Positions 1 through 64,000 of a DNA stretch of 64,000 nt are shown one piece after another; the stretch's first letter is position 1; every line of letters starts with the position of its first letter. This stretch comes from Tamlana sp. I1 (GTDB lineage Bacteria > Bacteroidota > Bacteroidia > Flavobacteriales > Flavobacteriaceae). The DNA lies in contig NZ_JACLAF010000006.1 of the NCBI RefSeq assembly GCF_015355625.1, forward strand, positions 1 through 64,000. Reading direction: 5' to 3'. A model generated the notes under the pieces. The model was not told the DNA's origin and did not search any database. It worked only from the letters and a program-made list of their open reading frames with translations. Both the position numbers and the translations under genes were made by a program.

Positions 1-138
1 CTAAACTATTTTATTAATAGAAGTACAAATGCTTCTGCAGAATCCTTTAATGCCAAAATTAAAGCTTTTAGAACGCAGTTCAGAGGCGTGAGAAACGTAA
101 AATTCTTCCTCTATAGATTAACTACTATTTTTGCTTAA
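1..138 (+). pseudogene. C-terminal end of an IS transposase (partial at window edge)
   Basis: An open frame from base 1 to a TAA at 136-138 encodes the last 45 residues of a protein, including the stretch NRSTNASAESFNAKIKAFR followed by FRGVRNVKFFLYRL. I recognise this as the C-terminus of DDE transposases of the ISAon1 type that are common in Bacteroidota. The start lies left of the window, so I cannot tell whether the element is intact; it is typed here as a partial gene. The bases after it up to the tRNA terminator (139-255) hold no gene and presumably contain the right end of the element, but no inverted terminal repeat can be tested without the left end. Confidence 0.65.
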
Positions 139-254
139 TTCTAAAATCCCACAACTTTTGCTCTTGATCCTTGAAACCTTTGATGCTGTTGTTGTAGAAG
201 ATTAAAGGGAATCTAAATAATGGGTATACAACACAACCTAGTTATAATTGCAAA

Positions 255-285
255 AAAAAGCCTCAAATTTCTTTGAGGCTTTTTG
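255..285 (-). terminator. Rho-independent terminator after tRNA-Asp
   Basis: A perfect 9-bp stem (AGCCTCAAA / TTTGAGGCT) with a 4-base loop is flanked by A-runs on the left and T-runs on the right. It can act in both directions, ending the tRNA transcript on the minus strand and any read-through from the transposase on the plus strand. Confidence 0.8.
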
Positions 286-294
286 CAATTTTAG

Positions 295-368
295 CGGTCT
301 GGACGGGACTCGAACCCGCGACCTTCGCCGTGACAGGGCGACATTCTAACCAACTGAACTACCAGACC
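295..368 (-). tRNA. tRNA-Asp (GTC)
   Basis: Read on the minus strand this 74-nt segment folds as a tRNA. The acceptor stem is GGTCTGG with CCAGACC plus discriminator G, the D-arm contains AGTTGGTTAGA, the anticodon loop is CTGTCAC between CGCC and GGCG, and the T-arm is GCGGG TTCGAGT CCCGT. The anticodon GTC specifies aspartate. CCA is not encoded. A full consensus promoter lies directly upstream and a terminator directly downstream, so it is a single-gene transcript. Confidence 0.95.
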
Positions 369-386
369 GTTGCTTTATTGCGAGTG

Positions 387-417
387 CAAAGATACACGCC
401 TTTTTAAATATCACAAA
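387..417 (-). promoter_or_regulatory. Promoter of tRNA-Asp (TTTG-N19-TATCTTTG)
   Basis: On the minus strand a -33 TTTG (414-417) is followed after exactly 19 bases by TATCTTTG (387-394). This is a perfect match to the Bacteroidota sigma-A consensus TTTG-N19-TAnnTTTG. The -7 box ends 18 bases before the tRNA 5' end. Confidence 0.85.
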
Positions 418-517
418 CGTTTTTTGAGTTTTTTTTGTAAAATTTTTTATAAAAAATATTTTCAACTGATTTACAAGGTATTACAACTCGAAAAAAAGCA
501 TCAAAAATCAAGATTAA

Positions 518-1444
518 TTAAGCAAATTTTTGACGTTCCACTAAATAGGTGGTTAAAACCGTATTGAAGTCCTTATTAATATCGGCTTCAACATACTTTA
601 TTTTATACTGTGCACACTTTAAACGCAAAGCTTCAAAATAGTTTTTCACGGTTTCCCTATAACTCTCTTTAACAGCATCGGCGTATAGATTAATGTACTC
701 ACCTGTTTCAACATCTATAAAACGTTTGGGCTTATTGTCAAAATCGAAGTCTTGTTCCCTTTTCTTATCCATCACATGAAAAAGCACCACTTCATGCTTA
801 TTGTATTTTAAATGCCTTAAAGCTTCAAACAACTTCGCTTCGTCTTCCGAAGCTTGAAACATATCAGTAAATAAAAAAATCATGGAACGCTTATGTATTT
901 TCTCTGCAATTTCATGCAAATACTTATAAGTTTCGGTGGTTTTGTTTAATGGGTTTGATACAGCGACTTGATTTAACTGATCTAACAACATTTGATGATG
1001 CCGCTCACTCCCCTTCTCTGGCGCATAATAATCATATTGATTACTATACACGCTTAAACCAACCGCATCGCGCTGTTTTTTTAAAATCTGCATTAACGAT
1101 GCTGCTGCTAAAACCGAAAACCCAATTTTATTCAAATCATCAAACGAAAAGCCATTCATTTTCGGATAATGCATCGAACTACTATTATCTATAATCATAT
1201 GGCAACGCAAATTGGTCTCATCATCATAGCGTTTGGTATACAATTTTTCGGTTTTAGCGAATAATTTCCAATCGATATGGCGCGTGCTTTCTCCTTGATT
1301 ATAAATTTTATGCTCAGCGAATTCGGCAGAAAACCCGTGAAACGGACTCTTATGCATGCCTGCAATAAACCCTTCAACCACTTGCTTGGCAAGAAGTTCA
1401 AGGTTTTTAAAACCAGCTGCTTTATTAAGTTCGTTTTGTAACAT
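518..1444 (-). CDS. DUF58 domain-containing protein
   Basis: A protein of about 308 residues starting MLQNELNKAAGF. It carries the DUF58 signature region (YNQGESTRHIDWKLFAKTEKLY) and then a von Willebrand A-like segment with MIIDNSSSMHYP, which resembles a MIDAS DxSxS motif, and IFLFTDMF. DUF58 proteins usually accompany MoxR-type AAA ATPases and Bat proteins in Bacteroidota, but no MoxR gene is in view here. The frame extends upstream to a start at 1486, but those 14 residues read through a GC-rich intergenic palindrome, so I chose the start at 1444. The exact role is unknown; it may act in envelope stress or cofactor-insertion chaperone systems. Confidence 0.85.
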   Translation of the reverse strand: MLQNELNKAAGFKNLELLAKQVVEGFIAGMHKSPFHGFSAEFAEHKIYNQGESTRHIDWKLFAKTEKLYTKRYDDETNLRCHMIIDNSSSMHYPKMNGFSFDDLNKIGFSVLAAASLMQILKKQRDAVGLSVYSNQYDYYAPEKGSERHHQMLLDQLNQVAVSNPLNKTTETYKYLHEIAEKIHKRSMIFLFTDMFQASEDEAKLFEALRHLKYNKHEVVLFHVMDKKREQDFDFDNKPKRFIDVETGEYINLYADAVKESYRETVKNYFEALRLKCAQYKIKYVEADINKDFNTVLTTYLVERQKFA

Positions 1445-1451
1445 ATAAGAA

Positions 1452-1590
1452 GAGCCCCTCCTAGCCTCCCCGAAGGGGAGGAACACTCGTGTGGAGCTAC
1501 ATGGTTTTTAATTTATTTTAAACGTTTATATTCTCAATATTTTATTAGGAATGAGTAAAAGTTCCCCCTTTTGGGGGTTAGGGGGCTTAG
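1452..1590. repeat. Intergenic G/C-run palindromes between DUF58 and ClpP genes
   Basis: Two short palindromic modules made of CCCC/GGGG runs lie here: CCTCCCCGAAGGGGAGG at about 1463-1482, and a CCCCCTTTTGGGGG stretch at about 1564-1577 followed by a further G-run. A similar CTCCCC/GGGAG fragment lies at about 8298-8313 upstream of dnaE. They look like dispersed intergenic repeats typical of flavobacterial genomes. The second could also act as a weak terminator for the ClpP gene. Confidence 0.5.
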
Positions 1591-1596
1591 CTTGGT

Positions 1597-2139
1597 CTAT
1601 CTCACCCCATCAACAATACCATAAGCCACAGATTCCTCGGCACCCATCCAATGGTCGCGATTAAAATCTTTCATTACCTTTTCAAAGGTTTGTCCGCAAT
1701 TATCTGCTAAAATCTGAGCACTTAATTCTTTTGTAATCACAATTTCTTTAGCTGTAATTTCAATATCACTAGCTTGGCCGCGTGCGCCACCACTAGGCTG
1801 ATGAATCATCACACGAGCATGAGGCTGAATAAAACGTTTGCCTTTAGCGCCTGCCGATAAAATAATCGAACCCATAGATGCTGCAAAGCCTGTGCAAATC
1901 GTAGACACCTCGCTGTTTAAAGATTTTATACAATCGTAAATAGCAAATCCAGCAGTTACATACCCACCTGGGCTATTAATATAAAGTTCAATATCGGCCG
2001 TACCTAAAGCATCTAAATACATCAACCTATCAATAACATGTTTAGCCGATTTATCGTCTACCTGGCCCCATAAAAACACTTTACGTTGTTCTATAAATTT
2101 GCTATCAATAGCATCTTGCACTTTTATCTTATCGCTCAT
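1597..2139 (-). CDS. clpP: ClpP-family serine protease (short paralogue)
   Basis: The 180-residue protein has the ClpP/crotonase fold motifs in order: the oxyanion glycines in LYINSPGGYV (52-61), nucleophile Ser88 in GFAASMGS, His113 in RVMIHQPSGG, and Asp162 in NRDHWMGAEES. The triad is therefore complete. It is shorter than the usual ClpP of about 195-225 residues because it lacks an N-terminal propeptide. It is not next to clpX or tig, which suggests a second ClpP rather than the housekeeping copy. It would form a barrel peptidase working with a Clp ATPase in the cytosol. The gene lies 79 bases downstream of trxA on the same strand. Confidence 0.85.
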   Translation of the reverse strand: MSDKIKVQDAIDSKFIEQRKVFLWGQVDDKSAKHVIDRLMYLDALGTADIELYINSPGGYVTAGFAIYDCIKSLNSEVSTICTGFAASMGSIILSAGAKGKRFIQPHARVMIHQPSGGARGQASDIEITAKEIVITKELSAQILADNCGQTFEKVMKDFNRDHWMGAEESVAYGIVDGVR

Positions 2140-2218
2140 TTTGAAATTAATTTTGTTCTAAAATAAAAAAAGGTTCGCCAAATAGACAAACCTTTTCAAT
2201 AATCTTTATATAAATGGA

Positions 2219-2536
2219 CTATAAAAGTGCATCTATAGCCTCTGTATAAGCATTTTTAGGCGCTACACCAACTTGTCTTCCAACCACTTCTCCGTTTTGA
2301 AAAACTAAAACTGTTGGAATATTACGTACACCATATTTAGCAGCAAATTCCTGATTAGCATCTACATCCAGCTTACCAACAACGGCTTTACCTTCGTATT
2401 CATCACTAATTTGCTCAATAATTGGTCCAACCATTCTACAAGGTCCACACCATGCAGCCCAAAAATCTACTAAAACTGGTTTATCACTTTTTAAAACCGT
2501 TTCCTCAAACGTTGCATCTGTTATTTCTAATGCCAT
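2219..2536 (-). CDS. trxA: Thioredoxin
   Basis: A 105-residue thioredoxin with the full length and fold order of TrxA. The active-site motif is WCGPC (Trp29, Cys30, Cys33), the buried Asp is in LVDFWAAW, and the cis-proline is Pro74 in RNIPTV. It has no signal peptide, so it acts as a cytosolic disulfide reductase fed by thioredoxin reductase. It has its own -7 promoter box and probably a short transcript; the ClpP gene follows 79 bases downstream on the same strand and may be co-transcribed. Confidence 0.95.
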   Translation of the reverse strand: MALEITDATFEETVLKSDKPVLVDFWAAWCGPCRMVGPIIEQISDEYEGKAVVGKLDVDANQEFAAKYGVRNIPTVLVFQNGEVVGRQVGVAPKNAYTEAIDALL

Positions 2537-2576
2537 AATTTTTATATTTAAATCTGTTTTACGTCTACTTAAAGTA

Positions 2577-2584
2577 CAAAATTA
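2577..2584 (-). promoter_or_regulatory. -7 box of the trxA promoter
   Basis: TAATTTTG on the minus strand fits the Bacteroidota -7 consensus TAnnTTTG and lies 41 bases upstream of the trxA start codon, giving a leader of about 35 nt. No TTTG is present at the ideal 19-base distance, so the -33 box is weak or absent. Confidence 0.5.
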
Positions 2585-3000
2585 GTCAAAAAAAACTCGA
2601 AAGCTTACAATCCTACAATTTGTTTTCCTTATAGCTCTATTGTTTCGCCCTATTTCTCATTATTTGGGCGCATAAACCAGGCTATCCACTATATCTTTTT
2701 TGTGCTTTTAAATAGTAACAACCTTTCAAAAAACAATTAACAAATCATCACTTTAGTTCCTTTTAACCGTTACAACTAGCACAAAAAAGGATGCCGTTTC
2801 TATCCTTTGCGCAATGCACAACTTCTATAAAATTAAGGATTATATTTTTACATATAACGCTTTTATTTCATGACCTCAAAAGTTTTTGTATATGAAACGT
2901 AGCGTGAAAATCCGCAAGGAATTTCCGCCGTAAACCGAAGATAGTAAATTTGCGAGGACTTTCCGCGAGGAAAGTCAGAAGCAATGAAATATAGCCGGTG
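2585..3000. other. Gene-free 416-bp region with hairpins and an imperfect repeat
   Basis: No convincing gene is present. The left half is AT-rich. The right half, next to the CPBP gene, changes character. It contains a perfect 8-bp stem with 4-base loop (GACTTTCC/GGAAAGTC, 2957-2976), two imperfect copies of a CCGCAAGGA-like module about 39 bases apart (2911-2930 and 2950-2969), and the left arm of an imperfect inverted repeat (2989-3008) that reaches into the CPBP stop codon. Confidence 0.5.
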
Positions 3001-3797
3001 TTACCTGCTGGTTTTTAATTCCGTTTGCTTTTTAAAAATCAGAAACATAGACCAAAGTAATAATATTCCAAAGCCTAGAAACATTGTTATTGCTTGGTAT
3101 GAATTAAATAGACCAATCTTTATTTCTATAATTGGCGAAACAAAAAAGTAAATAACATTATATGTGATATGAGTAAAAATACTTAACCAAATATTTAGTG
3201 TTCTAAGATATACATAACCAATTATTAATCCACCAATAAAAGTTGTCAGGAAACCAGAATCACTAAATGTATGTGCAAGTCCAAAAATTAATGCTGAAAT
3301 CCACAGAGCTTTCGAAAAACCTTTTGAATTGTAGATTTTTTGAGCAATTATCCTACGGCAATATAGTTCTTCTAATAAGGCCCAAACAATTATAAATACA
3401 ACTAAAAGAATTGATTCAGATTTTGTTCGGTTAACTTCGCCAATCCATTCCCAATCCATTAATTTATAGCCTAGTAAAAGAACAAAATGGTTAAAGACGA
3501 AAAGACCAATAATCCCAACTGTAATAGGAAAGATATATTGAAGTTTGAAGTTTTGATTTTCTTTTTTTGGAAGTGAGCTTGGATTAAACTTAATTAAGAA
3601 AAGCGCAGCAATAATAATTGACAATATTTTAATAATCCTTATTGTCCAATAGTCAGTAAGTCCATATGAGAATTTAAATCCAAGAAGTAAAACAAGTAAA
3701 CTTAAAAATAAATTTAGGTACAGGTTTTTAGTCATATTTCATTCAAAATTCGATTTATTTCGGGCTGATTTTTCAACTTGCAGGTAATAAGTTATAT
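2989..3797. repeat. Imperfect inverted repeats bounding the CPBP gene
   Basis: The left arm at 2989-3008 reads ATATAGCCGGTGTTACCTGC. The right arm at 3780-3797, read on the opposite strand, is ATATAACTTATTACCTGC. The inner 8 bases (TTACCTGC) and the outer ATATA are shared, with a variable middle of 7 or 5 bases. The arms enclose exactly one gene, and the left arm overlaps its stop codon. This resembles a cassette-like or mobilised gene unit, but no integrase or transposase is nearby. Confidence 0.45.
3001..3735 (-). CDS. CPBP family intramembrane glutamic protease
   Basis: The 244-residue, very hydrophobic protein has about seven to eight predicted membrane helices. The CPBP (CAAX/Abi) motifs are present: EExxxR at Glu122-Glu123-Arg127 (EELYCRR), FGLAH with His155, and a second histidine region at His189 (FTHITYN). 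These are the expected catalytic residues of glutamic intramembrane proteases related to Rce1. In bacteria such proteins are linked to bacteriocin self-immunity or peptide processing, but the partner is unknown here. It stands alone between trxA and dnaE, is bounded by imperfect inverted repeats, and has shorter, more AT-rich coding sequence than its neighbours, so recent acquisition is plausible. Confidence 0.8.
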   Translation of the reverse strand: MTKNLYLNLFLSLLVLLLGFKFSYGLTDYWTIRIIKILSIIIAALFLIKFNPSSLPKKENQNFKLQYIFPITVGIIGLFVFNHFVLLLGYKLMDWEWIGEVNRTKSESILLVVFIIVWALLEELYCRRIIAQKIYNSKGFSKALWISALIFGLAHTFSDSGFLTTFIGGLIIGYVYLRTLNIWLSIFTHITYNVIYFFVSPIIEIKIGLFNSYQAITMFLGFGILLLWSMFLIFKKQTELKTSR

Positions 3798-3866
3798 CAA
3801 ACACATTAAACCCACAACATCAAGATAACTTAGTAATCTATAATTCAACTACTAAATTCCCTTTTT

Positions 3867-3898
3867 CACAGTATGAGATTCCTGCCTTCGCAGGAATT
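3867..3898. repeat. REP-like palindrome at the dnaE 3' end
   Basis: GAGATTCCTGCCTTCGCAGGAAT forms a short hairpin of the flavobacterial intergenic type ATTCC(C/T)GCC-n-GGAAT. Related copies lie at 10911-10930 and 11003-11022. It touches the dnaE stop codon and may help end that transcript. Confidence 0.5.
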
Positions 3899-6800
3899 AG
3901 TTTAGCTTAAAACGTATGTGTTGCGATTCCAGTTCGCTAATTAGTTCCTGACTTACCCTTACTTTTTGTTTTCGACTCGGCATATTTAATTTCACTTTGT
4001 CTTTAGTGTCGTAAATCACAAAATTAAGCGCCTGATTTCCAGGGTGCATATTAAAAAGCTCTTTTAAAGCCATGATTTTAGGCGTGTCCAAATCGTTTAT
4101 ATCTACTTGAATAGACAGTTTTTTAGCATAATTTTCCATCACATCATGCAGCAACTGAAAGCTGTTAAACTGCAACCTCGGATCACTTTTCTTGCCGGTA
4201 TCTTTATTCGTCCAGCCTTCGCGCACAAATGTTTTTACAAACACGAAATTATTATGCATTAAAAAGTGTCTGAATTTTAAATAATCTTCACCAAAAATTC
4301 TAAACTCATAACTATCATAATAATCTTCAATAGTAAATAATGCCCAACCTTTGCCTTGTTTACTCACACGATGTTGCACATCGGTAACCACACCACCAAA
4401 AACCAACTCACGATTTACATAAGGTTCTAGCGTATTAAACATGCCAACCGTAGCATTGCAAAAGGTTTTCATTTCGGTTTTAAAATCGTCTAGCGGATGC
4501 CCCGAAATATAAACCCCTACCACTTCACGCTCTTTGCTGAGCTTCTCCATAGTACCCCATGACTCGCATGGTGGCACTTCGGGTTCGGCAATTTGTACCT
4601 CACTAGCTTCGCCAAATAAACTAACTTGCGCCGAATTTTCATTTTCTTTATGCTTTTGGGCGTATTTTATAGCTTTTTCTAAAAAAGTAATACCATCGCC
4701 ATCATCATGAAAAAACTGTGCACGATGTGTATCGGCCAAACCATCAAAACCACCAGCTAAAGCTAGGTTTTCAAAAGCCTTTTTATTGGCTGCTCTTAAA
4801 TCAATTCGTTTGGCCAAATCGAATATGGATTTATAAGGGCCATCTTCTTTTCTGTTTTCAACAATAGTCATCACAGCTCCATGACCAACACCTTTTATGG
4901 CTCCCATTCCAAATCGAACGGCCCCATCTTTATTTACCGAAAACTTATAGTAACTCTCATTCACATCAGGCCCTAGTACATCAAGCTTCATACGCTTACA
5001 TTCGTCCATGAAAAAGGTCACCTGCTTAATGTCATTCATATTATTTGAAAGCACCGCCGCCATATATTCGGCAGGATAATGCGCTTTACAATAAGCGGTT
5101 TGGTAAGCAATCCAAGCATAACAGGTGGAGTGCGATTTATTGAAGGCATAACTCGCAAAGGCTTCCCAGTCTTTCCAAACTTTCTCTAAAATTTTAGCAT
5201 CATGTCCGTTCGCACTAGCTTGCTCGATAAACTTAGGTTTCATTTTATCAAGTACCGCAATTTGCTTTTTACCCATCGCCTTACGCAGTACATCGGCCTC
5301 ACCCTTTGTAAACCCTGCAAGACTTTGAGACAGTAACATTACCTGCTCTTGATATACCGTAATACCATAAGTTTCCTTGAGGTACTCTTCCATGGCTGGT
5401 AAATCGTACTCAATCTCTTCATCGCCATGCTTTCTTCTAACAAAACTCGGGATATATTCCATTGGCCCCGGACGATACAAGGCATTCATGGCAATTAAGT
5501 CTTCAAAAACCGTAGGTTTTAAATCGCGAAGGTGTTTTTGCATACCGGGCGATTCGTACTGGAATACCCCAACTGTTTCACCACGTTGGAACAATTCGTA
5601 TGTTTTCTCATCATCTAAAGGAAAACTATCGGGATCGAGCTCTATACCATGCTTGGCTTTTACAATTTTAACCGTATCCTTAATAAGCGTTAAGGTTTTC
5701 AGTCCCAAGAAATCCATTTTTAGCAGTCCCGCATCTTCCACCACCGAGTTATCAAACTGGGTGACATACAAATCGGAATCCTTAGCTAATGACACCGGAA
5801 CGAACTTGGTAATATCGTCTGGCGTGATAATTACCCCACAGGCATGAATACCAGTATTTCTAACCGAACCTTCAAGAGTTCTTGCTAGATTTAAAGTTTC
5901 AGCTTGCAAATCGCTACCATCGGCAATATTTAAAAGCTCGTTTACTTTTTCTAATTCTTCAGCTCTAAATTTCTTTGCTAATTCCTTTTCATCCAAACCA
6001 AATATTTTATTCAGCTTAGACATATTCGGAATCAACTTGGCAATTCTATCGGCATCAAAAAGCGGTAAATCCAGTACACGTGCCGTATCTCGAATAGACG
6101 ATTTTGCCGCCATGGTACCGTAAGTGATAATTTGTGCCACCTGATTGGAGCCGTATTTCTCAATCACATAATCCATAACACGGCTTCGACCTTCATCATC
6201 GAAATCAATATCGATATCGGGCATGCTCACACGATCGGGATTTAAGAAACGCTCAAAAAGCAGATCGTACTTCATGGGGTCAATATTGGTAATCCACAAG
6301 CAATAGGCCACCACCGACCCTGCTGCCGAACCACGGCCTGGCCCCACCGAAACATCCATATTTCGAGCCTCACGAATAAAGTCTTCAACAATTAAGAAAT
6401 ATCCCGGATACCCTGTGTTTTCAATAACACTTAACTCGAAATCGAGACGCTCAATAACTTCCTCCGAAAGAGGTTCGCCGTAACGTTTCTTAGCACCTTC
6501 ATAAGTTAAATGTCTTAAAAAAGCATTTTCACCACGCTTACCACCATCAACTAAATCTTCATCATGCTTAAATTCCTCGGGAATATCAAAAGCTGGTAAT
6601 AAAACATCACGTGCTAATTGATACGCTTCAACCTTATCTACAACCTCCTGCACATTAGAAATCGCTTCAGGAACATCCTTAAACAGCTGTTTCATTTCTT
6701 CGGAAGACTTAAAATAGTATTCCTGATTTGGCAATCCGAATCGGTACCCGCGTCCGCGACCAATTGGTGTCGCCTGCTTTTCACCATCTTTTACACAAAG

Positions 6801-8285
6801 TAAAATATCGTGCGCATTAGCATCTTTTTTATCTTGATAATACGTGTTGTTAGAAGCTACTAATTTAATGTCGTGTTTACGCGCCAGTTCTATAAGCGTA
6901 GGATTCACACGATTTTCATCTTCTTGATTGTGGCGCATGATCTCGACGTACAAATCGTCACCAAACTCTTCTTTCCACCACAAGAGCGCTTCTTCCGCTT
7001 GGTTTTCACCAACATTAAGCACTTTACTTGGCACCTCACCATATAAGTTTCCGGTGAGCACCATGACATCTTCTTTATATTGCTGAATTAATTTTTTATC
7101 AATTCTAGGCAAATAATAAAAACCATCTACAAAGGCATGCGAAGATAATTTGGCTAGATTATGATAGCCATTTTTATTTTTAGCGAGTAAGACAATTTGA
7201 TACCCATTGTCTTTTCGCGTTTTATCTAAGTGATCTTCACAAACAAAAAACTCACAACCAATAATGGGTTTAATTTCTTTGGCCGTAACGGTTGCTCCCG
7301 TAGCTTCGGCTTCTTTAATTTTGGCTTGAACACCACTATTGTGTCGGTTTACCGCATTCACAAAGTGAAAAGCCCCCATCATATTAGCATGATCGGTTAA
7401 AGCCACAGCTGGCATGTTGTATTTTGCTGCTGCCGAAACAATATCGGCCACACCCATGGTTGATTGCAATACCGAAAACTGCGAGTGATTATGCAGATGC
7501 ACAAAATCGACATCTGATAGCTCGGAAATATTTTGTTTGATTTCTTCGGAAGACACATCAACGGTTTGCGCCTTTTTGATGCGTTCCTGGATTTTAGCAC
7601 TTTCCTTTTTAAGGTTGATATGCTTTAATCCGATTAGCTGGATTGGCTCTGGATTGGCCTTTTTATAATTCTCGAAATAATCGGGCTGAACGTCCAGTGC
7701 TTCTTTAGTGTATTCCTCTAAACGAATAAGCTCTAAAAAACAGCGGGTTGTCGCTTCCACATCGGCAGTCGCATTATGCGCTTCGGCAAATGGTTCGTTA
7801 AATAGAAACTCATGTAATTCGGTAAGCGTTGGGAGTTTAAATTTACCGTAGCGTCCACCGGGGATTTTACAAAGTTCGGCCGTATGCTCGGTACAAGTAT
7901 CTAAAACAGGGAGCTCTTGCAAGTTATTTTCAACGGCCTCACGCACAAATTCGGCACCCATAATATTTAAATCGAACTTCACATTTTGTCCGACTACAAA
8001 TTTTGTTTTCCCTAGGGCTTCATTAAATTTCTCTAAAACCTCAGCTAAAGACACGCCTTGCTCTTCGGCCAATTCGGTAGAAATACCATGAATTTTCTCG
8101 GCATCATAAGGAATATTAAAACCATCGGGTTTCACCAAATAATCTTGACTTTCAATACAGCGTCCCATCTCGTCATGCAGCTGCCATGCGATTTGAATAC
8201 ACCTTGGCCAATTATCGGTATCGGTTATGGGCGCATCCCAACGTTTTGGCAATCCGGTAGTTTCAGTATCGAAAATTAAGTACAT
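3897..8285 (-). CDS. dnaE: DNA polymerase III alpha subunit with fused N-terminal exonuclease
   Basis: The 1462-residue replicative polymerase is longer than E. coli DnaE (about 1160) because it begins with a DnaQ-like DEDDh 3'-5' exonuclease. The exonuclease residues are Asp6 and Glu8 in FDTETTGL, Asp105 in GQNVKFDLN, and His170 and Asp175 in HNATADVE, so it looks catalytically complete. The PHP domain follows from about residue 262 (HLHNHSQFS). The polymerase core has VGPGRGSAAGS at 647-657 and the catalytic acidic motif PDIDIDF (Asp690, 692, 694). A helix-hairpin-helix region and an OB fold (LVFGGVVTDVQHRVSKQGK) complete the C-terminal part. It catalyses chromosomal DNA synthesis. The start at 8285 is chosen because the exonuclease motif begins six residues in. 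Such a fusion is known in Bacteroidota. Confidence 0.95.
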   Translation of the reverse strand: MYLIFDTETTGLPKRWDAPITDTDNWPRCIQIAWQLHDEMGRCIESQDYLVKPDGFNIPYDAEKIHGISTELAEEQGVSLAEVLEKFNEALGKTKFVVGQNVKFDLNIMGAEFVREAVENNLQELPVLDTCTEHTAELCKIPGGRYGKFKLPTLTELHEFLFNEPFAEAHNATADVEATTRCFLELIRLEEYTKEALDVQPDYFENYKKANPEPIQLIGLKHINLKKESAKIQERIKKAQTVDVSSEEIKQNISELSDVDFVHLHNHSQFSVLQSTMGVADIVSAAAKYNMPAVALTDHANMMGAFHFVNAVNRHNSGVQAKIKEAEATGATVTAKEIKPIIGCEFFVCEDHLDKTRKDNGYQIVLLAKNKNGYHNLAKLSSHAFVDGFYYLPRIDKKLIQQYKEDVMVLTGNLYGEVPSKVLNVGENQAEEALLWWKEEFGDDLYVEIMRHNQEDENRVNPTLIELARKHDIKLVASNNTYYQDKKDANAHDILLCVKDGEKQATPIGRGRGYRFGLPNQEYYFKSSEEMKQLFKDVPEAISNVQEVVDKVEAYQLARDVLLPAFDIPEEFKHDEDLVDGGKRGENAFLRHLTYEGAKKRYGEPLSEEVIERLDFELSVIENTGYPGYFLIVEDFIREARNMDVSVGPGRGSAAGSVVAYCLWITNIDPMKYDLLFERFLNPDRVSMPDIDIDFDDEGRSRVMDYVIEKYGSNQVAQIITYGTMAAKSSIRDTARVLDLPLFDADRIAKLIPNMSKLNKIFGLDEKELAKKFRAEELEKVNELLNIADGSDLQAETLNLARTLEGSVRNTGIHACGVIITPDDITKFVPVSLAKDSDLYVTQFDNSVVEDAGLLKMDFLGLKTLTLIKDTVKIVKAKHGIELDPDSFPLDDEKTYELFQRGETVGVFQYESPGMQKHLRDLKPTVFEDLIAMNALYRPGPMEYIPSFVRRKHGDEEIEYDLPAMEEYLKETYGITVYQEQVMLLSQSLAGFTKGEADVLRKAMGKKQIAVLDKMKPKFIEQASANGHDAKILEKVWKDWEAFASYAFNKSHSTCYAWIAYQTAYCKAHYPAEYMAAVLSNNMNDIKQVTFFMDECKRMKLDVLGPDVNESYYKFSVNKDGAVRFGMGAIKGVGHGAVMTIVENRKEDGPYKSIFDLAKRIDLRAANKKAFENLALAGGFDGLADTHRAQFFHDDGDGITFLEKAIKYAQKHKENENSAQVSLFGEASEVQIAEPEVPPCESWGTMEKLSKEREVVGVYISGHPLDDFKTEMKTFCNATVGMFNTLEPYVNRELVFGGVVTDVQHRVSKQGKGWALFTIEDYYDSYEFRIFGEDYLKFRHFLMHNNFVFVKTFVREGWTNKDTGKKSDPRLQFNSFQLLHDVMENYAKKLSIQVDINDLDTPKIMALKELFNMHPGNQALNFVIYDTKDKVKLNMPSRKQKVRVSQELISELESQHIRFKLN

Positions 8286-8440
8286 ATTCCCCTCTTAATC
8301 TCCCCAAAGGGAGTAATTAATATTTATTTTGTTGACGTGTTGTTTTTGGTTATTCGTGAATTTGTTTGGTTCGAATAACGAGCCTATAAAAATACGTAGA
8401 ATTTACACTTTTAGAAAATGAACCGCTAAAAGTTGTAAAC

Positions 8441-8479
8441 AAAAAAGCGATGCTTCCAGTATTACACTGAAAGCATCGC
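8441..8479 (-). terminator. Terminator of the DUF2383 gene
   Basis: A stem of GCGATGCTT with GAAGCATCGC, extended by CAGT/ACTG, has a short loop and a run of six T on the minus strand. It lies 23 bases beyond the stop codon of the gene ending at 8502. Confidence 0.8.
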
Positions 8480-8501
8480 AATTAGCTCAATTTAGACTTG
8501 G

Positions 8502-8951
8502 TTATGAAGCCAATTCTGCATGAACTTTTTCTAAATTAATAGCCGCTTGAATGGCGTTTCTCTGATTGTTTAACATGATATCAATACTTGGCGGCATATT
8601 ACGATCTTTTAAAATCTCATCATATTCATTAAGACTTTCCTTTTCTCCACGAATAACCTCTTCTAAAACAACTTCTACATCGTTAGACATTAATAAGGTT
8701 TTTAAAACCACCCAATTTCTATGCACTGCACCTTTAAAGGTTCCGCCGTCTTTTGGAATTTGTCCGTGCTTTAAAATCTCAAGTCGTAAAGCTTTGGCAA
8801 AATCACCACGTTCAATCGCTCTTTTTTTAAAGAACATTTTCAGTCTTGGGTTATCTACAGTTTCGGCTGCATTCAAATACCCTTTTTCGGCATCATAATT
8901 CTTGATTAATAATTCGTTTAATTTATTTGAAATTTTCTCTGTGTACTTCAT
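8502..8951 (-). CDS. DUF2383 / PA2169-like four-helix-bundle protein
   Basis: The 149-residue, all-helical, cytosolic protein has no signal peptide. Its pattern matches the DUF2383 (PA2169-type) ferritin-like fold: four long amphipathic helices with Glu and His residues, for example NYDAEKGYLNAAE near residue 20, FFKKRAIERGDFAKALRLEI at 40-60, and LLMSNDVEVVLEEVIRGE near 90-105. The usual metal-ligand spacing of true ferritins is not obvious. A second, more diverged member lies at 11672-12127. Flavobacterial members are often stress-associated, but no function is established. It is a single gene with its own terminator. Confidence 0.7.
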   Translation of the reverse strand: MKYTEKISNKLNELLIKNYDAEKGYLNAAETVDNPRLKMFFKKRAIERGDFAKALRLEILKHGQIPKDGGTFKGAVHRNWVVLKTLLMSNDVEVVLEEVIRGEKESLNEYDEILKDRNMPPSIDIMLNNQRNAIQAAINLEKVHAELAS

Positions 8952-9146
8952 AATAGCTCTGTCATTTTAAATTTCAATAACTTCTTTTAAGATGTGTATT
9001 GTTTCACATCGTATACCTCAATATACCTTGAAAACTGTGTATTTACAAAGGATTAACAAACTTTACCACAGTTTTAAGAGCCCTTAACAAAATAGTCATC
9101 ACAATTAAGATAAATTATCATAATTTAGTAGATTAAAATTTAACAC

Positions 9147-10211
9147 ATGAATTACAAATACCTTATTTTATTAGTATTAGCCGTTTTTTCAACAAAAATG
9201 CAGGCTCAAAACATACCGCTTTACGTAGGCACATACACCAATGAAGATGCCGAAGGGGTATACCAACTTCAATTTAACACCGAAACAGGTACGTTAAGTC
9301 AACAAAAATTAGCCATTAAAATTGACAACCCATCATTTATCGAATATTCCCCAGATCGTAAATATTTATACTCCACCAACCCTACTGGAGAAGGTTTTGT
9401 ATCATCATACACGGTGAATGAAGATGGTTCTTTAACACTATTAACGCGTGTACGCAGTTACGGAAAACTACCATGCCACATTGCTTTAAACGAAGCTGGT
9501 AATAAAGCTGTAGTTTCAAATTATCTTGGCGGAACCGTTTCTATTTACTCTATTAATAAAGATGGTAGTTTAGACGATGCCTCTCAAGTTTTCGACCAAA
9601 ACTCTGAAAAAGCAAAATCGCATGCACATTCGGCACAATTTTATAAAGACGATTTATTTGTAGCCGATTTAGGAAGAAATTCTGTTTTTCAATATGAATT
9701 AAAAAAAGGGGAATACAAACTTGAAACCGATGCCATAGTAAAAACAAAAGACAATCCTGGTCCGAGACATTTTACAATGACCAAAGACGGTGAATTCATG
9801 TACATTATTAACGAACTAGGAAGCAGCGTAACTTCAGTAAAAAGAAACAACAGTAAGTTTAAAGAAATTGATTTCGATTCTACCCTAGCGGAAGACTATA
9901 AAGGTAAAAATGCATCGGCTGATATTCATTTATCAAAAGATGAAAAGTTTCTATATGCAACAAACCGTGGTGAAAATGCGGTGGCAGTTTTTAAAAGAAA
10001 CCTTAAAAAAGGGACTATTGAAAAAATCCAGAATATCTCTGTTCACGGCGATTGGCCAAGAAATTTCACCATAGACCCTACAGGAAAATTTCTTATTGTA
10101 GCAAACCGCAGAAGCAACAATCTAGCCGTTTTTAAAATAAACCAATCTACAGGCGAGCTAACTTTTTTACAAGACCACAAAACACCAACGCCAGTTTGCT
10201 TACTTTTTTAA
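9147..10211 (+). CDS. Secreted lactonase-family beta-propeller (6-phosphogluconolactonase-like)
   Basis: The 354-residue protein has a signal peptide (MNYKYLILLVLAVFSTKMQA, cleavage before Gln21). A seven-bladed propeller of the YbhE/Pgl lactonase family follows. Typical segments are LYVGTYTNEDAEGVYQ, FIEYSPDRKYLYSTN, HSAQFYKDDLFVADLGRNSV, GPRHFTMTKDGEFMYIINE and WPRNFTIDPTGKFLIVANR. The family includes true 6-phosphogluconolactonases and muconate-cycloisomerase-like proteins. Export to the periplasm argues against a pentose-phosphate role here and suggests action on an external sugar lactone. It stands alone ahead of rpsP. Confidence 0.8.
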   Translation: MNYKYLILLVLAVFSTKMQAQNIPLYVGTYTNEDAEGVYQLQFNTETGTLSQQKLAIKIDNPSFIEYSPDRKYLYSTNPTGEGFVSSYTVNEDGSLTLLTRVRSYGKLPCHIALNEAGNKAVVSNYLGGTVSIYSINKDGSLDDASQVFDQNSEKAKSHAHSAQFYKDDLFVADLGRNSVFQYELKKGEYKLETDAIVKTKDNPGPRHFTMTKDGEFMYIINELGSSVTSVKRNNSKFKEIDFDSTLAEDYKGKNASADIHLSKDEKFLYATNRGENAVAVFKRNLKKGTIEKIQNISVHGDWPRNFTIDPTGKFLIVANRRSNNLAVFKINQSTGELTFLQDHKTPTPVCLLF

Positions 10212-10252
10212 TTTTCAACCACAATAAACCACTGAAAATTAAAAAAATATAG

Positions 10253-10260
10253 TATCTTTG
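10253..10260 (+). promoter_or_regulatory. -7 box of the rpsP promoter
   Basis: TATCTTTG matches the TAnnTTTG consensus and is followed by GCGCCC and a short leader. The rpsP start is 48 bases downstream. The same octamer is used by tRNA-Asp at 387-394, as expected for growth-rate genes. No TTTG is found 19 bases upstream. Confidence 0.7.
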
Positions 10261-10307
10261 CGCCCTCATTAATAATCGAGGTCGAGAACCTCAAATAATT
10301 AATTATT

Positions 10308-10823
10308 ATGCCTGTAAAAATTAGATTACAAAGACACGGTAAAAAAGGAAAACCTTTTTACTGGATCGTAGCAGCTGATGCTCGCGCGAAAAGAGATGGT
10401 AAATACTTAGAGAAATTAGGTATCTACAATCCAAACACAAATCCTGCAACTGTTGAATTAAACGTTGACGGAGCTGTACAGTGGTTACAGAATGGTGCAC
10501 AACCAACTGACACTGCAAAAAACCTTTTATCTGAAAAAGGTGCTTTACTAAAAAATCACCTTGCTGGTGGTGTTAGAAAAGGCGCTTTAACTGAAGAGCA
10601 AGCAGAAGCTAAATTTACTGCTTGGTTAGAAGAAAAAACAGGTAAAATTCAAGCTAAAGTTGATGGTTTATCTGAAGCGCAAGCTAAAGCTAAAGCTGAA
10701 GCCTTAGAAGCTGAAAAAGCAGTTAACGCTGCAAGAATCGCTGCCGCTGCTCCTGTAGTAGAGGAAGAGGTTGCTGAAGAAGCTCCTGCCGCTGAAGCAG
10801 AAGCATCTAACGAAGAAGAATAA
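10308..10823 (+). CDS. rpsP: 30S ribosomal protein S16
   Basis: The first 80 or so residues are canonical S16 (MPVKIRLQRHGKKGKPFYWIV, then ADARAKRDGKYLEKLGIYNP). The protein is 171 residues long, about twice the E. coli length. The extra C-terminal part is rich in Ala, Glu and Lys (EEEVAEEAPAAEAEASNEEE at the end), an extension regularly seen in Bacteroidota. It belongs to the small ribosomal subunit. Upstream is a consensus -7 box and downstream a strong terminator, so it is separated from rimM although the two are neighbours in the usual order. Confidence 0.97.
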   Translation: MPVKIRLQRHGKKGKPFYWIVAADARAKRDGKYLEKLGIYNPNTNPATVELNVDGAVQWLQNGAQPTDTAKNLLSEKGALLKNHLAGGVRKGALTEEQAEAKFTAWLEEKTGKIQAKVDGLSEAQAKAKAEALEAEKAVNAARIAAAAPVVEEEVAEEAPAAEAEASNEEE

Positions 10824-10847
10824 AAAAACAAATTTTTTATACTTTTA

Positions 10848-10878
10848 AACTCCGATAATTCGTTATCGGAGTTTTTTG
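10848..10878 (+). terminator. Terminator after rpsP
   Basis: A perfect 11-bp stem (AACTCCGATAA / TTATCGGAGTT) with a TTCG tetraloop is followed by a T-run. This is a textbook rho-independent terminator 25 bases after the stop codon. Confidence 0.9.
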
Positions 10879-10881
10879 TTT

Positions 10882-11022
10882 AATAATAACTCTAAGAGTT
10901 ATTATTAAACATTCCCGCGAAGGTGGGAATCTCTATAGTATATATTATAAAGTTTTCCTAGTGAGCGGAAATCTATTAGACTCTAGAATTATTTTTGAAA
11001 AGATTCCCACCTACGTGGGAAT
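10882..11022. repeat. Palindromic repeats between rpsP and rimM
   Basis: A perfect 12-bp palindrome (AATAATAACTCT and its complement, about 10882-10906) is followed by two REP-like hairpins, 10911-10930 (ATTCCCGCGAAGGTGGGAAT) and 11003-11022 (ATTCCCACCTACGTGGGAAT). The two REP units can also pair with each other, making a larger fold between rpsP and rimM. Confidence 0.6.
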
Positions 11023-11039
11023 GATAAAACCTGTTTTCA

Positions 11040-11567
11040 ATGACAAAAGAAGATTGTTTCTATTTAGGTAAAATTGTAAAAAAATACAGTTTTAAAGGTG
11101 AAGTTTTGGCAAAACTAGACACCGACCAACCCGAAATTTACGAAAACTTAGATGCTATTTTTTTAGATTTAAGAACAAACCTCATTCCATTTTTTGTTGA
11201 AAGTTCACAATTACACAAATCGGAATTACTGCGTATAAAGTTTGAAGACGTAGACTCTGAAGCCGATGCCGACGCCATAATGAAGAGCGATTTGTACTTA
11301 CCTTTAGATTTACTACCAAAACTAGAAGGCAACAAATTCTATTTTCACGAAGTGATTGGTTTTACTATTGAAGACATTAATTTTGGAACAGTAGGCACTA
11401 TTAAAGCCATTAACGACTCGACTGCACAAGCGCTTTTTGAAATTGATAGAGATGGTGTGGAAATATTAATTCCAATGAATGATGAGTTTATTGTGAAAGT
11501 AGACCGCAGCAATAAAACCATATTAGTTGAAACGCCAGAAGGCTTAATCGACTTATATTTAGAATAG
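11040..11567 (+). CDS. rimM: Ribosome maturation factor RimM
   Basis: A 175-residue protein with the two RimM parts. The N-terminal beta-barrel begins YLGKIVKKYSFKGEVLAKLDTD. The PRC-barrel-like C-terminal half contains KFYFHEVIGFTIED, GTVGTIKAI and LIPMNDEFIVKVDRSNKTI. RimM assists maturation of the 30S head, with S19 as partner. The position after rpsP is the conserved order, although trmD and rplS are not adjacent here. Confidence 0.93.
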   Translation: MTKEDCFYLGKIVKKYSFKGEVLAKLDTDQPEIYENLDAIFLDLRTNLIPFFVESSQLHKSELLRIKFEDVDSEADADAIMKSDLYLPLDLLPKLEGNKFYFHEVIGFTIEDINFGTVGTIKAINDSTAQALFEIDRDGVEILIPMNDEFIVKVDRSNKTILVETPEGLIDLYLE

Positions 11568-11649
11568 AAATAGGCTGTCTGAAAATTTTAAACCCGCCAT
11601 TCTGAATCAAATTCAAAATGACGAAAGCACTTTTCAGACAGCCTATTTT
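11568..11649. repeat. 82-bp palindromic element after rimM (MITE/REP-like, terminator-like)
   Basis: Eighteen-base arms (11568-11585 and 11632-11649, core GGCTGTCTGAAAA) are exact complements. They enclose about 46 bases containing an inner imperfect hairpin (CATTCTGAAT / ATTCAAAATG). It starts within two bases of the rimM stop. It could terminate both rimM and the converging gene that ends at 11672, but its organisation of terminal inverted repeats around a REP core also suggests a miniature mobile element. Confidence 0.6.
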
Positions 11650-11671
11650 ATTTTTTAGTACAATTCTATTT

Positions 11672-12127
11672 TCAAGCGTAAGCCACTAAGTCTTGCCGAT
11701 CTATGGCATCCATAGCTTCTTGAATGCTATCGCGATGCTTCATTAACAGTTTACAGGTTGATAAAGGCAAACTTAAAGCCCTTAGTGAATCGTTATACTT
11801 ATTTATAGTTAAAGCTTGCATCTCACGAACCTCGTGAACCAAGTTTCCTTCGTCTTCATTAAATAAAACAAAGTTTCTAATATTCATCCAAAACTTATAA
11901 AATTCGGTACTTAAGCGACCTTCATATTTGTATCCGCCACCAAGATTGATAATTTCAAGTTTTATATCACGGCAAAATTCATTTCGTTGAATACCTTTTT
12001 CACGAAAAAAGCTCTTTAAACCTTCATCTGAAACTTTACTAATTAACTCTAAATAAATTTTTTCAACCTCCGTATTCATAATAAGAAGGCCATTTAAATT
12101 ATCTAAAAATTTCTTGTTGTTTTTCAT
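11672..12127 (-). CDS. Diverged DUF2383-like four-helix protein
   Basis: A 151-residue, helical, cytosolic protein. Its layout parallels the protein at 8502-8951: a first helix around LNGLLIMNTEVEKIYLELI, a second with GLKSFFREKGIQRNEFCRDI, a Gly-Gly loop, and two more helices ending LMKHRDSIQEAMDAIDRQD. The similarity is of pattern and spacing rather than strong identity, so the pair are probably old paralogues. Function is unknown. It converges on rimM across the 82-bp palindromic element. Confidence 0.6.
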   Translation of the reverse strand: MKNNKKFLDNLNGLLIMNTEVEKIYLELISKVSDEGLKSFFREKGIQRNEFCRDIKLEIINLGGGYKYEGRLSTEFYKFWMNIRNFVLFNEDEGNLVHEVREMQALTINKYNDSLRALSLPLSTCKLLMKHRDSIQEAMDAIDRQDLVAYA

Positions 12128-12425
12128 AGCTATTAATATTTAAGTTCAAAACAACCATAGAGTTAGGGAGAGCGTACAGTTGTTCTAGAACAAAAATAAA
12201 GATGAAGAATTGCGTTTCTATTTATTTAACAGAGTTTAGCTAATTTTAAGACTTTTTAACGGGTTAATTAATACAAAATCTTGTTCTGTTAACATATTAA
12301 ACGGTTTTTAAACCCCTCTTTTTCATTTTATTAACATTTAAATTATATGAAAAATATTGAGTTGAAATTTAATTTTACCGAAATAAAAAACAATATTCAC
12401 TAGTTTTACAACTCAAAATAAAACC
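12128..12425. other. 298-bp divergent intergenic region
   Basis: The strongly AT-rich spacer separates the divergent DUF2383-like gene and the methyltransferase gene and should carry both promoters. A short TTGTTCTAGAACAA palindrome lies at about 12180-12193, close to the minus-strand gene, and could be an operator. I see no exact TAnnTTTG box placed usefully for either gene and no small gene. Confidence 0.4.
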
Positions 12426-13142
12426 ATGTCCAATAAGCCATTTACATTTAAGCAGTTTAAAGTTAACCAAGACCAATGTGCTATGAAAATTGGTACCGAT
12501 GCCGTTTTACTTGGCGCTTGGGCACCAATAGACCACAAACCCTTTTCGGTATTAGATATAGGTGCTGGCACAGGCGTTTTAAGCTTAATGCTTGCCCAAA
12601 GATGCCAGGCCGAAATAGTAGATGCCTTAGAAATAGATGATGCAGCTTACGAACAATGTGTTGATAATTTTGAACAATCCCATTGGGGCGATCGGCTTTT
12701 TTGTTACCATGCTGCTTTAGAAGAATTTGTTGATGAAATTGAAGACACTTACAATTTAATAGTCTGCAATCCGCCGTTTTATGCCGAAGATTACAAAACA
12801 CAAAGTACCCCAAGAGATTTGGCGCGGTTTCAAGATGCTTTACCTTTTAAACATTTGGTTGAAGGCGCTTCCAAACTTCTTTCAAAACAGGGTGTTTTTT
12901 CGGTTATTATACCTTATAAAGAAGAGGCCCTTTTTATCGCATTAGCTTCAGAAGTAAATCTTTATCCGAATAAAAAACTTCACATTAAAGGCAACCCTTC
13001 TTCGGAAATAAAACGAAGCTTAATCGCCTTTTCTTTCCGCGAAAGCGCTATAGATTCCAGTGTGATGATTATTGAAAATGACAGACACGACTACACGGAA
13101 GATTACATAAACTTAACAAAAGATTTCTATTTAAAGATGTAA
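12426..13142 (+). CDS. trmN6: tRNA1(Val) (adenine37-N6)-methyltransferase TrmN6-type
   Basis: A 238-residue SAM-dependent methyltransferase. The N-terminus MSNKPFTFKQFKVNQDQCAMKI is the characteristic lead of the YfiC/TrmN6 family. The SAM-binding motif DIGAGTG is at residues 44-50, an acidic motif EIDD at 69-72, and the catalytic NPPFY at 115-119, typical of N6-adenine methyltransferases. It would modify A37 of tRNA1(Val). Length and motif order match the family. It is probably a single-gene transcript; 98 bases separate it from the acyl-CoA dehydrogenase gene. Confidence 0.88.
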   Translation: MSNKPFTFKQFKVNQDQCAMKIGTDAVLLGAWAPIDHKPFSVLDIGAGTGVLSLMLAQRCQAEIVDALEIDDAAYEQCVDNFEQSHWGDRLFCYHAALEEFVDEIEDTYNLIVCNPPFYAEDYKTQSTPRDLARFQDALPFKHLVEGASKLLSKQGVFSVIIPYKEEALFIALASEVNLYPNKKLHIKGNPSSEIKRSLIAFSFRESAIDSSVMIIENDRHDYTEDYINLTKDFYLKM

Positions 13143-13240
13143 TAAAATCGGCTAAAAATGATTAAATTTGAGTGGAACAATGTCTGTTTTATTAATTATT
13201 AGGCATTTTCTATAAAACCCTCTTTTTTAATTTCGTCTTT

Positions 13241-14419
13241 ATGCGTCCAGATTTATTTGAAGCTCCAGATTACTACAACCTAGACGAATTATTAACCGAT
13301 GAGCATAAATTAGTTCGCGATACCGCCCGAAAATGGGTAAAACGTGAGGTTTCCCCAATTATTGAAGATTATGCACAAAAGGCCGAATTCCCTAAGCAAA
13401 TTATTAAAGGCTTAGCCGAAATAGGCGCCTTTGGATCGTACATTCCTTTAGAATATGGTGGCGCTGGATTAGACCAAATCTCTTACGGTTTAATAATGCA
13501 GGAAATTGAACGTGGTGATTCTGGCATTAGAAGCACTGCTTCTGTACAATCTTCGCTAGTCATGTATCCCATTTGGAAATATGGCAACGAAGCGCAACGC
13601 AAAAAATATTTACCCAAACTTGCCAATGGTGAATGGATAGGATGCTTTGGGCTAACCGAGCCCGACCATGGAAGCAACCCAAGCGGCATGGTTACAAATT
13701 TTAAAGACCAAGGCGATCACTATTTACTAAATGGTGCCAAAATGTGGATTAGCAATGCGCCTTTTGCACAAATAGCCATTGTTTGGGCCAAAGATGAAAA
13801 CGGACGCATTCACGGCTTAATTGTGGAGCGTGGCATGGAAGGGTTTTCAACACCAGAAACACATAATAAATGGTCGTTACGGGCCTCATCCACTGGCGAA
13901 CTCATATTTGATAACGTTAAAGTCCCAAAAGAAAACCTATTACCCAATAAATCGGGATTAGGCGCACCACTTGGTTGTTTAGATTCTGCCAGATACGGCA
14001 TTGCTTGGGGCGCCATTGGAGCAGCTATGGATTGCTACGATACGGCTTTAAGATACAGCAAAGAGCGTACACAGTTTGGAAAACCGATTGGGCAGTTTCA
14101 ATTGCAACAAAAAAAACTTGCCGAGATGATTACCGAAATTACTAAAGCCCAACTTTTAACCTGGCGTTTAGGGGTTTTAAAAAATGAAGGCAAAGCCACA
14201 TCGGCACAAATATCGATGGCCAAAAGAAACAACGTAGACATGGCCATTACCATCGCTAGAGAGGCACGACAAATATTAGGTGGCATGGGCATTACTGGTG
14301 AATATGCCATTATGAGGCATGCCATGAATTTAGAGAGTGTTATTACCTACGAAGGCACTCACGACATACATTTATTAATTACAGGATTAGATATTACAGG
14401 ATTAAATGCTTTTAAATAA
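13241..14419 (+). CDS. gcdH: Acyl-CoA dehydrogenase, glutaryl-CoA dehydrogenase type
   Basis: A 392-residue flavoprotein with the full acyl-CoA dehydrogenase fold. The FAD/substrate segment is CFGLTEPDHGSNPSGM near residues 137-150, then KMWISNAPFA. The quinone-pocket segment is YSKERTQFGKPIGQFQ. The catalytic base is Glu371 in YEGTHDIHLLITG, the position and context of glutaryl-CoA dehydrogenase. It would oxidise glutaryl-CoA to crotonyl-CoA in lysine and tryptophan breakdown, passing electrons to ETF. No other gene of that pathway is adjacent, so a related short-chain acyl-CoA substrate cannot be excluded. Confidence 0.85.
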   Translation: MRPDLFEAPDYYNLDELLTDEHKLVRDTARKWVKREVSPIIEDYAQKAEFPKQIIKGLAEIGAFGSYIPLEYGGAGLDQISYGLIMQEIERGDSGIRSTASVQSSLVMYPIWKYGNEAQRKKYLPKLANGEWIGCFGLTEPDHGSNPSGMVTNFKDQGDHYLLNGAKMWISNAPFAQIAIVWAKDENGRIHGLIVERGMEGFSTPETHNKWSLRASSTGELIFDNVKVPKENLLPNKSGLGAPLGCLDSARYGIAWGAIGAAMDCYDTALRYSKERTQFGKPIGQFQLQQKKLAEMITEITKAQLLTWRLGVLKNEGKATSAQISMAKRNNVDMAITIAREARQILGGMGITGEYAIMRHAMNLESVITYEGTHDIHLLITGLDITGLNAFK

Positions 14420-14558
14420 ATACTACTCCTGCGAACTTCTTGCTTATAAATTACTACTTCTTAAATTAATTTTAAAACTCAAACGTTTTCGGTAAAATAT
14501 TTAATGAAAATTATTTAGAAGACTGACTTTTGACAGCTTTTATAAGGTTTTTACAGCA

Positions 14559-14566
14559 TAAATTTG
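14559..14566 (+). promoter_or_regulatory. -7 box upstream of the PEPCK-like gene
   Basis: TAAATTTG fits TAnnTTTG and lies 45 bases before the start codon. A TTTTG occurs at 14528-14532, but its spacing (26 bases) is longer than the preferred 19, so the -33 element is uncertain. Confidence 0.4.
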
Positions 14567-14610
14567 TTAATAAATAAGAGAAGATTACACATAATTAACT
14601 TATTATTATC

Positions 14611-17600
14611 ATGCAAGAAGAATCAAGAAAAGACATTATCCAGTTTACAAACTTACAACTAGCTTCATTATGGCTACCAACGTTTAAGGACAAACCGGAT
14701 AGTCCAGTTAAATTTTGCAATCCAAAATTTGAAGAATTAACAAGAGGAATGGTAAAGCATGTACAAGCTAACTCCAGACTTTTAGCAACACATCATGCTC
14801 CTGTAGATTCCCGTATTCAAAATTTTTTAAATGACTATTTAAAAGATATTGACACAGGAAAATCATACGTTATTCCAAACAACACCCTTATTCTTTCTAG
14901 AAAAGGACAAGCAAGAGAAGTTAGTTTACCACCAGATGGCGATTCTTTTGAAAGCAACATGGTAACTTCAAAAAGAATTAAACAAGGCATTCTAAACAAT
15001 CCTTTGCATGATAAAAGAACAACGAAAGGCACCTTTCATATTGTTGAAGGGCCACTTCCTGTACCTTTAGATAAAAAAGAAGTGCCTAAAGTGGTTTTTG
15101 CACACTTTTTAAATGCGGCATTTAATCCTTCGGATGAATTAAAAAATTTACCATTCACATCAAGTCAGCCGGAAAATGAGCAAGCCAAAACTTTAGTGTC
15201 TATGATGCTAAGACCGGTGGTTTGTCCGGAAGTTAAAGGTGTGATTTCAGAGAAATCTTTAGAAGTACGTTTCTTCGCTCCAGGAAGCCTTGTGAGTAAT
15301 TTAGATTTTGTGGAATCTATCTTTGGTAATGCTGGCGATCCGCACTTAGCTTTAAATGATGCTGCTTTAGACACCGAACACTGGACAGGTCATACAGGTT
15401 GTATTATTTTGGCGCCTCAATTATTAAAACTTAAAAAGAAAGATTTAGGCTTGCCACATATTGATGATGCTACCGAGCGTCAGAAAAACGACGGTATGTG
15501 CTGGACCAATGAAGATGAACTGTACAATGATGGTGGTGCTTTTAAAATTACCTGTAGAGACGATCGTGGTGTAGTTGTTACCATTATTGCCGACAACTAC
15601 TACGGCTATTCTAAAAAAGAAATAAAAACCCAAATAAGCTACTCGGCCAACCTTTATGGTTTGGTTGAAGAAGAGCATGCTGGTGGGGCTATTGCCTTTG
15701 CTAGACGTGTTATGGGAAGTACTTTAGATGGTAGAGATTACACCGAATTCCATCACAACAAACACAGTTTTGAAGATGTAAAAAGCATATTAGGTGATCG
15801 CATCGAGGTACAACCAGAAAACTATGCGATTGATAAAAAGTATCCTAATATTATATACATTCCTGAATCTGCTTACGTAAACACCAACACGAATAGTATC
15901 ACTTGGGAGCACAACGGAAAGGAAGAAAAGTTAATTCTTTCGCCTCGTAAAACCTACGTGCACCCTACAGGAAATAAATTTAGACTTGAAAAACATCAAT
16001 CTGTAGATTTATGGCGTATTGTAGACACGTTTGCAGAAGGTATTTTTTGCCACAAACCATGTACGGTTTCTGGAGGTGGAAAATCGGAGATTTCAAAATC
16101 GATGCAAAACGCGATTACCTATAGCACGTTTAACATTCAGGATATTGAAGAAGATTTCAAAAAAGCAGACGAAATCATTGAGTTTGATTACACCACACGT
16201 TGGAAAGTAAAAGACCCAAACAGACCAAAATCGAGATCGTTTTTAAGTGAAGAAAGATCTTTAAGTTCTGCAGTGAAACTGCTAACACCTTCTGATGAAA
16301 ATTCGGATGAGTACAACAAAATGTTGGAAGAAATTCCAGTTCATATCAGATCGTTAGTATTGTTTGTAAAACGTTTATACAGACAAGCACGTGGGGTTTT
16401 AAACTGGAAAGATTACATGTCGGTTGAAATAATTAACGGCGAAAACGGTACCGGACTTTTACACAACAACACCCCTGTAGTTGGTAGTTATGTACGTATT
16501 GGATTTAATCAAAAAGGAAACTGGTTACTTAATAAATTAAGATCTGACTTTTCACCTTGTGAAAAAATTCAAACCGAAGATGATATTACAGCTTCAATTA
16601 CTTTGCCAAGAGAAGACTTTAAAAATTTAAACCCAGAGTTTAAAAACAAAAGTTTAAAAGTGGTTACCAACTGTGAGGCACATCTATTCCAAAGACCTGA
16701 TGAAGCTGTTGTGAGAGGTTATGATAAAAATGCTGAGTTAGATATTGTTAGTGATGGTCGTTTTTTAACAAACTATGAGTTACTAAAAAAACAAGACGCT
16801 ATCGATATTTATAACGACACGATTCATTTCGATAAATACACGCAGCCTGTAAAAGATTTCATTACAGAAATTGTAAACAGTCCGAAGGAAGAAGAATATT
16901 TCGTATTACCATCGCATACTAGAATTGTAAACGGTGAACCTACGAAAAACCCACGTTATTTAGAGCCTAATGTAAACGTGAGCGAAACTGAAGCGACTTA
17001 TTTAGCTGAAGTTGGTGTACGTTTAGTTAGAAAAATAAAATCTGAAGACCCTGTAATTAACGTTGTAAACGCTGTTTTACCTGGTAGACGTAACAACCCT
17101 GCTGATAAAAAGGCTGGAATACGTGCGTTGGCGGTGTACAACCCAATTCATTACCAAGAAACTCCAGAATTGTTCATGGACTTTATTTGTAGTTTAACAG
17201 GTAAATCACCATCAACTACTGGTACAGGTTCTGAAGGTGCTTTAACTAAAGGGCCATTTAACATGTTAACCCCAACAACCGATTTAAACAATGCGTTATT
17301 ATCGCATATTTTAACCGAATCGGATGCCTTTAGTACGGCTGCTGGTTATGTTGGAGGTAATAATCAAGTAGACCATGACATTAGTTTACTTATCCCGGAA
17401 ATTTGGGCGCGTTTAGAACCCTCTGACCGTGATCCTAAAAAATTAATTGAAACAGGTTGTTTAGAAAAAATAGATGATTTTGAATATAACGGAGAAACTA
17501 TTTTAGCTAGCCGTTTAGGGTATAGAATTACTAAACAGTTTTCTCACTTATGTTTAAACCGTTTATTTGACGAGCCTACTGCTGTTTTTAACGAAGAAAT

Positions 17601-18066
17601 GTTAAAACCAGAATTACAAGGCATGGAAGATTATGTTGATGGTATTAAAAACATCGTTGAAGCCCAAGAAAAAGTAGCTTTACGTTATTTTGAAGACGGA
17701 AGTATTGAAGCTGCCATTCCACCATTAAAAGTATTAATACACATGATGGCTTACGGAAATTACGAAGGGAAAACCATGGACGATCCTGAATTGAGAAAGT
17801 TATTTGATAGAGACTACGTATTAAATAGTGACTGGTACAAAGAAAGACTGAAATTAAAACAACAAAAGGACATTCAGTTTTACGCCAATCAAATTGCTTA
17901 TTTAGAAACGTTTGTTACTAACCCTAACAACACGAATATTGCGTCTGAAATGCATATTCAAGAGCGATTAGATCACGTAAAAGATCAATATAACGAAGTT
18001 AGTTCTGAAGCTTACTTAAACAGTTTAGCAGGTACCATTGGAGCCGATCCGTTGTGTAGAAAGTAA
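14611..18066 (+). CDS. PPi-type phosphoenolpyruvate carboxykinase (probable)
   Basis: A single 1151-residue cytosolic protein. Size and sequence character match the PPi-dependent PEP carboxykinases known from Propionibacterium and Entamoeba, which interconvert oxaloacetate plus PPi and PEP plus Pi plus CO2. Supporting features are a PEPCK-like P-loop region with GGGKSEISKS (488-497), the segment YYGYSKKEIKTQIS (330-343) resembling the substrate-binding lysine region of classical PEPCKs, and a large conserved C-terminal lobe containing LTESDAFSTAAGYVGG and VDHDISLLIPEIWARL. The assignment rests on my recognition of family segments and the length, not on an alignment. It has its own -7 box and a strong terminator, so it is monocistronic. 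An uncharacterised PEPCK-related enzyme remains possible. Confidence 0.65.
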   Translation: MQEESRKDIIQFTNLQLASLWLPTFKDKPDSPVKFCNPKFEELTRGMVKHVQANSRLLATHHAPVDSRIQNFLNDYLKDIDTGKSYVIPNNTLILSRKGQAREVSLPPDGDSFESNMVTSKRIKQGILNNPLHDKRTTKGTFHIVEGPLPVPLDKKEVPKVVFAHFLNAAFNPSDELKNLPFTSSQPENEQAKTLVSMMLRPVVCPEVKGVISEKSLEVRFFAPGSLVSNLDFVESIFGNAGDPHLALNDAALDTEHWTGHTGCIILAPQLLKLKKKDLGLPHIDDATERQKNDGMCWTNEDELYNDGGAFKITCRDDRGVVVTIIADNYYGYSKKEIKTQISYSANLYGLVEEEHAGGAIAFARRVMGSTLDGRDYTEFHHNKHSFEDVKSILGDRIEVQPENYAIDKKYPNIIYIPESAYVNTNTNSITWEHNGKEEKLILSPRKTYVHPTGNKFRLEKHQSVDLWRIVDTFAEGIFCHKPCTVSGGGKSEISKSMQNAITYSTFNIQDIEEDFKKADEIIEFDYTTRWKVKDPNRPKSRSFLSEERSLSSAVKLLTPSDENSDEYNKMLEEIPVHIRSLVLFVKRLYRQARGVLNWKDYMSVEIINGENGTGLLHNNTPVVGSYVRIGFNQKGNWLLNKLRSDFSPCEKIQTEDDITASITLPREDFKNLNPEFKNKSLKVVTNCEAHLFQRPDEAVVRGYDKNAELDIVSDGRFLTNYELLKKQDAIDIYNDTIHFDKYTQPVKDFITEIVNSPKEEEYFVLPSHTRIVNGEPTKNPRYLEPNVNVSETEATYLAEVGVRLVRKIKSEDPVINVVNAVLPGRRNNPADKKAGIRALAVYNPIHYQETPELFMDFICSLTGKSPSTTGTGSEGALTKGPFNMLTPTTDLNNALLSHILTESDAFSTAAGYVGGNNQVDHDISLLIPEIWARLEPSDRDPKKLIETGCLEKIDDFEYNGETILASRLGYRITKQFSHLCLNRLFDEPTAVFNEEMLKPELQGMEDYVDGIKNIVEAQEKVALRYFEDGSIEAAIPPLKVLIHMMAYGNYEGKTMDDPELRKLFDRDYVLNSDWYKERLKLKQQKDIQFYANQIAYLETFVTNPNNTNIASEMHIQERLDHVKDQYNEVSSEAYLNSLAGTIGADPLCRK

Positions 18067-18085
18067 ATTTAAACACTTATTGAAC

Positions 18086-18125
18086 ACCTTAAAAAGCCAC
18101 CAAAATTTTGGTGGCTTTTTTATTT
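18086..18125 (+). terminator. Terminator after the PEPCK-like gene (copy 1 of a 35-bp repeat)
   Basis: The stem is AAAAAGCCACCAAAA with TTTTGGTGGCTTTTT, a nearly loop-less perfect palindrome with a T-tail. A 35-base block here (18086-18120) is identical to 40762-40796, which lies after the last gene of the mannan locus. Confidence 0.9.
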
Positions 18126-18305
18126 ATAAAACCCCAAATGTTTAGAACAAAATATTTCCATTGATACTTACCCACCTCTAAACCTGTACTATATTGTCAA
18201 TTACATTTAAAATTCATTCATTTTAAAACATTTATTTTTAGTTTCATTGATAATAAAATAAATTGCTCTAAGTAAATTTTTCAACGCCAACTAAAAATAA
18301 AATTC

Positions 18306-19316
18306 ATGAATCGTATAAAGACGCTCTTATTTGTAATAATCATGCTTAACATGACACAAATTTCAGCACAAAACACACTTGATCGAATTTCAGTAAAGGC
18401 TAATAGTTTTATTTCAAAAAATGGTAAAAAAGTTGTTTTTAGAGGATTAAACACCAGCGATCCTGCAAAATTAGTAAATCAAAATCACTGGAATAAAGCC
18501 TATTTCACCGAAATAAAACATTGGGGCGCAAATATTGTTCGCTTTCCCGTACATCCAACAGCATGGACGAAATTAGGCAAAGAGAAATATTTAAAGCTTC
18601 TAGACGATGGTATAAAATGGGCAACCGAACTTAACCTATATGTAATTATCGATTGGCATAGCATTGGAAATCTACAAACCGAAATGTACCAAAGTGACAT
18701 GTACGACACAACTTTAAAACAAACCTACGATTTTTGGCGTACCATCGCTGTAAAATACGGCGCAAACACAACGGTAGCATTCTACGAACTTTTTAACGAA
18801 CCAACCACTTACAATAACACTTTAGGCACCGCAAGTTGGGACAAATGGAAAGCCATTAACGAAGAATTAATTACTATAATTCGCGCCAATAAAGGCGAAG
18901 GCATCCCTTTAGTTGCTGGCTTCAATTGGGCATACGACTTAACGCCTGTACTTGAAAACCCTATTAACGCCGAAGGCATCGCCTATGTAAGTCATCCGTA
19001 TCCAGAGAAAAGAGAAAAACCTTGGGAAGCACAGTGGACAAAAGACTGGGGATTTATTAAAGACAACTACCCTTTAATACTTACTGAAATTGGTTTTTGC
19101 GGCCCAGAAGATCCAGGCGCACACAGCCCTGTGATAAGCGACGAATCTTACGGTGATGCCATTACAAATTATGCCGATGAAAAAGAAATCTCTTATGTTG
19201 TTTGGGTTTTCGATCCGGAATGGGCACCGCGTTTATTTGAAGATTGGAATTACAAACCTTCACGACATGGTAAATACTTCAAAAAGAAACTTCAAAGTTA
19301 TGCTTCCGATAAATAA
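18306..19316 (+). CDS. GH5 family glycoside hydrolase (endo-mannanase or endoglucanase)
   Basis: A 336-residue secreted enzyme with a signal peptide (cleavage after Ala21, before Gln22). GH5 features are visible: FRGLNTSDP, WGANIVRFPVHPTAW, IDWHSIG, the acid/base Glu165 in YELFNEPT, and the nucleophile Glu261 in LILTEIGFCGP. The catalytic domain fills the whole protein with no added binding module. In this locus, substrates would be the beta-1,4 backbone of glucomannan or mannan; the DWH segment and the FNEP context are also seen in cellulase-like subfamilies. It heads a plus-strand group with two esterases and a GH3, spaced by 26 and 2 bases, so it is the first gene of an operon. Confidence 0.85.
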   Translation: MNRIKTLLFVIIMLNMTQISAQNTLDRISVKANSFISKNGKKVVFRGLNTSDPAKLVNQNHWNKAYFTEIKHWGANIVRFPVHPTAWTKLGKEKYLKLLDDGIKWATELNLYVIIDWHSIGNLQTEMYQSDMYDTTLKQTYDFWRTIAVKYGANTTVAFYELFNEPTTYNNTLGTASWDKWKAINEELITIIRANKGEGIPLVAGFNWAYDLTPVLENPINAEGIAYVSHPYPEKREKPWEAQWTKDWGFIKDNYPLILTEIGFCGPEDPGAHSPVISDESYGDAITNYADEKEISYVVWVFDPEWAPRLFEDWNYKPSRHGKYFKKKLQSYASDK

Positions 19317-19342
19317 TTCAGTTTAAATCAAATACCATTTTA

Positions 19343-20464
19343 ATGAATCTAAATTATATTTCCATACTTCTTATTGCTTTGCTTTTTAATTGTAGAGAAG
19401 CTTCAACAACTGCAGAAAGTACTGAAACAGACAAAACAACCCCAACAAAATATGAAGCAAACAACGAAAACTTTCAATATTTTGGAAGACATGAATTCTT
19501 AGAAAAAAAAGTGGCTCTAATTTCTCCAGCTGCTTACGTTAGTATAAATTTTGAAGGTGATGTTTGCCATGTTTATTTACAAGCGGAACAAGTGCCATAC
19601 AACTATGTGTCTTTCGAATTGGATGGCAAATATTTAGGACGCATAAAAATTGACAGCCAGGCAATGAAACCTTATAAAATTGAGGTGCCTTCAAATTCAA
19701 AACAGCACCATTTAAGAATTTTTAAAGAATCTGAAGTCTTCAACGGACCAGTTCTTTTTGAAGGTATTCAAGTAGTATCTGTTCTACCAAAAAGTAAAGA
19801 CGCCAAATACTACATCGAATTTATTGGCGACTCCATAACCTGTGGTGCCGCTTCCGATGGTAGCACAACCCCTTGTGATGAAGGTGAGTATTTCGATCAT
19901 GAAAACGCATATTATTCTTATGGAAGCAACGTTTCAAAAGCCTTAAATGCCAATTTTGCGCTTAGCTCGGTTTCAGGAATAGGCATGTATAGAAATTGGA
20001 ATGATGAAAACAGTGAAGAACCCATTATGCCTGAGGTATATGAGAATTTATATCTAAATAAAAATCAATCAAAAAAATACGATTTCAAAAAGCAACCTGA
20101 TATTGTTAGCATAGGTTTAGGCACAAACGATTTTTCTAACGGCGATGGTATAAAACCACGTCTTCCTTTTAACGAAGCCAAATATATTTCCAACTACATC
20201 GCATTTATAAAGACGGTGTACAGCAAGTATCCCGATACACAAATTGTATTACTAAACAGCCCAATGATTGGCGGAAACGACAATAAACGTCTTGTTTCCT
20301 ACCTTAAAGAAGTGCAATCGCATTTCACTTCAAAAGCAAAAAAACCAGTTATTTTTGAGTTTCAACAAACATACATGAACGGCTGTGCATACCACCCAAG
20401 TGTTAACGAACACAAAACCATGGCAAGCAATCTAACCCCTTTCTTAAAAAATCTACTTGATTAA
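19343..20464 (+). CDS. CE2-type acetyl esterase lipoprotein (SGNH)
   Basis: The 373-residue protein has a lipobox ending at Cys17 (LLFNC), so it is probably a membrane lipoprotein. An N-terminal jelly-roll of about 150 residues precedes an SGNH hydrolase with block I FIGDSITCG (Ser164), block III GLGTNDF and block V His351 in CAYHPSVNEH. This two-domain order is that of carbohydrate esterase family 2, whose members deacetylate glucomannan and xylan. Removing O-acetyl groups would expose the mannan backbone to the GH5 and GH26 enzymes of the same locus. It follows the GH5 gene by 26 bases and precedes the next esterase by two bases. Confidence 0.85.
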   Translation: MNLNYISILLIALLFNCREASTTAESTETDKTTPTKYEANNENFQYFGRHEFLEKKVALISPAAYVSINFEGDVCHVYLQAEQVPYNYVSFELDGKYLGRIKIDSQAMKPYKIEVPSNSKQHHLRIFKESEVFNGPVLFEGIQVVSVLPKSKDAKYYIEFIGDSITCGAASDGSTTPCDEGEYFDHENAYYSYGSNVSKALNANFALSSVSGIGMYRNWNDENSEEPIMPEVYENLYLNKNQSKKYDFKKQPDIVSIGLGTNDFSNGDGIKPRLPFNEAKYISNYIAFIKTVYSKYPDTQIVLLNSPMIGGNDNKRLVSYLKEVQSHFTSKAKKPVIFEFQQTYMNGCAYHPSVNEHKTMASNLTPFLKNLLD

Positions 20465-20466
20465 AT

Positions 20467-21840
20467 ATGAAATACTGTGTATTTATATGCTGTTTATTTT
20501 TAGGTGAATTGGCTTTCGCCGATGTTATTCTGCCTTCCATGTTTTCAGATCATATGGTTTTGCAACAACAGGATCAAGTACGAATCTGGGGATGGGCAGC
20601 CCCAAATGAAGACATTGTAATTTCCCCATCATGGAGTAACAAAACATACAAAACCAAAGCATCAAACCAAGCCTTTTGGGAATTAAAAATAGAAACTCCT
20701 AAATACGGCGGACCCTTTCAAATTAAAATTAACGGCTATAACGAGCTTGTTTTAAAAGATGTTCTAATTGGTGAAGTTTGGCTTTGTTCTGGACAATCTA
20801 ACATGGAAATGCCTGCCAGTTGGGGCATAAAAAATGGCGATCAAGAAATTGCAGCTGCCAACCATACAAACATTCGTTTTTTTACGGCTCCAAAAATTTC
20901 AGCAAAAAATCCGCAAAATAACATCTTAACACAATGGGAACTTTGCACACCAGAAACCATGAAAAAATCTAGTGCTTTAGCCTATTTTTTTGCCACAAAA
21001 ATTCAAGAAAACTTAAAGGATGTCCCTGTCGGGCTTATAGTATCTGCCTGGGGAGGCACTCCAGCAGAAATATGGATGCCTGAAAACACAATTACTAATA
21101 ATGACACACTAAAAAAAGCTGCTGAAAAACTTAACTCTTCAAAATACGGTCCAATTGAACCTGCCAGAGCCTTTAACAGCATGATTAACCCACTAATTGG
21201 CTACACAATTTCTGGCGTACTTTGGTACCAAGGCGAATCGAATGGTGGCTCAACAGTTTACGACAAAACACTAGAAGCCTTAATAACCTCTTGGCGTCGA
21301 TTATGGCAAAAAGACTTTCCTTTTTATTTGGTGCAAATTGCTCCTTATAATTACGGTGACAATCATTTTGGTGGCGTACAAATTCGCGATGCCCAACGCA
21401 GGGTTTCAAACAACATCCCAAATACCGAAATGGTTGTGATTAGTGATGTTTCCCCTATTGATGACATTCATCCAAAAGACAAAAAATCGGTTGGTTTTCG
21501 TTTGGCGGATATTGCTTTAAAAAAACATTATAAAGTCATTGATGGCTTAGTTGAAAGCCCCAACCTTTCCGCTATAACATTCAAAAAAAATGAAGCCATT
21601 TTAGCATTTCAATACGCCGATGGTCTGCACCAAAAAAACTTGAAATCGCTATTTGAAATCGCAGGGGAAGACCATGTTTTTCACTCTGCAAAATGTAAAA
21701 TAAAAGACCAATTAATTACTGTGAGTTCAAAACAGGTAAAAACACCAAAATATGTGAGATTTGCATGGAAAAACAACAGTCAATCTAACATTTTTAATAA
21801 GGCAAACCTGCCACTTTCTAGTTTTACAACAGAAAATTAA
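20467..21840 (+). CDS. Sialate-O-acetylesterase-like SGNH carbohydrate esterase
   Basis: A 457-residue exported protein with an N-terminal signal segment (cleavage near FADV). An N-terminal beta-domain (LPSMFSDHMVLQQQDQVRIWGWA) leads to an SGNH core with VWLCSGQSNMEMP (nucleophile Ser111), VGLIVSAWGGTPAEIWMP, GVLWYQGESN and a C-terminal DDIHPKDKKSVGFRLA carrying the His. This is the PF03629 family often called 9-O-acetylesterase. In plant- and algal-glycan loci it acts as an acetyl-xylan or acetyl-mannan esterase rather than on sialic acid. Its two-base spacing from the CE2 gene implies co-translation. The two esterases probably remove acetyls at different positions. Confidence 0.82.
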   Translation: MKYCVFICCLFLGELAFADVILPSMFSDHMVLQQQDQVRIWGWAAPNEDIVISPSWSNKTYKTKASNQAFWELKIETPKYGGPFQIKINGYNELVLKDVLIGEVWLCSGQSNMEMPASWGIKNGDQEIAAANHTNIRFFTAPKISAKNPQNNILTQWELCTPETMKKSSALAYFFATKIQENLKDVPVGLIVSAWGGTPAEIWMPENTITNNDTLKKAAEKLNSSKYGPIEPARAFNSMINPLIGYTISGVLWYQGESNGGSTVYDKTLEALITSWRRLWQKDFPFYLVQIAPYNYGDNHFGGVQIRDAQRRVSNNIPNTEMVVISDVSPIDDIHPKDKKSVGFRLADIALKKHYKVIDGLVESPNLSAITFKKNEAILAFQYADGLHQKNLKSLFEIAGEDHVFHSAKCKIKDQLITVSSKQVKTPKYVRFAWKNNSQSNIFNKANLPLSSFTTEN

Positions 21841-21844
21841 TGCT

Positions 21845-24124
21845 ATGAAACGATTAAAAAAATACGCACCATTGGCATTAATACTTACCTCATTTTTAAA
21901 CAGTAATGCACAACAATCCTTTCCAATGAATAAAGAAACAGAACAAAAGATAAACCACTTATTAGAAAAAATGACCATTGAAGAAAAAGTTGGTCAAATG
22001 AATCAATACAATGGTTTTTGGGACGTAACAGGACCAGCTCCTGAAGGCGGAAGTGCCGAAAAAAAATATGAACATTTAAGAAAAGGCTGGGTCGGGTCGA
22101 TGCTTACCGTTCGAGGCGTAGATCAAGTTCGAGCTGTTCAAAAAATTGCTGTAGAAGAAACCCGATTGGGCATTCCGTTAATTATTGGTTTCGATGTGAT
22201 TCATGGCTACAAAACATTAAGTCCCATTCCGCTTGCCGAAGCTGCTAGTTGGGATTTGGAAGCCATTAAAAACTCGGCAAGTATCGCTGCTGCGGAAGCA
22301 TCGGCCTCTGGAATAAATTGGACATTTGGTCCTATGGTAGATATTTCCAGAGATGCCCGTTGGGGTCGTGTGATGGAAGGTGCGGGCGAAGATCCTTTTT
22401 TAGGAAGTAAAATTGCCGAAGCTAGAGTTAAAGGTTTTCAAGGGGAAGATCTTACTGCCACAAACACAATTGCCGCCTGCGCCAAACATTTTGCAGCTTA
22501 CGGATTTGCTGAAGCAGGAAAGGAATACAACACCGCAGATATTGGCACCTCAACCTTACACAACATCGTTTTACCACCTTTTAAAGCCGCTGTAAATGCA
22601 GGCGTAAAAACACTAATGAATTCCTTTAACGAACTTAACGGCGTGCCTGTAACAGGAAGTTCATACCTACAACGTGACCTCTTAAAAGGCGCCTGGGGAT
22701 TTAATGGTTTTGTAATTTCAGATTGGGCATCTATTAACGAAATGATTAGTTGGGGCCATGCCAAAGATAAACGTGAAGCAGCAAGAATAGCAGCTATAGC
22801 AGGTTCCGATATGGATATGGAAGGCTATGTTTATGTTGAAGAATTAGCACAATTAGTAAAAGATGGTGTTGTAGATGAAAAAATAATTGATGATGCTGTT
22901 AGCCGAATTTTAAGAGTGAAATTTGAATTAGGTTTATTTGACGATCCATACAAATATTGTGATGAAGCTCGCGAAAAAGAAACCATAGGAAACCCGAAAC
23001 ACCATGAAGGTGTATTGGACATGGCTAAAAAATCGATTGTACTTTTAAAAAACGAAAACAACCTCCTTCCTCTTAAAAAAGAAGGTCAGAAAATTGCCTT
23101 AATTGGCGCCTTGGCGAACGACAAAAACAGTCCTTTAGGAAGTTGGCGTATTGCTGCCGACAACAATACGGCTATTTCTGTTCTTGAAGGCATGCAACAG
23201 TACACGGGCAATGATTTAATTTTCGAGAAAGGCCCAGACTGCTTCATTGGTAATTCAACTTTTTTAGATGAAGTTATTATAAACAACAGTGATAAAACAG
23301 GTTTAGATGAAGCTGTAAACGCTGCAAAAAAAGCAGATGTTGTGGTTTTAGTTTTGGGTGAGCATGGCTTTCAAACAGGAGAAGGACGAAGCCGAACCGA
23401 TTTAGAACTTCCAGCCTTACAGCAAGAACTATTAGAAGCCGTTTACAAAGCCAATAAACAAGTTGTTTTAGTCCTTAATAACGGGCGACCTTTAGCAATT
23501 AACTGGGCCGACCAAAATATCCCTGCCATTGTTGAAGCTTGGCAACTGGGCACGCAAACAGGACACGCCGTAGCCCAAGTGCTTTATGGCGATTATAACC
23601 CTAGCGGAAAACTCCCCATGACCTTCCCTAGAAATGTTGGGCAAGTCCCCATTTATTACAATTACAAAAACACAGGACGCCCAACTAACAAAGACAATAA
23701 CGTGTTTTGGTCGCACTATTCCGATGTTGAAAAAACACCGCTCTACCCTTTTGGTTTCGGATTAAGTTACACCACTTTTGAATATTCCGATTTGAAACTA
23801 AACGGTACTGCTTTTAAAATTGGGGATGACATTAAAGTTTCTGTCAGCCTTAAAAACACAGGAACACGCGACGGCAAAGAAGTGGTTCAACTTTATATTA
23901 GAGATTTATTTGCTAGCGTAACACGTCCTGTTAAAGAATTAAAAGCTTTTGAATTGGTAGAATTAAAAGCTGGCGAAACCAAAACCATACATTTCACATT
24001 AAATAAAGAAAATCTTGGCTTTTATAACAATAACGGCACCTTTATCGTTGAACCTGGAGACTTCAAATTATTCGTTGGTGGAAGTTCTGTAACGGCTCTG
24101 GAAACAGATTTTGAACTGAATTAG
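21845..24124 (+). CDS. bglX: GH3 family beta-glucosidase-like exo-hydrolase
   Basis: The 759-residue protein, starting MKRLKKYAPLALILTSFLNSNAQQ, has a signal peptide and the GH3 architecture: TIM barrel, alpha/beta sandwich and C-terminal FnIII-like domain (PVKELKAFELVELKAGETKT). The nucleophile is Asp293 in GFVISDWASI. The substrate-binding KHFAAYG segment is at 214-220. The likely acid/base is in the GEHGFQTGEGRSRTDLELP loop. It is a BglX-like periplasmic enzyme. In a mannan locus it would take glucose or mannose units from glucomanno-oligosaccharide ends. The frame opens earlier at 21761, but that part overlaps the preceding gene and lacks a signal sequence, so I use the ATG at 21845, four bases after the preceding stop codon. 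Confidence 0.88.
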   Translation: MKRLKKYAPLALILTSFLNSNAQQSFPMNKETEQKINHLLEKMTIEEKVGQMNQYNGFWDVTGPAPEGGSAEKKYEHLRKGWVGSMLTVRGVDQVRAVQKIAVEETRLGIPLIIGFDVIHGYKTLSPIPLAEAASWDLEAIKNSASIAAAEASASGINWTFGPMVDISRDARWGRVMEGAGEDPFLGSKIAEARVKGFQGEDLTATNTIAACAKHFAAYGFAEAGKEYNTADIGTSTLHNIVLPPFKAAVNAGVKTLMNSFNELNGVPVTGSSYLQRDLLKGAWGFNGFVISDWASINEMISWGHAKDKREAARIAAIAGSDMDMEGYVYVEELAQLVKDGVVDEKIIDDAVSRILRVKFELGLFDDPYKYCDEAREKETIGNPKHHEGVLDMAKKSIVLLKNENNLLPLKKEGQKIALIGALANDKNSPLGSWRIAADNNTAISVLEGMQQYTGNDLIFEKGPDCFIGNSTFLDEVIINNSDKTGLDEAVNAAKKADVVVLVLGEHGFQTGEGRSRTDLELPALQQELLEAVYKANKQVVLVLNNGRPLAINWADQNIPAIVEAWQLGTQTGHAVAQVLYGDYNPSGKLPMTFPRNVGQVPIYYNYKNTGRPTNKDNNVFWSHYSDVEKTPLYPFGFGLSYTTFEYSDLKLNGTAFKIGDDIKVSVSLKNTGTRDGKEVVQLYIRDLFASVTRPVKELKAFELVELKAGETKTIHFTLNKENLGFYNNNGTFIVEPGDFKLFVGGSSVTALETDFELN

Positions 24125-24205
24125 TTGAATGCATCAATGCTTTTCTAACTAAATTTAACACGTAATATAATTTTACAGTGTTATAAAAAATATCCTATCC
24201 TTCTT

Positions 24206-24252
24206 AAAAAAACCTCTGCAAGTTTGTGACGAAACTTACAGAGGTTTTTTTA
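24206..24252. terminator. Bidirectional terminator between convergent GH3 and GH5_7 genes
   Basis: AAAAAACCTCTG-AAGTTT pairs with AAACTT-CAGAGGTTTTTT across a short loop. A- and T-runs on both sides let it end transcription from both converging operons. Confidence 0.85.
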
Positions 24253-24291
24253 TTAGATATAGTCTTTTCAGAAATAACGTGGTCTTACAAA

Positions 24292-25617
24292 CTATTCAAG
24301 CAGCTTTAAATTAGCTTCTTTTATAATTTTTAAGGTAGTACTATCTCTTGCAAAAACAGAGTTTAAGCCCTGTGGTTCCTGAGGTGGATCTGCGGTAAAA
24401 TCGTCGCCACGCTTCCATTTACCGTTTACACGATTAGAATCTGTTTTAGCATATCCCGCAAAGCCCCAAAAATTTAACCCTGCAAGAATGCCGTTTTCAT
24501 TACGACTCTCTACAATACTATTAAAAATAGCATTGTAAAATGTATTTCTATTTTCTACAGAAGCTTCCAAGGACAGACTTTCCTTTTCTCTTGGAAATCC
24601 AAATTCAGACATCACAATAGGCTTTTTTAAAGCTTTAGCTGCAACAATGTGTTCCTCCATATAAGCGTAAGCATTTGCTATTGAAACTTGGGTGCTTTCT
24701 TTTTCATTATTAATATCGTACCATCCCCAATTTTTTGGCCACATGTGCATGGCTAAATAATCTATATTTTTATTATCATGCAGGCGTTTAAACATATCCA
24801 TGTCTTGCAAAAAACCGTGTTTTCCTTCAGTGCCTGTAGACACCAAATGATTTGGATCTAATGTTTTTATCAAGCTTACTGTTTCTTTTAACCAGCCTGA
24901 AAAAGCAGCTTCATGATCTGGCGACATTAACACACGGGGTTCATTGGCCACTTGCCAAGACATAACAGTATGGTCTTCGGTATATTTTAAACCTGAATAC
25001 CTGTTTTTTCGCCCGATAATGAATTTTACATGCGCATAATAGGCTTCTTTACAAGGTTTGCAACTGTGAAATTGCTTGGTGTAATTCATATATTCATCCC
25101 ATGAATATTGTTCTAAAAACGGATTAGGTACTTCGCCATAACCATTCCATTTTAAATATTCCGACATCCCGCCAGACCAAATCCAATTGTTGTTCAAATA
25201 CAAAACGGCATACATGTTTCGTTTACGCATTTCGGCCATCATAAAATCTAAACCGTCTAACAAATCGTCGTTATACACCCCCTGTTCAGGCTGTAAAGCT
25301 GGGTACACTTTCGAGTCGCCCCCATCGCCTTCGGCGCCAACTAAAATGCGTAAATTATCAATTCCAACAGATTTCATTAAATCCAATTCTTTAATTAAAC
25401 GTGCTCTATCGCCACCCTTTTTAGCCCCAATTAGTGGTCCGTACCAATAATTAGCGCCAACAAAATAGTATGGTTTTCCATCTTTAAAAAACCTAGAATC
25501 TTTAACCGTAATTTGTTTTATATTAACATTTCTTACTGTTTTTTTATACTTCGCACTTTTACATGCTGAAAAAAACAAAATGCACAGCATCAATACAATG
25601 GTGTTTTTAATTTTCAT
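24292..25617 (-). CDS. GH5_7-like endo-beta-1,4-mannanase lipoprotein
   Basis: A 441-residue lipoprotein (lipobox FFSAC, Cys19). The GH5 mannanase pattern is clear: FFKDGKPYYFVGANYWYGPLIG at the start of the barrel, NLRILVGAEG, NNNWIWSGGMSEYL, acid/base Glu226 in SWQVANEPR, aromatic HMWPKNWGWY, and nucleophile Glu338 in IVMSEFGFPRE. This order is typical of subfamily 7 mannan endo-1,4-beta-mannosidases. It is the last gene of the minus-strand operon, 11 bases after the GH26 gene. Surface or periplasmic anchoring would let it shorten manno-oligosaccharides for the epimerase/phosphorylase route. Confidence 0.88.
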   Translation of the reverse strand: MKIKNTIVLMLCILFFSACKSAKYKKTVRNVNIKQITVKDSRFFKDGKPYYFVGANYWYGPLIGAKKGGDRARLIKELDLMKSVGIDNLRILVGAEGDGGDSKVYPALQPEQGVYNDDLLDGLDFMMAEMRKRNMYAVLYLNNNWIWSGGMSEYLKWNGYGEVPNPFLEQYSWDEYMNYTKQFHSCKPCKEAYYAHVKFIIGRKNRYSGLKYTEDHTVMSWQVANEPRVLMSPDHEAAFSGWLKETVSLIKTLDPNHLVSTGTEGKHGFLQDMDMFKRLHDNKNIDYLAMHMWPKNWGWYDINNEKESTQVSIANAYAYMEEHIVAAKALKKPIVMSEFGFPREKESLSLEASVENRNTFYNAIFNSIVESRNENGILAGLNFWGFAGYAKTDSNRVNGKWKRGDDFTADPPQEPQGLNSVFARDSTTLKIIKEANLKLLE

Positions 25618-25628
25618 AGTTTAGTCTT

Positions 25629-26882
25629 TTAAATTGGAAGTTTATACATATCTGGCATGTTGTTTTGAAGTACTGCTTTGGGCTTTTGTGAAAAGGCCAA
25701 AAAATCGGCAGTATCTGGCATGCCCGGAACCGGGGTGCAATACGTGTCTTGCGAATTATACCAAAACATCATAAAACCAATTTGATTGTTATTTTTAGTG
25801 ATGGCTTGGTATAAATTTTCGGAATAAAATTTAGAAATAGGAGAATTAACGCCTGGCGTTATAAAGTAACCTGTTTCTGTAAACGCAGCAATTTTTACAC
25901 GCTCAATCGCTAAATCTGAAATTATTTTAAGTTTTTTATTGGAATTATCTACACCCGTTTGTCCTTGATTCTTTAAATCGCCATAATTATCCATGCCTAA
26001 AATATCAACATAAGCATCGCCCGGATAACGCTCTAAATACTGCGCCTGGGTGGTAAAACTATTATCTGGCGAAAAAGCAAAAAGCATATTATTTACTTTT
26101 AGAGTGTCTCGTAAATACTTTACAGTAAACTGCCAAAGCGTTATATATTCTTGAGGTGAACAATATTCACGACCCCACCAAAACCAATTGCCATCAAACT
26201 CATGAAATGGCCTAAAAACAAAAGGGACTAATTTGCCATCTGCTCCAATCATACTTTGCGCAACCTCAGCCACTTTTTCAAGTTTCTTTTTGTAGTAGTC
26301 ATGATTTACACCATTAGGCAAAATACTAGAAAACGCATTTGCTTTTTGGTAGTCGGTCATTTCAGAGGCATAAAAATGTTTGCCTTCAAAAGGCTCTCTT
26401 AAATGCCAACTAAAAATATTAACCATCCCTTTATTATACGCTTCAACAGCATCTGCTTTTATTTCATTTTCCTGCTGAAAAAACCAATTTGAAGCGGTGC
26501 CATCGTTTAAATCATCTGTAATAAACAGAAAATCTGACCCTAATAAGCCAGGGTCGCTTCCTGTTGTTTTTTTAATATCGGAATCGCCAGCATTATCTTT
26601 ATAAAAACTACTAAAAGCATCTTGCTGACCAATAATAAATTTGGTTCTAGACAAGGTTTTTAAATGATAAAAAAGTGCTACAGTTTCGGCAGTTGCATTG
26701 GGATTAACCATATAGGAAGATGTTTCGGCTGGTGTTAATATAAAACCATCATCTGGCGAAGGTTCTTCAACAATTGGCGGTTCTTCCTCAATAAAAATGT
26801 CGTCTTCTTTGGAGCAACTTTCAAAAACTAAAACCAGAAACACTAAGGTTAATAATTTATGATTACTAAATAATTTCACCAT
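25629..26882 (-). CDS. GH26 endo-beta-1,4-mannanase lipoprotein
   Basis: A 417-residue lipoprotein (VFESC, Cys23) with an acidic, proline-containing linker (EEEPPIVEEPSPDDG) typical of surface-exposed Bacteroidota lipoproteins. The GH26 signature FRPFHEFDGNWFWWG carries acid/base Glu228; the nucleophile is Glu336 in AAFTETGYF; SWHLREPFEG is the conserved substrate-binding strand. It cuts the mannan backbone and often releases mannobiose. It is the second GH26 of the operon; the other is at 31112. The acidic linker after the lipid-anchored Cys fits a lipoprotein export signal for the outer surface. Confidence 0.92.
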   Translation of the reverse strand: MVKLFSNHKLLTLVFLVLVFESCSKEDDIFIEEEPPIVEEPSPDDGFILTPAETSSYMVNPNATAETVALFYHLKTLSRTKFIIGQQDAFSSFYKDNAGDSDIKKTTGSDPGLLGSDFLFITDDLNDGTASNWFFQQENEIKADAVEAYNKGMVNIFSWHLREPFEGKHFYASEMTDYQKANAFSSILPNGVNHDYYKKKLEKVAEVAQSMIGADGKLVPFVFRPFHEFDGNWFWWGREYCSPQEYITLWQFTVKYLRDTLKVNNMLFAFSPDNSFTTQAQYLERYPGDAYVDILGMDNYGDLKNQGQTGVDNSNKKLKIISDLAIERVKIAAFTETGYFITPGVNSPISKFYSENLYQAITKNNNQIGFMMFWYNSQDTYCTPVPGMPDTADFLAFSQKPKAVLQNNMPDMYKLPI

Positions 26883-26896
26883 CTATTTTATCATTT

Positions 26897-28075
26897 TTAA
26901 GTATTCAAAAGTATGCAAGCTCGCGTGGTATGATAAGGCGCTTTCCACATACTTACTTTGTCTTCTTCTGTATATATTTTTCCGAATTTATCTGCTCTAA
27001 AAAACCACTCACCATGTTTATGGTCGATTAGATGATTTTTTGTGTAATTCCAAATTGCCAAAGAAGCATTTATATAATTTTCATCAGGATTTAAATGGTT
27101 TGCATATTTTAAACCAATTAAGGCTTCCACTTGTGGCCACCAATGTTTATCGGTATCGATATGATTAGTGCGTCTGTTTTTATCGTTCAACACACCACCA
27201 TCAACATCCAGAGCTTCCTTCAAAAAAGTATCGGCTACATTTAGCATTTTTGCGTTTGCTTTTTGGATTAAATCGATGTCGTTTAATGCTTTTGCTGCTT
27301 CAATAATTAACCATCCCGCTTCAATATCATGGCCATAAGAAATGCTGTTACTTAGAAGCTGCCATTGGTTATCGAAAAACAATTCATAATGATTATCGCT
27401 GTTCAAAAATTTATCAAAAAACAGATTTACAAGGCCTTTTAAAGCCTTTTTTAAATCGGCATTATCGTAAATTTTAAGCAGAGTTGTGTAGGCCTCTAAA
27501 ACATGAAGATGGGTATTCATGGTTTTCGATGCGTTCATGTCTTTTTCGCTTAAACGCATGTCTTCAATCGGAGTCCAATCTTCATTAAAAGCTTCAAAAT
27601 AACCTAAATTAACAGGGTCTTTCGCATGTTTTTCCAATTGCTGAAAAAGTTCAATCGCCCAAGCTTTAGCGGTTTCATTTTTTGAAAACAGATAATATTC
27701 CGATAAGGCATAAATCGTAAACGACTGCGCATAAACTTGTTTGCGTCTGTTTATGGGACGGCCTTGATAATCGAGTTCCCAAAACACGCCTTTATAAGTG
27801 TTGTCTTTAAAAAAAGTGATTAAGTACTGAAAAGCACGGTCGCAAATGCTTTGGTATGCGTTTGTTTTTAAATGATTTGAAGCTGCTGAAAACGACCAAA
27901 GAATTCGCGTATTTAAAATGATGCCTTTTGAAGCATTTTCAACCACTTTATTATCATGATTTATCTTCCCTACAAATCCACCAAATTCTTCATCCAATGT
28001 ATTTTTCATCCAATAACTTAGGATGTTTTTTAATTCTGAATGCAACTCAGCTTTTAGTAAACTATAGGTTTCCAT
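26897..28075 (-). CDS. Mannobiose 2-epimerase (AGE family)
   Basis: A 392-residue cytosolic (alpha/alpha)6-barrel protein of the N-acylglucosamine/cellobiose 2-epimerase family. Family segments are MKNTLDEEFGGFVGKI near the start, NTRILWSFSAA, ARAFQYL-type repeats, YGHDIEAGWLIIEA, and KHWWPQVEALIGLKYA near the end; these contain the histidines and tryptophans of the active site. In mannan operons this enzyme turns beta-1,4-mannobiose into mannosylglucose. The next gene upstream is the GH130 phosphorylase that uses that product, and the two are separated by only two bases, which makes mannobiose 2-epimerase far more likely than cellobiose epimerase. Confidence 0.9.
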   Translation of the reverse strand: METYSLLKAELHSELKNILSYWMKNTLDEEFGGFVGKINHDNKVVENASKGIILNTRILWSFSAASNHLKTNAYQSICDRAFQYLITFFKDNTYKGVFWELDYQGRPINRRKQVYAQSFTIYALSEYYLFSKNETAKAWAIELFQQLEKHAKDPVNLGYFEAFNEDWTPIEDMRLSEKDMNASKTMNTHLHVLEAYTTLLKIYDNADLKKALKGLVNLFFDKFLNSDNHYELFFDNQWQLLSNSISYGHDIEAGWLIIEAAKALNDIDLIQKANAKMLNVADTFLKEALDVDGGVLNDKNRRTNHIDTDKHWWPQVEALIGLKYANHLNPDENYINASLAIWNYTKNHLIDHKHGEWFFRADKFGKIYTEEDKVSMWKAPYHTTRACILLNT

Positions 28076-28077
28076 GA

Positions 28078-29244
28078 TTAATAAAGTCCCTTATTATTAT
28101 CGATTAATTGAATAATCGTGTTTACAGAATCCTGAGAGGTAAATTTATCTTCTGGCGTATTCATGCAATAATCTACAAGGCGATCTACGGTTGAAGTTGC
28201 CACGTGCATATTCGTATCGGATGACGCGTAATAAATATATACGGTGCCATCATCGTCGGTTATCCAACCATTGGAAAACAAAACATTAGACACATCGCCA
28301 ATTCTTTCATTTTTATAAGGCGCCATAAAATGACCACCTGGTCTGTGAATTACTTTTGAAATATCGTTTAAATCTGTCATAAACATATACAGGGTATACC
28401 GCAATCCAGCTGCTGTATTTCTGGCACCATGAGCGAGATGCAACCAGCCTTTTTCGGTTTTTATTGGCGCTGGCCCTAGTCCGTTTTTTAATTCATATAT
28501 CGTATGATACACTTTATCGTAAATGATGGTTTCTTCTTTAACTTCGGGATTTGTCATATCATCAATAAAACCAAAACCAATACCGCCACCGCTGCCTACG
28601 CTTATAAAGCCATCTTGCGGTCTTGTGTAAATGGCGTATTTCCCATTAACAAATTCGGGATGCAAAACAACATTACGCTGCTGTGCCGAACCTGAAATTA
28701 AATCTGGCAGGCGCTCCCAATTTTTTAAATCTTTGGTTCTTAAAATTCCTGCATTTGCAACCGCCGAACTGGTATCGCCTTCTGGAGCATCAGGATCTTT
28801 ACGCTCGGTACAGAAAATACCATAAATCCAGCCGTCTTCATGCTGAATTAAGCGCATATCGTACACATTAACATCGGGATGATCTTCAATTTGAGGAATC
28901 ACACAAGGTTTATCCCAAAACTTAAAATTATCGATGCCGTTAGGACTTTCCGCAATAGCGAAAAAAGATTTTCTATCATCACCTTCAACACGTACAACCA
29001 TCACGTAATTTCCGTTCCATTTCATGGCGCCAGAATTAAAAGCCGCATTAAAACCAATACGCTCAAGTTCTAAAGGGTTTGTTTCCGGATTTAAATCGTA
29101 ACGCCAATGCAGCGGCACATGCTCCGAAGTTAATACAGGGTTTTTAAAGCGTCTATAAATGCCATTATATCTTGAAATAGGCTTGTTTTTTTTGCTGATT
29201 AACTTCTTATAAGTTTTTTGCAATTTTTTTATATGATTAGCCAT
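28078..29244 (-). CDS. GH130 4-O-beta-D-mannosyl-D-glucose phosphorylase
   Basis: A 388-residue cytosolic five-bladed propeller of GH130. The N-terminal basic helix ([19 protein letters not shown]) and the segment [28 protein letters not shown] are those of GH130 subfamily 1. The catalytic acid is Asp129 in VNVYDMRL, close to the position known in the Bacteroides fragilis enzyme. Phosphate-binding arginine and histidine segments ([16 protein letters not shown]) are present. It cleaves mannosylglucose with phosphate into mannose-1-phosphate and glucose, saving ATP. It sits between the symporter and the epimerase, the same set of functions as in the B. fragilis mannan operon. Confidence 0.92.
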
Positions 29245-29268
29245 TTTGAACAGTCTTTTTTTTAATTA

Positions 29269-31104
29269 TTAATCTAATTTTTCTTCTAATGAATTCCACC
29301 AAAACTTCTTTAATAGCACTAAACAAACTACTAAAACAGCAAGGGCAATATATACAGGCATGTTTTGCCTAAACACTAAATACATAGGTAGAATAACCAA
29401 TGTCGTTTGGGCTATGATTCCGATAGCAACATTAAACATGTCTCTTCCAAAATCGTTATTCTTTTTAAAGTCTAGATTTTCTAAAACCAATTGATCGTGT
29501 ACGGGTTTCCAAAACCCCCAGGGTCTTACATTTTTGTAAAAAGTTTTAAGTACGGCATCTTCAGTTGGTGGCGCAGAGTAGGTTCCAAGAATGCTTCCTA
29601 TTAAAGAAACAACAAGTAGGATGGGAAATAAATACAGTGCATTTACAGTTGGAAATAGTTGTGGTACAATTGCCGCAGCCAACAAACCAGCAACCATGCC
29701 CCAGAAAAAACCTTCGCCATTAAAACGCCACCAATGCCATTTTAAAATGTTAGCCCCCACATAACTACCATACAGTACAGATACTATAATGTTTAGAATG
29801 GCGTTTACGTTTTCGGCAAAAAAGCCTAAAACAATACTTACAACTACCACCACGATACCCGTTAGGTAATTCATGTTTTTTATTTGAAAAGGTGTTGCAT
29901 CTGGTTTGGTGTATTTTAAATAAATATCGTTTACCAAATACGCTTGTGCAGCATTAAGTGTTCCAGCAAATGTGGACATAAACGCAGCTATTAAACCTGC
30001 TAACAGAAGTCCTAACAAGCCTACAGGAACAAATTCCTTAATAGCTGTAGGTAAAATTAATTCGAAATCTATTTGCCCCGTGGAGTTTAATAAGTTTAAT
30101 TGATCGTAATACACTAATGCCAATGCGGCAAAACCCGCAATCATTAAATACCGAATAGGCATTAAAATAACAGATACAAAACCACTCATTTTTGAAGCTT
30201 CTGCAGGTGATTTTGTAGATAAAATTTTCTGCATATCGTAAGTTGGCGCTGGCCCAGCAATACTTACAAGCACCCCTTTAAAAAGCATCATAAATAAAAG
30301 GTAGGTAAAAAGGCCGTAACCATCACTTTTAATTTTATCGGTAACCTCTGGAATAATTGCACTCCAATCCATATCCAAACCACCAACAAAAGGACTCATC
30401 CAATGTTCTGGAACTTGAAGATTTCCTGTGCCAACTGCTTGCCAGCCTAAGTAACCAATAACCAATGCAGCAATCGTCATGATAGCAAATTGCACTACAT
30501 CGGCCCAAACAATACCAGACATACCCCCTAATAACGAATAGAACACCGCAAATATGGTAAATAGTGTACCGTAAAAGTGTGGCACATATGCTAACGGAAT
30601 ATTAAATGGCACATAATTACTAACGAGTTCCCAAGGCACAAAAATTTCAACAAATTTTCCTAAGCCTATAAAACCATAAGCCAAATAACCCAAGCATACA
30701 ATAAGCGCAAATACAACCACAATAATGTGCGATAATTTAGCGCCTTTACCAAAACCAAAACGTGTTCCTATCCACTCTGCGCCTGTGGTGGCATTAGAAC
30801 GTCTTAACCATTTTGATAAATAAACCATTAAAAATATTTGATTAAAAACAGGCCATAACCACGGAATCCAAGCACTTTTTATACCATAAACAAACATAAG
30901 TGTAACCAACCAAATGGTTCCAGAAATATCGAACATTCCTGAAGCATTAGAAAGCCCTAACAAATACCATGGTATCGATTTGCCACCTAACAAATAATCG
31001 TCTTTACTTTTTTGAGCTTTTTTTCGAAGCACTAATCCAATTACAACTATAGTAACGAGGTATGCGGCAATAATTAACAAATCTACTGAGTGCAGTAATT
31101 CCAT
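29269..31104 (-). CDS. Sodium:solute symporter (probable manno-disaccharide transporter)
   Basis: A 611-residue inner-membrane protein with about 13-14 hydrophobic helices of the SSS family (SSF). Typical segments are LLGGKSIPWYLLGLSNASGMFDISG in the first helices, where the sodium-binding region lies, and AFMSTFAGTLNAAQAYLVNDIYLKY around the middle. Its place between GH26 and the mannosylglucose phosphorylase suggests that it imports mannobiose or mannosylglucose from the periplasm; this is inference from context. It is spaced 24 bases from the GH130 gene and 7 bases from the GH26 gene and is clearly in the same operon. Confidence 0.85.
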   Translation of the reverse strand: MELLHSVDLLIIAAYLVTIVVIGLVLRKKAQKSKDDYLLGGKSIPWYLLGLSNASGMFDISGTIWLVTLMFVYGIKSAWIPWLWPVFNQIFLMVYLSKWLRRSNATTGAEWIGTRFGFGKGAKLSHIIVVVFALIVCLGYLAYGFIGLGKFVEIFVPWELVSNYVPFNIPLAYVPHFYGTLFTIFAVFYSLLGGMSGIVWADVVQFAIMTIAALVIGYLGWQAVGTGNLQVPEHWMSPFVGGLDMDWSAIIPEVTDKIKSDGYGLFTYLLFMMLFKGVLVSIAGPAPTYDMQKILSTKSPAEASKMSGFVSVILMPIRYLMIAGFAALALVYYDQLNLLNSTGQIDFELILPTAIKEFVPVGLLGLLLAGLIAAFMSTFAGTLNAAQAYLVNDIYLKYTKPDATPFQIKNMNYLTGIVVVVVSIVLGFFAENVNAILNIIVSVLYGSYVGANILKWHWWRFNGEGFFWGMVAGLLAAAIVPQLFPTVNALYLFPILLVVSLIGSILGTYSAPPTEDAVLKTFYKNVRPWGFWKPVHDQLVLENLDFKKNNDFGRDMFNVAIGIIAQTTLVILPMYLVFRQNMPVYIALAVLVVCLVLLKKFWWNSLEEKLD

Positions 31105-31111
31105 ATAGAGG

Positions 31112-32260
31112 TTATAGTTTTAGTTGGTTTATATCTTTTAAGAACAAGGTTTTTGGGGCATTTTCAAAAGCTTTAAAATCAGCTTCACTGGCATGGCCTT
31201 TATAAGGCATATAATGATGCTTTTTGGTATGATTTCTCCAGAATAAAACCCAAGAAATTCCTGTGTTTTCAAGATTGGGGTAAACCACTTGCGAAAACCA
31301 ATTAGCTGTGGTTATAGCCTCCAAGCCTGTTTCGGTAAAAGCATATAATTTATCCTTTGTTTTTGCTATGCTTTGTACCAAGTTTAAATCATGCACTGCA
31401 GCAGCAATATAATCTTCAGAGTTTTTAAAATCGTAAATATCAATTCCTAAAATATCCACATATTTATCCCCAGGGTAAAAGGCCAAATAGTCATCTTCAG
31501 GATTTAATTTATTAGGAGAATAAACATAAAACAAGTTATGTAATTTATGCTGATCTCTTAAAACACGTACCGTATTACGCCATAATTGAATGTACTCGAT
31601 AGCGTTACAGTTAGGATTTCCCCACCAAAACCAAGCACCATTCATTTCATGAAAAGGCCTAAAAGCAACAGGAATTGTTTTTCCTTTATATTTTAATGAT
31701 TTTAAAAAAACAGCCACGCGTTCTAACCATAAATTATACTTTTCTACATACTGCCCTTCACCAATAATGGTGTTTACCGCAGGAGTTGCATCCCAAGAAT
31801 CGCCATTCGTTTTAGGATTATCGGCATGCCAGCTAATGGTTATAATCCCTCCCTTACTATAGGCATCTATAATAAGTTCGCGCATGGTATTAAAAGGAAT
31901 GCCATCTATATTTTTATCGCTTGCCAATTCTATTTTACTAATATCAAAACCATAAACGGCAGGAAAATCGCCAATAACATCATGAACATCACTTTTTTCA
32001 ACATTTGGGAAATCTGATTTTGTCCAACCAATGCCATAAGCGGTATCGTCTTGATGCCCTACAGCAAAGCCTTCTTTAGAAATATAGTATAGTTTTTTGT
32101 GTAGTTTTTTTAATTCTTTGGAAGCCTTAGCATCAACTAAATCGGGTTTTTTATAATCCGCATTATAAAGTGATTTACAAGACGTACACAAAAACACACC
32201 CCCTATTAAGAGGTGTGCTAAAAATTTAGATGAAATAAGAAATTTCTTATTTTTTTGCAT
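31112..32260 (-). CDS. GH26 beta-mannanase/mannobiohydrolase lipoprotein
   Basis: The protein is about 382 residues when started at MQKNKKFLIS, which puts a proper lipoprotein signal at the N-terminus (LCTSC, Cys28). The GH26 residues are acid/base Glu205 in FRPFHEMNGAWFWWG and nucleophile Glu310 in YAFTETGLE, with SWHADNP as the substrate strand. It is shorter than the GH26 at 25629 and lacks the acidic linker, so it is probably periplasmic and may release mannobiose from imported oligosaccharides. The frame extends to 32308, but the added 16 residues would spoil the signal peptide. It is the first gene of the minus-strand mannan operon. Confidence 0.9.
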   Translation of the reverse strand: MQKNKKFLISSKFLAHLLIGGVFLCTSCKSLYNADYKKPDLVDAKASKELKKLHKKLYYISKEGFAVGHQDDTAYGIGWTKSDFPNVEKSDVHDVIGDFPAVYGFDISKIELASDKNIDGIPFNTMRELIIDAYSKGGIITISWHADNPKTNGDSWDATPAVNTIIGEGQYVEKYNLWLERVAVFLKSLKYKGKTIPVAFRPFHEMNGAWFWWGNPNCNAIEYIQLWRNTVRVLRDQHKLHNLFYVYSPNKLNPEDDYLAFYPGDKYVDILGIDIYDFKNSEDYIAAAVHDLNLVQSIAKTKDKLYAFTETGLEAITTANWFSQVVYPNLENTGISWVLFWRNHTKKHHYMPYKGHASEADFKAFENAPKTLFLKDINQLKL

Positions 32261-32337
32261 TTGGTAATTATTTTTTGATAATTTTGTATCATTCAAGATG
32301 TAAAACATGAAAATTTACATCAATAATATTACGAAGT

Positions 32338-32345
32338 CAAAAATA
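32338..32345 (-). promoter_or_regulatory. Candidate -7 box for the mannan catabolic operon
   Basis: TATTTTTG on the minus strand matches TAnnTTTG and lies 78 bases before the GH26 start codon. No -33 TTTG is at the right distance, as expected for a promoter that needs an activator. Confidence 0.45.
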
Positions 32346-32363
32346 GGGATTAAACAAAGCATA

Positions 32364-32387
32364 ATAATGATATTATTTTATCATTAT
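32364..32387. promoter_or_regulatory. Inverted repeat between the divergent AraC and GH26 genes
   Basis: Perfect 9-bp arms (ATAATGATA and TATCATTAT) are separated by 6 bases. They lie just upstream of the candidate -7 box of the GH26 operon and about 26 bases before the AraC start. The placement suggests an operator for the AraC-type regulator, although AraC sites are often direct repeats and the DNA is very AT-rich. Confidence 0.35.
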
Positions 32388-32412
32388 AATAAAATATAAT
32401 TACGTTTAAAAG

Positions 32413-33291
32413 ATGAATATATTAGATAAAGTACACAGAGAGATCACTCCATTATCCCCTGAAGATAGTTTTTTAGTATTTGACAGAGTGAAAGAAAACT
32501 TTGATTTCCCCATTCATTTTCATCCCGAATACGAATTAAATTTCATAAAAAACGGCAAAGGTGTAAATCGCGCTATTGGCGACAGCATTGAAGAAATTGA
32601 CAACATTGAACTGGTTTTAATCGGCCCCAATCTTCACCACGGCTGGATAGACAACAACTGTAAAAGCAAAGAAATACGTGAGATTACAATTCAGTTCCAC
32701 GAGAACTTATTTAATGACGAGCTTTTATCTAGAAAAATCATGCTCCCTATAAAAGACATGTTTGACAGATCGATACACGGTATTTTATTTTCAAAAAAAA
32801 TTAGTGAAGAGATGTTTGAACGCATCTCACAAGTCTCAAAACTAGACAGTATGGATTATTTTCTAGAGCTCACCTCCATACTGTACGATTTAGCCAACTC
32901 GAGAAATCAACGCCTTCTATCGACATACACCGCAACTCGAGACAGCTTTGAAAACAGTGACAAAATCAAAAAAATATACGAATACGTACAGGAAAACTAC
33001 GATAAGAAAATTACACTTCCTGAAGCAGCAGAACTGGTAAACATGAGTCAAGTTTCTTTTAACAGGTTCATGAAAAAAAGAACAGGAAAAACATTTGTAG
33101 ACTACGTAAACGACGTTCGCATAGGTTATGCCGCCATTAAATTAATTGAAAAAGACGTGAGCATTTCTGAAATCGCATTTCATTGCGGCTTCAATAATAT
33201 TGCAAATTTTAACCGCGTATTTAAAAAGGCAAAAAAATGCACACCTAGCCAATACAAAAATGACTTTTCAGGAATAAAAAGAATACTATAA
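32413..33291 (+). CDS. AraC family transcriptional regulator of the mannan locus
   Basis: A 292-residue cytosolic regulator. The N-terminal half is a cupin sensor domain (FDFPIHFHPEYELNFIKNGKGVNRAIGD, GPNLHHGWID). The C-terminal third is a double helix-turn-helix of the AraC family (ITLPEAAELVNMSQVSFNRFMKKRTG, then ISEIAFHCGFNNIANFNRVFKKAKKCTPSQY). It is divergent from the GH26-symporter-phosphorylase operon and sits just ahead of susC, so it is the natural candidate to sense an imported manno-oligosaccharide and activate both. No hybrid two-component or ECF regulator is present in this locus. Confidence 0.9.
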   Translation: MNILDKVHREITPLSPEDSFLVFDRVKENFDFPIHFHPEYELNFIKNGKGVNRAIGDSIEEIDNIELVLIGPNLHHGWIDNNCKSKEIREITIQFHENLFNDELLSRKIMLPIKDMFDRSIHGILFSKKISEEMFERISQVSKLDSMDYFLELTSILYDLANSRNQRLLSTYTATRDSFENSDKIKKIYEYVQENYDKKITLPEAAELVNMSQVSFNRFMKKRTGKTFVDYVNDVRIGYAAIKLIEKDVSISEIAFHCGFNNIANFNRVFKKAKKCTPSQYKNDFSGIKRIL

Positions 33292-33489
33292 TACATTGTA
33301 TTCAAAAAAACAACCTTCAGACAACCGAGGAAAGTCACTACATAATTGTATTAAAAAGCAACTTCTGTGTTTTAATACATGACATTTTATACCCTTCACT
33401 GAAAAACCCCTTCCTCAAACTTCATTTTAAACGCAAATATTTTACTTGAATATGACAAAATAATATTAACAGGCGTTTAACATTTCCTC

Positions 33490-33497
33490 TAAATTTG
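33490..33497 (+). promoter_or_regulatory. -7 box upstream of mannan susC
   Basis: TAAATTTG matches TAnnTTTG and lies 88 bases before the susC start, leaving a leader of about 80 nt. The 293-bp region between the AraC gene and susC (33292-33584) holds nothing else that I recognise. No TTTG occurs 19 bases upstream, again suggesting activator-dependent transcription. Confidence 0.5.
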
Positions 33498-33584
33498 AAT
33501 TCACTAAACAATTACCTAAGAAAATGAATTTTTCTTAAAATAAATGAATAATAATTCACAATAAACTAACTAATTCTTAAAGAC

Positions 33585-36500
33585 ATGCAAAAAACAGTAT
33601 TTAGAAACAAGTACGGTGGCACGAATCAGTGCTTTCTACTATTACTATTCTTTCTAATTAGCCAGATTGCTTTAGCTCAAACCACAGTTACAGGATCTAT
33701 TAAGGATTCCAGTGGATTGCCGCTTTTAGGCGTTGCCATTTTGGAACAAGGCACGAATAATGGTGCAATTTCAGATTTTGACGGCTCCTATTCTATTGAA
33801 GTTAACAACAAAGCCAGCTTAGTTTACAGTTACTTAGGCTATAAATCGCAGGTCATTACTGTTGGAAACCAAACAGTAATAAATGTGAGTCTGGAAGAGT
33901 CTGCCGAAAGCTTAAACGAAGTGGTTATTATTGGTTATGGCGCACAAAAAAGAAGCGACATCACTAGTGCGATTTCTTCGGTTCAAGCCAAAGATATTGA
34001 AGATTTAAAACAAATTAATGTCGACCAAATGCTTCAAGGTAAAGCATCTGGGGTTTCTGTAACAAATAACTCTGGTGCACCTGGAGGCGCAGCTTCTATT
34101 CGAATTAGAGGAACAACTTCCATTACAGGAACCAACGAACCTTTATACATTATTGATGGCGTGCCAATTTCTGGTGATGCCACAGGACGATCAACCAGCG
34201 GACAACCACTAGCAGGGAAAGATGGTTTTTCTTCATCTGGAGGCTCTGGAAATAATGCGGTAAGCCCACTATCTATGGTAAACCCGAACGATGTGGAAAG
34301 TATTGACATCTTAAAAGATGCTTCGGCAACCGCTATTTATGGATCTAGAGGTGCTAATGGTGTAATTATTATCACAACTAAATCTGGTAAAAAAAATGGC
34401 GGAAAAATCGCTTATGAAGGCTACACCTCTATTGTTACAAATTACAAAAACCTTGAGGTTATGGATTTGCAACAATACGCTAAAAACAAAACAGAGTTAG
34501 CCAACCTTTTTGGATTTCAAACGCGTCCAGAATTTTCACATCCAGAACTTTTAGGAAAAGGCACCGATTGGCAAAACGAGGTTTACCAAACCGCCATTTC
34601 TAAAAACCATCAAATATCATTTTCTGGAGCTAAAGGTGGCACCAACTTCTATTTGTCTGGAGGTTTTCTAGACCAAGAAGGCACCATTATTAATTCTGGA
34701 TTAAAACGCTATACAACCCGATTAAACGTGAATTCCGATTTAAAAAGTTGGGTTACTGTTGGCGCCAATTTTTCGGCAGGAATTACCAACGAAAGAATTA
34801 CAGTAAACCAAAGTTTTGGTGGTTTAATAAGCAACACACTACTTCAGTCGCCAGATATTCCGGTTAAAAATGCCGATGGTTCTTTTGCCGGCCCACCAAG
34901 TCCAGACCAAAGTGCTACGTATTTTAATCCGGTAGCAGAAGCGCTTACTAGAAAAAATTCCTTGATTAGAAAAAACTTCTTAGGTAACGTTTACGCCGAT
35001 TTTCATATTGTAAAAGGGCTAACCTACCGCATTGAACTTTCTGCAAACACAGAATTCTCAGAAAATGAAGATTTTAGACCTTCATATAAATGGGGTGCTC
35101 AAGAAAATGTGACTGCCGATTTAGACACTAGAAATCAGAACTGGTATTCAACAAATTTTAAAAACTTGTTAACCTATCACAGGACTATAAACAAACATGA
35201 TTTTACAGCCATGGTTGGTCAAGAAGCTAACGATAGCCATTGGAAAGGGGTAATAACCTCATCAAACGATTTTAAAACAAACGAAAACTACAGCATCAAC
35301 CTAGCAAATCCAGATAACAATACGGTAACTGGATACCAAGGTAGTGCTTCAATTTCATCGTTTTTCGGACGTATTATTTATAATTATGATGACCGATATA
35401 GCATAACAGGATCGATTCGCTCAGACACCTCATCAAAATTCGACCCTACAACCGATAATCAAACGGGGGTTTTCAAAGCCATTTCTGGATCTTGGAAATT
35501 ATCCAACGAGGCCTTTATGAAGAACACTAAAAAATACATTGACAACATCAAATTTAGAGTTGGATATGGTGAAACAGGAAATCAACAAATTGAAAACAAC
35601 AGATATACCGCCTTATTAAACTCGCAAAACTCGGCTTTAGGAAGCGGATTTCTTGTATCCAATTCGCCTAACCCAGATTTAACTTGGGAATCTTTAAATC
35701 AGACAAATTTTGGTTTAGACTTTACTCTGTTTAACGCTTCGTTCTTAGCCAGTATCGATGTATTTAATAAAACCTCTGAAGACTTTTTATTTCAAGTACC
35801 ATTACCCGATTACTTAACGGGCGGTGGTAACCAGTACGGCGGAATTTCTGCGCCATTTTCAAATCTAGGTACCATGGAAAACAAAGGCTACGAATTTAGC
35901 CTAAGCTATAACCTAGCCACCGAAAACTTTAGCTGGAACAGTAATTTTATCTACTCTTACTACGCCAATACATTAGTTGACATTCAAGACGGCATCGTTT
36001 TAACACAGCAAGTAAACACTAACGGTTACCAACCTGTAGTGGTTACAAACACCATTATTGGAGAGCCTATTGGTCAATTTTACGGCTATGTTGCCGAAGG
36101 GCTTTTTAATGATATGGACGATTTAAACAACGCTCCTATTCAATTCGGACAGGCAGTTGGTACCGCAAGTGGCGAAACTTATTTGGGCGATGTTAAGTAT
36201 AAAGATGTAAATGGCGATGGTGTGGTAGACACATCTGACAAAACAATTATTGGGAGTCCGCATCCAGATTTCACCTTCGGATTTACAAACAACTTTAAAT
36301 ACCGTCAATTTGATTTATCTGTATTTTTACAAGGATCGTACGGTAACGATGTTATGAATTTAACCCGAAGAGCTGGAACAAAAAATGCTTCGTTATATGA
36401 AAATCAATTGGTTGAAGCTGCCAACTATTGGACACCAACAAACACGAATACCGATATTCCTAGACCAATTGCCGATTTATCGAACACAAACTTACTCATA

Positions 36501-36767
36501 TCAAGCCGTTATCTAGAAGACGGTTCGTATATAAGAATTCAAAACGTAACTTTAGGTTATTCCTTGCCATTAGATATTTTAAGCAAATTTAAAATGTCTC
36601 GATTCCGAATTTATGGAACGGCTCAAAATCTAGTCACTTTTACAAATTATTCTGGTTACGACCCTGAGATAGGTGCCTTTAACCAAAGTCCGCTATTAGC
36701 AGGAATAGACAATGGAAGGTATCCATCTCCAAGAACATTTTCAATAGGTGTAAACGTAGAATTTTAA
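33585..36767 (+). CDS. susC: SusC/RagA TonB-linked outer-membrane transporter (mannan locus)
   Basis: A 1060-residue protein with a signal peptide (cleavage near LAQTT), a carboxypeptidase-regulatory-like domain (TVTGSIKDSSGLPLLGVAIL), a TonB-box/plug junction (LNEVVIIGYGAQKRSDITSAISS), a plug containing GASGGAASIRIRG-like sequence and YIIDGVPISG, and a 22-strand barrel ending NVEF with a terminal aromatic. It imports large manno-oligosaccharides in complex with the SusD lipoprotein encoded 10 bases downstream. The short N-terminal region before the regulatory-like domain excludes an anti-sigma signalling extension, consistent with AraC rather than ECF control. Confidence 0.95.
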   Translation: MQKTVFRNKYGGTNQCFLLLLFFLISQIALAQTTVTGSIKDSSGLPLLGVAILEQGTNNGAISDFDGSYSIEVNNKASLVYSYLGYKSQVITVGNQTVINVSLEESAESLNEVVIIGYGAQKRSDITSAISSVQAKDIEDLKQINVDQMLQGKASGVSVTNNSGAPGGAASIRIRGTTSITGTNEPLYIIDGVPISGDATGRSTSGQPLAGKDGFSSSGGSGNNAVSPLSMVNPNDVESIDILKDASATAIYGSRGANGVIIITTKSGKKNGGKIAYEGYTSIVTNYKNLEVMDLQQYAKNKTELANLFGFQTRPEFSHPELLGKGTDWQNEVYQTAISKNHQISFSGAKGGTNFYLSGGFLDQEGTIINSGLKRYTTRLNVNSDLKSWVTVGANFSAGITNERITVNQSFGGLISNTLLQSPDIPVKNADGSFAGPPSPDQSATYFNPVAEALTRKNSLIRKNFLGNVYADFHIVKGLTYRIELSANTEFSENEDFRPSYKWGAQENVTADLDTRNQNWYSTNFKNLLTYHRTINKHDFTAMVGQEANDSHWKGVITSSNDFKTNENYSINLANPDNNTVTGYQGSASISSFFGRIIYNYDDRYSITGSIRSDTSSKFDPTTDNQTGVFKAISGSWKLSNEAFMKNTKKYIDNIKFRVGYGETGNQQIENNRYTALLNSQNSALGSGFLVSNSPNPDLTWESLNQTNFGLDFTLFNASFLASIDVFNKTSEDFLFQVPLPDYLTGGGNQYGGISAPFSNLGTMENKGYEFSLSYNLATENFSWNSNFIYSYYANTLVDIQDGIVLTQQVNTNGYQPVVVTNTIIGEPIGQFYGYVAEGLFNDMDDLNNAPIQFGQAVGTASGETYLGDVKYKDVNGDGVVDTSDKTIIGSPHPDFTFGFTNNFKYRQFDLSVFLQGSYGNDVMNLTRRAGTKNASLYENQLVEAANYWTPTNTNTDIPRPIADLSNTNLLISSRYLEDGSYIRIQNVTLGYSLPLDILSKFKMSRFRIYGTAQNLVTFTNYSGYDPEIGAFNQSPLLAGIDNGRYPSPRTFSIGVNVEF

Positions 36768-36777
36768 AAAAACAAAA

Positions 36778-38358
36778 ATGAAAAATAACAATTTATATAA
36801 ACTACTTTTCGTAGCAATACTAAGTTTAGGTTTTGGTTCATGTTCTGCTGAATTTACAGATAGACCACCTGAAGACGCCATAAGCTTAGACGGCTACTAC
36901 AATAATAACGAACAAGTAATGTCTGCTACAAACGGCATGTATAGCAGAACATGGTTTCAATTTTGTAATAAATTTTTCTGGTCGCTAGAAATAGGCTCAG
37001 GAAACATGTATTCTGGATCTCCAGATGTTGCTGGATTACGAACCTTTTCACTAAACGGAAGTGATCCTGAATTAGCAAACGGTTGGGCCGCTTTATGGGC
37101 CAATGTTGCACAAGCTAATGCTATTATCAACTTTTTAGAAGCCCGAGTATCACCAAACGTAAGCCAGCAGGTTATAGACAATACCATTGGCGAAGCTTAT
37201 TTTATTCGTGCTACCGCCTATTTTTACTTAGTACGTATGTGGGGGCCTGTTCCAATTATTGAAAACAACTTAGATTATTCTGACGACCCGTATATTAATA
37301 CAAACCCAGAATCTGATGTTTATAAACTAATCGAGCTGGATTACTTAGCTGCTATAGACAAATTAGAAAGTAAAATTCGCAGTTCTAACTATGCTGAAAA
37401 CGGTCGTGTTTCAAAAGGATCAGCAAAAGCCATGTTAGCCAAAGTATATTTATACCAAAAGGAATACTTAAAAGCGAGAACGCTTGCCGAAGAAGTAATT
37501 TCTAGTGGCGAGTTTAAATTACTTGGTGGTAGCCAGTTACCAAATATGTCTTTTGCCGATTTATTTTTATACAAAAACAATAACAACGAAGAGTCTATTT
37601 TTGCCATTCAATGGAAAACCGATGGTGCTTATGGTTCGGGAAACAACAGTAACACACAATTTGGAATAAGCAGCTCTACGGTGTCTACCTCAAACGCGAC
37701 TTACGGTGGCGTAATGGCGCCATCACAAGATGTTATGGTTTTATATGAAGGCGCAGATGTAAGAGGCCATGAAACTGTTATGCTTCCTGGAGACACCTAT
37801 CCAAACATGAACACTTCAATTGGCATTGGTTTTACTGTTCCAGATGAAGACAACGCACAAGCTTCTGGTGGTGGTATTAAAAAGTACTGTATTGGTAGAG
37901 AAACCGCCGAAACAGGCCCGGTTGATGCATGGGGCATGATGGACAATAGCCAATACATTATGAGGTACGCCGAATTACTTTTAATACATGCCGAAGCTAT
38001 TCTTGCAGGAGGCGCAAGCACATCAGATCCAGCCGCATTAAATTCCTTCAATGCCGTTAGACAAAGAGCAGGACTTTCAACAAAAACATCTATTACATTT
38101 GATGATATTTTTAAAGAAAGACGTTTAGAATTGTGCTTTGAAGGCGATTATTGGTTCGACCTTGGAAGACTTGAAAAGCCAGATGCTATTGCACTTATAT
38201 CAGCACAAAATAGAGGCAATATATACGCTGCAGAATATTACACACCCGTTTATTCTACCGATCGTACAGCGAATGATTTCTTAATGAAATATCCTGATAA
38301 CGATGTTGCTAAAAATCCTAAATTATTAGAAGCACCTGTGCCTTATGAGTTTAACTAA
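36778..38358 (+). CDS. susD: SusD/RagB family nutrient-binding lipoprotein (mannan locus)
   Basis: A 526-residue lipoprotein (GFGSC, Cys22) with the SusD tetratricopeptide core (EAYFIRATAYFYLVRMWGPVPI, SKGSAKAMLAKVYLYQKEYLKAR) and the C-terminal RagB region (RYAELLLIHAEAIL, FNAVRQRAG, FKERRLELCFEGDYWFDLGRL). It forms the lid of the SusC barrel and binds the glycan at the cell surface. It follows susC by 10 bases. Confidence 0.95.
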   Translation: MKNNNLYKLLFVAILSLGFGSCSAEFTDRPPEDAISLDGYYNNNEQVMSATNGMYSRTWFQFCNKFFWSLEIGSGNMYSGSPDVAGLRTFSLNGSDPELANGWAALWANVAQANAIINFLEARVSPNVSQQVIDNTIGEAYFIRATAYFYLVRMWGPVPIIENNLDYSDDPYINTNPESDVYKLIELDYLAAIDKLESKIRSSNYAENGRVSKGSAKAMLAKVYLYQKEYLKARTLAEEVISSGEFKLLGGSQLPNMSFADLFLYKNNNNEESIFAIQWKTDGAYGSGNNSNTQFGISSSTVSTSNATYGGVMAPSQDVMVLYEGADVRGHETVMLPGDTYPNMNTSIGIGFTVPDEDNAQASGGGIKKYCIGRETAETGPVDAWGMMDNSQYIMRYAELLLIHAEAILAGGASTSDPAALNSFNAVRQRAGLSTKTSITFDDIFKERRLELCFEGDYWFDLGRLEKPDAIALISAQNRGNIYAAEYYTPVYSTDRTANDFLMKYPDNDVAKNPKLLEAPVPYEFN

Positions 38359-38374
38359 TATTAATTCCATGACA

Positions 38375-39412
38375 ATGAAAACACTAAATATAAAACAGGC
38401 ATTAAGCTACAGTCTTATCGCATTATTGTGCATTGGCGGTCTAGTTTCATGCTCATCAAATGACGACGTTAACGACTCTAGCAACACGCCACCTGTAATA
38501 AACACAGTTAGTTTAGCTGAAGAAGGCGATTTAACCCCTACCGATGTTGGTTACGCTAATAACATGTACATTATTCAAGGTTCTGGATTTCTTTTTTTAG
38601 AGAAAATCTATTTTAACGGCACCGATACTTATTTTAATCCGACATTGGTTACCGATACAGCCATTTTTGTTACGGTAGACCAAAACACGCCTTACGAAAA
38701 TGCTTCAAATGAATTAAAATTAGTAACCAAAGGAGGCTCGGTTACTTATCCGTTTGTAATTGCACCACCAGCACCACAAATCCTTAAAGGCTTTAATCCT
38801 GTGAATGCAAATGATGGCGATGAAGTTACCATTTATGGAAACTTCTTTTTAGATCCCGTAGTTACTTTTGGAACCATTGAAGCCGAAGTTATTTCTAATA
38901 CTTTAACCGAAATTGTTGTTAAAGCCCCTGTAGGATCAAACAAAAAATACATTACAGTTACAACCATTTCTGGAGAAGCCACCACAACTTACGCCGTTGG
39001 AACAGCACTTTATGATGATGTTTGGTATAACGGTTGGGATGTAGAATCGTGGAATAACCAAGTTTACGTAACCGATGATAAAGCTGCGCAAGGCACTACC
39101 TATTTCAAAAAAGATATGGGAGGCTGGGACAACCTTCAAGGAAATTGGAATTGGGATGACCAATTAGCAGACTACTCGGGGATTAGACTCTCTTTAAAAG
39201 GTGAAGCCGGCTCTAAACTAAAATTGGTTTTTAATGGCAATTGGGATGATGCCACGGCTCCAATTATCGAATTAACTAACGAGTGGAAGGATTATTATTT
39301 CACATGGGAAGAATTATTTAACCCTGCTGCTGTACAAAATATTTCATTTCAAGAATTTACGGGTGATGGCGGCGTCTATTACTTCGATAATTTCGGATAT
39401 GTATTAAAATAG
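38375..39412 (+). CDS. Surface glycan-binding lipoprotein with IPT/TIG domains
   Basis: The protein is about 345 residues starting MKTLNIKQAL; another ATG two codons upstream (38369) is equally possible, while the first in-frame ATG (38345) overlaps susD. The lipobox is GLVSC (Cys26). Two IPT/TIG immunoglobulin-like repeats follow (VINTVSLAEEGDL...YIIQGSGFLFLEKIYFNG, and ILKGFNPVNANDGDEVTIYGNFFLDPVVTFG). A C-terminal beta-sandwich rich in Trp and Asp (WYNGWDVESWNN, GGWDNLQGNWNWDD, FNGNWDDA) looks like the carbohydrate-binding module. The position after susD is that of SusE-like proteins. It should hold mannan at the cell surface. Confidence 0.82.
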   Translation: MKTLNIKQALSYSLIALLCIGGLVSCSSNDDVNDSSNTPPVINTVSLAEEGDLTPTDVGYANNMYIIQGSGFLFLEKIYFNGTDTYFNPTLVTDTAIFVTVDQNTPYENASNELKLVTKGGSVTYPFVIAPPAPQILKGFNPVNANDGDEVTIYGNFFLDPVVTFGTIEAEVISNTLTEIVVKAPVGSNKKYITVTTISGEATTTYAVGTALYDDVWYNGWDVESWNNQVYVTDDKAAQGTTYFKKDMGGWDNLQGNWNWDDQLADYSGIRLSLKGEAGSKLKLVFNGNWDDATAPIIELTNEWKDYYFTWEELFNPAAVQNISFQEFTGDGGVYYFDNFGYVLK

Positions 39413-39435
39413 TTTCGTTGTTTGTTTTAGTTAAC

Positions 39436-39471
39436 AAGAGAACCCTTTATAGCCATATTTAGGGTTCTCTT
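39436..39471 (+). terminator. Intra-operon hairpin between the glycan-binding gene and GH27
   Basis: Perfect 11-bp arms (AAGAGAACCCT / AGGGTTCTCTT) with a 14-base loop are followed by an imperfect T-rich tail. It lies between the SusE-like gene and the GH27 gene, so it may end most transcripts there or lower expression of the alpha-galactosidase. Confidence 0.65.
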
Positions 39472-39485
39472 TAATTTAATATTGT

Positions 39486-40688
39486 ATGAAAAAATTAGCC
39501 TTAATAATATGCCTTCTAACATTAAATAGTCAGGCTCAAAAATTTGAGAATCTCGCCAAAACACCGCCATTAGGTTGGAACAGCTGGAACACCTTTGGCA
39601 CAGATATTAATGAAGAACTAGTAAAAGGTATTGCCGATAAATTTGTGGAACTTGGCCTAAAAGATGCTGGCTACGAATACATTGTTCTAGATGATGGTTG
39701 GATGACCAAACAAAGAGACAAAAACGGAAACTTAGTCCCTGACCCTGAAAAATTCCCTAGCGGCATGAAAGCCCTTGCCGATTATATTCACAGTAAAGGC
39801 TTAAAATTCGGACTTTACAATTGTGCGGGAGCAACAACCTGTGCAGGTTACCCCGGAAGCCGCGGCCATGAATATCAAGATGCCAGAGCCTATGCCTCCT
39901 GGGACGTTGATTATCTAAAATACGATTGGTGCGATTCAGGAAAAATTAATGCTGAAAGCGCCTATATTACCATGCGAGATGCTCTTAAATCCGCAGGAAG
40001 ACCAGTAGTTTTTAGTATTTGCGAATGGGGTGATAATGAACCTTGGAAATGGGCCAAAGACATCGGACATTTATGGCGCGTAACAGGCGATATTATAAAT
40101 TGTTGGGATTGCGAAGTGGGACACGGCTCATGGTCGTCTAGCGGTATTTGGAAAATTATTAACATGCGTAAAGACATTCGTAAAGCCGCAGGTCCAGGCG
40201 GTTGGAATGATTATGATATGATGGAAGTAGGAAACGGCATGACCGACGCCGAAGACCGCAGCCACTTTGCCATGTGGAGCATGTTAGCATCACCTTTAAT
40301 TATGGGTAATGATTTAAGATCAGCTCCAAAAGAAACCATAAAAACACTTTCAAACAAAGAAGTTATTGCTGTAAATCAAGATGAATTAGGCATTCAAGGT
40401 TTTCGCTTTACAAATGAAAATAATATGGAAATCTGGCTAAAACCTTTAAGCAACGATGCTTGGGCAATGACTTTTATAAACATGAGCGACCAGCCAGTAG
40501 ATTTTAATTTCGATTGGAACAAACACAATATTGGCGATGATGTAAACAATCTTTATGTTGACATGAAAAAGACCCGCTTCAAAATTCGAGACCTTTTTAA
40601 TCATAAAGACTTAGGTACTACAGCTAAAAACTTAAAAACCACAATCCAAGCTCATGATGTTGTTATGGTGAGATTGGAAAAGATATAA
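39486..40688 (+). CDS. GH27 alpha-galactosidase
   Basis: A 400-residue exported enzyme (signal peptide to about Ala17, NSQAQ). GH27 hallmarks are TPPLGWNSWNTFG, YIVLDDGWM, the nucleophile Asp147 in YLKYDWCDSG, acid/base Asp202 in WRVTGDI, and WNDYDMMEVGN. A C-terminal beta-domain completes the normal length. It removes alpha-1,6-galactose side chains from galactomannan, clearing the backbone for the mannanases. It ends the susCD operon, possibly behind an attenuating hairpin. Confidence 0.93.
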   Translation: MKKLALIICLLTLNSQAQKFENLAKTPPLGWNSWNTFGTDINEELVKGIADKFVELGLKDAGYEYIVLDDGWMTKQRDKNGNLVPDPEKFPSGMKALADYIHSKGLKFGLYNCAGATTCAGYPGSRGHEYQDARAYASWDVDYLKYDWCDSGKINAESAYITMRDALKSAGRPVVFSICEWGDNEPWKWAKDIGHLWRVTGDIINCWDCEVGHGSWSSSGIWKIINMRKDIRKAAGPGGWNDYDMMEVGNGMTDAEDRSHFAMWSMLASPLIMGNDLRSAPKETIKTLSNKEVIAVNQDELGIQGFRFTNENNMEIWLKPLSNDAWAMTFINMSDQPVDFNFDWNKHNIGDDVNNLYVDMKKTRFKIRDLFNHKDLGTTAKNLKTTIQAHDVVMVRLEKI

Positions 40689-40761
40689 ACCTCCCTAAAG
40701 AACCCCGTTGAAACTATTACGCAAACCTTTTGGTTAGAAAACAGTTTAAAACAAATTCTTA

Positions 40762-40797
40762 ACCTTAAAAAGCCACCAAAATTTTGGTGGCTTTTTG
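40762..40797. terminator. Terminator after GH27 (copy 2 of the 35-bp repeat)
   Basis: The same AAAAAGCCACCAAAA / TTTTGGTGGCTTTTT palindrome as at 18086-18125; the shared 35 bases are identical. It lies between the convergent GH27 and leucine-rich-repeat genes and can work in both directions. Confidence 0.9.
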
Positions 40798-40828
40798 TTA
40801 TGATAACTAAATATTTATTTCAAATCAA

Positions 40829-41740
40829 TTAAAAATATACAGCACATAATGGCAGGGCTTCTTTAATACGATTTTGTTCTGTTTTACTAAAATTATTATT
40901 GGTTAAAATGAGTGTACGCAAATTTTGCAACGCAGATATTGTTTTAGGTAATTCCGTTAACTCGTTTCCAGATAAAATAGCCATTTCCAAATTTTTTAAA
41001 TTTGAAAAACTCGCTGGCAATGTCTTCAAATTATTATCGTTTAGAATTAACGTTTTTAAATGACTTAAAGCACCAATACTATTAGGAATGTTCTGTAAGC
41101 GATTGTGCTCCATGTTTAATTCCTCAAGAGTTTGTATGCGCGTCCATTCGGTATCTAACTCATAAAACTGATTATAGCCTACTTGCAAGGTTTTTAATGA
41201 TGTTAAAGCTGCCACAGAAGGTGGTAAATAACTCAATTGATTATTATCCAATTGCAGCACTTGAAGTTTTTTACATTGGTCGATAGTACTAGGCAAAGCC
41301 ACCAAACTATTCCCTGAAAGGTATACAAATTGAAGATTTTTTAAATCACCAATATTTTCTGAAATTTTAGCAATTTTATTATCAGACAAATCCAATTTCA
41401 CTAAGTTTTTAAGCTTTGAAATTTCATTTGGAACATAACTAAATTCGTTCCCCTTCAGATTTAAAATTTCTAAATCCTTTAAACTGAAAAGTTTTGCATC
41501 CCAACGTTCAAAATAATTTCCCATGGCATTTAAAAAAACCAAATCTTTTAAATATTGGATCTGTTCTGGAAGCTGAAAGAGTTGCTGGTCCCGTAAATTT
41601 AATTGGGTTGCATTTTTGCTTTCAGCAAGCGCCTTTTCAACACTATAAAACATGGTTTCGGTTAAAGGATTTGCGTTTTGAGCAGATCCTTGAAACATGG
41701 TCATTCCAAATATAAAAATCACAAAAAGGTACTTCATCAT
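40829..41740 (-). CDS. Exported leucine-rich-repeat protein
   Basis: A 303-residue protein with a signal peptide (cleavage near SAQN) and about nine to ten LRR units of roughly 23 residues with the LxxLxxLxLxxNxLxxLP pattern, for example LKNLVKLDLSDNKIAKISENI and LKTLILNDNNLKTLPASFSNL. The repeats fill almost the whole protein and there is no anchor or T9SS tail. Such proteins usually bind protein partners; no specific role can be given. It is monocistronic between two terminators. Confidence 0.85.
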   Translation of the reverse strand: MMKYLFVIFIFGMTMFQGSAQNANPLTETMFYSVEKALAESKNATQLNLRDQQLFQLPEQIQYLKDLVFLNAMGNYFERWDAKLFSLKDLEILNLKGNEFSYVPNEISKLKNLVKLDLSDNKIAKISENIGDLKNLQFVYLSGNSLVALPSTIDQCKKLQVLQLDNNQLSYLPPSVAALTSLKTLQVGYNQFYELDTEWTRIQTLEELNMEHNRLQNIPNSIGALSHLKTLILNDNNLKTLPASFSNLKNLEMAILSGNELTELPKTISALQNLRTLILTNNNFSKTEQNRIKEALPLCAVYF

Positions 41741-41755
41741 CTATAATCGTTATAT

Positions 41756-41798
41756 AAAAAGACTGGTACAAACCTTATTGCACCAGTCTTTTTTTTAA
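41756..41798 (-). terminator. Terminator after the PhoX-like gene
   Basis: AAAGACTGGT(G)CAA pairs with TTG(T)ACCAGTCTTT, with a T-run on the minus strand. It lies between the stop codon at 41811 and the LRR gene start, so the LRR gene is transcribed separately. Confidence 0.85.
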
Positions 41799-41810
41799 AG
41801 AATAAAAAAA

Positions 41811-44777
41811 TTAATTATGCTTCATAACCTTGTAAGTCGCTGAGTTTTTACCCACAGTAACTTTTACAAAAAGCATTTGATTGTTTTTTACATAAGCTGC
41901 TAAATCTAAAGCTATAACACTGCTATTGCTTAGCTTTGCACCTTCCTTTTTAGTTAATACATTTTGACCCAGCACGTTGAAAACCTCAACAGTAATATCG
42001 CCATTTTGGTTGGCAACATCTACATTCAAAATACCATTTGTTGGATTTGGATATACCGAAATATCATTTTTTAAAACCTCATCAATCTCTAAGGTTTCTT
42101 GTACCAAAATATATTTTTCTTTGGTTACTTCGGTTCCGTTCCCGCTAGCATTTCCTACGGTAAGACTTGCTTTAAAAGTTCCAGCGGTATTATAAGTAAC
42201 GGTTGGGTTTGCTTCAGTAGAAGTTTCAGGAGCACCACCTTCAAACGTCCAAGACCAAGTATTTGGATTGTTTGAACTTAAATCTGAAAATGTCACGGTT
42301 TCACCTAACTCTATTTTTTCTTTAGAAGCCTTAAAAGCTCCTACTGGAATTTGAGCTCCAAGATTTTCTTTTAATGCAAATACCACTGTTGATGATGCAT
42401 TTAATGTTACCTCTGAAAACGTAGCATCTTTCTGTGCTTCGTTAGAACCACTTGGGTGCTGTACAGAAAAGAATCCGTAAGCAAAGTCTGGAGTAAAGGT
42501 TAAACCTGTTGGCTCAGATCCGTTAGGCATAGAAGCAAACAATTCAACATTCGGATTTGCCTGTGTATGGTCTGGACGCACTACCCAAATGTAGTTGTTC
42601 CCACCATCTTGCAATACCCAAAGGTTTCCTTTATCATCAAATGTTAAGTTATCATTTCCACCGCCCCAAGCTTCGTTAAATACGCCTGTTTCAGTTCTTA
42701 TATCATAAGAAGTTCCACCTACAAATGTTTTAAAATTAGTTACGGTAGAACCATTTTCTGTAAAACTGTACACACGGCTTTTTCCTTTTGAAGTAAAATA
42801 AATTTCTCCAGTTATAGGATGAATTTCACAATCTTCAACACCATTAAAATCTGTTCCACCTAAAGCAGCTGCTGCACTTGCAACATTATTTCTTTCTGTT
42901 GGAGTGGTGTTAGGTACTTGCACCCATTTTGCTGTAGTAGACGAAGGATCGTTAGCCACTAATGGATCGTCTAACACTAAAACATATAAGGCTCCTTCTG
43001 AAAGGTCTCCAGCAGTAGTTGCAACAAACTTATATACACAGTCTGTACCACCATCTTCACCATAATAGGCGGTTTTCATATCGTTAGCAACGACTACATT
43101 TTCATGCTTCATTCTTCCCATGGCCCATAATTTTTCTTGCCCCTTTCCATAATCCACAACTTTCGCAGTTGCAGGATCAATTTCTACAAGCCAACCTACA
43201 TCTTGATAGCCATCGCTATTAGAATCGCCACTAGTAGTGCTTTCTTCAGCAGTTATAATGGTTCCCCATGGCGTTGTACCCCCAGAACAGTTACGAGTGG
43301 TTGTTACTAAAGCAGAATTAAAGAAATCTACAGGTTGGGTTTTAGTAACTTCCCATAATAATGTGTTTTGATTAAAATTCACATCTGCAACCGTAACGCC
43401 TCCAGGTGTTGTTTCATGATTAATTGAAACATATCCCAGCTTACTAGAACCGTTAATTGGTGTATATCCTGTAAAATCATTATTACCTCCTACAGCACCA
43501 TTCCCCGAAGTATAAGCGTCTCCTTGTTTTACAATTAACTGAAAACGGTGATTGCTTGGAATGATCATTTTTGAAGTTTGCCCAGTAGGCTCAATAGACG
43601 TGAAGCAACCAATTGTTCCTGCTTCACAAGGAGCAATTACTGGTTCATTTTTTATAAACATATCGAATTGTAAATCTGAACTCTGTCCGTCTCGATTATG
43701 TAATTCTACAGCAATTCTATTTACGCCTTCAACAAAGAAAGACTTTGCAATACTATGTGTATAAAAGGTATTTTCATCATTACCGCTCACAATAGCTTCA
43801 GAATGTGTTAGGTAATCTGTTGCCCCAGCTGGCATATTATCTCGTATAACTTCAACGCCGTTTACATAAACAATAGCGCCATCATCGCGCTTTAAACCAA
43901 AAAGCACATTATCTGTTAAATCGTTTAAAACGATATTTACATCTTTTATAAAGTAAGTTGTAATGTATTTGTTATTTGAATCTGCTCCAAAAGAAACTTG
44001 GGTAGCCACAGGATCCCCATAACCAAGCGGTGCAAACCCAACTGCCCATGCGCTCATGTCGAATCCCGTTTCCTTCCAAGGTGTTGCATCTAAACTCACA
44101 CCTGTATCTAAGTAAGACCATAAAAGTCCTTCAGCCATAGGGTAACTTGCAACACTTGCCGATTTAGGAACAATGCTTGTTGCCATATCGAAACCTAAAT
44201 CTGAACTCGACCCACTACGTTGGTGTAATTCTACAGCAATTACATTATCACCATTTTGCAATAAATTGGCAACAGTAAAAGCCATAAAAGCATCCTCATC
44301 AGCGCCTCCTATGGTACTTGAAGCGAAGGTATTGTAATTAATCACACCTTCTGGCATATTATCTCTTATAATTTCGGTACCATTAAGATATACCACGGCA
44401 CCATCATCTTTTAAAATATTAAAAACAAGATCGCCATAAGCTGTAGCATCTACAATACTAAATTCGTATCTAAAATAATAGGTAGGATATTTATTATCGG
44501 AATCTGAACCAAAGGATAAAGTTGTAACCTCATCGCCATCACCATAGCCAAATTGAGAAGCTCCGGTTTGCCAAGCGCTATCATCGTATCCTATTTCTTT
44601 CCACGCAACACCAAGATCCATTCCTGAATCATTATAACTCCAAGTACTTCCAGCACTAAAAGGAAAACCTCCTAATGGCAACGAATTGGCTGCGGTATTG
44701 TTTTTTAAATCTGCTGAATCTGCGAAGCCTAAAAAGCTCAACATTAACAGCACTACTAATGGTAAATTTGTTTTCAT
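41811..44777 (-). CDS. Secreted PhoX-family (DUF839) protein with N-terminal jelly-roll repeats, PKD and T9SS domain
   Basis: A 988-residue modular protein. After the signal peptide come two repeats of about 160 residues with matching motifs (SAGSTWSYNDSGMDLGVAWKE / MAEGLLWSYLDTGVSLDATPWKE, and VIAVELHQRSGSSSDLGFDM / RIAVELHNRDGQSSDLQFDM). A PhoX/DUF839 propeller follows from about residue 370 (YVSINHETTPGG, TPWGTIITAEE, MGRMKHENVVV, EDGGTDCVYKFV, GGGNDNLTFDDKGNLWVLQDGG). Then a PKD domain (FSDLSSNNPNTWSWTFEGG) and a type IX sorting domain (SVYPNPTNGIL) close it. PhoX enzymes are calcium/iron alkaline phosphatases, so extracellular phosphate scavenging is likely but not proven. A MauG-like gene lies upstream on the same strand. 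Confidence 0.82.
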   Translation of the reverse strand: MKTNLPLVVLLMLSFLGFADSADLKNNTAANSLPLGGFPFSAGSTWSYNDSGMDLGVAWKEIGYDDSAWQTGASQFGYGDGDEVTTLSFGSDSDNKYPTYYFRYEFSIVDATAYGDLVFNILKDDGAVVYLNGTEIIRDNMPEGVINYNTFASSTIGGADEDAFMAFTVANLLQNGDNVIAVELHQRSGSSSDLGFDMATSIVPKSASVASYPMAEGLLWSYLDTGVSLDATPWKETGFDMSAWAVGFAPLGYGDPVATQVSFGADSNNKYITTYFIKDVNIVLNDLTDNVLFGLKRDDGAIVYVNGVEVIRDNMPAGATDYLTHSEAIVSGNDENTFYTHSIAKSFFVEGVNRIAVELHNRDGQSSDLQFDMFIKNEPVIAPCEAGTIGCFTSIEPTGQTSKMIIPSNHRFQLIVKQGDAYTSGNGAVGGNNDFTGYTPINGSSKLGYVSINHETTPGGVTVADVNFNQNTLLWEVTKTQPVDFFNSALVTTTRNCSGGTTPWGTIITAEESTTSGDSNSDGYQDVGWLVEIDPATAKVVDYGKGQEKLWAMGRMKHENVVVANDMKTAYYGEDGGTDCVYKFVATTAGDLSEGALYVLVLDDPLVANDPSSTTAKWVQVPNTTPTERNNVASAAAALGGTDFNGVEDCEIHPITGEIYFTSKGKSRVYSFTENGSTVTNFKTFVGGTSYDIRTETGVFNEAWGGGNDNLTFDDKGNLWVLQDGGNNYIWVVRPDHTQANPNVELFASMPNGSEPTGLTFTPDFAYGFFSVQHPSGSNEAQKDATFSEVTLNASSTVVFALKENLGAQIPVGAFKASKEKIELGETVTFSDLSSNNPNTWSWTFEGGAPETSTEANPTVTYNTAGTFKASLTVGNASGNGTEVTKEKYILVQETLEIDEVLKNDISVYPNPTNGILNVDVANQNGDITVEVFNVLGQNVLTKKEGAKLSNSSVIALDLAAYVKNNQMLFVKVTVGKNSATYKVMKHN

Positions 44778-44900
44778 ATTTACTAATTATTTTGAATGGT
44801 TAATCCTTTTTTATAGGACAATTCAAAACTAGTAAGATGCTATTTCGTTTATGGAAACTGTACTTTACCCTTAGGTCACAGAACTGTTATGAATACCATG

Positions 44901-44923
44901 CTTAATCTTAATTAAAGATTAAG
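44901..44923. repeat. Palindrome upstream of the PhoX-like gene
   Basis: Perfect 9-bp arms (CTTAATCTT / AAGATTAAG) with a 5-base loop lie in the 249-bp space between the peroxidase stop and the PhoX-like start. No T-run follows, so an operator or mRNA hairpin is more likely than a terminator. Confidence 0.4.
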
Positions 44924-45026
44924 ACCCTTGCCTAAAACGCTTCACATATGAAGTAAACTTTACCTAAATATTATCTAAAAACCCCGTTACAAATGAAGAT
45001 TTTAACAGCCCTAATTTCCAAACAAA

Positions 45027-46892
45027 TTACTGCAAAAGATTCAATTTTCTTGTAGCAACCGATGTATCGGTAAGGCTATTCATAAAAGCTATCAAAGCAT
45101 TTATTTCTTCAGCAGTTAAATCAAGTGGCGTATCGGGCAGTGTTTGGTTTGTTACCTCTAACCCCATGCCTGCACCACCACCTTGGTTATAAAAATCGAG
45201 AACTTGTGCTAGGGTTTCATAATTTCCATTATGAAAATATGGTGCTGTTTTTTCAATGTTTCTAATGGTAGGTGTCTTAAAGGATTTTTCGTAAATCCAT
45301 GCAGACTCGCTAGCTACACCATTTTTCCAACGCCCTTCATCGGTATCTAATTCTTTTATTTTTGAAGTCGGACTTTTTAACACACCCAAAATTTCGGTTT
45401 CAGTTTCAATATACAAGGGAGGAACCAAGCCAGAAAATGTGGGGGCGAAATGACAGGTTGCACAGGCGCCTTTTCCCATAAAAATATTAAACCCTGCTTG
45501 AACATCCTCATTTATTGAGTCTAACTCTCCCCGAACATATTGATCAAACTCACTGTTGAAGGATTGTAAAGACAACACAAAAGAGGCTAATGCTTTTGCT
45601 AAATTTTCACGGTTTATTTTATCTTTCCCGAAGACGGATTCAAACTGATTTTGATAGGTATCGGAAGCATTCAATTTTTGTAAAATCTCAGAATAAGCCG
45701 TATTAAATTCCTTCGGATTAAAAATAACGTGCTCTACTTGCTGCTCGAGCGTGAAGGCACGAGAATCGTAGAAAAAGCGCTTAGCATAAACAGCATTGAG
45801 TAAGGTTGGCGAATTTCTCAAAACCGTAACACCTTCAATATTACTAGAGGATTTGGCTTGTGCATCTGTAAATGCAAGATTAGGATTATGGCAAGTTGCA
45901 CAGCTCATTTTATTGTCGCCACTTATCAAAGGGTCGTAAAAAAGCGCTTCGCCCAACTGTTTTAATTCCTTAGAATCTTCCTTTTCCTTTAGTTGCGTAT
46001 AGAAATAAGGATCTAAAAAATTAGACGCAAAAATACTAGTACTCTCTGGATTCCAAGCCGTGTGGTTCTTTAAATTTTCAGAATTGATTTTAATTGGCAA
46101 GGCTCCAAACGCTTTATATAAAGGATCTATATAATTTTTAAGAAACGCTAATCTATCGAAAGTTTCAAAAGTTGCAGTTCCTTCTAGTTGTGAGATAGCT
46201 CCTTTAAACAGTTGAAGAATCTCGTTGCTTTTTGGATATTTATAAGTTATTGGTTCGTTTTCCATTAAGGCCTTCATAGCTGCTAGTGAAACCATTGCTT
46301 CATTTAAACCATTTGCCGAACCAGGAGTATCGAACCCGGTGACTCCTAATGTAAAAATTCGCACCAATTGTAAACGGGTTGCTAAAACTAATTCTTCTGG
46401 AGTTGGCACTATTTGCCCTAAGGCATTGGCTAAAAAATTAAATTGAGTTTTTACTTTTTTGGATAATGCTGCGATTTGCACTTTCTCTTCGGAAGGATTT
46501 TCTGCAAATATCAGTTCATCCAATACTTGTAATCCTTCTGGGGGAATCACAGTTGGCTGGTTTCCAGATTTTGATATTTTTAGTAATGGCGCACCATTTA
46601 AGTGTTTCCCTGTAAATTCAGGGTTATAATAAGCAACGTAAAACTCTACTTTTTTGTATGCCAGACGTGCATTGGTTAATACCGTTTGAAGCGAATCTGA
46701 AGAAACTTTGCCATGTTTAAAGGCCGATGCGGTTTCGTCTAATTTTTCTAAGGCCTGACTTGTCGCCTTAAAATAATTATTGAGTTTATCTGTAGATGCG
46801 ACATAAGTACTATTACCCGTTGTGCAACTGGTAAAATTTAGAATAAAAAATACGCTTAAGCTAAAAATAGTAGTAATGCTGAATTTTTGCAC
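45027..46892 (-). CDS. Di-haem cytochrome c peroxidase / MauG family lipoprotein with helical N-terminal domain
   Basis: No ATG fits the N-terminus. A GTG at 46892 gives a good lipoprotein signal (VQKFSITTIFSLSVFFILNFTSC, Cys23), and a TTG at 46913 is the alternative. The mature protein has about 290 mainly helical residues, reminiscent of imelysin-like domains, and then a cytochrome c peroxidase/MauG domain with two haem sites, CATCH at about 331-335 (SCATCHNPNLAFTD) and CATCH at about 477-481 (ACATCHFAPTFSG). It would reduce peroxide or oxidise a partner protein in the periplasm. It precedes the PhoX-like gene with a 249-bp gap. The N-terminal assignment is tentative. Confidence 0.82.
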   Translation of the reverse strand: MQKFSITTIFSLSVFFILNFTSCTTGNSTYVASTDKLNNYFKATSQALEKLDETASAFKHGKVSSDSLQTVLTNARLAYKKVEFYVAYYNPEFTGKHLNGAPLLKISKSGNQPTVIPPEGLQVLDELIFAENPSEEKVQIAALSKKVKTQFNFLANALGQIVPTPEELVLATRLQLVRIFTLGVTGFDTPGSANGLNEAMVSLAAMKALMENEPITYKYPKSNEILQLFKGAISQLEGTATFETFDRLAFLKNYIDPLYKAFGALPIKINSENLKNHTAWNPESTSIFASNFLDPYFYTQLKEKEDSKELKQLGEALFYDPLISGDNKMSCATCHNPNLAFTDAQAKSSSNIEGVTVLRNSPTLLNAVYAKRFFYDSRAFTLEQQVEHVIFNPKEFNTAYSEILQKLNASDTYQNQFESVFGKDKINRENLAKALASFVLSLQSFNSEFDQYVRGELDSINEDVQAGFNIFMGKGACATCHFAPTFSGLVPPLYIETETEILGVLKSPTSKIKELDTDEGRWKNGVASESAWIYEKSFKTPTIRNIEKTAPYFHNGNYETLAQVLDFYNQGGGAGMGLEVTNQTLPDTPLDLTAEEINALIAFMNSLTDTSVATRKLNLLQ

Positions 46893-46984
46893 AGTAAATA
46901 AGATTAACCGCAAATTAACTACTTACAAAAACTTTAATTGTTACTAGTATATTACCAAAGATTTAAATAATACCTATTAGAAAT

Positions 46985-47022
46985 AAAAAAAGGCAGTAAC
47001 CATACAGCTACCACCTTTTTTA
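46985..47022 (-). terminator. Terminator after the KDPG aldolase gene
   Basis: AAAAAAGG pairs with CCTTTTTT, with a second short pairing (GTA/TAC) inside. The T-run is on the minus strand, 18 bases after the aldolase stop codon. Confidence 0.6.
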
Positions 47023-47039
47023 ATTTAAAATAAAGGACC

Positions 47040-47708
47040 TTATTTTCTAACTTTTTTCACGATAGCTAAAGCATCTTTTACGTCTTGCTCTAACTTCGCG
47101 TAATCTTTATTTGCAATAATATCTTTTGAGATTAATTGAGACCCCATTCCAACACAAGTTGCTCCTGCATCGAACCAGCCTTTAAGGTTTTCTTCAGTTG
47201 GAGAAACCCCACCAGTTGGCATAATGCTTGTCCAAGGTTGAGGACCTTTAATACCTTTTATGAATTTTGGTCCGTATAAATCACCAGGGAATAATTTTAC
47301 GATTTCACATCCTAATTCTTCCGCTCTAGCGATTTCAGTTAATGATCCACATCCTGGAGACCAAAGTACTTTTTTACGGTTACATGCGATTGCGATATCT
47401 TCTCTTAATACAGGCGTTACAATAAAGTTTGCACCTAAAGCCATGTATAATGAAGCCGCAGCACCATCGGTTACAGAACCAACACCCATAATCATTCCTG
47501 GTAATTCAGCAATAGCATATTTCGTTAATTCACCAAAAACTTCGTGAGCGAAATCACCACGAGCTGTAAACTCCATTAAACGCGCACCACCATCGTAGCA
47601 AGCTTTTAATACTTTCTTACTTAATTCTATATCACTGTGGAAAAATAAAGGAATCATTCCTGTATCTTTCATGGCTTGCGCCACTTCTAATCTTGAAAAT
47701 TGTGCCAT
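47040..47708 (-). CDS. eda: 2-keto-3-deoxy-6-phosphogluconate aldolase
   Basis: A 222-residue class I aldolase of the KDPG/KHG family. Visible features are the general base region LMEFTARGD (Glu46), the phosphate-binding GVGSVTDG (75-82), and the Schiff-base lysine Lys138 in CEIVKLFPGDLYGPKFIKGIKGP, followed by PTGGVSPTEEN. It splits KDPG into pyruvate and glyceraldehyde-3-phosphate, the last step of alginate uronate breakdown. It is the third gene of the kinase-PFK-aldolase operon, 15 bases after the PFK stop, and ends at a terminator. Confidence 0.93.
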   Translation of the reverse strand: MAQFSRLEVAQAMKDTGMIPLFFHSDIELSKKVLKACYDGGARLMEFTARGDFAHEVFGELTKYAIAELPGMIMGVGSVTDGAAASLYMALGANFIVTPVLREDIAIACNRKKVLWSPGCGSLTEIARAEELGCEIVKLFPGDLYGPKFIKGIKGPQPWTSIMPTGGVSPTEENLKGWFDAGATCVGMGSQLISKDIIANKDYAKLEQDVKDALAIVKKVRK

Positions 47709-47722
47709 AATTGTTTATTTTT

Positions 47723-48940
47723 TTAATTCCAGTTTAAAATTTTCTTAACGTCGTAGTCTTCTGGATTAACTACATATTTTTTTGCTTCTTCATAATCACG
47801 CTCTCTAATATAAATGAGGTGATTGATGAATAACTGAGCCATATCAGAATTTATATCAACTAATCTTGGAGGAACTTTGCCGTTCTCATCTTCAAAATCA
47901 CTTAAATATAAAGGGGTTATATCGCCTCTTGAATTAGCACTTACAATACACCCTGTAATGCCTTCATCAAATAATTTTTTAACACCAATACCCAACAAGG
48001 TACACAAAGTTAAATCAAAAGCTATAGGATTGCAACATCTTAATTCGTAACCAATTTCTACGGGTCTCGATTTAATTTCTAATCCTATTTCTTTCAGTTT
48101 GACTTGTAAAAGGTAATTGAAGATATGTGATTTACTAACGTTCCCTAGTTCTGGGTGTCCATGATCATCATAGGTGAAATTAATACCTGAATTTGTAATT
48201 TCATCTTCATCCATAAAATGAAAAACACCTTCACTGACTAAAGCCACACCGTATTCAATCCCTTTAATTTTACTTTTAATGATTGATGAAATAATCATAT
48301 TGATAAGCTTATCGAAAGTAATGTTCGTTTTATTGAACATTTCTGGGATAATCATCATAGGAAAATGACAAGCTGAAGCAATACCAAAAGCCAAATGCCC
48401 TGCTGATCGCCCCATGGCCGAAACAACAAACCAGTTCTGACTTGTTCTAGCATCTTCATAAACGGTGTTTCCTATACGAACACCTTCATCTTTTGCGGTA
48501 TGAAATCCAAAGGTTGGGTTTCTATCCGGCAAAGGCAAATCGTTGTCTATGGTTTTAGGCACGTGAATATGGGCAACATCCAGCTGTTTACTAACAAGAA
48601 ATTTTGTTAATCGACTTGCTGTAGATGCGGTATCATCGCCACCTATAGTAACCAATAATTTGACATTGTTTTTTTGGAAGAAATCGGCTTTAAAATCGGA
48701 ATCTTTAGGTTTAAAACGACTCATAATTAAAGTTGAACCGCCACGACTAAAAATACGATCTGCTTTATTAAAATCGAAAATTTCAACTTGAGGATCATCA
48801 GAAAACAAGCCTTTATAACCATGATGTATCCCTAATACATTATAACCGTCTTTAATGAAGGTTTTAGCAAGGGTACTAATTACAGTATTAATGCCTGGAG
48901 CGGGTCCGCCACCACATATAATTGCAATTGATTTTTCCAT
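47723..48940 (-). CDS. Phosphofructokinase with PPi-type active-site residues
   Basis: A 405-residue group A phosphofructokinase starting MEKSIAIICGGGPAPGINTV. The phospho-donor motif reads TIGGDDTAS (Gly100-Gly101-Asp102-Asp103) and the catalytic motif is PKTIDNDLP (Lys129, Asp132, Asp134). The second Asp of GGDD and the Lys of PKTIDND are the residues that mark PPi-dependent PFKs, where ATP enzymes carry Gly at both positions. MGRSAGH (176-182) binds the sugar phosphate. A PPi enzyme is reversible and could serve gluconeogenesis from triose phosphate made by the aldolase next door. The frame extends ten residues further (48970), but the ATG at 48940 gives the normal N-terminus. Substrate specificity is not proven. 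Confidence 0.85.
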   Translation of the reverse strand: MEKSIAIICGGGPAPGINTVISTLAKTFIKDGYNVLGIHHGYKGLFSDDPQVEIFDFNKADRIFSRGGSTLIMSRFKPKDSDFKADFFQKNNVKLLVTIGGDDTASTASRLTKFLVSKQLDVAHIHVPKTIDNDLPLPDRNPTFGFHTAKDEGVRIGNTVYEDARTSQNWFVVSAMGRSAGHLAFGIASACHFPMMIIPEMFNKTNITFDKLINMIISSIIKSKIKGIEYGVALVSEGVFHFMDEDEITNSGINFTYDDHGHPELGNVSKSHIFNYLLQVKLKEIGLEIKSRPVEIGYELRCCNPIAFDLTLCTLLGIGVKKLFDEGITGCIVSANSRGDITPLYLSDFEDENGKVPPRLVDINSDMAQLFINHLIYIRERDYEEAKKYVVNPEDYDVKKILNWN

Positions 48941-48988
48941 ATATAAAAAAAAGGTAATGAGTTGCCTCATTACCTTTTTACTTATTTA

Positions 48989-50035
48989 TTATCGAGCTAC
49001 ACGACCAGAAGCGTCGCCACCCATTAATTTTTTAACTTCATCAACTGTTACTAAGTTGGCATCACCTTTAATAGTGTGTTTTAAACAAGACGCAGCAACA
49101 GCAAAGTCAAGTGCGTTTTGGTCGTCATCTGGGTACGTTAATAATCCGTAGATTAAACCTCCCATGAATGAATCACCACCACCTACTCTATCAACGATAT
49201 CTGTAATTTGGTATTGACGCGTTTCTAACATTTGTTTTCCATCATATAAAACTCCAGCCCATGTGTTATGAGATGCAGAGATAGAACCTCTTAATGTAGT
49301 AATAACCTTTTTAGCTCTTGGGAATTTTTCCATCATTTGCTTACAAACAGATAAGAAAGCTTCAGCTTTTACATCGTGTCCAGCAGTTTGAACTGTAATA
49401 CCTTCTGGTTTGATACCAAAGTGCATTTCAGCATCTTCTTCGTTTCCTAAAACAACATCACAGTAAGATGTTAATTCAGTCATGATAGACTCTCTATGTG
49501 CATCGTCACAGTACTTCCATAATTTAGCACGGTAGTTTAAATCTGTAGAGATTGTAATACCTTTTGCGCTAGCCGCTTTAACAGCTTCTAAACATACTTC
49601 TGCAGAACTTTGAGAAATCGCTGGTGTAATACCAGTCCAGTGAAACCACTCAACACCTTCAAAAACAGCATCCCAATCAATCATTCCAGACTCAATAGTA
49701 GACATAGAAGAATACGCTCTATCGTAAACCACTTTAGATCCTCTTGAAACAGCACCAGTTTCTAGGAAATAGATTCCTAAACGCTCACCACCCCAAACAA
49801 TTTTATCTACACCAACGCCTCTTTTGCGCATTTCCATCATGGCACACTCGCCAATATCATTCTTAGGTAAACGTGTTACAAAATCACAAGAAACACCATA
49901 GTTAGCTAATGATACTGCCACGTTAGATTCACCACCACCATAAACAACATCAAAATTGTTAGCTTGAGAAAATCTTAAAAATCCTTGAGGAGCTAATCTT
50001 AACATGATTTCTCCAAATGTTACTACTTTACTCAT
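48989..50035 (-). CDS. kdgK: 2-keto-3-deoxygluconate kinase (PfkB family)
   Basis: A 348-residue ribokinase-family sugar kinase. MSKVVTFGEIMLRLAP and YGGGESNVAVSLANYG form the N-terminal substrate lid. DRVGGGDSFMGGLIYG holds the anion hole and catalytic Asp of the second PfkB signature, and DVVLGNEEDAEMHFG is another family segment. It phosphorylates KDG to KDPG. The first gene of the operon, it is divergent from a LacI regulator, with one operator palindrome 35-54 bases upstream of its start. The following PFK start codon is 49 bases past its stop. Confidence 0.92.
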   Translation of the reverse strand: MSKVVTFGEIMLRLAPQGFLRFSQANNFDVVYGGGESNVAVSLANYGVSCDFVTRLPKNDIGECAMMEMRKRGVGVDKIVWGGERLGIYFLETGAVSRGSKVVYDRAYSSMSTIESGMIDWDAVFEGVEWFHWTGITPAISQSSAEVCLEAVKAASAKGITISTDLNYRAKLWKYCDDAHRESIMTELTSYCDVVLGNEEDAEMHFGIKPEGITVQTAGHDVKAEAFLSVCKQMMEKFPRAKKVITTLRGSISASHNTWAGVLYDGKQMLETRQYQITDIVDRVGGGDSFMGGLIYGLLTYPDDDQNALDFAVAASCLKHTIKGDANLVTVDEVKKLMGGDASGRVAR

Positions 50036-50069
50036 TTCTTTTTATTGTTAAATATTCAAAAATTATGTT

Positions 50070-50089
50070 TTGCTTAAACGTTTAAGCAA
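50070..50089. promoter_or_regulatory. LacI-type operator 1 (kdgK side)
   Basis: TTGCTTAAACGTTTAAGCAA is a perfect 20-bp palindrome with the central CG typical of LacI/GalR operators. It lies 35-54 bases upstream of the kdgK start codon. A second identical copy is at 50165-50184, 95 bases away, so a looped repressor complex is possible. Confidence 0.9.
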
Positions 50090-50136
50090 TCGGTGTAAAA
50101 AAAAAATTCATCATCAAAACAGATAATTAATTGTGT

Positions 50137-50167
50137 TTTGATTATAAAAATTTAAGAATTACATTTG
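50137..50167 (+). promoter_or_regulatory. Promoter of the LacI regulator gene
   Basis: TTTG (50137-50140), exactly 19 bases, then TACATTTG (50160-50167) is a perfect Bacteroidota promoter. The last three bases of the -7 box are the first bases of operator 2, so bound repressor would block it. Predicted transcription starts near 50172-50175. Confidence 0.8.
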
Positions 50168-50184
50168 CTTAAACGTTTAAGCAA
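50165..50184. promoter_or_regulatory. LacI-type operator 2 (regulator side)
   Basis: A second perfect copy of the 20-bp palindrome, overlapping the -7 box and predicted transcription start of the regulator gene. With flanking bases the symmetry extends to 22 bp (50164-50185). It implies autorepression. Confidence 0.9.
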
Positions 50185-51226
50185 AGATATAAAAAAAATA
50201 AATATCAAAAGAAAATCAACCATAAAAGATATAGCCAACGTGCTAAACATCTCTCCTGCTGCGGTTTCTAAAGCGCTGCACGACGATTCGCGCATTAGCG
50301 AGAAGACAAAAAAAGCGGTAAAACAGGTGGCTAAAAACTTGAATTATCAGCCCAATCATCTTGCAAGTGCCTTACGAAAAGGTAAGAGCAACTTGGTTGG
50401 CGTTATTGTGCCTAGAACAAATAGTCATTTTTTCTCTTCAGTGATTCAAAACATGGAAGAGGTTTTAAACAAAAAAGGCTACAACATTATCATGACACAT
50501 TCCAACGAATCGTATAAAAAGGAATGTGATAGCATTGACACTTTACTATTTACGCAGGTTGATGGTATTATCGCTTCGATGGCTAATGAAACGATTGATT
50601 TAGAACATTACAATAAAATTAAATCTAAGGGAATTCCGCTTATTCTATTTGACCGTGGTGAAAATGATTTGAACGTGGATTACATTGGAATAGACGATTA
50701 TAAAAGCAGTCATATTATTGTAAAACATTTGGTTGAACAAGGCTGTAAACGTATTGCGCATATAAGTGGCTATAAACACACACGTATTTTTAACAACCGA
50801 ATTAGAGGTTATATTGATGCGCTTAAGCAACATGATTTACCGCTTGAAGAAGAATTACTTATAGAAAGTAGTTTAACTATTGAAGACGGCCGTAAAAAAA
50901 TGCTTCAGCTTCTAAGTTTAAAAAACAGGCCCGATGCCGTTTATGTTGCTGGCGATTATGCTGCATTAGGAGCCTTACAAGTACTAAAAGAACAAAACAT
51001 TAAAATTCCTAACGACATTGCTTTGGTTGGTTTTGGTAACGAACCGTTTACTGCACTGGTTACCCCATCGATAACCAGCATTAATCAACATAGCGAACAA
51101 ATTGGAAAACTTGCAGCCAAAACCTTTTTAGAGCATGCTAAAACCGATACGGTTAAGCAAACCTTAAATAAAAAAATATTAGATGCCGAACTTATTATTC
51201 GGGATTCTTCACGTTTAAAAAGTTAA
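50165..51226 (+). CDS. LacI family transcriptional regulator of the KDG operon (start uncertain)
   Basis: The body is a normal LacI/GalR protein: DNA-binding helices in STIKDIANVLNISPAAVSKALHDDSRISEKTKKAVKQ, hinge NYQPNHLASALRKGKSNLVGVIVP, and periplasmic-binding-like domain to DSSRLKS. There is no ATG or GTG before the HTH. Coordinates are given from the only canonical in-frame start, TTG at 50165, but this codon lies in the -7 box and operator, upstream of the predicted transcript. A downstream ATC at 50204, giving IKRKSTIKDIA, is where the family start would be expected. The effector is probably KDG or KDPG. Confidence 0.85.
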   Translation: MLKRLSKDIKKINIKRKSTIKDIANVLNISPAAVSKALHDDSRISEKTKKAVKQVAKNLNYQPNHLASALRKGKSNLVGVIVPRTNSHFFSSVIQNMEEVLNKKGYNIIMTHSNESYKKECDSIDTLLFTQVDGIIASMANETIDLEHYNKIKSKGIPLILFDRGENDLNVDYIGIDDYKSSHIIVKHLVEQGCKRIAHISGYKHTRIFNNRIRGYIDALKQHDLPLEEELLIESSLTIEDGRKKMLQLLSLKNRPDAVYVAGDYAALGALQVLKEQNIKIPNDIALVGFGNEPFTALVTPSITSINQHSEQIGKLAAKTFLEHAKTDTVKQTLNKKILDAELIIRDSSRLKS

Positions 51227-51273
51227 ACATAGACTTTTTATTAATTACTCTGAAACCCATTTAAAAAAAAAAC

Positions 51274-51308
51274 AAAATCGCCTAAAAAGTAAATTTTAGG
51301 CGATTTTT
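51274..51308. terminator. Bidirectional terminator between LacI and PL6 genes
   Basis: AAAATCGCCTAAAA pairs perfectly with TTTTAGGCGATTTT around a 7-base loop. A- and T-runs serve both converging genes. Confidence 0.88.
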
Positions 51309-51348
51309 ATTAATAATTATGCTGTATTTAAATAAGCTTTAAATGCTT

Positions 51349-53943
51349 TTAGTGCGATACAACAATCATTTTAGATGCTTTTAAACCACTAGCATTTGAA
51401 AAACGAACAAGATATGTTCCGTTAGATAATGACGCTGTGTTTAAAACAATAGGTTCGTTTGAATTTTGAATTGCTTTACGCATTACTAAGCGACCATCTA
51501 AGTTATAAACCGCAATGTTATTTATAGCAAAATTGTTTGTTTTAATATTTAAAACACTGTTTGCTGGAACTGGATAAATTTTAATGCTATTCGAAAAATC
51601 AACATCTTCAGTGGAAAGCGCTGCGTTAAATTCGCCATAAAAATTAAGCTCTGTTATAGAGGTCCAATCACTTCCACTTCCGTTTGGTTGTCCGAAACCA
51701 AGGATTTTCACATATCTTACACCAGTTGCTACCGATGGTAATACAAAACTTTTAAAAGTATTATCGCTACTACTTATTAAATTACCTGTACCAAAAGGGT
51801 CGGTAAAATCGGCATCCTCTATTCCTGTTGAAGACAAACGCACTTGAAAATCGTAAGTTTTACCGCTAACAGAGGCAAAATCGATAATTTCTAAATCGTA
51901 GTAAGCTCCTAAATCAATAATAATAAAAGAGGCGCCTCCTGTGGTGCCATCGGAAGACCAATTGGTTGTTTGATCTTTATCTAAAACATTAACGGCGTAA
52001 TTAAATTTCGTACTTCCATTGACTTCTTCCATGGAGAAAGCACGTACAACCACACCATCGGCGCCACTACCCTGATCGTTAATAAGCGTTGCCAAATCGG
52101 TTGGCTTTGGTGCGTTTTGAGTAATGCTTAAGGTTCTTACAATATCATCACCTCCTGGGTTTTGAGTAAACGTTACAGAACCATTTCGAGCTGTTGAACC
52201 GGTGTTCTTAGTTACCGACACTGAAACTACAGCGTCACCAGAACCAGAATTAGTATCAATAGTAATCCATGAATCGTTAGATACAGCAGTCCAACCTACA
52301 TTAGCTGTAACATTCACATCTGCACTACCTGCTTCATAATCGAAAGCTGGCAAACTACTTACTAACAAAGATTCGCTTATCACAATAGAGCAATCGCCAT
52401 TTATGATTTTTGCGCCTGCATTATCTAAAAAACAAGCACCAATACCATGACCAACCATGGTATCATCCGTTGGGCCGTAAGCTCCCATATCGGCACCTTT
52501 ACCTGCTGCACCTGAAAATGTATATATTTCTCCATCTGAAGACGCTGTAATTCCAGACTCTAGAGAGAAACCATTACCTGTATCGGCATTATCCTGACCT
52601 AAAGCTGTACCAACATACACATTTCCAGAATACATTAAACTAGTTCCTATGTCTGAAAAAGCTGTAGCCGTTTCACCAACAATAACATCTGATGAATTAG
52701 TATGACCAGTATCAAAATAAATTAAGTTATTCGCAACTGTTCCTGTAACTACACCATCCCCTTTATCAATATTATAAAACAAAGGTGCGTTGGTGTTTAC
52801 AATAGTGTTATTAGACAGGATTATATCTTTTGATTCTTGATAATCGCTTGAATAGCTTGTTGAGCTACAATCGTCTATACTAACCTTTTCACCTCCTATA
52901 AAAGTGATTCCGTTATTCCATTTTGCCTGATCTACAAGTGTAACACAATCTTGAATATAGTTGTTTGTAATGGTATGGTCGCTATCTACAATACGTATAC
53001 CACCTGTACCATCAATGTTGTTACCTAAAAAGTAATTTCCATCTACTGTTGCTCCAGAACCATGACGAAGCACCAAAGAACCTCGACATTCTCTAAACGT
53101 ATTATTTATAAAGGAATTCCCTTTACTTTTATTAGAAATAATTTCATTTTCTCCGTCCGATTTAACAAAATAATTATTACTAACCAAGCAGTTTGCTTGT
53201 ACCATCTGCCCTTCACTAACGCCAATACGAATGGTTTCACTATCTCCGGCATTTTGTAGGGTCGGGTTAATTTTTTCATAATTGTAAAAATAGTTATTAC
53301 TAATAGTGTGTTTTACCTCTGCACATTGATCACCTCCGTTTTTTGACAAATTGTAATAAAGTTCGACTAAAATTAAAGCACCGGCATTCTTTTTATTCAT
53401 AAACGAACAGTTAAGAACGCTATTATTAGCTCCGTACATTTTAACCCAGTTATGCTTTTTACTTACTCCTACAACTTCATCGGTTGGATCGACAATCAAT
53501 CCATCCATCGCACAATTTTGAAGCGTACTGTTGTAAGCTAAATCGCTACTGTCTCTAAACTCGATTACAGCACTATCACCATAACCTCCCTTCCAATAAA
53601 AACCATCTACAATCACATAATCGCCGGCAATACTTAAACGCGCACCGTTAGTAAAAGTTACCCCTCCTGGTGTTTCAGCTCTAAAAATAATTGGGTTGTT
53701 TTCAGCGCCATTAGCACCAAATCGCATGCGTCCTGAATTGTTATAAACGCCATCTGCAAGTTCTACAATATCGCCTGGAACCAAAGTTGGAGATAAATCC
53801 CTTATATCTTCTGGATCTGTAATTTTATAAACCGTTTGCGCCATGGCTAACGATGTTATAAAGAAAAATAGAGTGAATACATTGAGTTTTGTTCGTGTAG
53901 ATTTCGCGCACGACCGCATGATAAGTGTAATTGTACTTGCCAT
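51349..53943 (-). CDS. PL6 family alginate lyase with BACON, discoidin-like and T9SS domains
   Basis: An 864-residue secreted protein (signal cleavage after Ala35). The parallel beta-helix of PL6 spans about 36-500, with catalytic Lys272 in IISNKSKGNSF and Arg293 in VLRHGSG, and the acidic GENE segment (264-267) as calcium/substrate site. A BACON domain follows at about 525-612 (ASADVNVTANVGWTAVSND...WITIDTNSG), then an F5/8-type carbohydrate-binding domain at about 640-780, then a type IX sorting domain at about 785-864 (KIYPVPANSVLNI). It cleaves alginate at the cell surface by beta-elimination. It is a single gene with a promoter carrying tandem repeats. Another start at 53919 is possible. 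Confidence 0.92.
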   Translation of the reverse strand: MASTITLIMRSCAKSTRTKLNVFTLFFFITSLAMAQTVYKITDPEDIRDLSPTLVPGDIVELADGVYNNSGRMRFGANGAENNPIIFRAETPGGVTFTNGARLSIAGDYVIVDGFYWKGGYGDSAVIEFRDSSDLAYNSTLQNCAMDGLIVDPTDEVVGVSKKHNWVKMYGANNSVLNCSFMNKKNAGALILVELYYNLSKNGGDQCAEVKHTISNNYFYNYEKINPTLQNAGDSETIRIGVSEGQMVQANCLVSNNYFVKSDGENEIISNKSKGNSFINNTFRECRGSLVLRHGSGATVDGNYFLGNNIDGTGGIRIVDSDHTITNNYIQDCVTLVDQAKWNNGITFIGGEKVSIDDCSSTSYSSDYQESKDIILSNNTIVNTNAPLFYNIDKGDGVVTGTVANNLIYFDTGHTNSSDVIVGETATAFSDIGTSLMYSGNVYVGTALGQDNADTGNGFSLESGITASSDGEIYTFSGAAGKGADMGAYGPTDDTMVGHGIGACFLDNAGAKIINGDCSIVISESLLVSSLPAFDYEAGSADVNVTANVGWTAVSNDSWITIDTNSGSGDAVVSVSVTKNTGSTARNGSVTFTQNPGGDDIVRTLSITQNAPKPTDLATLINDQGSGADGVVVRAFSMEEVNGSTKFNYAVNVLDKDQTTNWSSDGTTGGASFIIIDLGAYYDLEIIDFASVSGKTYDFQVRLSSTGIEDADFTDPFGTGNLISSSDNTFKSFVLPSVATGVRYVKILGFGQPNGSGSDWTSITELNFYGEFNAALSTEDVDFSNSIKIYPVPANSVLNIKTNNFAINNIAVYNLDGRLVMRKAIQNSNEPIVLNTASLSNGTYLVRFSNASGLKASKMIVVSH

Positions 53944-53989
53944 TTTAATTTAGTTTTAGTTTGTTTTTAGTCTATTTATTTGAACAACA

Positions 53990-54015
53990 AAACTGGTTAT
54001 CCAAACTGGTTATCC
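53990..54015 (-). promoter_or_regulatory. Tandem 13-bp repeat on the PL6 promoter (candidate operator)
   Basis: Two adjacent copies of AAACTGGTTATCC occur (minus-strand sense GGATAACCAGTTT). Each contains the partial dyad TGGnnnnCCA, close to FadR/GntR-type sites. They begin at the -7 box and cover the predicted transcription start, the position of a repressor site. The GntR regulator at 56642 is the obvious candidate binder, but no second copy was seen near its own gene. Confidence 0.5.
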
Positions 54016-54022
54016 AAATATA
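54015..54022 (-). promoter_or_regulatory. -7 box of the PL6 lyase gene
   Basis: TATATTTG on the minus strand matches TAnnTTTG and is contiguous with the tandem 13-bp repeats. It implies a leader of about 65 nt. No TTTG was seen at the ideal -33 position. Confidence 0.55.
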
Positions 54023-54074
54023 ATGATAATTTTTTAAAAGGAAAAACCTTTGGCTATTGACAATGGATGAAGAA

Positions 54075-54123
54075 GAACAATGAAGAATGAACAATGAACA
54101 ATGAAGAATGAAGAATGAATAAT
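54075..54123. repeat. Heptanucleotide tandem array (GAAnAAT x7)
   Basis: Seven consecutive 7-bp units occur: GAACAAT, GAAGAAT, GAACAAT, GAACAAT, GAAGAAT, GAAGAAT, GAATAAT. Only the fourth base varies. It is non-coding and lies about 50-100 bases upstream of the PL6 promoter. Confidence 0.85.
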
Positions 54124-54242
54124 TAATAGTTAAAATTGACAATTAGCTATTTAGAATGTGATTGCGTGTGTTCCAAAATAAAATGATGTATGCGATTTAT
54201 TGTTGCTTTGAATAGCATTCCTTTTTCAGAAAAGGAAATAGA

Positions 54243-54282
54243 ACAAAAAAAACAGGAGTACATCTTAAAAGATATACTCCTG
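54243..54282 (-). terminator. Terminator of the MFS-SDR transcript
   Basis: CAGGAGTA-ATCTT pairs with AAGAT-TACTCCTG (one mismatch) and a run of eight T follows on the minus strand. It lies 67 bases beyond the SDR stop. Confidence 0.85.
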
Positions 54283-54349
54283 CATATTTTACCAATTATA
54301 AATGAAATTTAGCTTAATTAAAAGCTACAACATTTAAGTTTTAATCAAA

Positions 54350-55114
54350 TTAGATACCTAAAGCTTGACCACCACCAATTTGAACAGTTTCAGCAGTCAT
54401 GAAAGACGCATCATCACTAGCTAAGAAAGAAACAACACCAGCTACTTCTTCTGGCTGACCTAATCTTCCTAGTAAAACACTGTTTGCCCAAGAAGCGAAA
54501 ACTTCTGGCTTAGTAGCTTTAATTTGCGCATGAAAAGGCGTATCAATTGTACCTGGAGATACTGCGTTTACTCTAATTCCATATTCAGCTAAATCTTTAG
54601 CTAATGCTCTTGTTATAGATTGTACACCACCTTTTGATACAGAGTAGATTCCTGCACCAGGTCCTGCACCATTCCATGCAGCATTAGAGGTATAGTTAAT
54701 AATAGAAGCATTCTCCCCTTTTTTAAGGAAAGGAATCGCTGCTCTTGAAGCATAAAATACCGAGTCTAAGTTTAAAGCCATAACAAATCTGTATTGTTCC
54801 GTTGTCATTTCTTCAAATCTAGCTCTAACACCAATACCACCAGCATTGTTTACAAGCACATCAATTCTACCGTATTTTTCACCAATTTTAGTGATGTTTT
54901 CTGTTACTTCTTCTTCTTTAGTTACGTCAAAACCATAGTACTCAGCAGTAATTCCTTCTGCAGTAAGTTCTTTAATTCTTTCAGCTCCTGCTGTATCTTC
55001 AATACCGTTAATTACAACCGTATAACCATCTTTTCCTAATCGTTTAGCTACTTCGAAGCCAATACCTCCGGTAGCACCTGTTATAACCGCAACTTTTTCT
55101 TTTGAATTACTCAT
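54350..55114 (-). CDS. SDR family reductase, probable DEH reductase
   Basis: A 254-residue classical short-chain dehydrogenase. The cofactor motif is TGATGGIG (12-19), NNAGG is at 89-93, and the catalytic residues are Ser143, Tyr157 and Lys161 in IYSVSKGG, with a C-terminal QIGGGQALGI. In alginate loci of Flavobacteriia this position is occupied by the NAD(P)H-dependent reductase that turns 4-deoxy-L-erythro-5-hexoseulose uronate (DEH) into KDG. It lies 32 bases downstream of the transporter gene and is clearly co-transcribed. The exact cofactor cannot be read with certainty. Confidence 0.85.
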   Translation of the reverse strand: MSNSKEKVAVITGATGGIGFEVAKRLGKDGYTVVINGIEDTAGAERIKELTAEGITAEYYGFDVTKEEEVTENITKIGEKYGRIDVLVNNAGGIGVRARFEEMTTEQYRFVMALNLDSVFYASRAAIPFLKKGENASIINYTSNAAWNGAGPGAGIYSVSKGGVQSITRALAKDLAEYGIRVNAVSPGTIDTPFHAQIKATKPEVFASWANSVLLGRLGQPEEVAGVVSFLASDDASFMTAETVQIGGGQALGI

Positions 55115-55146
55115 TATTCTTAATTTAATTTATTATTATTTTAATA

Positions 55147-56445
55147 CTATTTTTTTTCTATCGCTTTAACCTTAGGCACTAATATCCACACACTTAATAA
55201 AGTTAAAATGGCTAGTGCAGCACCTATAATAAAAGCTGGTGTATAATTCCCGCCACTTGTTAACCAAGGCACTAAATAAGTTAAAGCCGCAGCTGTTAAT
55301 TTTGCTGCCATACCAGAAAATCCAGCTAAGGTACCAACTGTTTTTCCTGAAAATAAATCACTAGGTAAGGTTTGAACATTACCAATGGCTGTTTGGAAAC
55401 CAAATAAAATAACCGCCATAATAATAACAGCTGTTGTAGGTCCACCTGGGTTTGCCATAGCTAATAAAGCAGGTAACATAATTAAACCTCCAAGGGTGAT
55501 AACCATTTTACGTGTTTTATTAATATCCCATCCTTTTTTTAGTCTGTTTTGAGCTAAAAGCCCTCCAAACCAAGCACCAAGCATAGCGCCTACATAAGGC
55601 ACCCATCCATAAAGTCCGATAGATTTAACATCCATTCCATAAACTTCATTTAAATAAATTGGAATCCAGAATACGAATAACCACCAAATTGGATCTATAA
55701 ATGCAGAAGCTAAAATAACTCCCCAACTTTCTTTATGACCTAACAGCGCTTTTGTGTCTGGATTATACGCTTCAGTTTCATCGGCATTCGAATCAAAATC
55801 TTCATTTTTCTGACCAGTTAAAATATAATCACGTTCTTCATCTGTAATCCAAGGGTGTTTTCTTGGTGGTGCTTTTACTAAAATCCACCATGGAATTAAC
55901 CAAAGTAAACCAGTTAAACCAATTAAAATGAAAATCGATTTCCAGCTAAAGTAAATGGTTAAAAATGCAATTAGCGGAATGGAAATAATCCCTCCAATAG
56001 CTGCACCCGAATTAAAAATTCCTTGTGCGAGTGCGCGTTCTTTAGTAGGAAACCATTCTGCATTACCTTTGGTGGCACCAGGCCAGTTACCTGCTTCGGA
56101 AACACCTAAAATGGCACGAAAAATTCCGAAACTTAAAATCCCTTGTGCAAAGGCATGTAAAGCTGTTGCAATAGACCATACACCAATTGATAGTACAAAT
56201 CCTAATCGCGTACCAACCCAATCGAAAATTTTACCAAAAATAGCTTGACCAAAAGCATATGAAAAAACAAAAATTATTGAAATAAGAGCATAAATAGATT
56301 TTGTTTCGTCTGGGGTATGTCCTGGATATAACTCTTGTGCTATATCGGGCCAAAGTACACTTAATGACTGACGATCAATATAATTGATAATAGTAGCTAT
56401 GGCAATTAATGCAACAACCCACCAACGTAAACCTTTTATTTTCAT
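55147..56445 (-). CDS. MFS transporter of the hexuronate (ACS) type
   Basis: A 432-residue inner-membrane protein with 12 hydrophobic helices. The start MKIKGLRWWVVALIAIATIINYIDRQSLSVLWP is characteristic of ExuT/anion:cation symporters. GVSEAGNWPGATKGNAEWFPTKERALAQGIFNSGAAIGG is the conserved loop and helix-four to five region. A cytoplasmic central loop with KHPWITDEERDYIL separates the two halves. It probably imports unsaturated uronate or DEH from the periplasm. It is the first gene of the MFS-SDR unit, 196 bases after the GntR gene. Confidence 0.9.
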   Translation of the reverse strand: MKIKGLRWWVVALIAIATIINYIDRQSLSVLWPDIAQELYPGHTPDETKSIYALISIIFVFSYAFGQAIFGKIFDWVGTRLGFVLSIGVWSIATALHAFAQGILSFGIFRAILGVSEAGNWPGATKGNAEWFPTKERALAQGIFNSGAAIGGIISIPLIAFLTIYFSWKSIFILIGLTGLLWLIPWWILVKAPPRKHPWITDEERDYILTGQKNEDFDSNADETEAYNPDTKALLGHKESWGVILASAFIDPIWWLFVFWIPIYLNEVYGMDVKSIGLYGWVPYVGAMLGAWFGGLLAQNRLKKGWDINKTRKMVITLGGLIMLPALLAMANPGGPTTAVIIMAVILFGFQTAIGNVQTLPSDLFSGKTVGTLAGFSGMAAKLTAAALTYLVPWLTSGGNYTPAFIIGAALAILTLLSVWILVPKVKAIEKK

Positions 56446-56510
56446 ATTTTAAATTTTAGTAATTACTATCCAGCACGACTTTTTAAACCGTGAAATTCCT
56501 GTACACAAAC

Positions 56511-56522
56511 ACAAGTGCTTGT
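56511..56522. promoter_or_regulatory. Short palindrome upstream of the MFS gene
   Basis: ACAAG-TG-CTTGT forms a 12-bp dyad 66 bases before the MFS start. It is the best symmetric candidate operator for the MFS-SDR transcript, but such short dyads occur by chance. Confidence 0.25.
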
Positions 56523-56641
56523 ATATTATAATCTGTAAATTATGTTTGAAGAAAAACTACATGTAGAATTTCTTCCCTCCTATTAAAATATAAGATAGTA
56601 GATAAAAACGTGCATTTTCTTAACTACTAAATATTTTGCTG

Positions 56642-57346
56642 TTATGAATTATAACAGTATTGATAGAGCATATTAAAATGATTCTTCATTTTTTGTTTTG
56701 CTTCTACCGGGTTTTGGGATTTTATGGCTTCATAAATTTCTCGATGTTCTTGTATTCCTAATATGGATTGTCTTTTATCACAAACATGATACTTTTCAAA
56801 ATCCATAATTATTTGCGGTATTATAGTAAGCATGAACATATTCATGGTTGCATTACCACTGGCTTTAGCTATAGCTAAATGAAAAAGCAAATCTTCTTGA
56901 ACGGCATCTTCACCGGCATTTGTTTTCTCTATATAAGCTTCTAAAGCTTTCTTTATGTGTTTTAAGTCGTCTTCTGTTCTTCGTAATGAAGCTAAACTAA
57001 CAGTTTTCAACTCTAATAATATTCTTGTTTCAACTAACGATTTAAAATCTGGTGCATCTAATCTTAAAATATCATCAATCATTCCATTTAAAGCAATAAC
57101 ACCTGTATTTGCTACAAAGGTTCCACTTTGTGGAATGGATTTCAGTAAACCATAAAACTCTAATTTTTGAATGGCTTCCCTGATGTTACTTCTTGTAACT
57201 CCAAACTTTTCTGAAAGCATTCTTTCTGATGGTAATTTATCACCAGGCTCCAGGTTTTTATAATTAATTAATTCTTTAATTTGACTAATTATCTTCTTCT
57301 GAATCTTATTTTGGCTTTCGTTTACTGTAATAACTTCTAATTTCAT
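56642..57346 (-). CDS. FadR-subfamily GntR regulator of alginate catabolism
   Basis: A 234-residue regulator. The N-terminal winged helix is GntR-type (LEPGDKLPSERMLSEKFGVTRSNIREAIQKLEFYGLLKSIPQSGTFVAN, about residues 33-83). The C-terminal part is an all-helical FCD ligand domain (RILLELKTVSLASLRRTEDDL, EDLLFHLAIAKASGNATMN, IQEHREIYEAIKSQNPVEAKQKMKNHF) with His residues for metal and ligand binding. FadR-type regulators of uronate pathways respond to KDG-like acids. It sits between the PL7 and MFS genes on the same strand, which places it as regulator of the upper alginate pathway. Confidence 0.9.
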   Translation of the reverse strand: MKLEVITVNESQNKIQKKIISQIKELINYKNLEPGDKLPSERMLSEKFGVTRSNIREAIQKLEFYGLLKSIPQSGTFVANTGVIALNGMIDDILRLDAPDFKSLVETRILLELKTVSLASLRRTEDDLKHIKKALEAYIEKTNAGEDAVQEDLLFHLAIAKASGNATMNMFMLTIIPQIIMDFEKYHVCDKRQSILGIQEHREIYEAIKSQNPVEAKQKMKNHFNMLYQYCYNS

Positions 57347-57366
57347 CTTCTCGTCGTAATTCGTAA

Positions 57367-57384
57367 CTAGTAAAAATTTACTAG
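57367..57384. promoter_or_regulatory. Palindrome upstream of the GntR gene
   Basis: CTAGTAAAAATTTACTAG is an 18-base dyad with perfect 8-bp arms, 21 bases before the GntR start codon. The position suggests autoregulation. Confidence 0.45.
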
Positions 57385-57515
57385 CCGATAAATTTAATAA
57401 AAACTGCTCTAAATTTGTAATTAGTTCTAATGTAATTGCCCTTAATCACTAAACTAATGTGTTTTAACTGACAAAACAATAGTATTAAACAATTTTATTA
57501 ATATTACCGTTATTA

Positions 57516-58439
57516 CTAATGGCTAACCTCTAGTTCGTAAAATCGAACCTTGGCATAAGCACCTTTATCTCTAGACTGGAAATAATTACCAGCTTTAAAA
57601 TAATTCTCGAATACTCCCCAACGTTGCATATGAACACTTTCATACACTTTGTATTCGTTTCCGTTGAGAATAATCACCATTTTCCCTTCTGAAATTTGAA
57701 CTTCTAAAGTAAATTTTCTAAAACCTACTTCTTGTTCGAAGTTAAATCCTTCATCATCATCCCAGGCATCTTCATGCAAAATTTCTTCATTTGAAGCTGC
57801 AATGTTTTTCAACACTTTTGTTTTTACTCTTACCTTCCCGTTTTGCCAATAAATTTTCAAAATTGGAGGTGCATTATTATCATCTTCACCAATTAAATCA
57901 CGCTGTTCATTACTTAACCGCCCATGAATTTGCATGATTATGGTTTTATGATATTTGCCTTTGGAATCTTTTGAAATTTCATCCATGGCAATGACACCCT
58001 TCATATTACCGCCATCTTTAAAAGTCCAGTTCGCATTGTTATCTCCTGGAACCATTTGCTCTCTTAGCTCAGATCTGGTATACTTCGTGTTTTTTGTTGT
58101 CGATTCTGTAGGCATGGCGTGAAACACAATAGCCCCTTTTGTAGAATCGATATACATATAAGGTTTTGCAACCTCGTTACTTGCAAAATCTAAAATCTCT
58201 GGCGGTTCAATTTCATAAGGCTTTCCTTTTTCATTAAGCACTGGTAGGGTTACTTTCCAATGACTTAAATCGATATCTGGAAGCTTTACTTTTTTCCGTT
58301 TTTTCTTCTTTTTTTTAGATTTTTTTTCTGTTTTAGCTTTAGTATCTGTATCGCTACTTGTCTTTTCTTGACAAGTAGCGTTTACAGATATGAAAACTAT
58401 AAGTAATAATCCTAAAATTTCAGTTCTAAAATTTTTCAT
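57516..58439 (-). CDS. PL7 family alginate lyase with lysine-rich N-terminal linker
   Basis: A 307-residue exported lyase with a single PL7 jelly-roll domain (about 53-307). The three family motifs are present: RSELRE at 122-127, QIH at 170-172, and YFKAGNYFQ at 280-288. QIH rather than QVH is associated with activity on guluronate-containing alginate. After the signal peptide comes a short acidic stretch, then 14 residues (39-52) of which 12 are Lys or Arg, which could bind the polyanionic substrate or envelope. Cys23 may be a lipid anchor, though the lipobox is poor. It follows the PKD lipoprotein by 36 bases as the last gene of the susCD unit. Confidence 0.92.
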   Translation of the reverse strand: MKNFRTEILGLLLIVFISVNATCQEKTSSDTDTKAKTEKKSKKKKKKRKKVKLPDIDLSHWKVTLPVLNEKGKPYEIEPPEILDFASNEVAKPYMYIDSTKGAIVFHAMPTESTTKNTKYTRSELREQMVPGDNNANWTFKDGGNMKGVIAMDEISKDSKGKYHKTIIMQIHGRLSNEQRDLIGEDDNNAPPILKIYWQNGKVRVKTKVLKNIAASNEEILHEDAWDDDEGFNFEQEVGFRKFTLEVQISEGKMVIILNGNEYKVYESVHMQRWGVFENYFKAGNYFQSRDKGAYAKVRFYELEVSH

Positions 58440-58475
58440 ATATACTATTATTTATAGTTTTTAATTGATTTTACA

Positions 58476-59963
58476 CTAAAATCCAGGAGTGATGATGTCT
58501 ATGTTATCATAAAACACTTCATTACTAGAGTCAACTGCATTTATAGCTCTTACATAAATTACAACAATGTCACTTGACGCTTTAAACGTAAATGTATTTG
58601 TAGTAAAAGTATCATTGCTTGCTGAAGATTTATCAGGATTGTAATCGTTAGTGATTACATAATAAGCATCAGATTCAGACATTGGATCTGCATCAATTCC
58701 AGCTTCTGTAGTAATCTCATTATTTAAAATAAAGATTTCAGAATTTATGCCAGGAGCTTCAGATCTAGAATCAATTGTAAAGGTATATTCCACTCCAGGC
58801 TCAACTTTAAGCAATTGATACAATCTACGACAAGGCTCATAAAGTTTAAGACCTCTAGTTTTTGCGCCATTAACATAGTTCCCATCACTAGTAGAACCAG
58901 GCTGTTCATTAGTACAAAAATTATCATCAATATAAGTATTTAATGCCCCGTTATTCCATAAAGCTTGATATGGACTTGGAATTTCACCTAAATTATCGTC
59001 TACTACTGTCGCACCAGGTGTCATATCCCAAGCATCAGCGTTATCTCCTGTATTCCCAATGTATTCATCACCTGTTCCATTAAGCACAATAGCTTTAAAT
59101 GTAGGTTGAACACCTCCAACAGGCACAAAATATGAAACACTTTTAGCAACACCTTCAATATTAGTTGTCGTTAAAGTAACCTCATAAGTTCCTGCGGCAG
59201 CATAAGTATGAGAAGGATTTAATTCCGTTGATGAGTTACCATCACCAAAATCCCAAGCGTGAGTTTCTGCCAAAATTGAAGCATCTGTAAATTGTACTTG
59301 TAAACCAGTTACATTTTCAAATGTAAAATCTGGAACAGTAGATAGTACTAAACCTTCAACTTTTTGAGATACAGAATACGTATCACCAGCAAAATTTGTA
59401 GCAGTTAAAACAACATCATAAGGACCAACATCTTTATACGTATGAATTGGACTGAAACTAGGATCGTTTTCAGTATCTTCATTAGACCATTCGGTAGAAC
59501 TACCATCACCAAAATCCCATACTAAAGACTCGGCTCCAGATGTAGCATTGGTAAAAGTTACTTGTGTATCTTCCACGGCAAAGGTAAAACCAACTGATAT
59601 TGGACCTACTTGAGTAGAATCCTTAGCAATTAACCCATCTGAGCTAGTAGTGGTTAATTTTACATCATACAGACCTCCTTCAGTATAAGTATAATTAGGG
59701 TTAGCCTCATCCGAAGTATTACCATCTCCAAACTCCCACAAATAAGAAGCAGCATCGGTAGAATAGCTTCTAAATATAACAGTTAATTGGTCATCTGCAT
59801 CTAAACTGGTAGTAAACTGAGTACTCGGCTGAATGTTATTCACATTCCCAGAAGGCGGAACAAAAGGTTCGTGTCCATCGTCATAACAAGACACTATCCC
59901 CAACGCCACAAAAATCAGTACAAGCGTACTTTTTGTGTGTTTTTTAATTAAATTATAAATCAT
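58476..59963 (-). CDS. PKD-repeat surface lipoprotein of the alginate locus
   Basis: A 495-residue lipoprotein (LGIVSC, Cys26). Three PKD repeats follow (YLWEFGDGNTSDEANPNYTY; LVWDFGDGSSTEWSNEDTEND; HAWDFGDGNSSTELNPSHTY), each with the WDFGDG core. A C-terminal beta-sandwich of about 200 residues ends YDNIDIITPGF and resembles carbohydrate-binding domains. It sits where surface glycan-binding proteins are found in alginate PULs, between the second PKD lipoprotein and PL7. The substrate is inferred as alginate from context. Confidence 0.85.
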   Translation of the reverse strand: MIYNLIKKHTKSTLVLIFVALGIVSCYDDGHEPFVPPSGNVNNIQPSTQFTTSLDADDQLTVIFRSYSTDAASYLWEFGDGNTSDEANPNYTYTEGGLYDVKLTTTSSDGLIAKDSTQVGPISVGFTFAVEDTQVTFTNATSGAESLVWDFGDGSSTEWSNEDTENDPSFSPIHTYKDVGPYDVVLTATNFAGDTYSVSQKVEGLVLSTVPDFTFENVTGLQVQFTDASILAETHAWDFGDGNSSTELNPSHTYAAAGTYEVTLTTTNIEGVAKSVSYFVPVGGVQPTFKAIVLNGTGDEYIGNTGDNADAWDMTPGATVVDDNLGEIPSPYQALWNNGALNTYIDDNFCTNEQPGSTSDGNYVNGAKTRGLKLYEPCRRLYQLLKVEPGVEYTFTIDSRSEAPGINSEIFILNNEITTEAGIDADPMSESDAYYVITNDYNPDKSSASNDTFTTNTFTFKASSDIVVIYVRAINAVDSSNEVFYDNIDIITPGF

Positions 59964-59976
59964 AATAGTTTAGTTT

Positions 59977-61170
59977 TTATTGTTTTACTGAAATCTCAAA
60001 AGCGTCTAATCTGTATTCATCACCTGAATTAGTTGCAAAAATAATCACAGATTCATTTGTTCCTGCTTCAAAAGTGATGGCATGTTTCTTAAACACATCA
60101 GCTACTCTTCCTTCATTAGTTTCTGTTCTAGAAGCAACAATATTACTAGCTAATAAAGATTCTGCATAAGAAGATGTATTAGGTGTAAGAATTGATAAAG
60201 TCATTTCACCTGGGTTATCTAAGTTAAACGCTGTAAAATATGTAATTACATAAGTAGCTCCTGGTGTAACATCAATTTCTTGATAAGCAACTCTGTCACC
60301 TCCTGATGGAAATTTAGCTGATTGATAGCCTTCTGGTACAGATCCTAACTCTGAATTAGAGTTAATTTGGGGTACAGTAGTACCACCACCAAGAGGACTC
60401 CAAGCAGAATTACTAGGCACTCTCCATGAATCTCTACCATCACCTGTTCCATCGAATAAATCATTATCTTCGAATCCTGCTTCTGAAATTTCAGGAACTG
60501 CTACCGTTGGTATAGCTTGAGCAACAGTAATCGTTTTAAGAGTTTCATCCGATTTCCCTAGGTTATCTGTCACTTTTAAAGTTACATCGTAAACACCTGG
60601 TCCTGGAAATCCAAATATGACTTCACGATCTTGCAAAGTTGCTGGAGGCAAATTTGCAATTTGTTCGTTATAAAAAGCAATAAGAGCAATAGTTTCTTCA
60701 CTACGAGAAGCTTCTGCTTCAGCTTTTTGCGCCTCTAATTTTATTACTTCCTGTTCCATTACTGCCTTTTTAGCAGGGTCTGATTCACAAGGAATTTTAA
60801 ATTCTAATTTATCAATTTCAGACTGAATACCAACAACAGTAGCATCAGCAGCATCAATACTTTGTTCTAAAATTGGTAACTCTTTATTAATAAGTACCAA
60901 ACCGGTATCTGGAGTCACCGTCCAATCATATTGTGTACCATTTACAGCTAAATTTGTTCCAGCTTGGAAAAAATAATCATAATTGGCAGATAACTCCACA
61001 TCATTACAATCGAACTCCGAAGAAGACACATCGCTAAAACTATAAAAAGGTGTTGGACCTGTTTTATCTTCTAAATCTCCAACTTCTGGTAAATCATCAT
61101 TAACACAAGATGCAAAAGATAACAATGCACCTGCTGCGATATACCTTAAATTAAACAAATATTTTTTCAT
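59977..61170 (-). CDS. PKD-like surface lipoprotein with inserted coiled coil (alginate locus)
   Basis: The 397-residue lipoprotein starts MKKYLFNLRYIAAGALLSFASC (Cys22). The open frame extends to 61323, but that part overlaps susD and lacks a signal. One PKD-like domain begins near residue 58 (DVELSANYDYFFQ...YDWTVTPDTG) and finishes near 216 (FGFPGPGVYDVTLKVTDNLGKSDETLKTITV). Between them, about residues 98-172 form two charged heptad-like helices around a short loop with Cys128, predicted as an antiparallel coiled-coil hairpin. A C-terminal domain of about 170 residues resembles that of the next gene. It follows susD and is likely the first glycan-binding protein. Confidence 0.82.
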   Translation of the reverse strand: MKKYLFNLRYIAAGALLSFASCVNDDLPEVGDLEDKTGPTPFYSFSDVSSSEFDCNDVELSANYDYFFQAGTNLAVNGTQYDWTVTPDTGLVLINKELPILEQSIDAADATVVGIQSEIDKLEFKIPCESDPAKKAVMEQEVIKLEAQKAEAEASRSEETIALIAFYNEQIANLPPATLQDREVIFGFPGPGVYDVTLKVTDNLGKSDETLKTITVAQAIPTVAVPEISEAGFEDNDLFDGTGDGRDSWRVPSNSAWSPLGGGTTVPQINSNSELGSVPEGYQSAKFPSGGDRVAYQEIDVTPGATYVITYFTAFNLDNPGEMTLSILTPNTSSYAESLLASNIVASRTETNEGRVADVFKKHAITFEAGTNESVIIFATNSGDEYRLDAFEISVKQ

Positions 61171-61183
61171 AATTTTTAAGTTT

Positions 61184-62731
61184 TTAGTATCCATCATTTT
61201 GATCGTAAAAATTAGGTAAGTTATCTCTCTCTCTTTGTGGGAAAGGAAGGTATTTCTTTGGGCTTGTGTAGAATAAACTATTATCATCAGAGAACTTCTG
61301 TAAAACTTTATCAGCTTCACCAAAACGAATTAAATCGTATAAACGTTGATTTTCGTAAACAAATTCAACTCTTCTCTCGTCTAATAAGGCTTGCTTAGTA
61401 ACTTCAACTTCTGGATCTAAACCAGCTCTCTCACGGACTTCATTAAAAGCAGCTACAGCTCTAGAATCCGTTGTGCTATTATTTCCAGCTAAAATAGCTT
61501 CAGTATATAACAATAACACATCGGCATATCTTAAAACAATCCAGTCGTTATCGCCAATTTCACCTGGCGTAGGGAACTTAGCGTTAAAAGTGTCGTTTGT
61601 TGGAATGGTAGGATTATAAGACAAAGGATCAATACTTCCATAAAATCTTACTGGTTGTAACTCTGGCGTCATCACAGATAAGAAATCTAAAGTAGCAATG
61701 TTTATACCATTAGATGGTCCTTGTAAAGTCATTGCAAAACTGAAAGATTCTGAATCGGTTTGTACTTGACTGTTTAAATCACTATCACTAGTTACGTAAT
61801 TATCACTTAATGCTAAATCATAAGCAATTGCGAAAATTACCTCATCGTTAATCTCACGTGCAGGGCTGTTAACCCACGCTCCATCTGGCACACCGTCTGT
61901 AAAGCCATTGCTATCTAATGCGTTACCAAATACATGTCCATAATTATCAATTAATTTAGCATAATGATCAAATATTGGAATGTTCTCATTAGGTGTTGTA
62001 ATTATACGGTAATCGTACGAATCACTATTATCAACAACAGAAGCTAGTAGTAACTCAGCTTCAGAATAATTAGGAGTTGGTTGACTTAAATAAGCTTTAG
62101 CTGTTAAACAAATAGCTGCACCTGCTGAAGGGCGGTATCTATTTTGTTCTACTCCACTTAAATAAGCAATTGAAGTTTTAAAATCTTCAATAATTTTAGC
62201 ATAAACTTCTGCTTCAGGTAATTGAGGATAATCTAAAGCTTCATCTTTAGTAACATCTAAAACCTTATCGATATAAGGGATATTTTGATAAGCTCTCACT
62301 AAATTAAAGTGAGCTAAAGCACGCATAAAGTAAGCTTCTCCTACTGCATATTGATATTTTTCTGGTGCAAGAAAACGGTTATCTATAATTGTATTTGCGT
62401 GTTTTATTACTGCGTAGTTATTAGAGTAATATGTAGCAACATCACCATTATTTGGGTCGATATCGAAAGCGTTGAAATCGGGATAATTTCCGTTTTCTGA
62501 ATTAGCTCTCACGTTATCCGACCTAAGTTCTGTTAATAAGTATTCATTAGCTGGAACTTTTTGATAAGCATCAAGCACTCCATTTGCTAAAAATTCGAAC
62601 CCATTCTCGGTTTCTAACAGCTCTTCAATTGAAAGCGCCGTAGGATTTGTTAAGTCAAGTTCTTCAGCACAACCCGTTAATAAAGCAGCGACTGAAAAAC
62701 AAGCTATAATGTTTTTATATATCTTTTTCAT
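61184..62731 (-). CDS. susD: SusD/RagB family lipoprotein (alginate locus)
   Basis: A 515-residue lipoprotein (LLTGC, Cys21). The SusD core is clear (AVGEAYFMRALAHFNLVRAYQNIPYIDKVL, AAICLTAKAYLSQ, LRYADVLLLYTEAILAGNNS, FNEVRERAGL, LLDERRVEFVYENQRLYDLIRFGEADKVL). It partners the SusC protein encoded six bases upstream in binding and importing alginate oligosaccharides. Confidence 0.95.
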   Translation of the reverse strand: MKKIYKNIIACFSVAALLTGCAEELDLTNPTALSIEELLETENGFEFLANGVLDAYQKVPANEYLLTELRSDNVRANSENGNYPDFNAFDIDPNNGDVATYYSNNYAVIKHANTIIDNRFLAPEKYQYAVGEAYFMRALAHFNLVRAYQNIPYIDKVLDVTKDEALDYPQLPEAEVYAKIIEDFKTSIAYLSGVEQNRYRPSAGAAICLTAKAYLSQPTPNYSEAELLLASVVDNSDSYDYRIITTPNENIPIFDHYAKLIDNYGHVFGNALDSNGFTDGVPDGAWVNSPAREINDEVIFAIAYDLALSDNYVTSDSDLNSQVQTDSESFSFAMTLQGPSNGINIATLDFLSVMTPELQPVRFYGSIDPLSYNPTIPTNDTFNAKFPTPGEIGDNDWIVLRYADVLLLYTEAILAGNNSTTDSRAVAAFNEVRERAGLDPEVEVTKQALLDERRVEFVYENQRLYDLIRFGEADKVLQKFSDDNSLFYTSPKKYLPFPQRERDNLPNFYDQNDGY

Positions 62732-62737
62732 AATTAA

Positions 62738-64000
62738 TTAAAAATTAAAGTTAATCCCTGCTGAAATTGTTTTTATTACTGGACCATCACCTCTTTGGTA
62801 ACCTGCTGTTAATGGTGTATTCGCATTATCAGATGTTTGACCAGCAGCCTCTGGGTTAAACCCTTCGTAATCTGCAGCAGTAAAGAATAATAAATTCTCA
62901 CCTGTTAGATATAATCTTAATTTGTCAATATTATACTTTGAAGTAAATGATTCTGGTATTGTATAACCAAATGTTATATTTCTTAAAGCAACAAAAGAAG
63001 CGTCTTGAATATGATCATCAGTATATCTTCTATGCACTAACAAATCTCTATCAACAAAATTTGAAACCGCATTTACAGCAGACTCACTAGCATAATACAT
63101 TTGATCTAAATCTGCAACTCTAACTTCACCACCGTGAGACCCTTGGAATTGGAATCCAAAATCTAAGTTTTTATAAACTAATTCTGAATTTACACCCCAC
63201 ATAAAATCAGGATATGGATTACCTAATTCAGTTCTATCATCGCCATCAATAATACCATCGCCATTTAAATCTTTTACGTATACGTGAGCATAATCATTAT
63301 TAAATCTATTAAATGGATTATCTACCCATTCTAAAGGCATCTCTTTTTCATAAACCCAACCATAAAACGATGTTATAGGCTGACCAACGCGAGCAATAAA
63401 TTCTGTAGGTCTAGTGTCTTGATCAATTCTTGAAAGAATCTGATCGTTATTACCTAAACTAACAACTTCGTTTCTGTTTAAAGAAAAGTTACCCGAAGCT
63501 TTCCAACTTAAGTTTTCTGAAGTATAAATTCGTGAACCTACTTCAATTTCAACACCTTCATTTTTAACCTCTCCAATATTTTGAAGCCAGTTATCAGCGC
63601 CATATACTCCTGAAACAGGTGCGAATAAGATTAAGTCTTTACTACTTCTAGTATAATAATCTACACCTAACGTAAATAGGTTTCGTCCAAAAGTAACATC
63701 AAGACCAGGGTTAAACTCTACCAATTGCTCCCAACCTAAATCTTGATTTGCAAGAGTTATAGCTTTTACACCAGATAAACCTTGATAACTTACTGTACTG
63801 AATGACTCTTCAAATCGGTAAAGTGAATTAAAAATATTATTGTCAATTTCGTTAGAACCAGAAACACCATAACTCGCTCTAATTTTTAAGAAACTAATAA
63901 CATCGCTATTAGACAAGAAATCCTCTTTTGAAAGAATCCAACCTGCAGAAGCTGCTGGAAAAAACCCAAATCTTGTGTTGGTACCAAATCTTGTACTACC
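62738..64000 (-). CDS. susC: SusC/RagA TonB-linked transporter (alginate locus), C-terminal part
   Basis: The frame is open from the window edge to the stop at 62738, giving about 420 C-terminal residues of the outer-membrane barrel. Recognisable pieces are RFGTNTRFGFFPAASAGWILS at the edge, IRASYGVSGSNEID, YTRSSKDLIL, the calcium-like loop VKDLNGDGIIDGDDRTELGNPYPDFMWG, and the terminal SAGINFNF with a C-terminal aromatic. The N-terminal plug and any promoter lie outside the window. It heads the susC-susD-PKD-PKD-PL7 unit. Confidence 0.93.
   Translation of the reverse strand, partial: GSTRFGTNTRFGFFPAASAGWILSKEDFLSNSDVISFLKIRASYGVSGSNEIDNNIFNSLYRFEESFSTVSYQGLSGVKAITLANQDLGWEQLVEFNPGLDVTFGRNLFTLGVDYYTRSSKDLILFAPVSGVYGADNWLQNIGEVKNEGVEIEVGSRIYTSENLSWKASGNFSLNRNEVVSLGNNDQILSRIDQDTRPTEFIARVGQPITSFYGWVYEKEMPLEWVDNPFNRFNNDYAHVYVKDLNGDGIIDGDDRTELGNPYPDFMWGVNSELVYKNLDFGFQFQGSHGGEVRVADLDQMYYASESAVNAVSNFVDRDLLVHRRYTDDHIQDASFVALRNITFGYTIPESFTSKYNIDKLRLYLTGENLLFFTAADYEGFNPEAAGQTSDNANTPLTAGYQRGDGPVIKTISAGINFNF

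Follow-up and report, generated by a model that had tools for sequence, protein, structure and literature searches.

A helical insert in the PKD domain of a predicted surface glycan-binding lipoprotein from an alginate locus of Tamlana sp. I1

Described relatives and the alginate locus

In the levan utilisome of Bacteroides thetaiotaomicron, the surface glycan-binding protein (SGBP) joins SusC and the levanase in a rigid unit through its lipidated N-terminal domain, and levan is bound by its C-terminal domain (PMC7618045). Like the lipoprotein described here, the levan SGBP has a lipidated N-terminal Ig-like domain and a C-terminal glycan-binding domain; it works together with SusCD and with a surface enzyme, and docking is shown there, whereas it is proposed here. 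The levan protein differs in having two Ig-like domains and a ThuA-like end, and a helical insert is not mentioned in the available part of that source. SGBP-B of Bacteroides fluxus (PDB 7kv7 and 7kv5) is likewise a PUL surface glycan-binding protein, although its substrate is a different one (laminaritriose in the structure title). Residues 33-118 of 7kv7 match the PKD part of our protein (Z 9.2, 82 aligned residues, rmsd 3.0); these 82 residues fall within a stretch of 86, which leaves no comparable insert in the matched range. The best Foldseek match of our whole model (E 1.5e-9) was PDB 2c26, which we take to be the PKD plus CBM44 module of a Clostridium thermocellum endoglucanase. It shows the same order of a PKD domain followed by a CBM and aligns to the PKD part with Z 9.9, but it is part of a secreted enzyme and is devoid of the insert.

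CHU_1279 has also been described as an SGBP-B-like protein, with two CBM-like domains (PMC12016534). A survey of North Sea Flavobacteriia reported 27 alginate PULs with well-defined alginate SusC and SusD clusters, and the word PKD is absent from its main text as far as available (PMC6298971). Nothing on this lipoprotein was found in the accessible portions of PMC5613140 and PMC13235733. A literature search returned no paper joining alginate SGBP, PKD and coiled-coil, a weak negative with subscription papers mostly outside its coverage.

The window analysed is the whole 64,000-nucleotide stretch of the Tamlana sp. I1 contig NZ_JACLAF010000006.1 (positions 1 to 64,000). The first-pass annotation located the lipoprotein gene correctly at 59977..61170; it lies on the minus strand, with an ATG at 61170 and a stop codon ending at 59977, and encodes 397 aa: a signal peptide with lipobox, a PKD domain with a helical insert and a C-terminal CBM-like domain. 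The signal peptide extends to the lipobox Cys22 (LLSFASC; 61105..61170, minus), which is invariant in 29/29 rows of the homologue alignment. The frame stays open 5' of the ATG as far as a TTG at 61323 (61171-61323, minus), which overlaps the 3' end of susD; of the two start codons, the ATG at 61170 is in better agreement with the signal peptide.

The gene is separated by 13 bases on either side from its neighbours, all on the minus strand. Upstream are SusD, of the same cassette (61184..62731; Pfam SusD_RagB 2e-26), and SusC (62738..64000, cut by the window end), the latter assigned from its place and from long ORFs upstream of SusD in related loci. Downstream follow a second lipoprotein of 495 residues, with three PKD domains and a further C-terminal part (58476..59963; Pfam PKD_4 2.8e-36, three stretches), and a PL7 alginate lyase (57516..58439; Pfam Alginate_lyase2 3.1e-56). 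The closest named relative found belongs to Tamlana agarivorans JW-26 (93%).

The lipobox, the gene adjoining SusC/SusD, the Ig/PKD-like stalk and the CBM-like C-terminal domain are the features by which a protein is called SGBP-B-like, and all of them are present here. In architecture and context the lipoprotein is an SGBP-B-like surface protein of an alginate PUL, with glycan binding as a predicted function. It gave no NCBIfam match up to E 0.1, and its Pfam matches (PKD, PKD_4 and DUF642) were all below cut-off. A sequence search for a solved relative returned PKD stretches, coiled coils and chance-level rows only. The lipoprotein with its insert is real and conserved and has no name in the libraries searched, yet it varies a protein type that is already known.

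A PKD fold interrupted by three helices

The AlphaFold2 model of residues 36-222, based on 33 sequences, had a mean pLDDT of 94.3 (92.8-94.3 in the five models) and a pTM of 0.80. For the whole protein (29 sequences) the mean pLDDT was 76.2 (61.5-68.0 in the other models) and the pTM 0.49; the same elements were present, with a pLDDT of 68-97 in ten-residue blocks over 41-220. In the shorter model, strands 41-47, 50-53, 59-72, 80-86 and 92-94 make up the early part of the PKD fold (residues 41-94; 60889..61050, minus). The predicted insert (residues 97-172; 60655..60882, minus) consists of helices 97-108/110-128, 132-154 and 158-172, and is followed by an ordered return linker (residues 173-182; 60625..60654, minus; pLDDT 94-97) in which L174 and D181 are invariant. 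Strands 183-188, 192-201 and 207-216 form the second part of the fold (residues 183-217; 60520..60624, minus).

Using VIA-align, 82/84 residues of the PKD domain 6aem_A were placed onto model positions 1..184 (Z 10.5, rmsd 2.1 Å), and the PKD domain 4l9d_A gave Z 10.4. Because 82 residues are aligned across this range while about 100 model residues are passed over, the insert is, in the model, a set of three helices that breaks up a single PKD domain. The candidate arrangement of two separate domains joined by helices was ruled out by the 6aem_A alignment, which spans both halves. The initial proposal that helices are inserted within a single PKD fold of a lipoprotein from the alginate locus was therefore borne out by the AlphaFold2 model of 36-222, by VIA-align and by relatives without the insert; the monomer prediction did not yield two domains lacking a continuous PKD fold.

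The PKD assignment is based on the VIA-align re-examination of Foldseek candidates and on homologues. Foldseek itself, run with the 36-222 model, found nothing at E <=0.001, the best match being the PKD domain 4l9d at E 0.037. The Pfam profiles PKD (PF00801; 18.4 bits vs 23.5) and PKD_4 (PF18911; 18.3 vs 27) scored below their cut-offs and covered residues 179-214 only, i.e., the late part of the fold; at E 0.1 they matched 28/29 and 27/29 family members, respectively. The motif WDFGDG, typical of PKD domains, is missing here and replaced by WTVTPDTG, while among the rows without the insert it occurs in 9/11, the remaining two carrying WDYGDG and WDFGDA.

As first noticed, the helices are rich in Ala, Glu and Lys, which make up 41% of residues 97-172 vs 17% of the remaining mature protein. 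Their heptad-like pattern was confirmed by a permutation test. Hydrophobic residues fill 0.87/0.79/0.85 of the a/d cells in helices 1/2/3 vs 0.23/0.13/0.09 of the other positions, with permutation p values of 0.0014, 0.0012 and 0.0036 (helices taken as 97-128, 132-154 and 158-174; the best-scoring of the seven registers was used both for the data and for each shuffle). However, the hydrophobic-moment test was non-significant for helices 1 and 2 on both scales, and for helix 3 it gave p 0.096 on the first scale and 0.0028 on the second, binary one. Helix 1 carries extra conserved hydrophobic residues outside the a/d stripe (I100, A110, V113 and F124), and helix 2 is Ala-rich. The description as a coiled-coil hairpin with a Cys-containing turn stands as regards the helices, but there are three of them and not two, and Cys128 is found at the end of helix 1. 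With an odd number of helices the chain would enter and leave the bundle at opposite ends.

Cys55 (codon 61006..61008, minus) sits in a loop that connects two of the early strands, and Cys128 (codon 60787..60789, minus) is part of the motif EFK[IL]PCE in most rows; apart from the lipid-bearing Cys22 they are the sole Cys residues of the mature protein. The pair is present in 33/33 distinct insert-bearing proteins and in the first PKD of 0/20 insertless relatives (the short row L046, which is a neighbour gene, was left out of the 20). Since the pair is invariant with the insert and missing without it, a disulfide is likely, and it probably pins the end of helix 1 onto the sandwich; the bundle would then lie along the PKD domain. 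The charged residues E123, K125 and E129 beside Cys128 are conserved as well. A Cys further downstream in the chain occurs in 7/20 insertless relatives, and in L033, L034, L062 and L064 a Cys pair is located near the start of the CBM-like domain (e.g., GSTACGT, GRDCWR), not in the PKD domain.

Residues 223-397 (59980..60504, minus) are modelled as a CBM-like beta-sandwich with fold matches to CBM4/16/22/61-type modules and to an alginate-binding CBM. The latter (PDB 8zqf) has the same beta-sandwich as this C-terminal domain (Z 11.3, 152 aligned residues, rmsd 3.6), although it shares 19% identity and did not turn up in the sequence searches, which extended to E 1. Cry protoxin domains headed the VIA-align rows for this half (Z 13.0-13.5), with a porphyran-binding CBM practically level at Z 12.8; such matches reflect a common sandwich and are no proof of function. 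The glycan-binding part is likely this domain, and alginate binding is predicted. Fold matches of the full model cover mainly the C-terminal half, and the lack of PKD rows among them is uninformative.

Distribution of the insert and the SusC/SusD type

The insert was found in 33/33 distinct close relatives including the window protein, the others being 34-91% identical to it within the insert, and residues 97-182 are free of indels in all rows. The comparison with homologues suggested by the first-pass annotation also revealed related lipoproteins without the insert in other alginate loci (L031, L048-L055 and others). They share the post-lipobox linker, which is similar, the same PKD end, the same CBM-like domain and the gene neighbourhood. 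Unlike the window protein, they carry WDFGDG or a close variant in a loop of about 15 residues where it has about 100, their PKD domain is free of Cys, and their SusCD is of another type.

Among 397 sampled genomes of the family, 13 contained an insert-type protein (E <1e-190, full length); the other matches listed start at residue 141 at least, and all but one at residue 165 at least. The tree of the part after residue 187 comprised 53 rows, of which 33 carry the insert, 14 lack it and 6 are fused proteins, and was midpoint-rooted only. The insert rows occupy one side of a branch with SH-aLRT 100, although this branch is long and the tool warns of long branches meeting there. In this sequence-based tree the insert-bearing proteins form one clade, and the ordinary PKD domain of the insertless proteins, rather than a known root, points to a single gain. 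When a profile of the insert was run against 395 genomes sampled from the phylum, the window itself was the single strong match, and the other 13 were weak (E 1.9e-4 to 9.8e-4). The insert as a mobile domain used elsewhere was accordingly discarded as a candidate. One weak match (L086:328-2973, plus strand; E 1.9e-4) is presumably a ClpB-like chaperone, matched probably through its middle coiled coil. Judged from this one of the 13, the weak matches likely represent generic coiled-coil likeness.

The homologues of 640-655 residues (L032, L056, L057, L058, L061 and L063) are fusions. In 6/6 of them a part resembling our lipoprotein is followed by a three-PKD-like part in a single chain, without the insert.

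Gene context was compared in 43 loci, 28 with the insert and 15 without; the latter were picked by us from the insertless places listed in the family scan. Among the matched genes, the order SusC-SusD-lipoprotein-three-PKD-like protein was kept in 28/28 insert loci, and PL7 was seen within the stretch compared in 24/28, one of the four misses (L003) being cut by a contig end. All 15 insertless loci showed the order SusC-SusD-short or fused protein-PL7; in L079, a very distant case, the score against the three-PKD protein is slightly higher.

The two kinds of loci differ clearly in their transporter genes. The lowest SusC/SusD identity within insert loci was 0.67/0.63 and the highest across the two kinds 0.45/0.41 (27 vs 15 distinct rows). 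In contrast, PL7, GntR, MFS and SDR do not separate them, with mean identities of 0.72, 0.72, 0.64 and 0.71 within insert loci and 0.63, 0.71, 0.55 and 0.77 across. On FastTree trees, which cover SusD, PL7, GntR and MFS, the insert label changes once for SusD (42 rows), 4 times for PL7 (38), 7 for GntR (36) and 7 for MFS (36). Five extra stretches occur in the insert-type SusC, four of them 8-15 columns long and the fifth 5 columns, and another five in the insert-type SusD, 66 columns in all; the extra stretches of the other-type SusC/SusD amount to one of 6 and one of 9 columns. In the 43 loci, the insert goes with one SusC/SusD type and not with the PL7, regulator or transporter genes. As the SusC/SusD types split with the insert while the other genes are shared, the SusC-SusD-SGBP cassette seems to be exchanged between alginate loci, with the insert apparently belonging to one cassette type. 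Such co-occurrence can also come from cassette linkage without any contact. Common PL7-GntR-MFS-SDR genes beside clearly different SusC-SusD-SGBP cassettes, as if swapped whole, were observed in the window (58476-64000), L001-L023 and L065-L084.

In 17 insert loci, the distance correlations were 0.82 for insert-SusD, 0.73 for insert-SusC, 0.41 for insert-CBM and 0.12 for insert-PL7, with permutation p 0.001-0.0025 for insert-SusD and insert-SusC given the other genes. The insert-SusD/insert-SusC values were 0.55/0.50 without L083 and 0.11/0.14 without four loci, and for the set lacking the four loci the PKD core gave 0.45 with SusD and 0.59 with SusC, but 0.57 with PL7. Depending on few loci, the correlation is not robust and was rejected as proof of coevolution.

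L030 (1501-2736, minus) and L083 encode an insert-type protein with a divergent anchor domain and a much closer CBM-like domain from about residue 233. Compared window by window with the L004 protein, it shows identities of 0.31-0.59 as far as residue 232 and of 0.93, 0.94 and 0.69-0.76 beyond, although the segment at residue 233 is conserved generally (0.93 also to the protein of Tamlana sp. I1). This protein may be a mosaic. In none of the 28 loci with the insert did SusC and SusD score lower than in L030/L083 (690 and 665 bits).

Possible role of the insert

We favour, with a probability of roughly 0.45, the view that the insert is a helical side-piece stapled to the anchor domain by a disulfide, an interface which would seat the SGBP on its SusCD type through a putative contact. 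The membrane-proximal PKD domain would have taken up the three-helix bundle where the GDG loop usually sits, and a Cys55-Cys128 disulfide would pin the end of helix 1, so that the bundle would lie along the PKD domain as a stiff side-piece. The bundle would then act as a protein-protein interface with the SusCD transporter, and the C-terminal CBM-like domain would hold alginate near the transporter mouth and the PL7 lyase. The co-occurrence of the insert with one SusCD type suggests that the bundle helps to fit the lipoprotein to SusCD, and by analogy with the rigid unit of SusC, levanase and lipidated SGBP domain in the levan utilisome, the PKD-helix domain likely docks. Docking to SusCD was one of the uses first proposed for the insert, and it agrees with the co-occurrence; that interpretation as a whole is partly supported.

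The main rival to docking on the matched SusCD, which we consider the most likely use, is plain stiffening, in our opinion a somewhat doubtful alternative. The helices and the disulfide would lend stability to the stalk formed by the PKD domain, or to its junction with the CBM, without a partner, the SusCD link being a matter of cassette linkage. The a/d stripe of helix 1 together with its additional conserved hydrophobic residues is what a buried central helix would show, the length of the insert is locked, and helices 2 and 3 vary at many of their outward positions, where a docking face would be expected to be conserved. On the other hand, the conserved charged residues near Cys128 would have no obvious packing need, and relatives in the same kind of locus manage without the insert.

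The bundle could instead face the neighbouring three-PKD lipoprotein rather than SusCD, both lipoproteins forming one unit. The constant position of the three-PKD-like gene after the lipoprotein gene and the fused homologues link the two proteins, but the fused chains lack the insert, so the union of the two parts is independent of it. Moreover, insert and three-PKD distances are uncorrelated (-0.07 to 0.21 in five subsets), and we regard this interface as improbable. Least probable of all is a projecting arm or spacer which would raise the binding site or reach the PL7 enzyme, as the first-pass annotation had also envisaged. Helix 1 is about 32 residues long, and the 10-residue linker could just return along a projecting bundle. 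However, the anchor domain carries the insert in a loop at its side and not in the chain that leads on to the CBM, and the invariant Cys pair suggests pinning, which speaks against lifting of the binding site; likewise, PL7 genes are not cleanly split by the presence of the insert, and an arm docking to PL7 is less favoured.

To our knowledge, there are few systems whose structures show how additional SGBPs are matched to a SusCD transporter. As a broader and rather speculative extension of docking to SusCD, which we hold to be unlikely, alginate loci of Flavobacteriaceae would swap SusC-SusD-SGBP whole, the bundle serving as a type-specific key to the extra SusC/SusD stretches while the glycan-binding halves remain changeable. 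If this were true, glycan-binding halves could change on a matched stalk, and the possible mosaic in L030 would be an example. A conserved insert that tracks the SusCD type and not the enzymes would offer a small deletable element for testing SGBP-SusCD matching in alginate-degrading marine bacteria.
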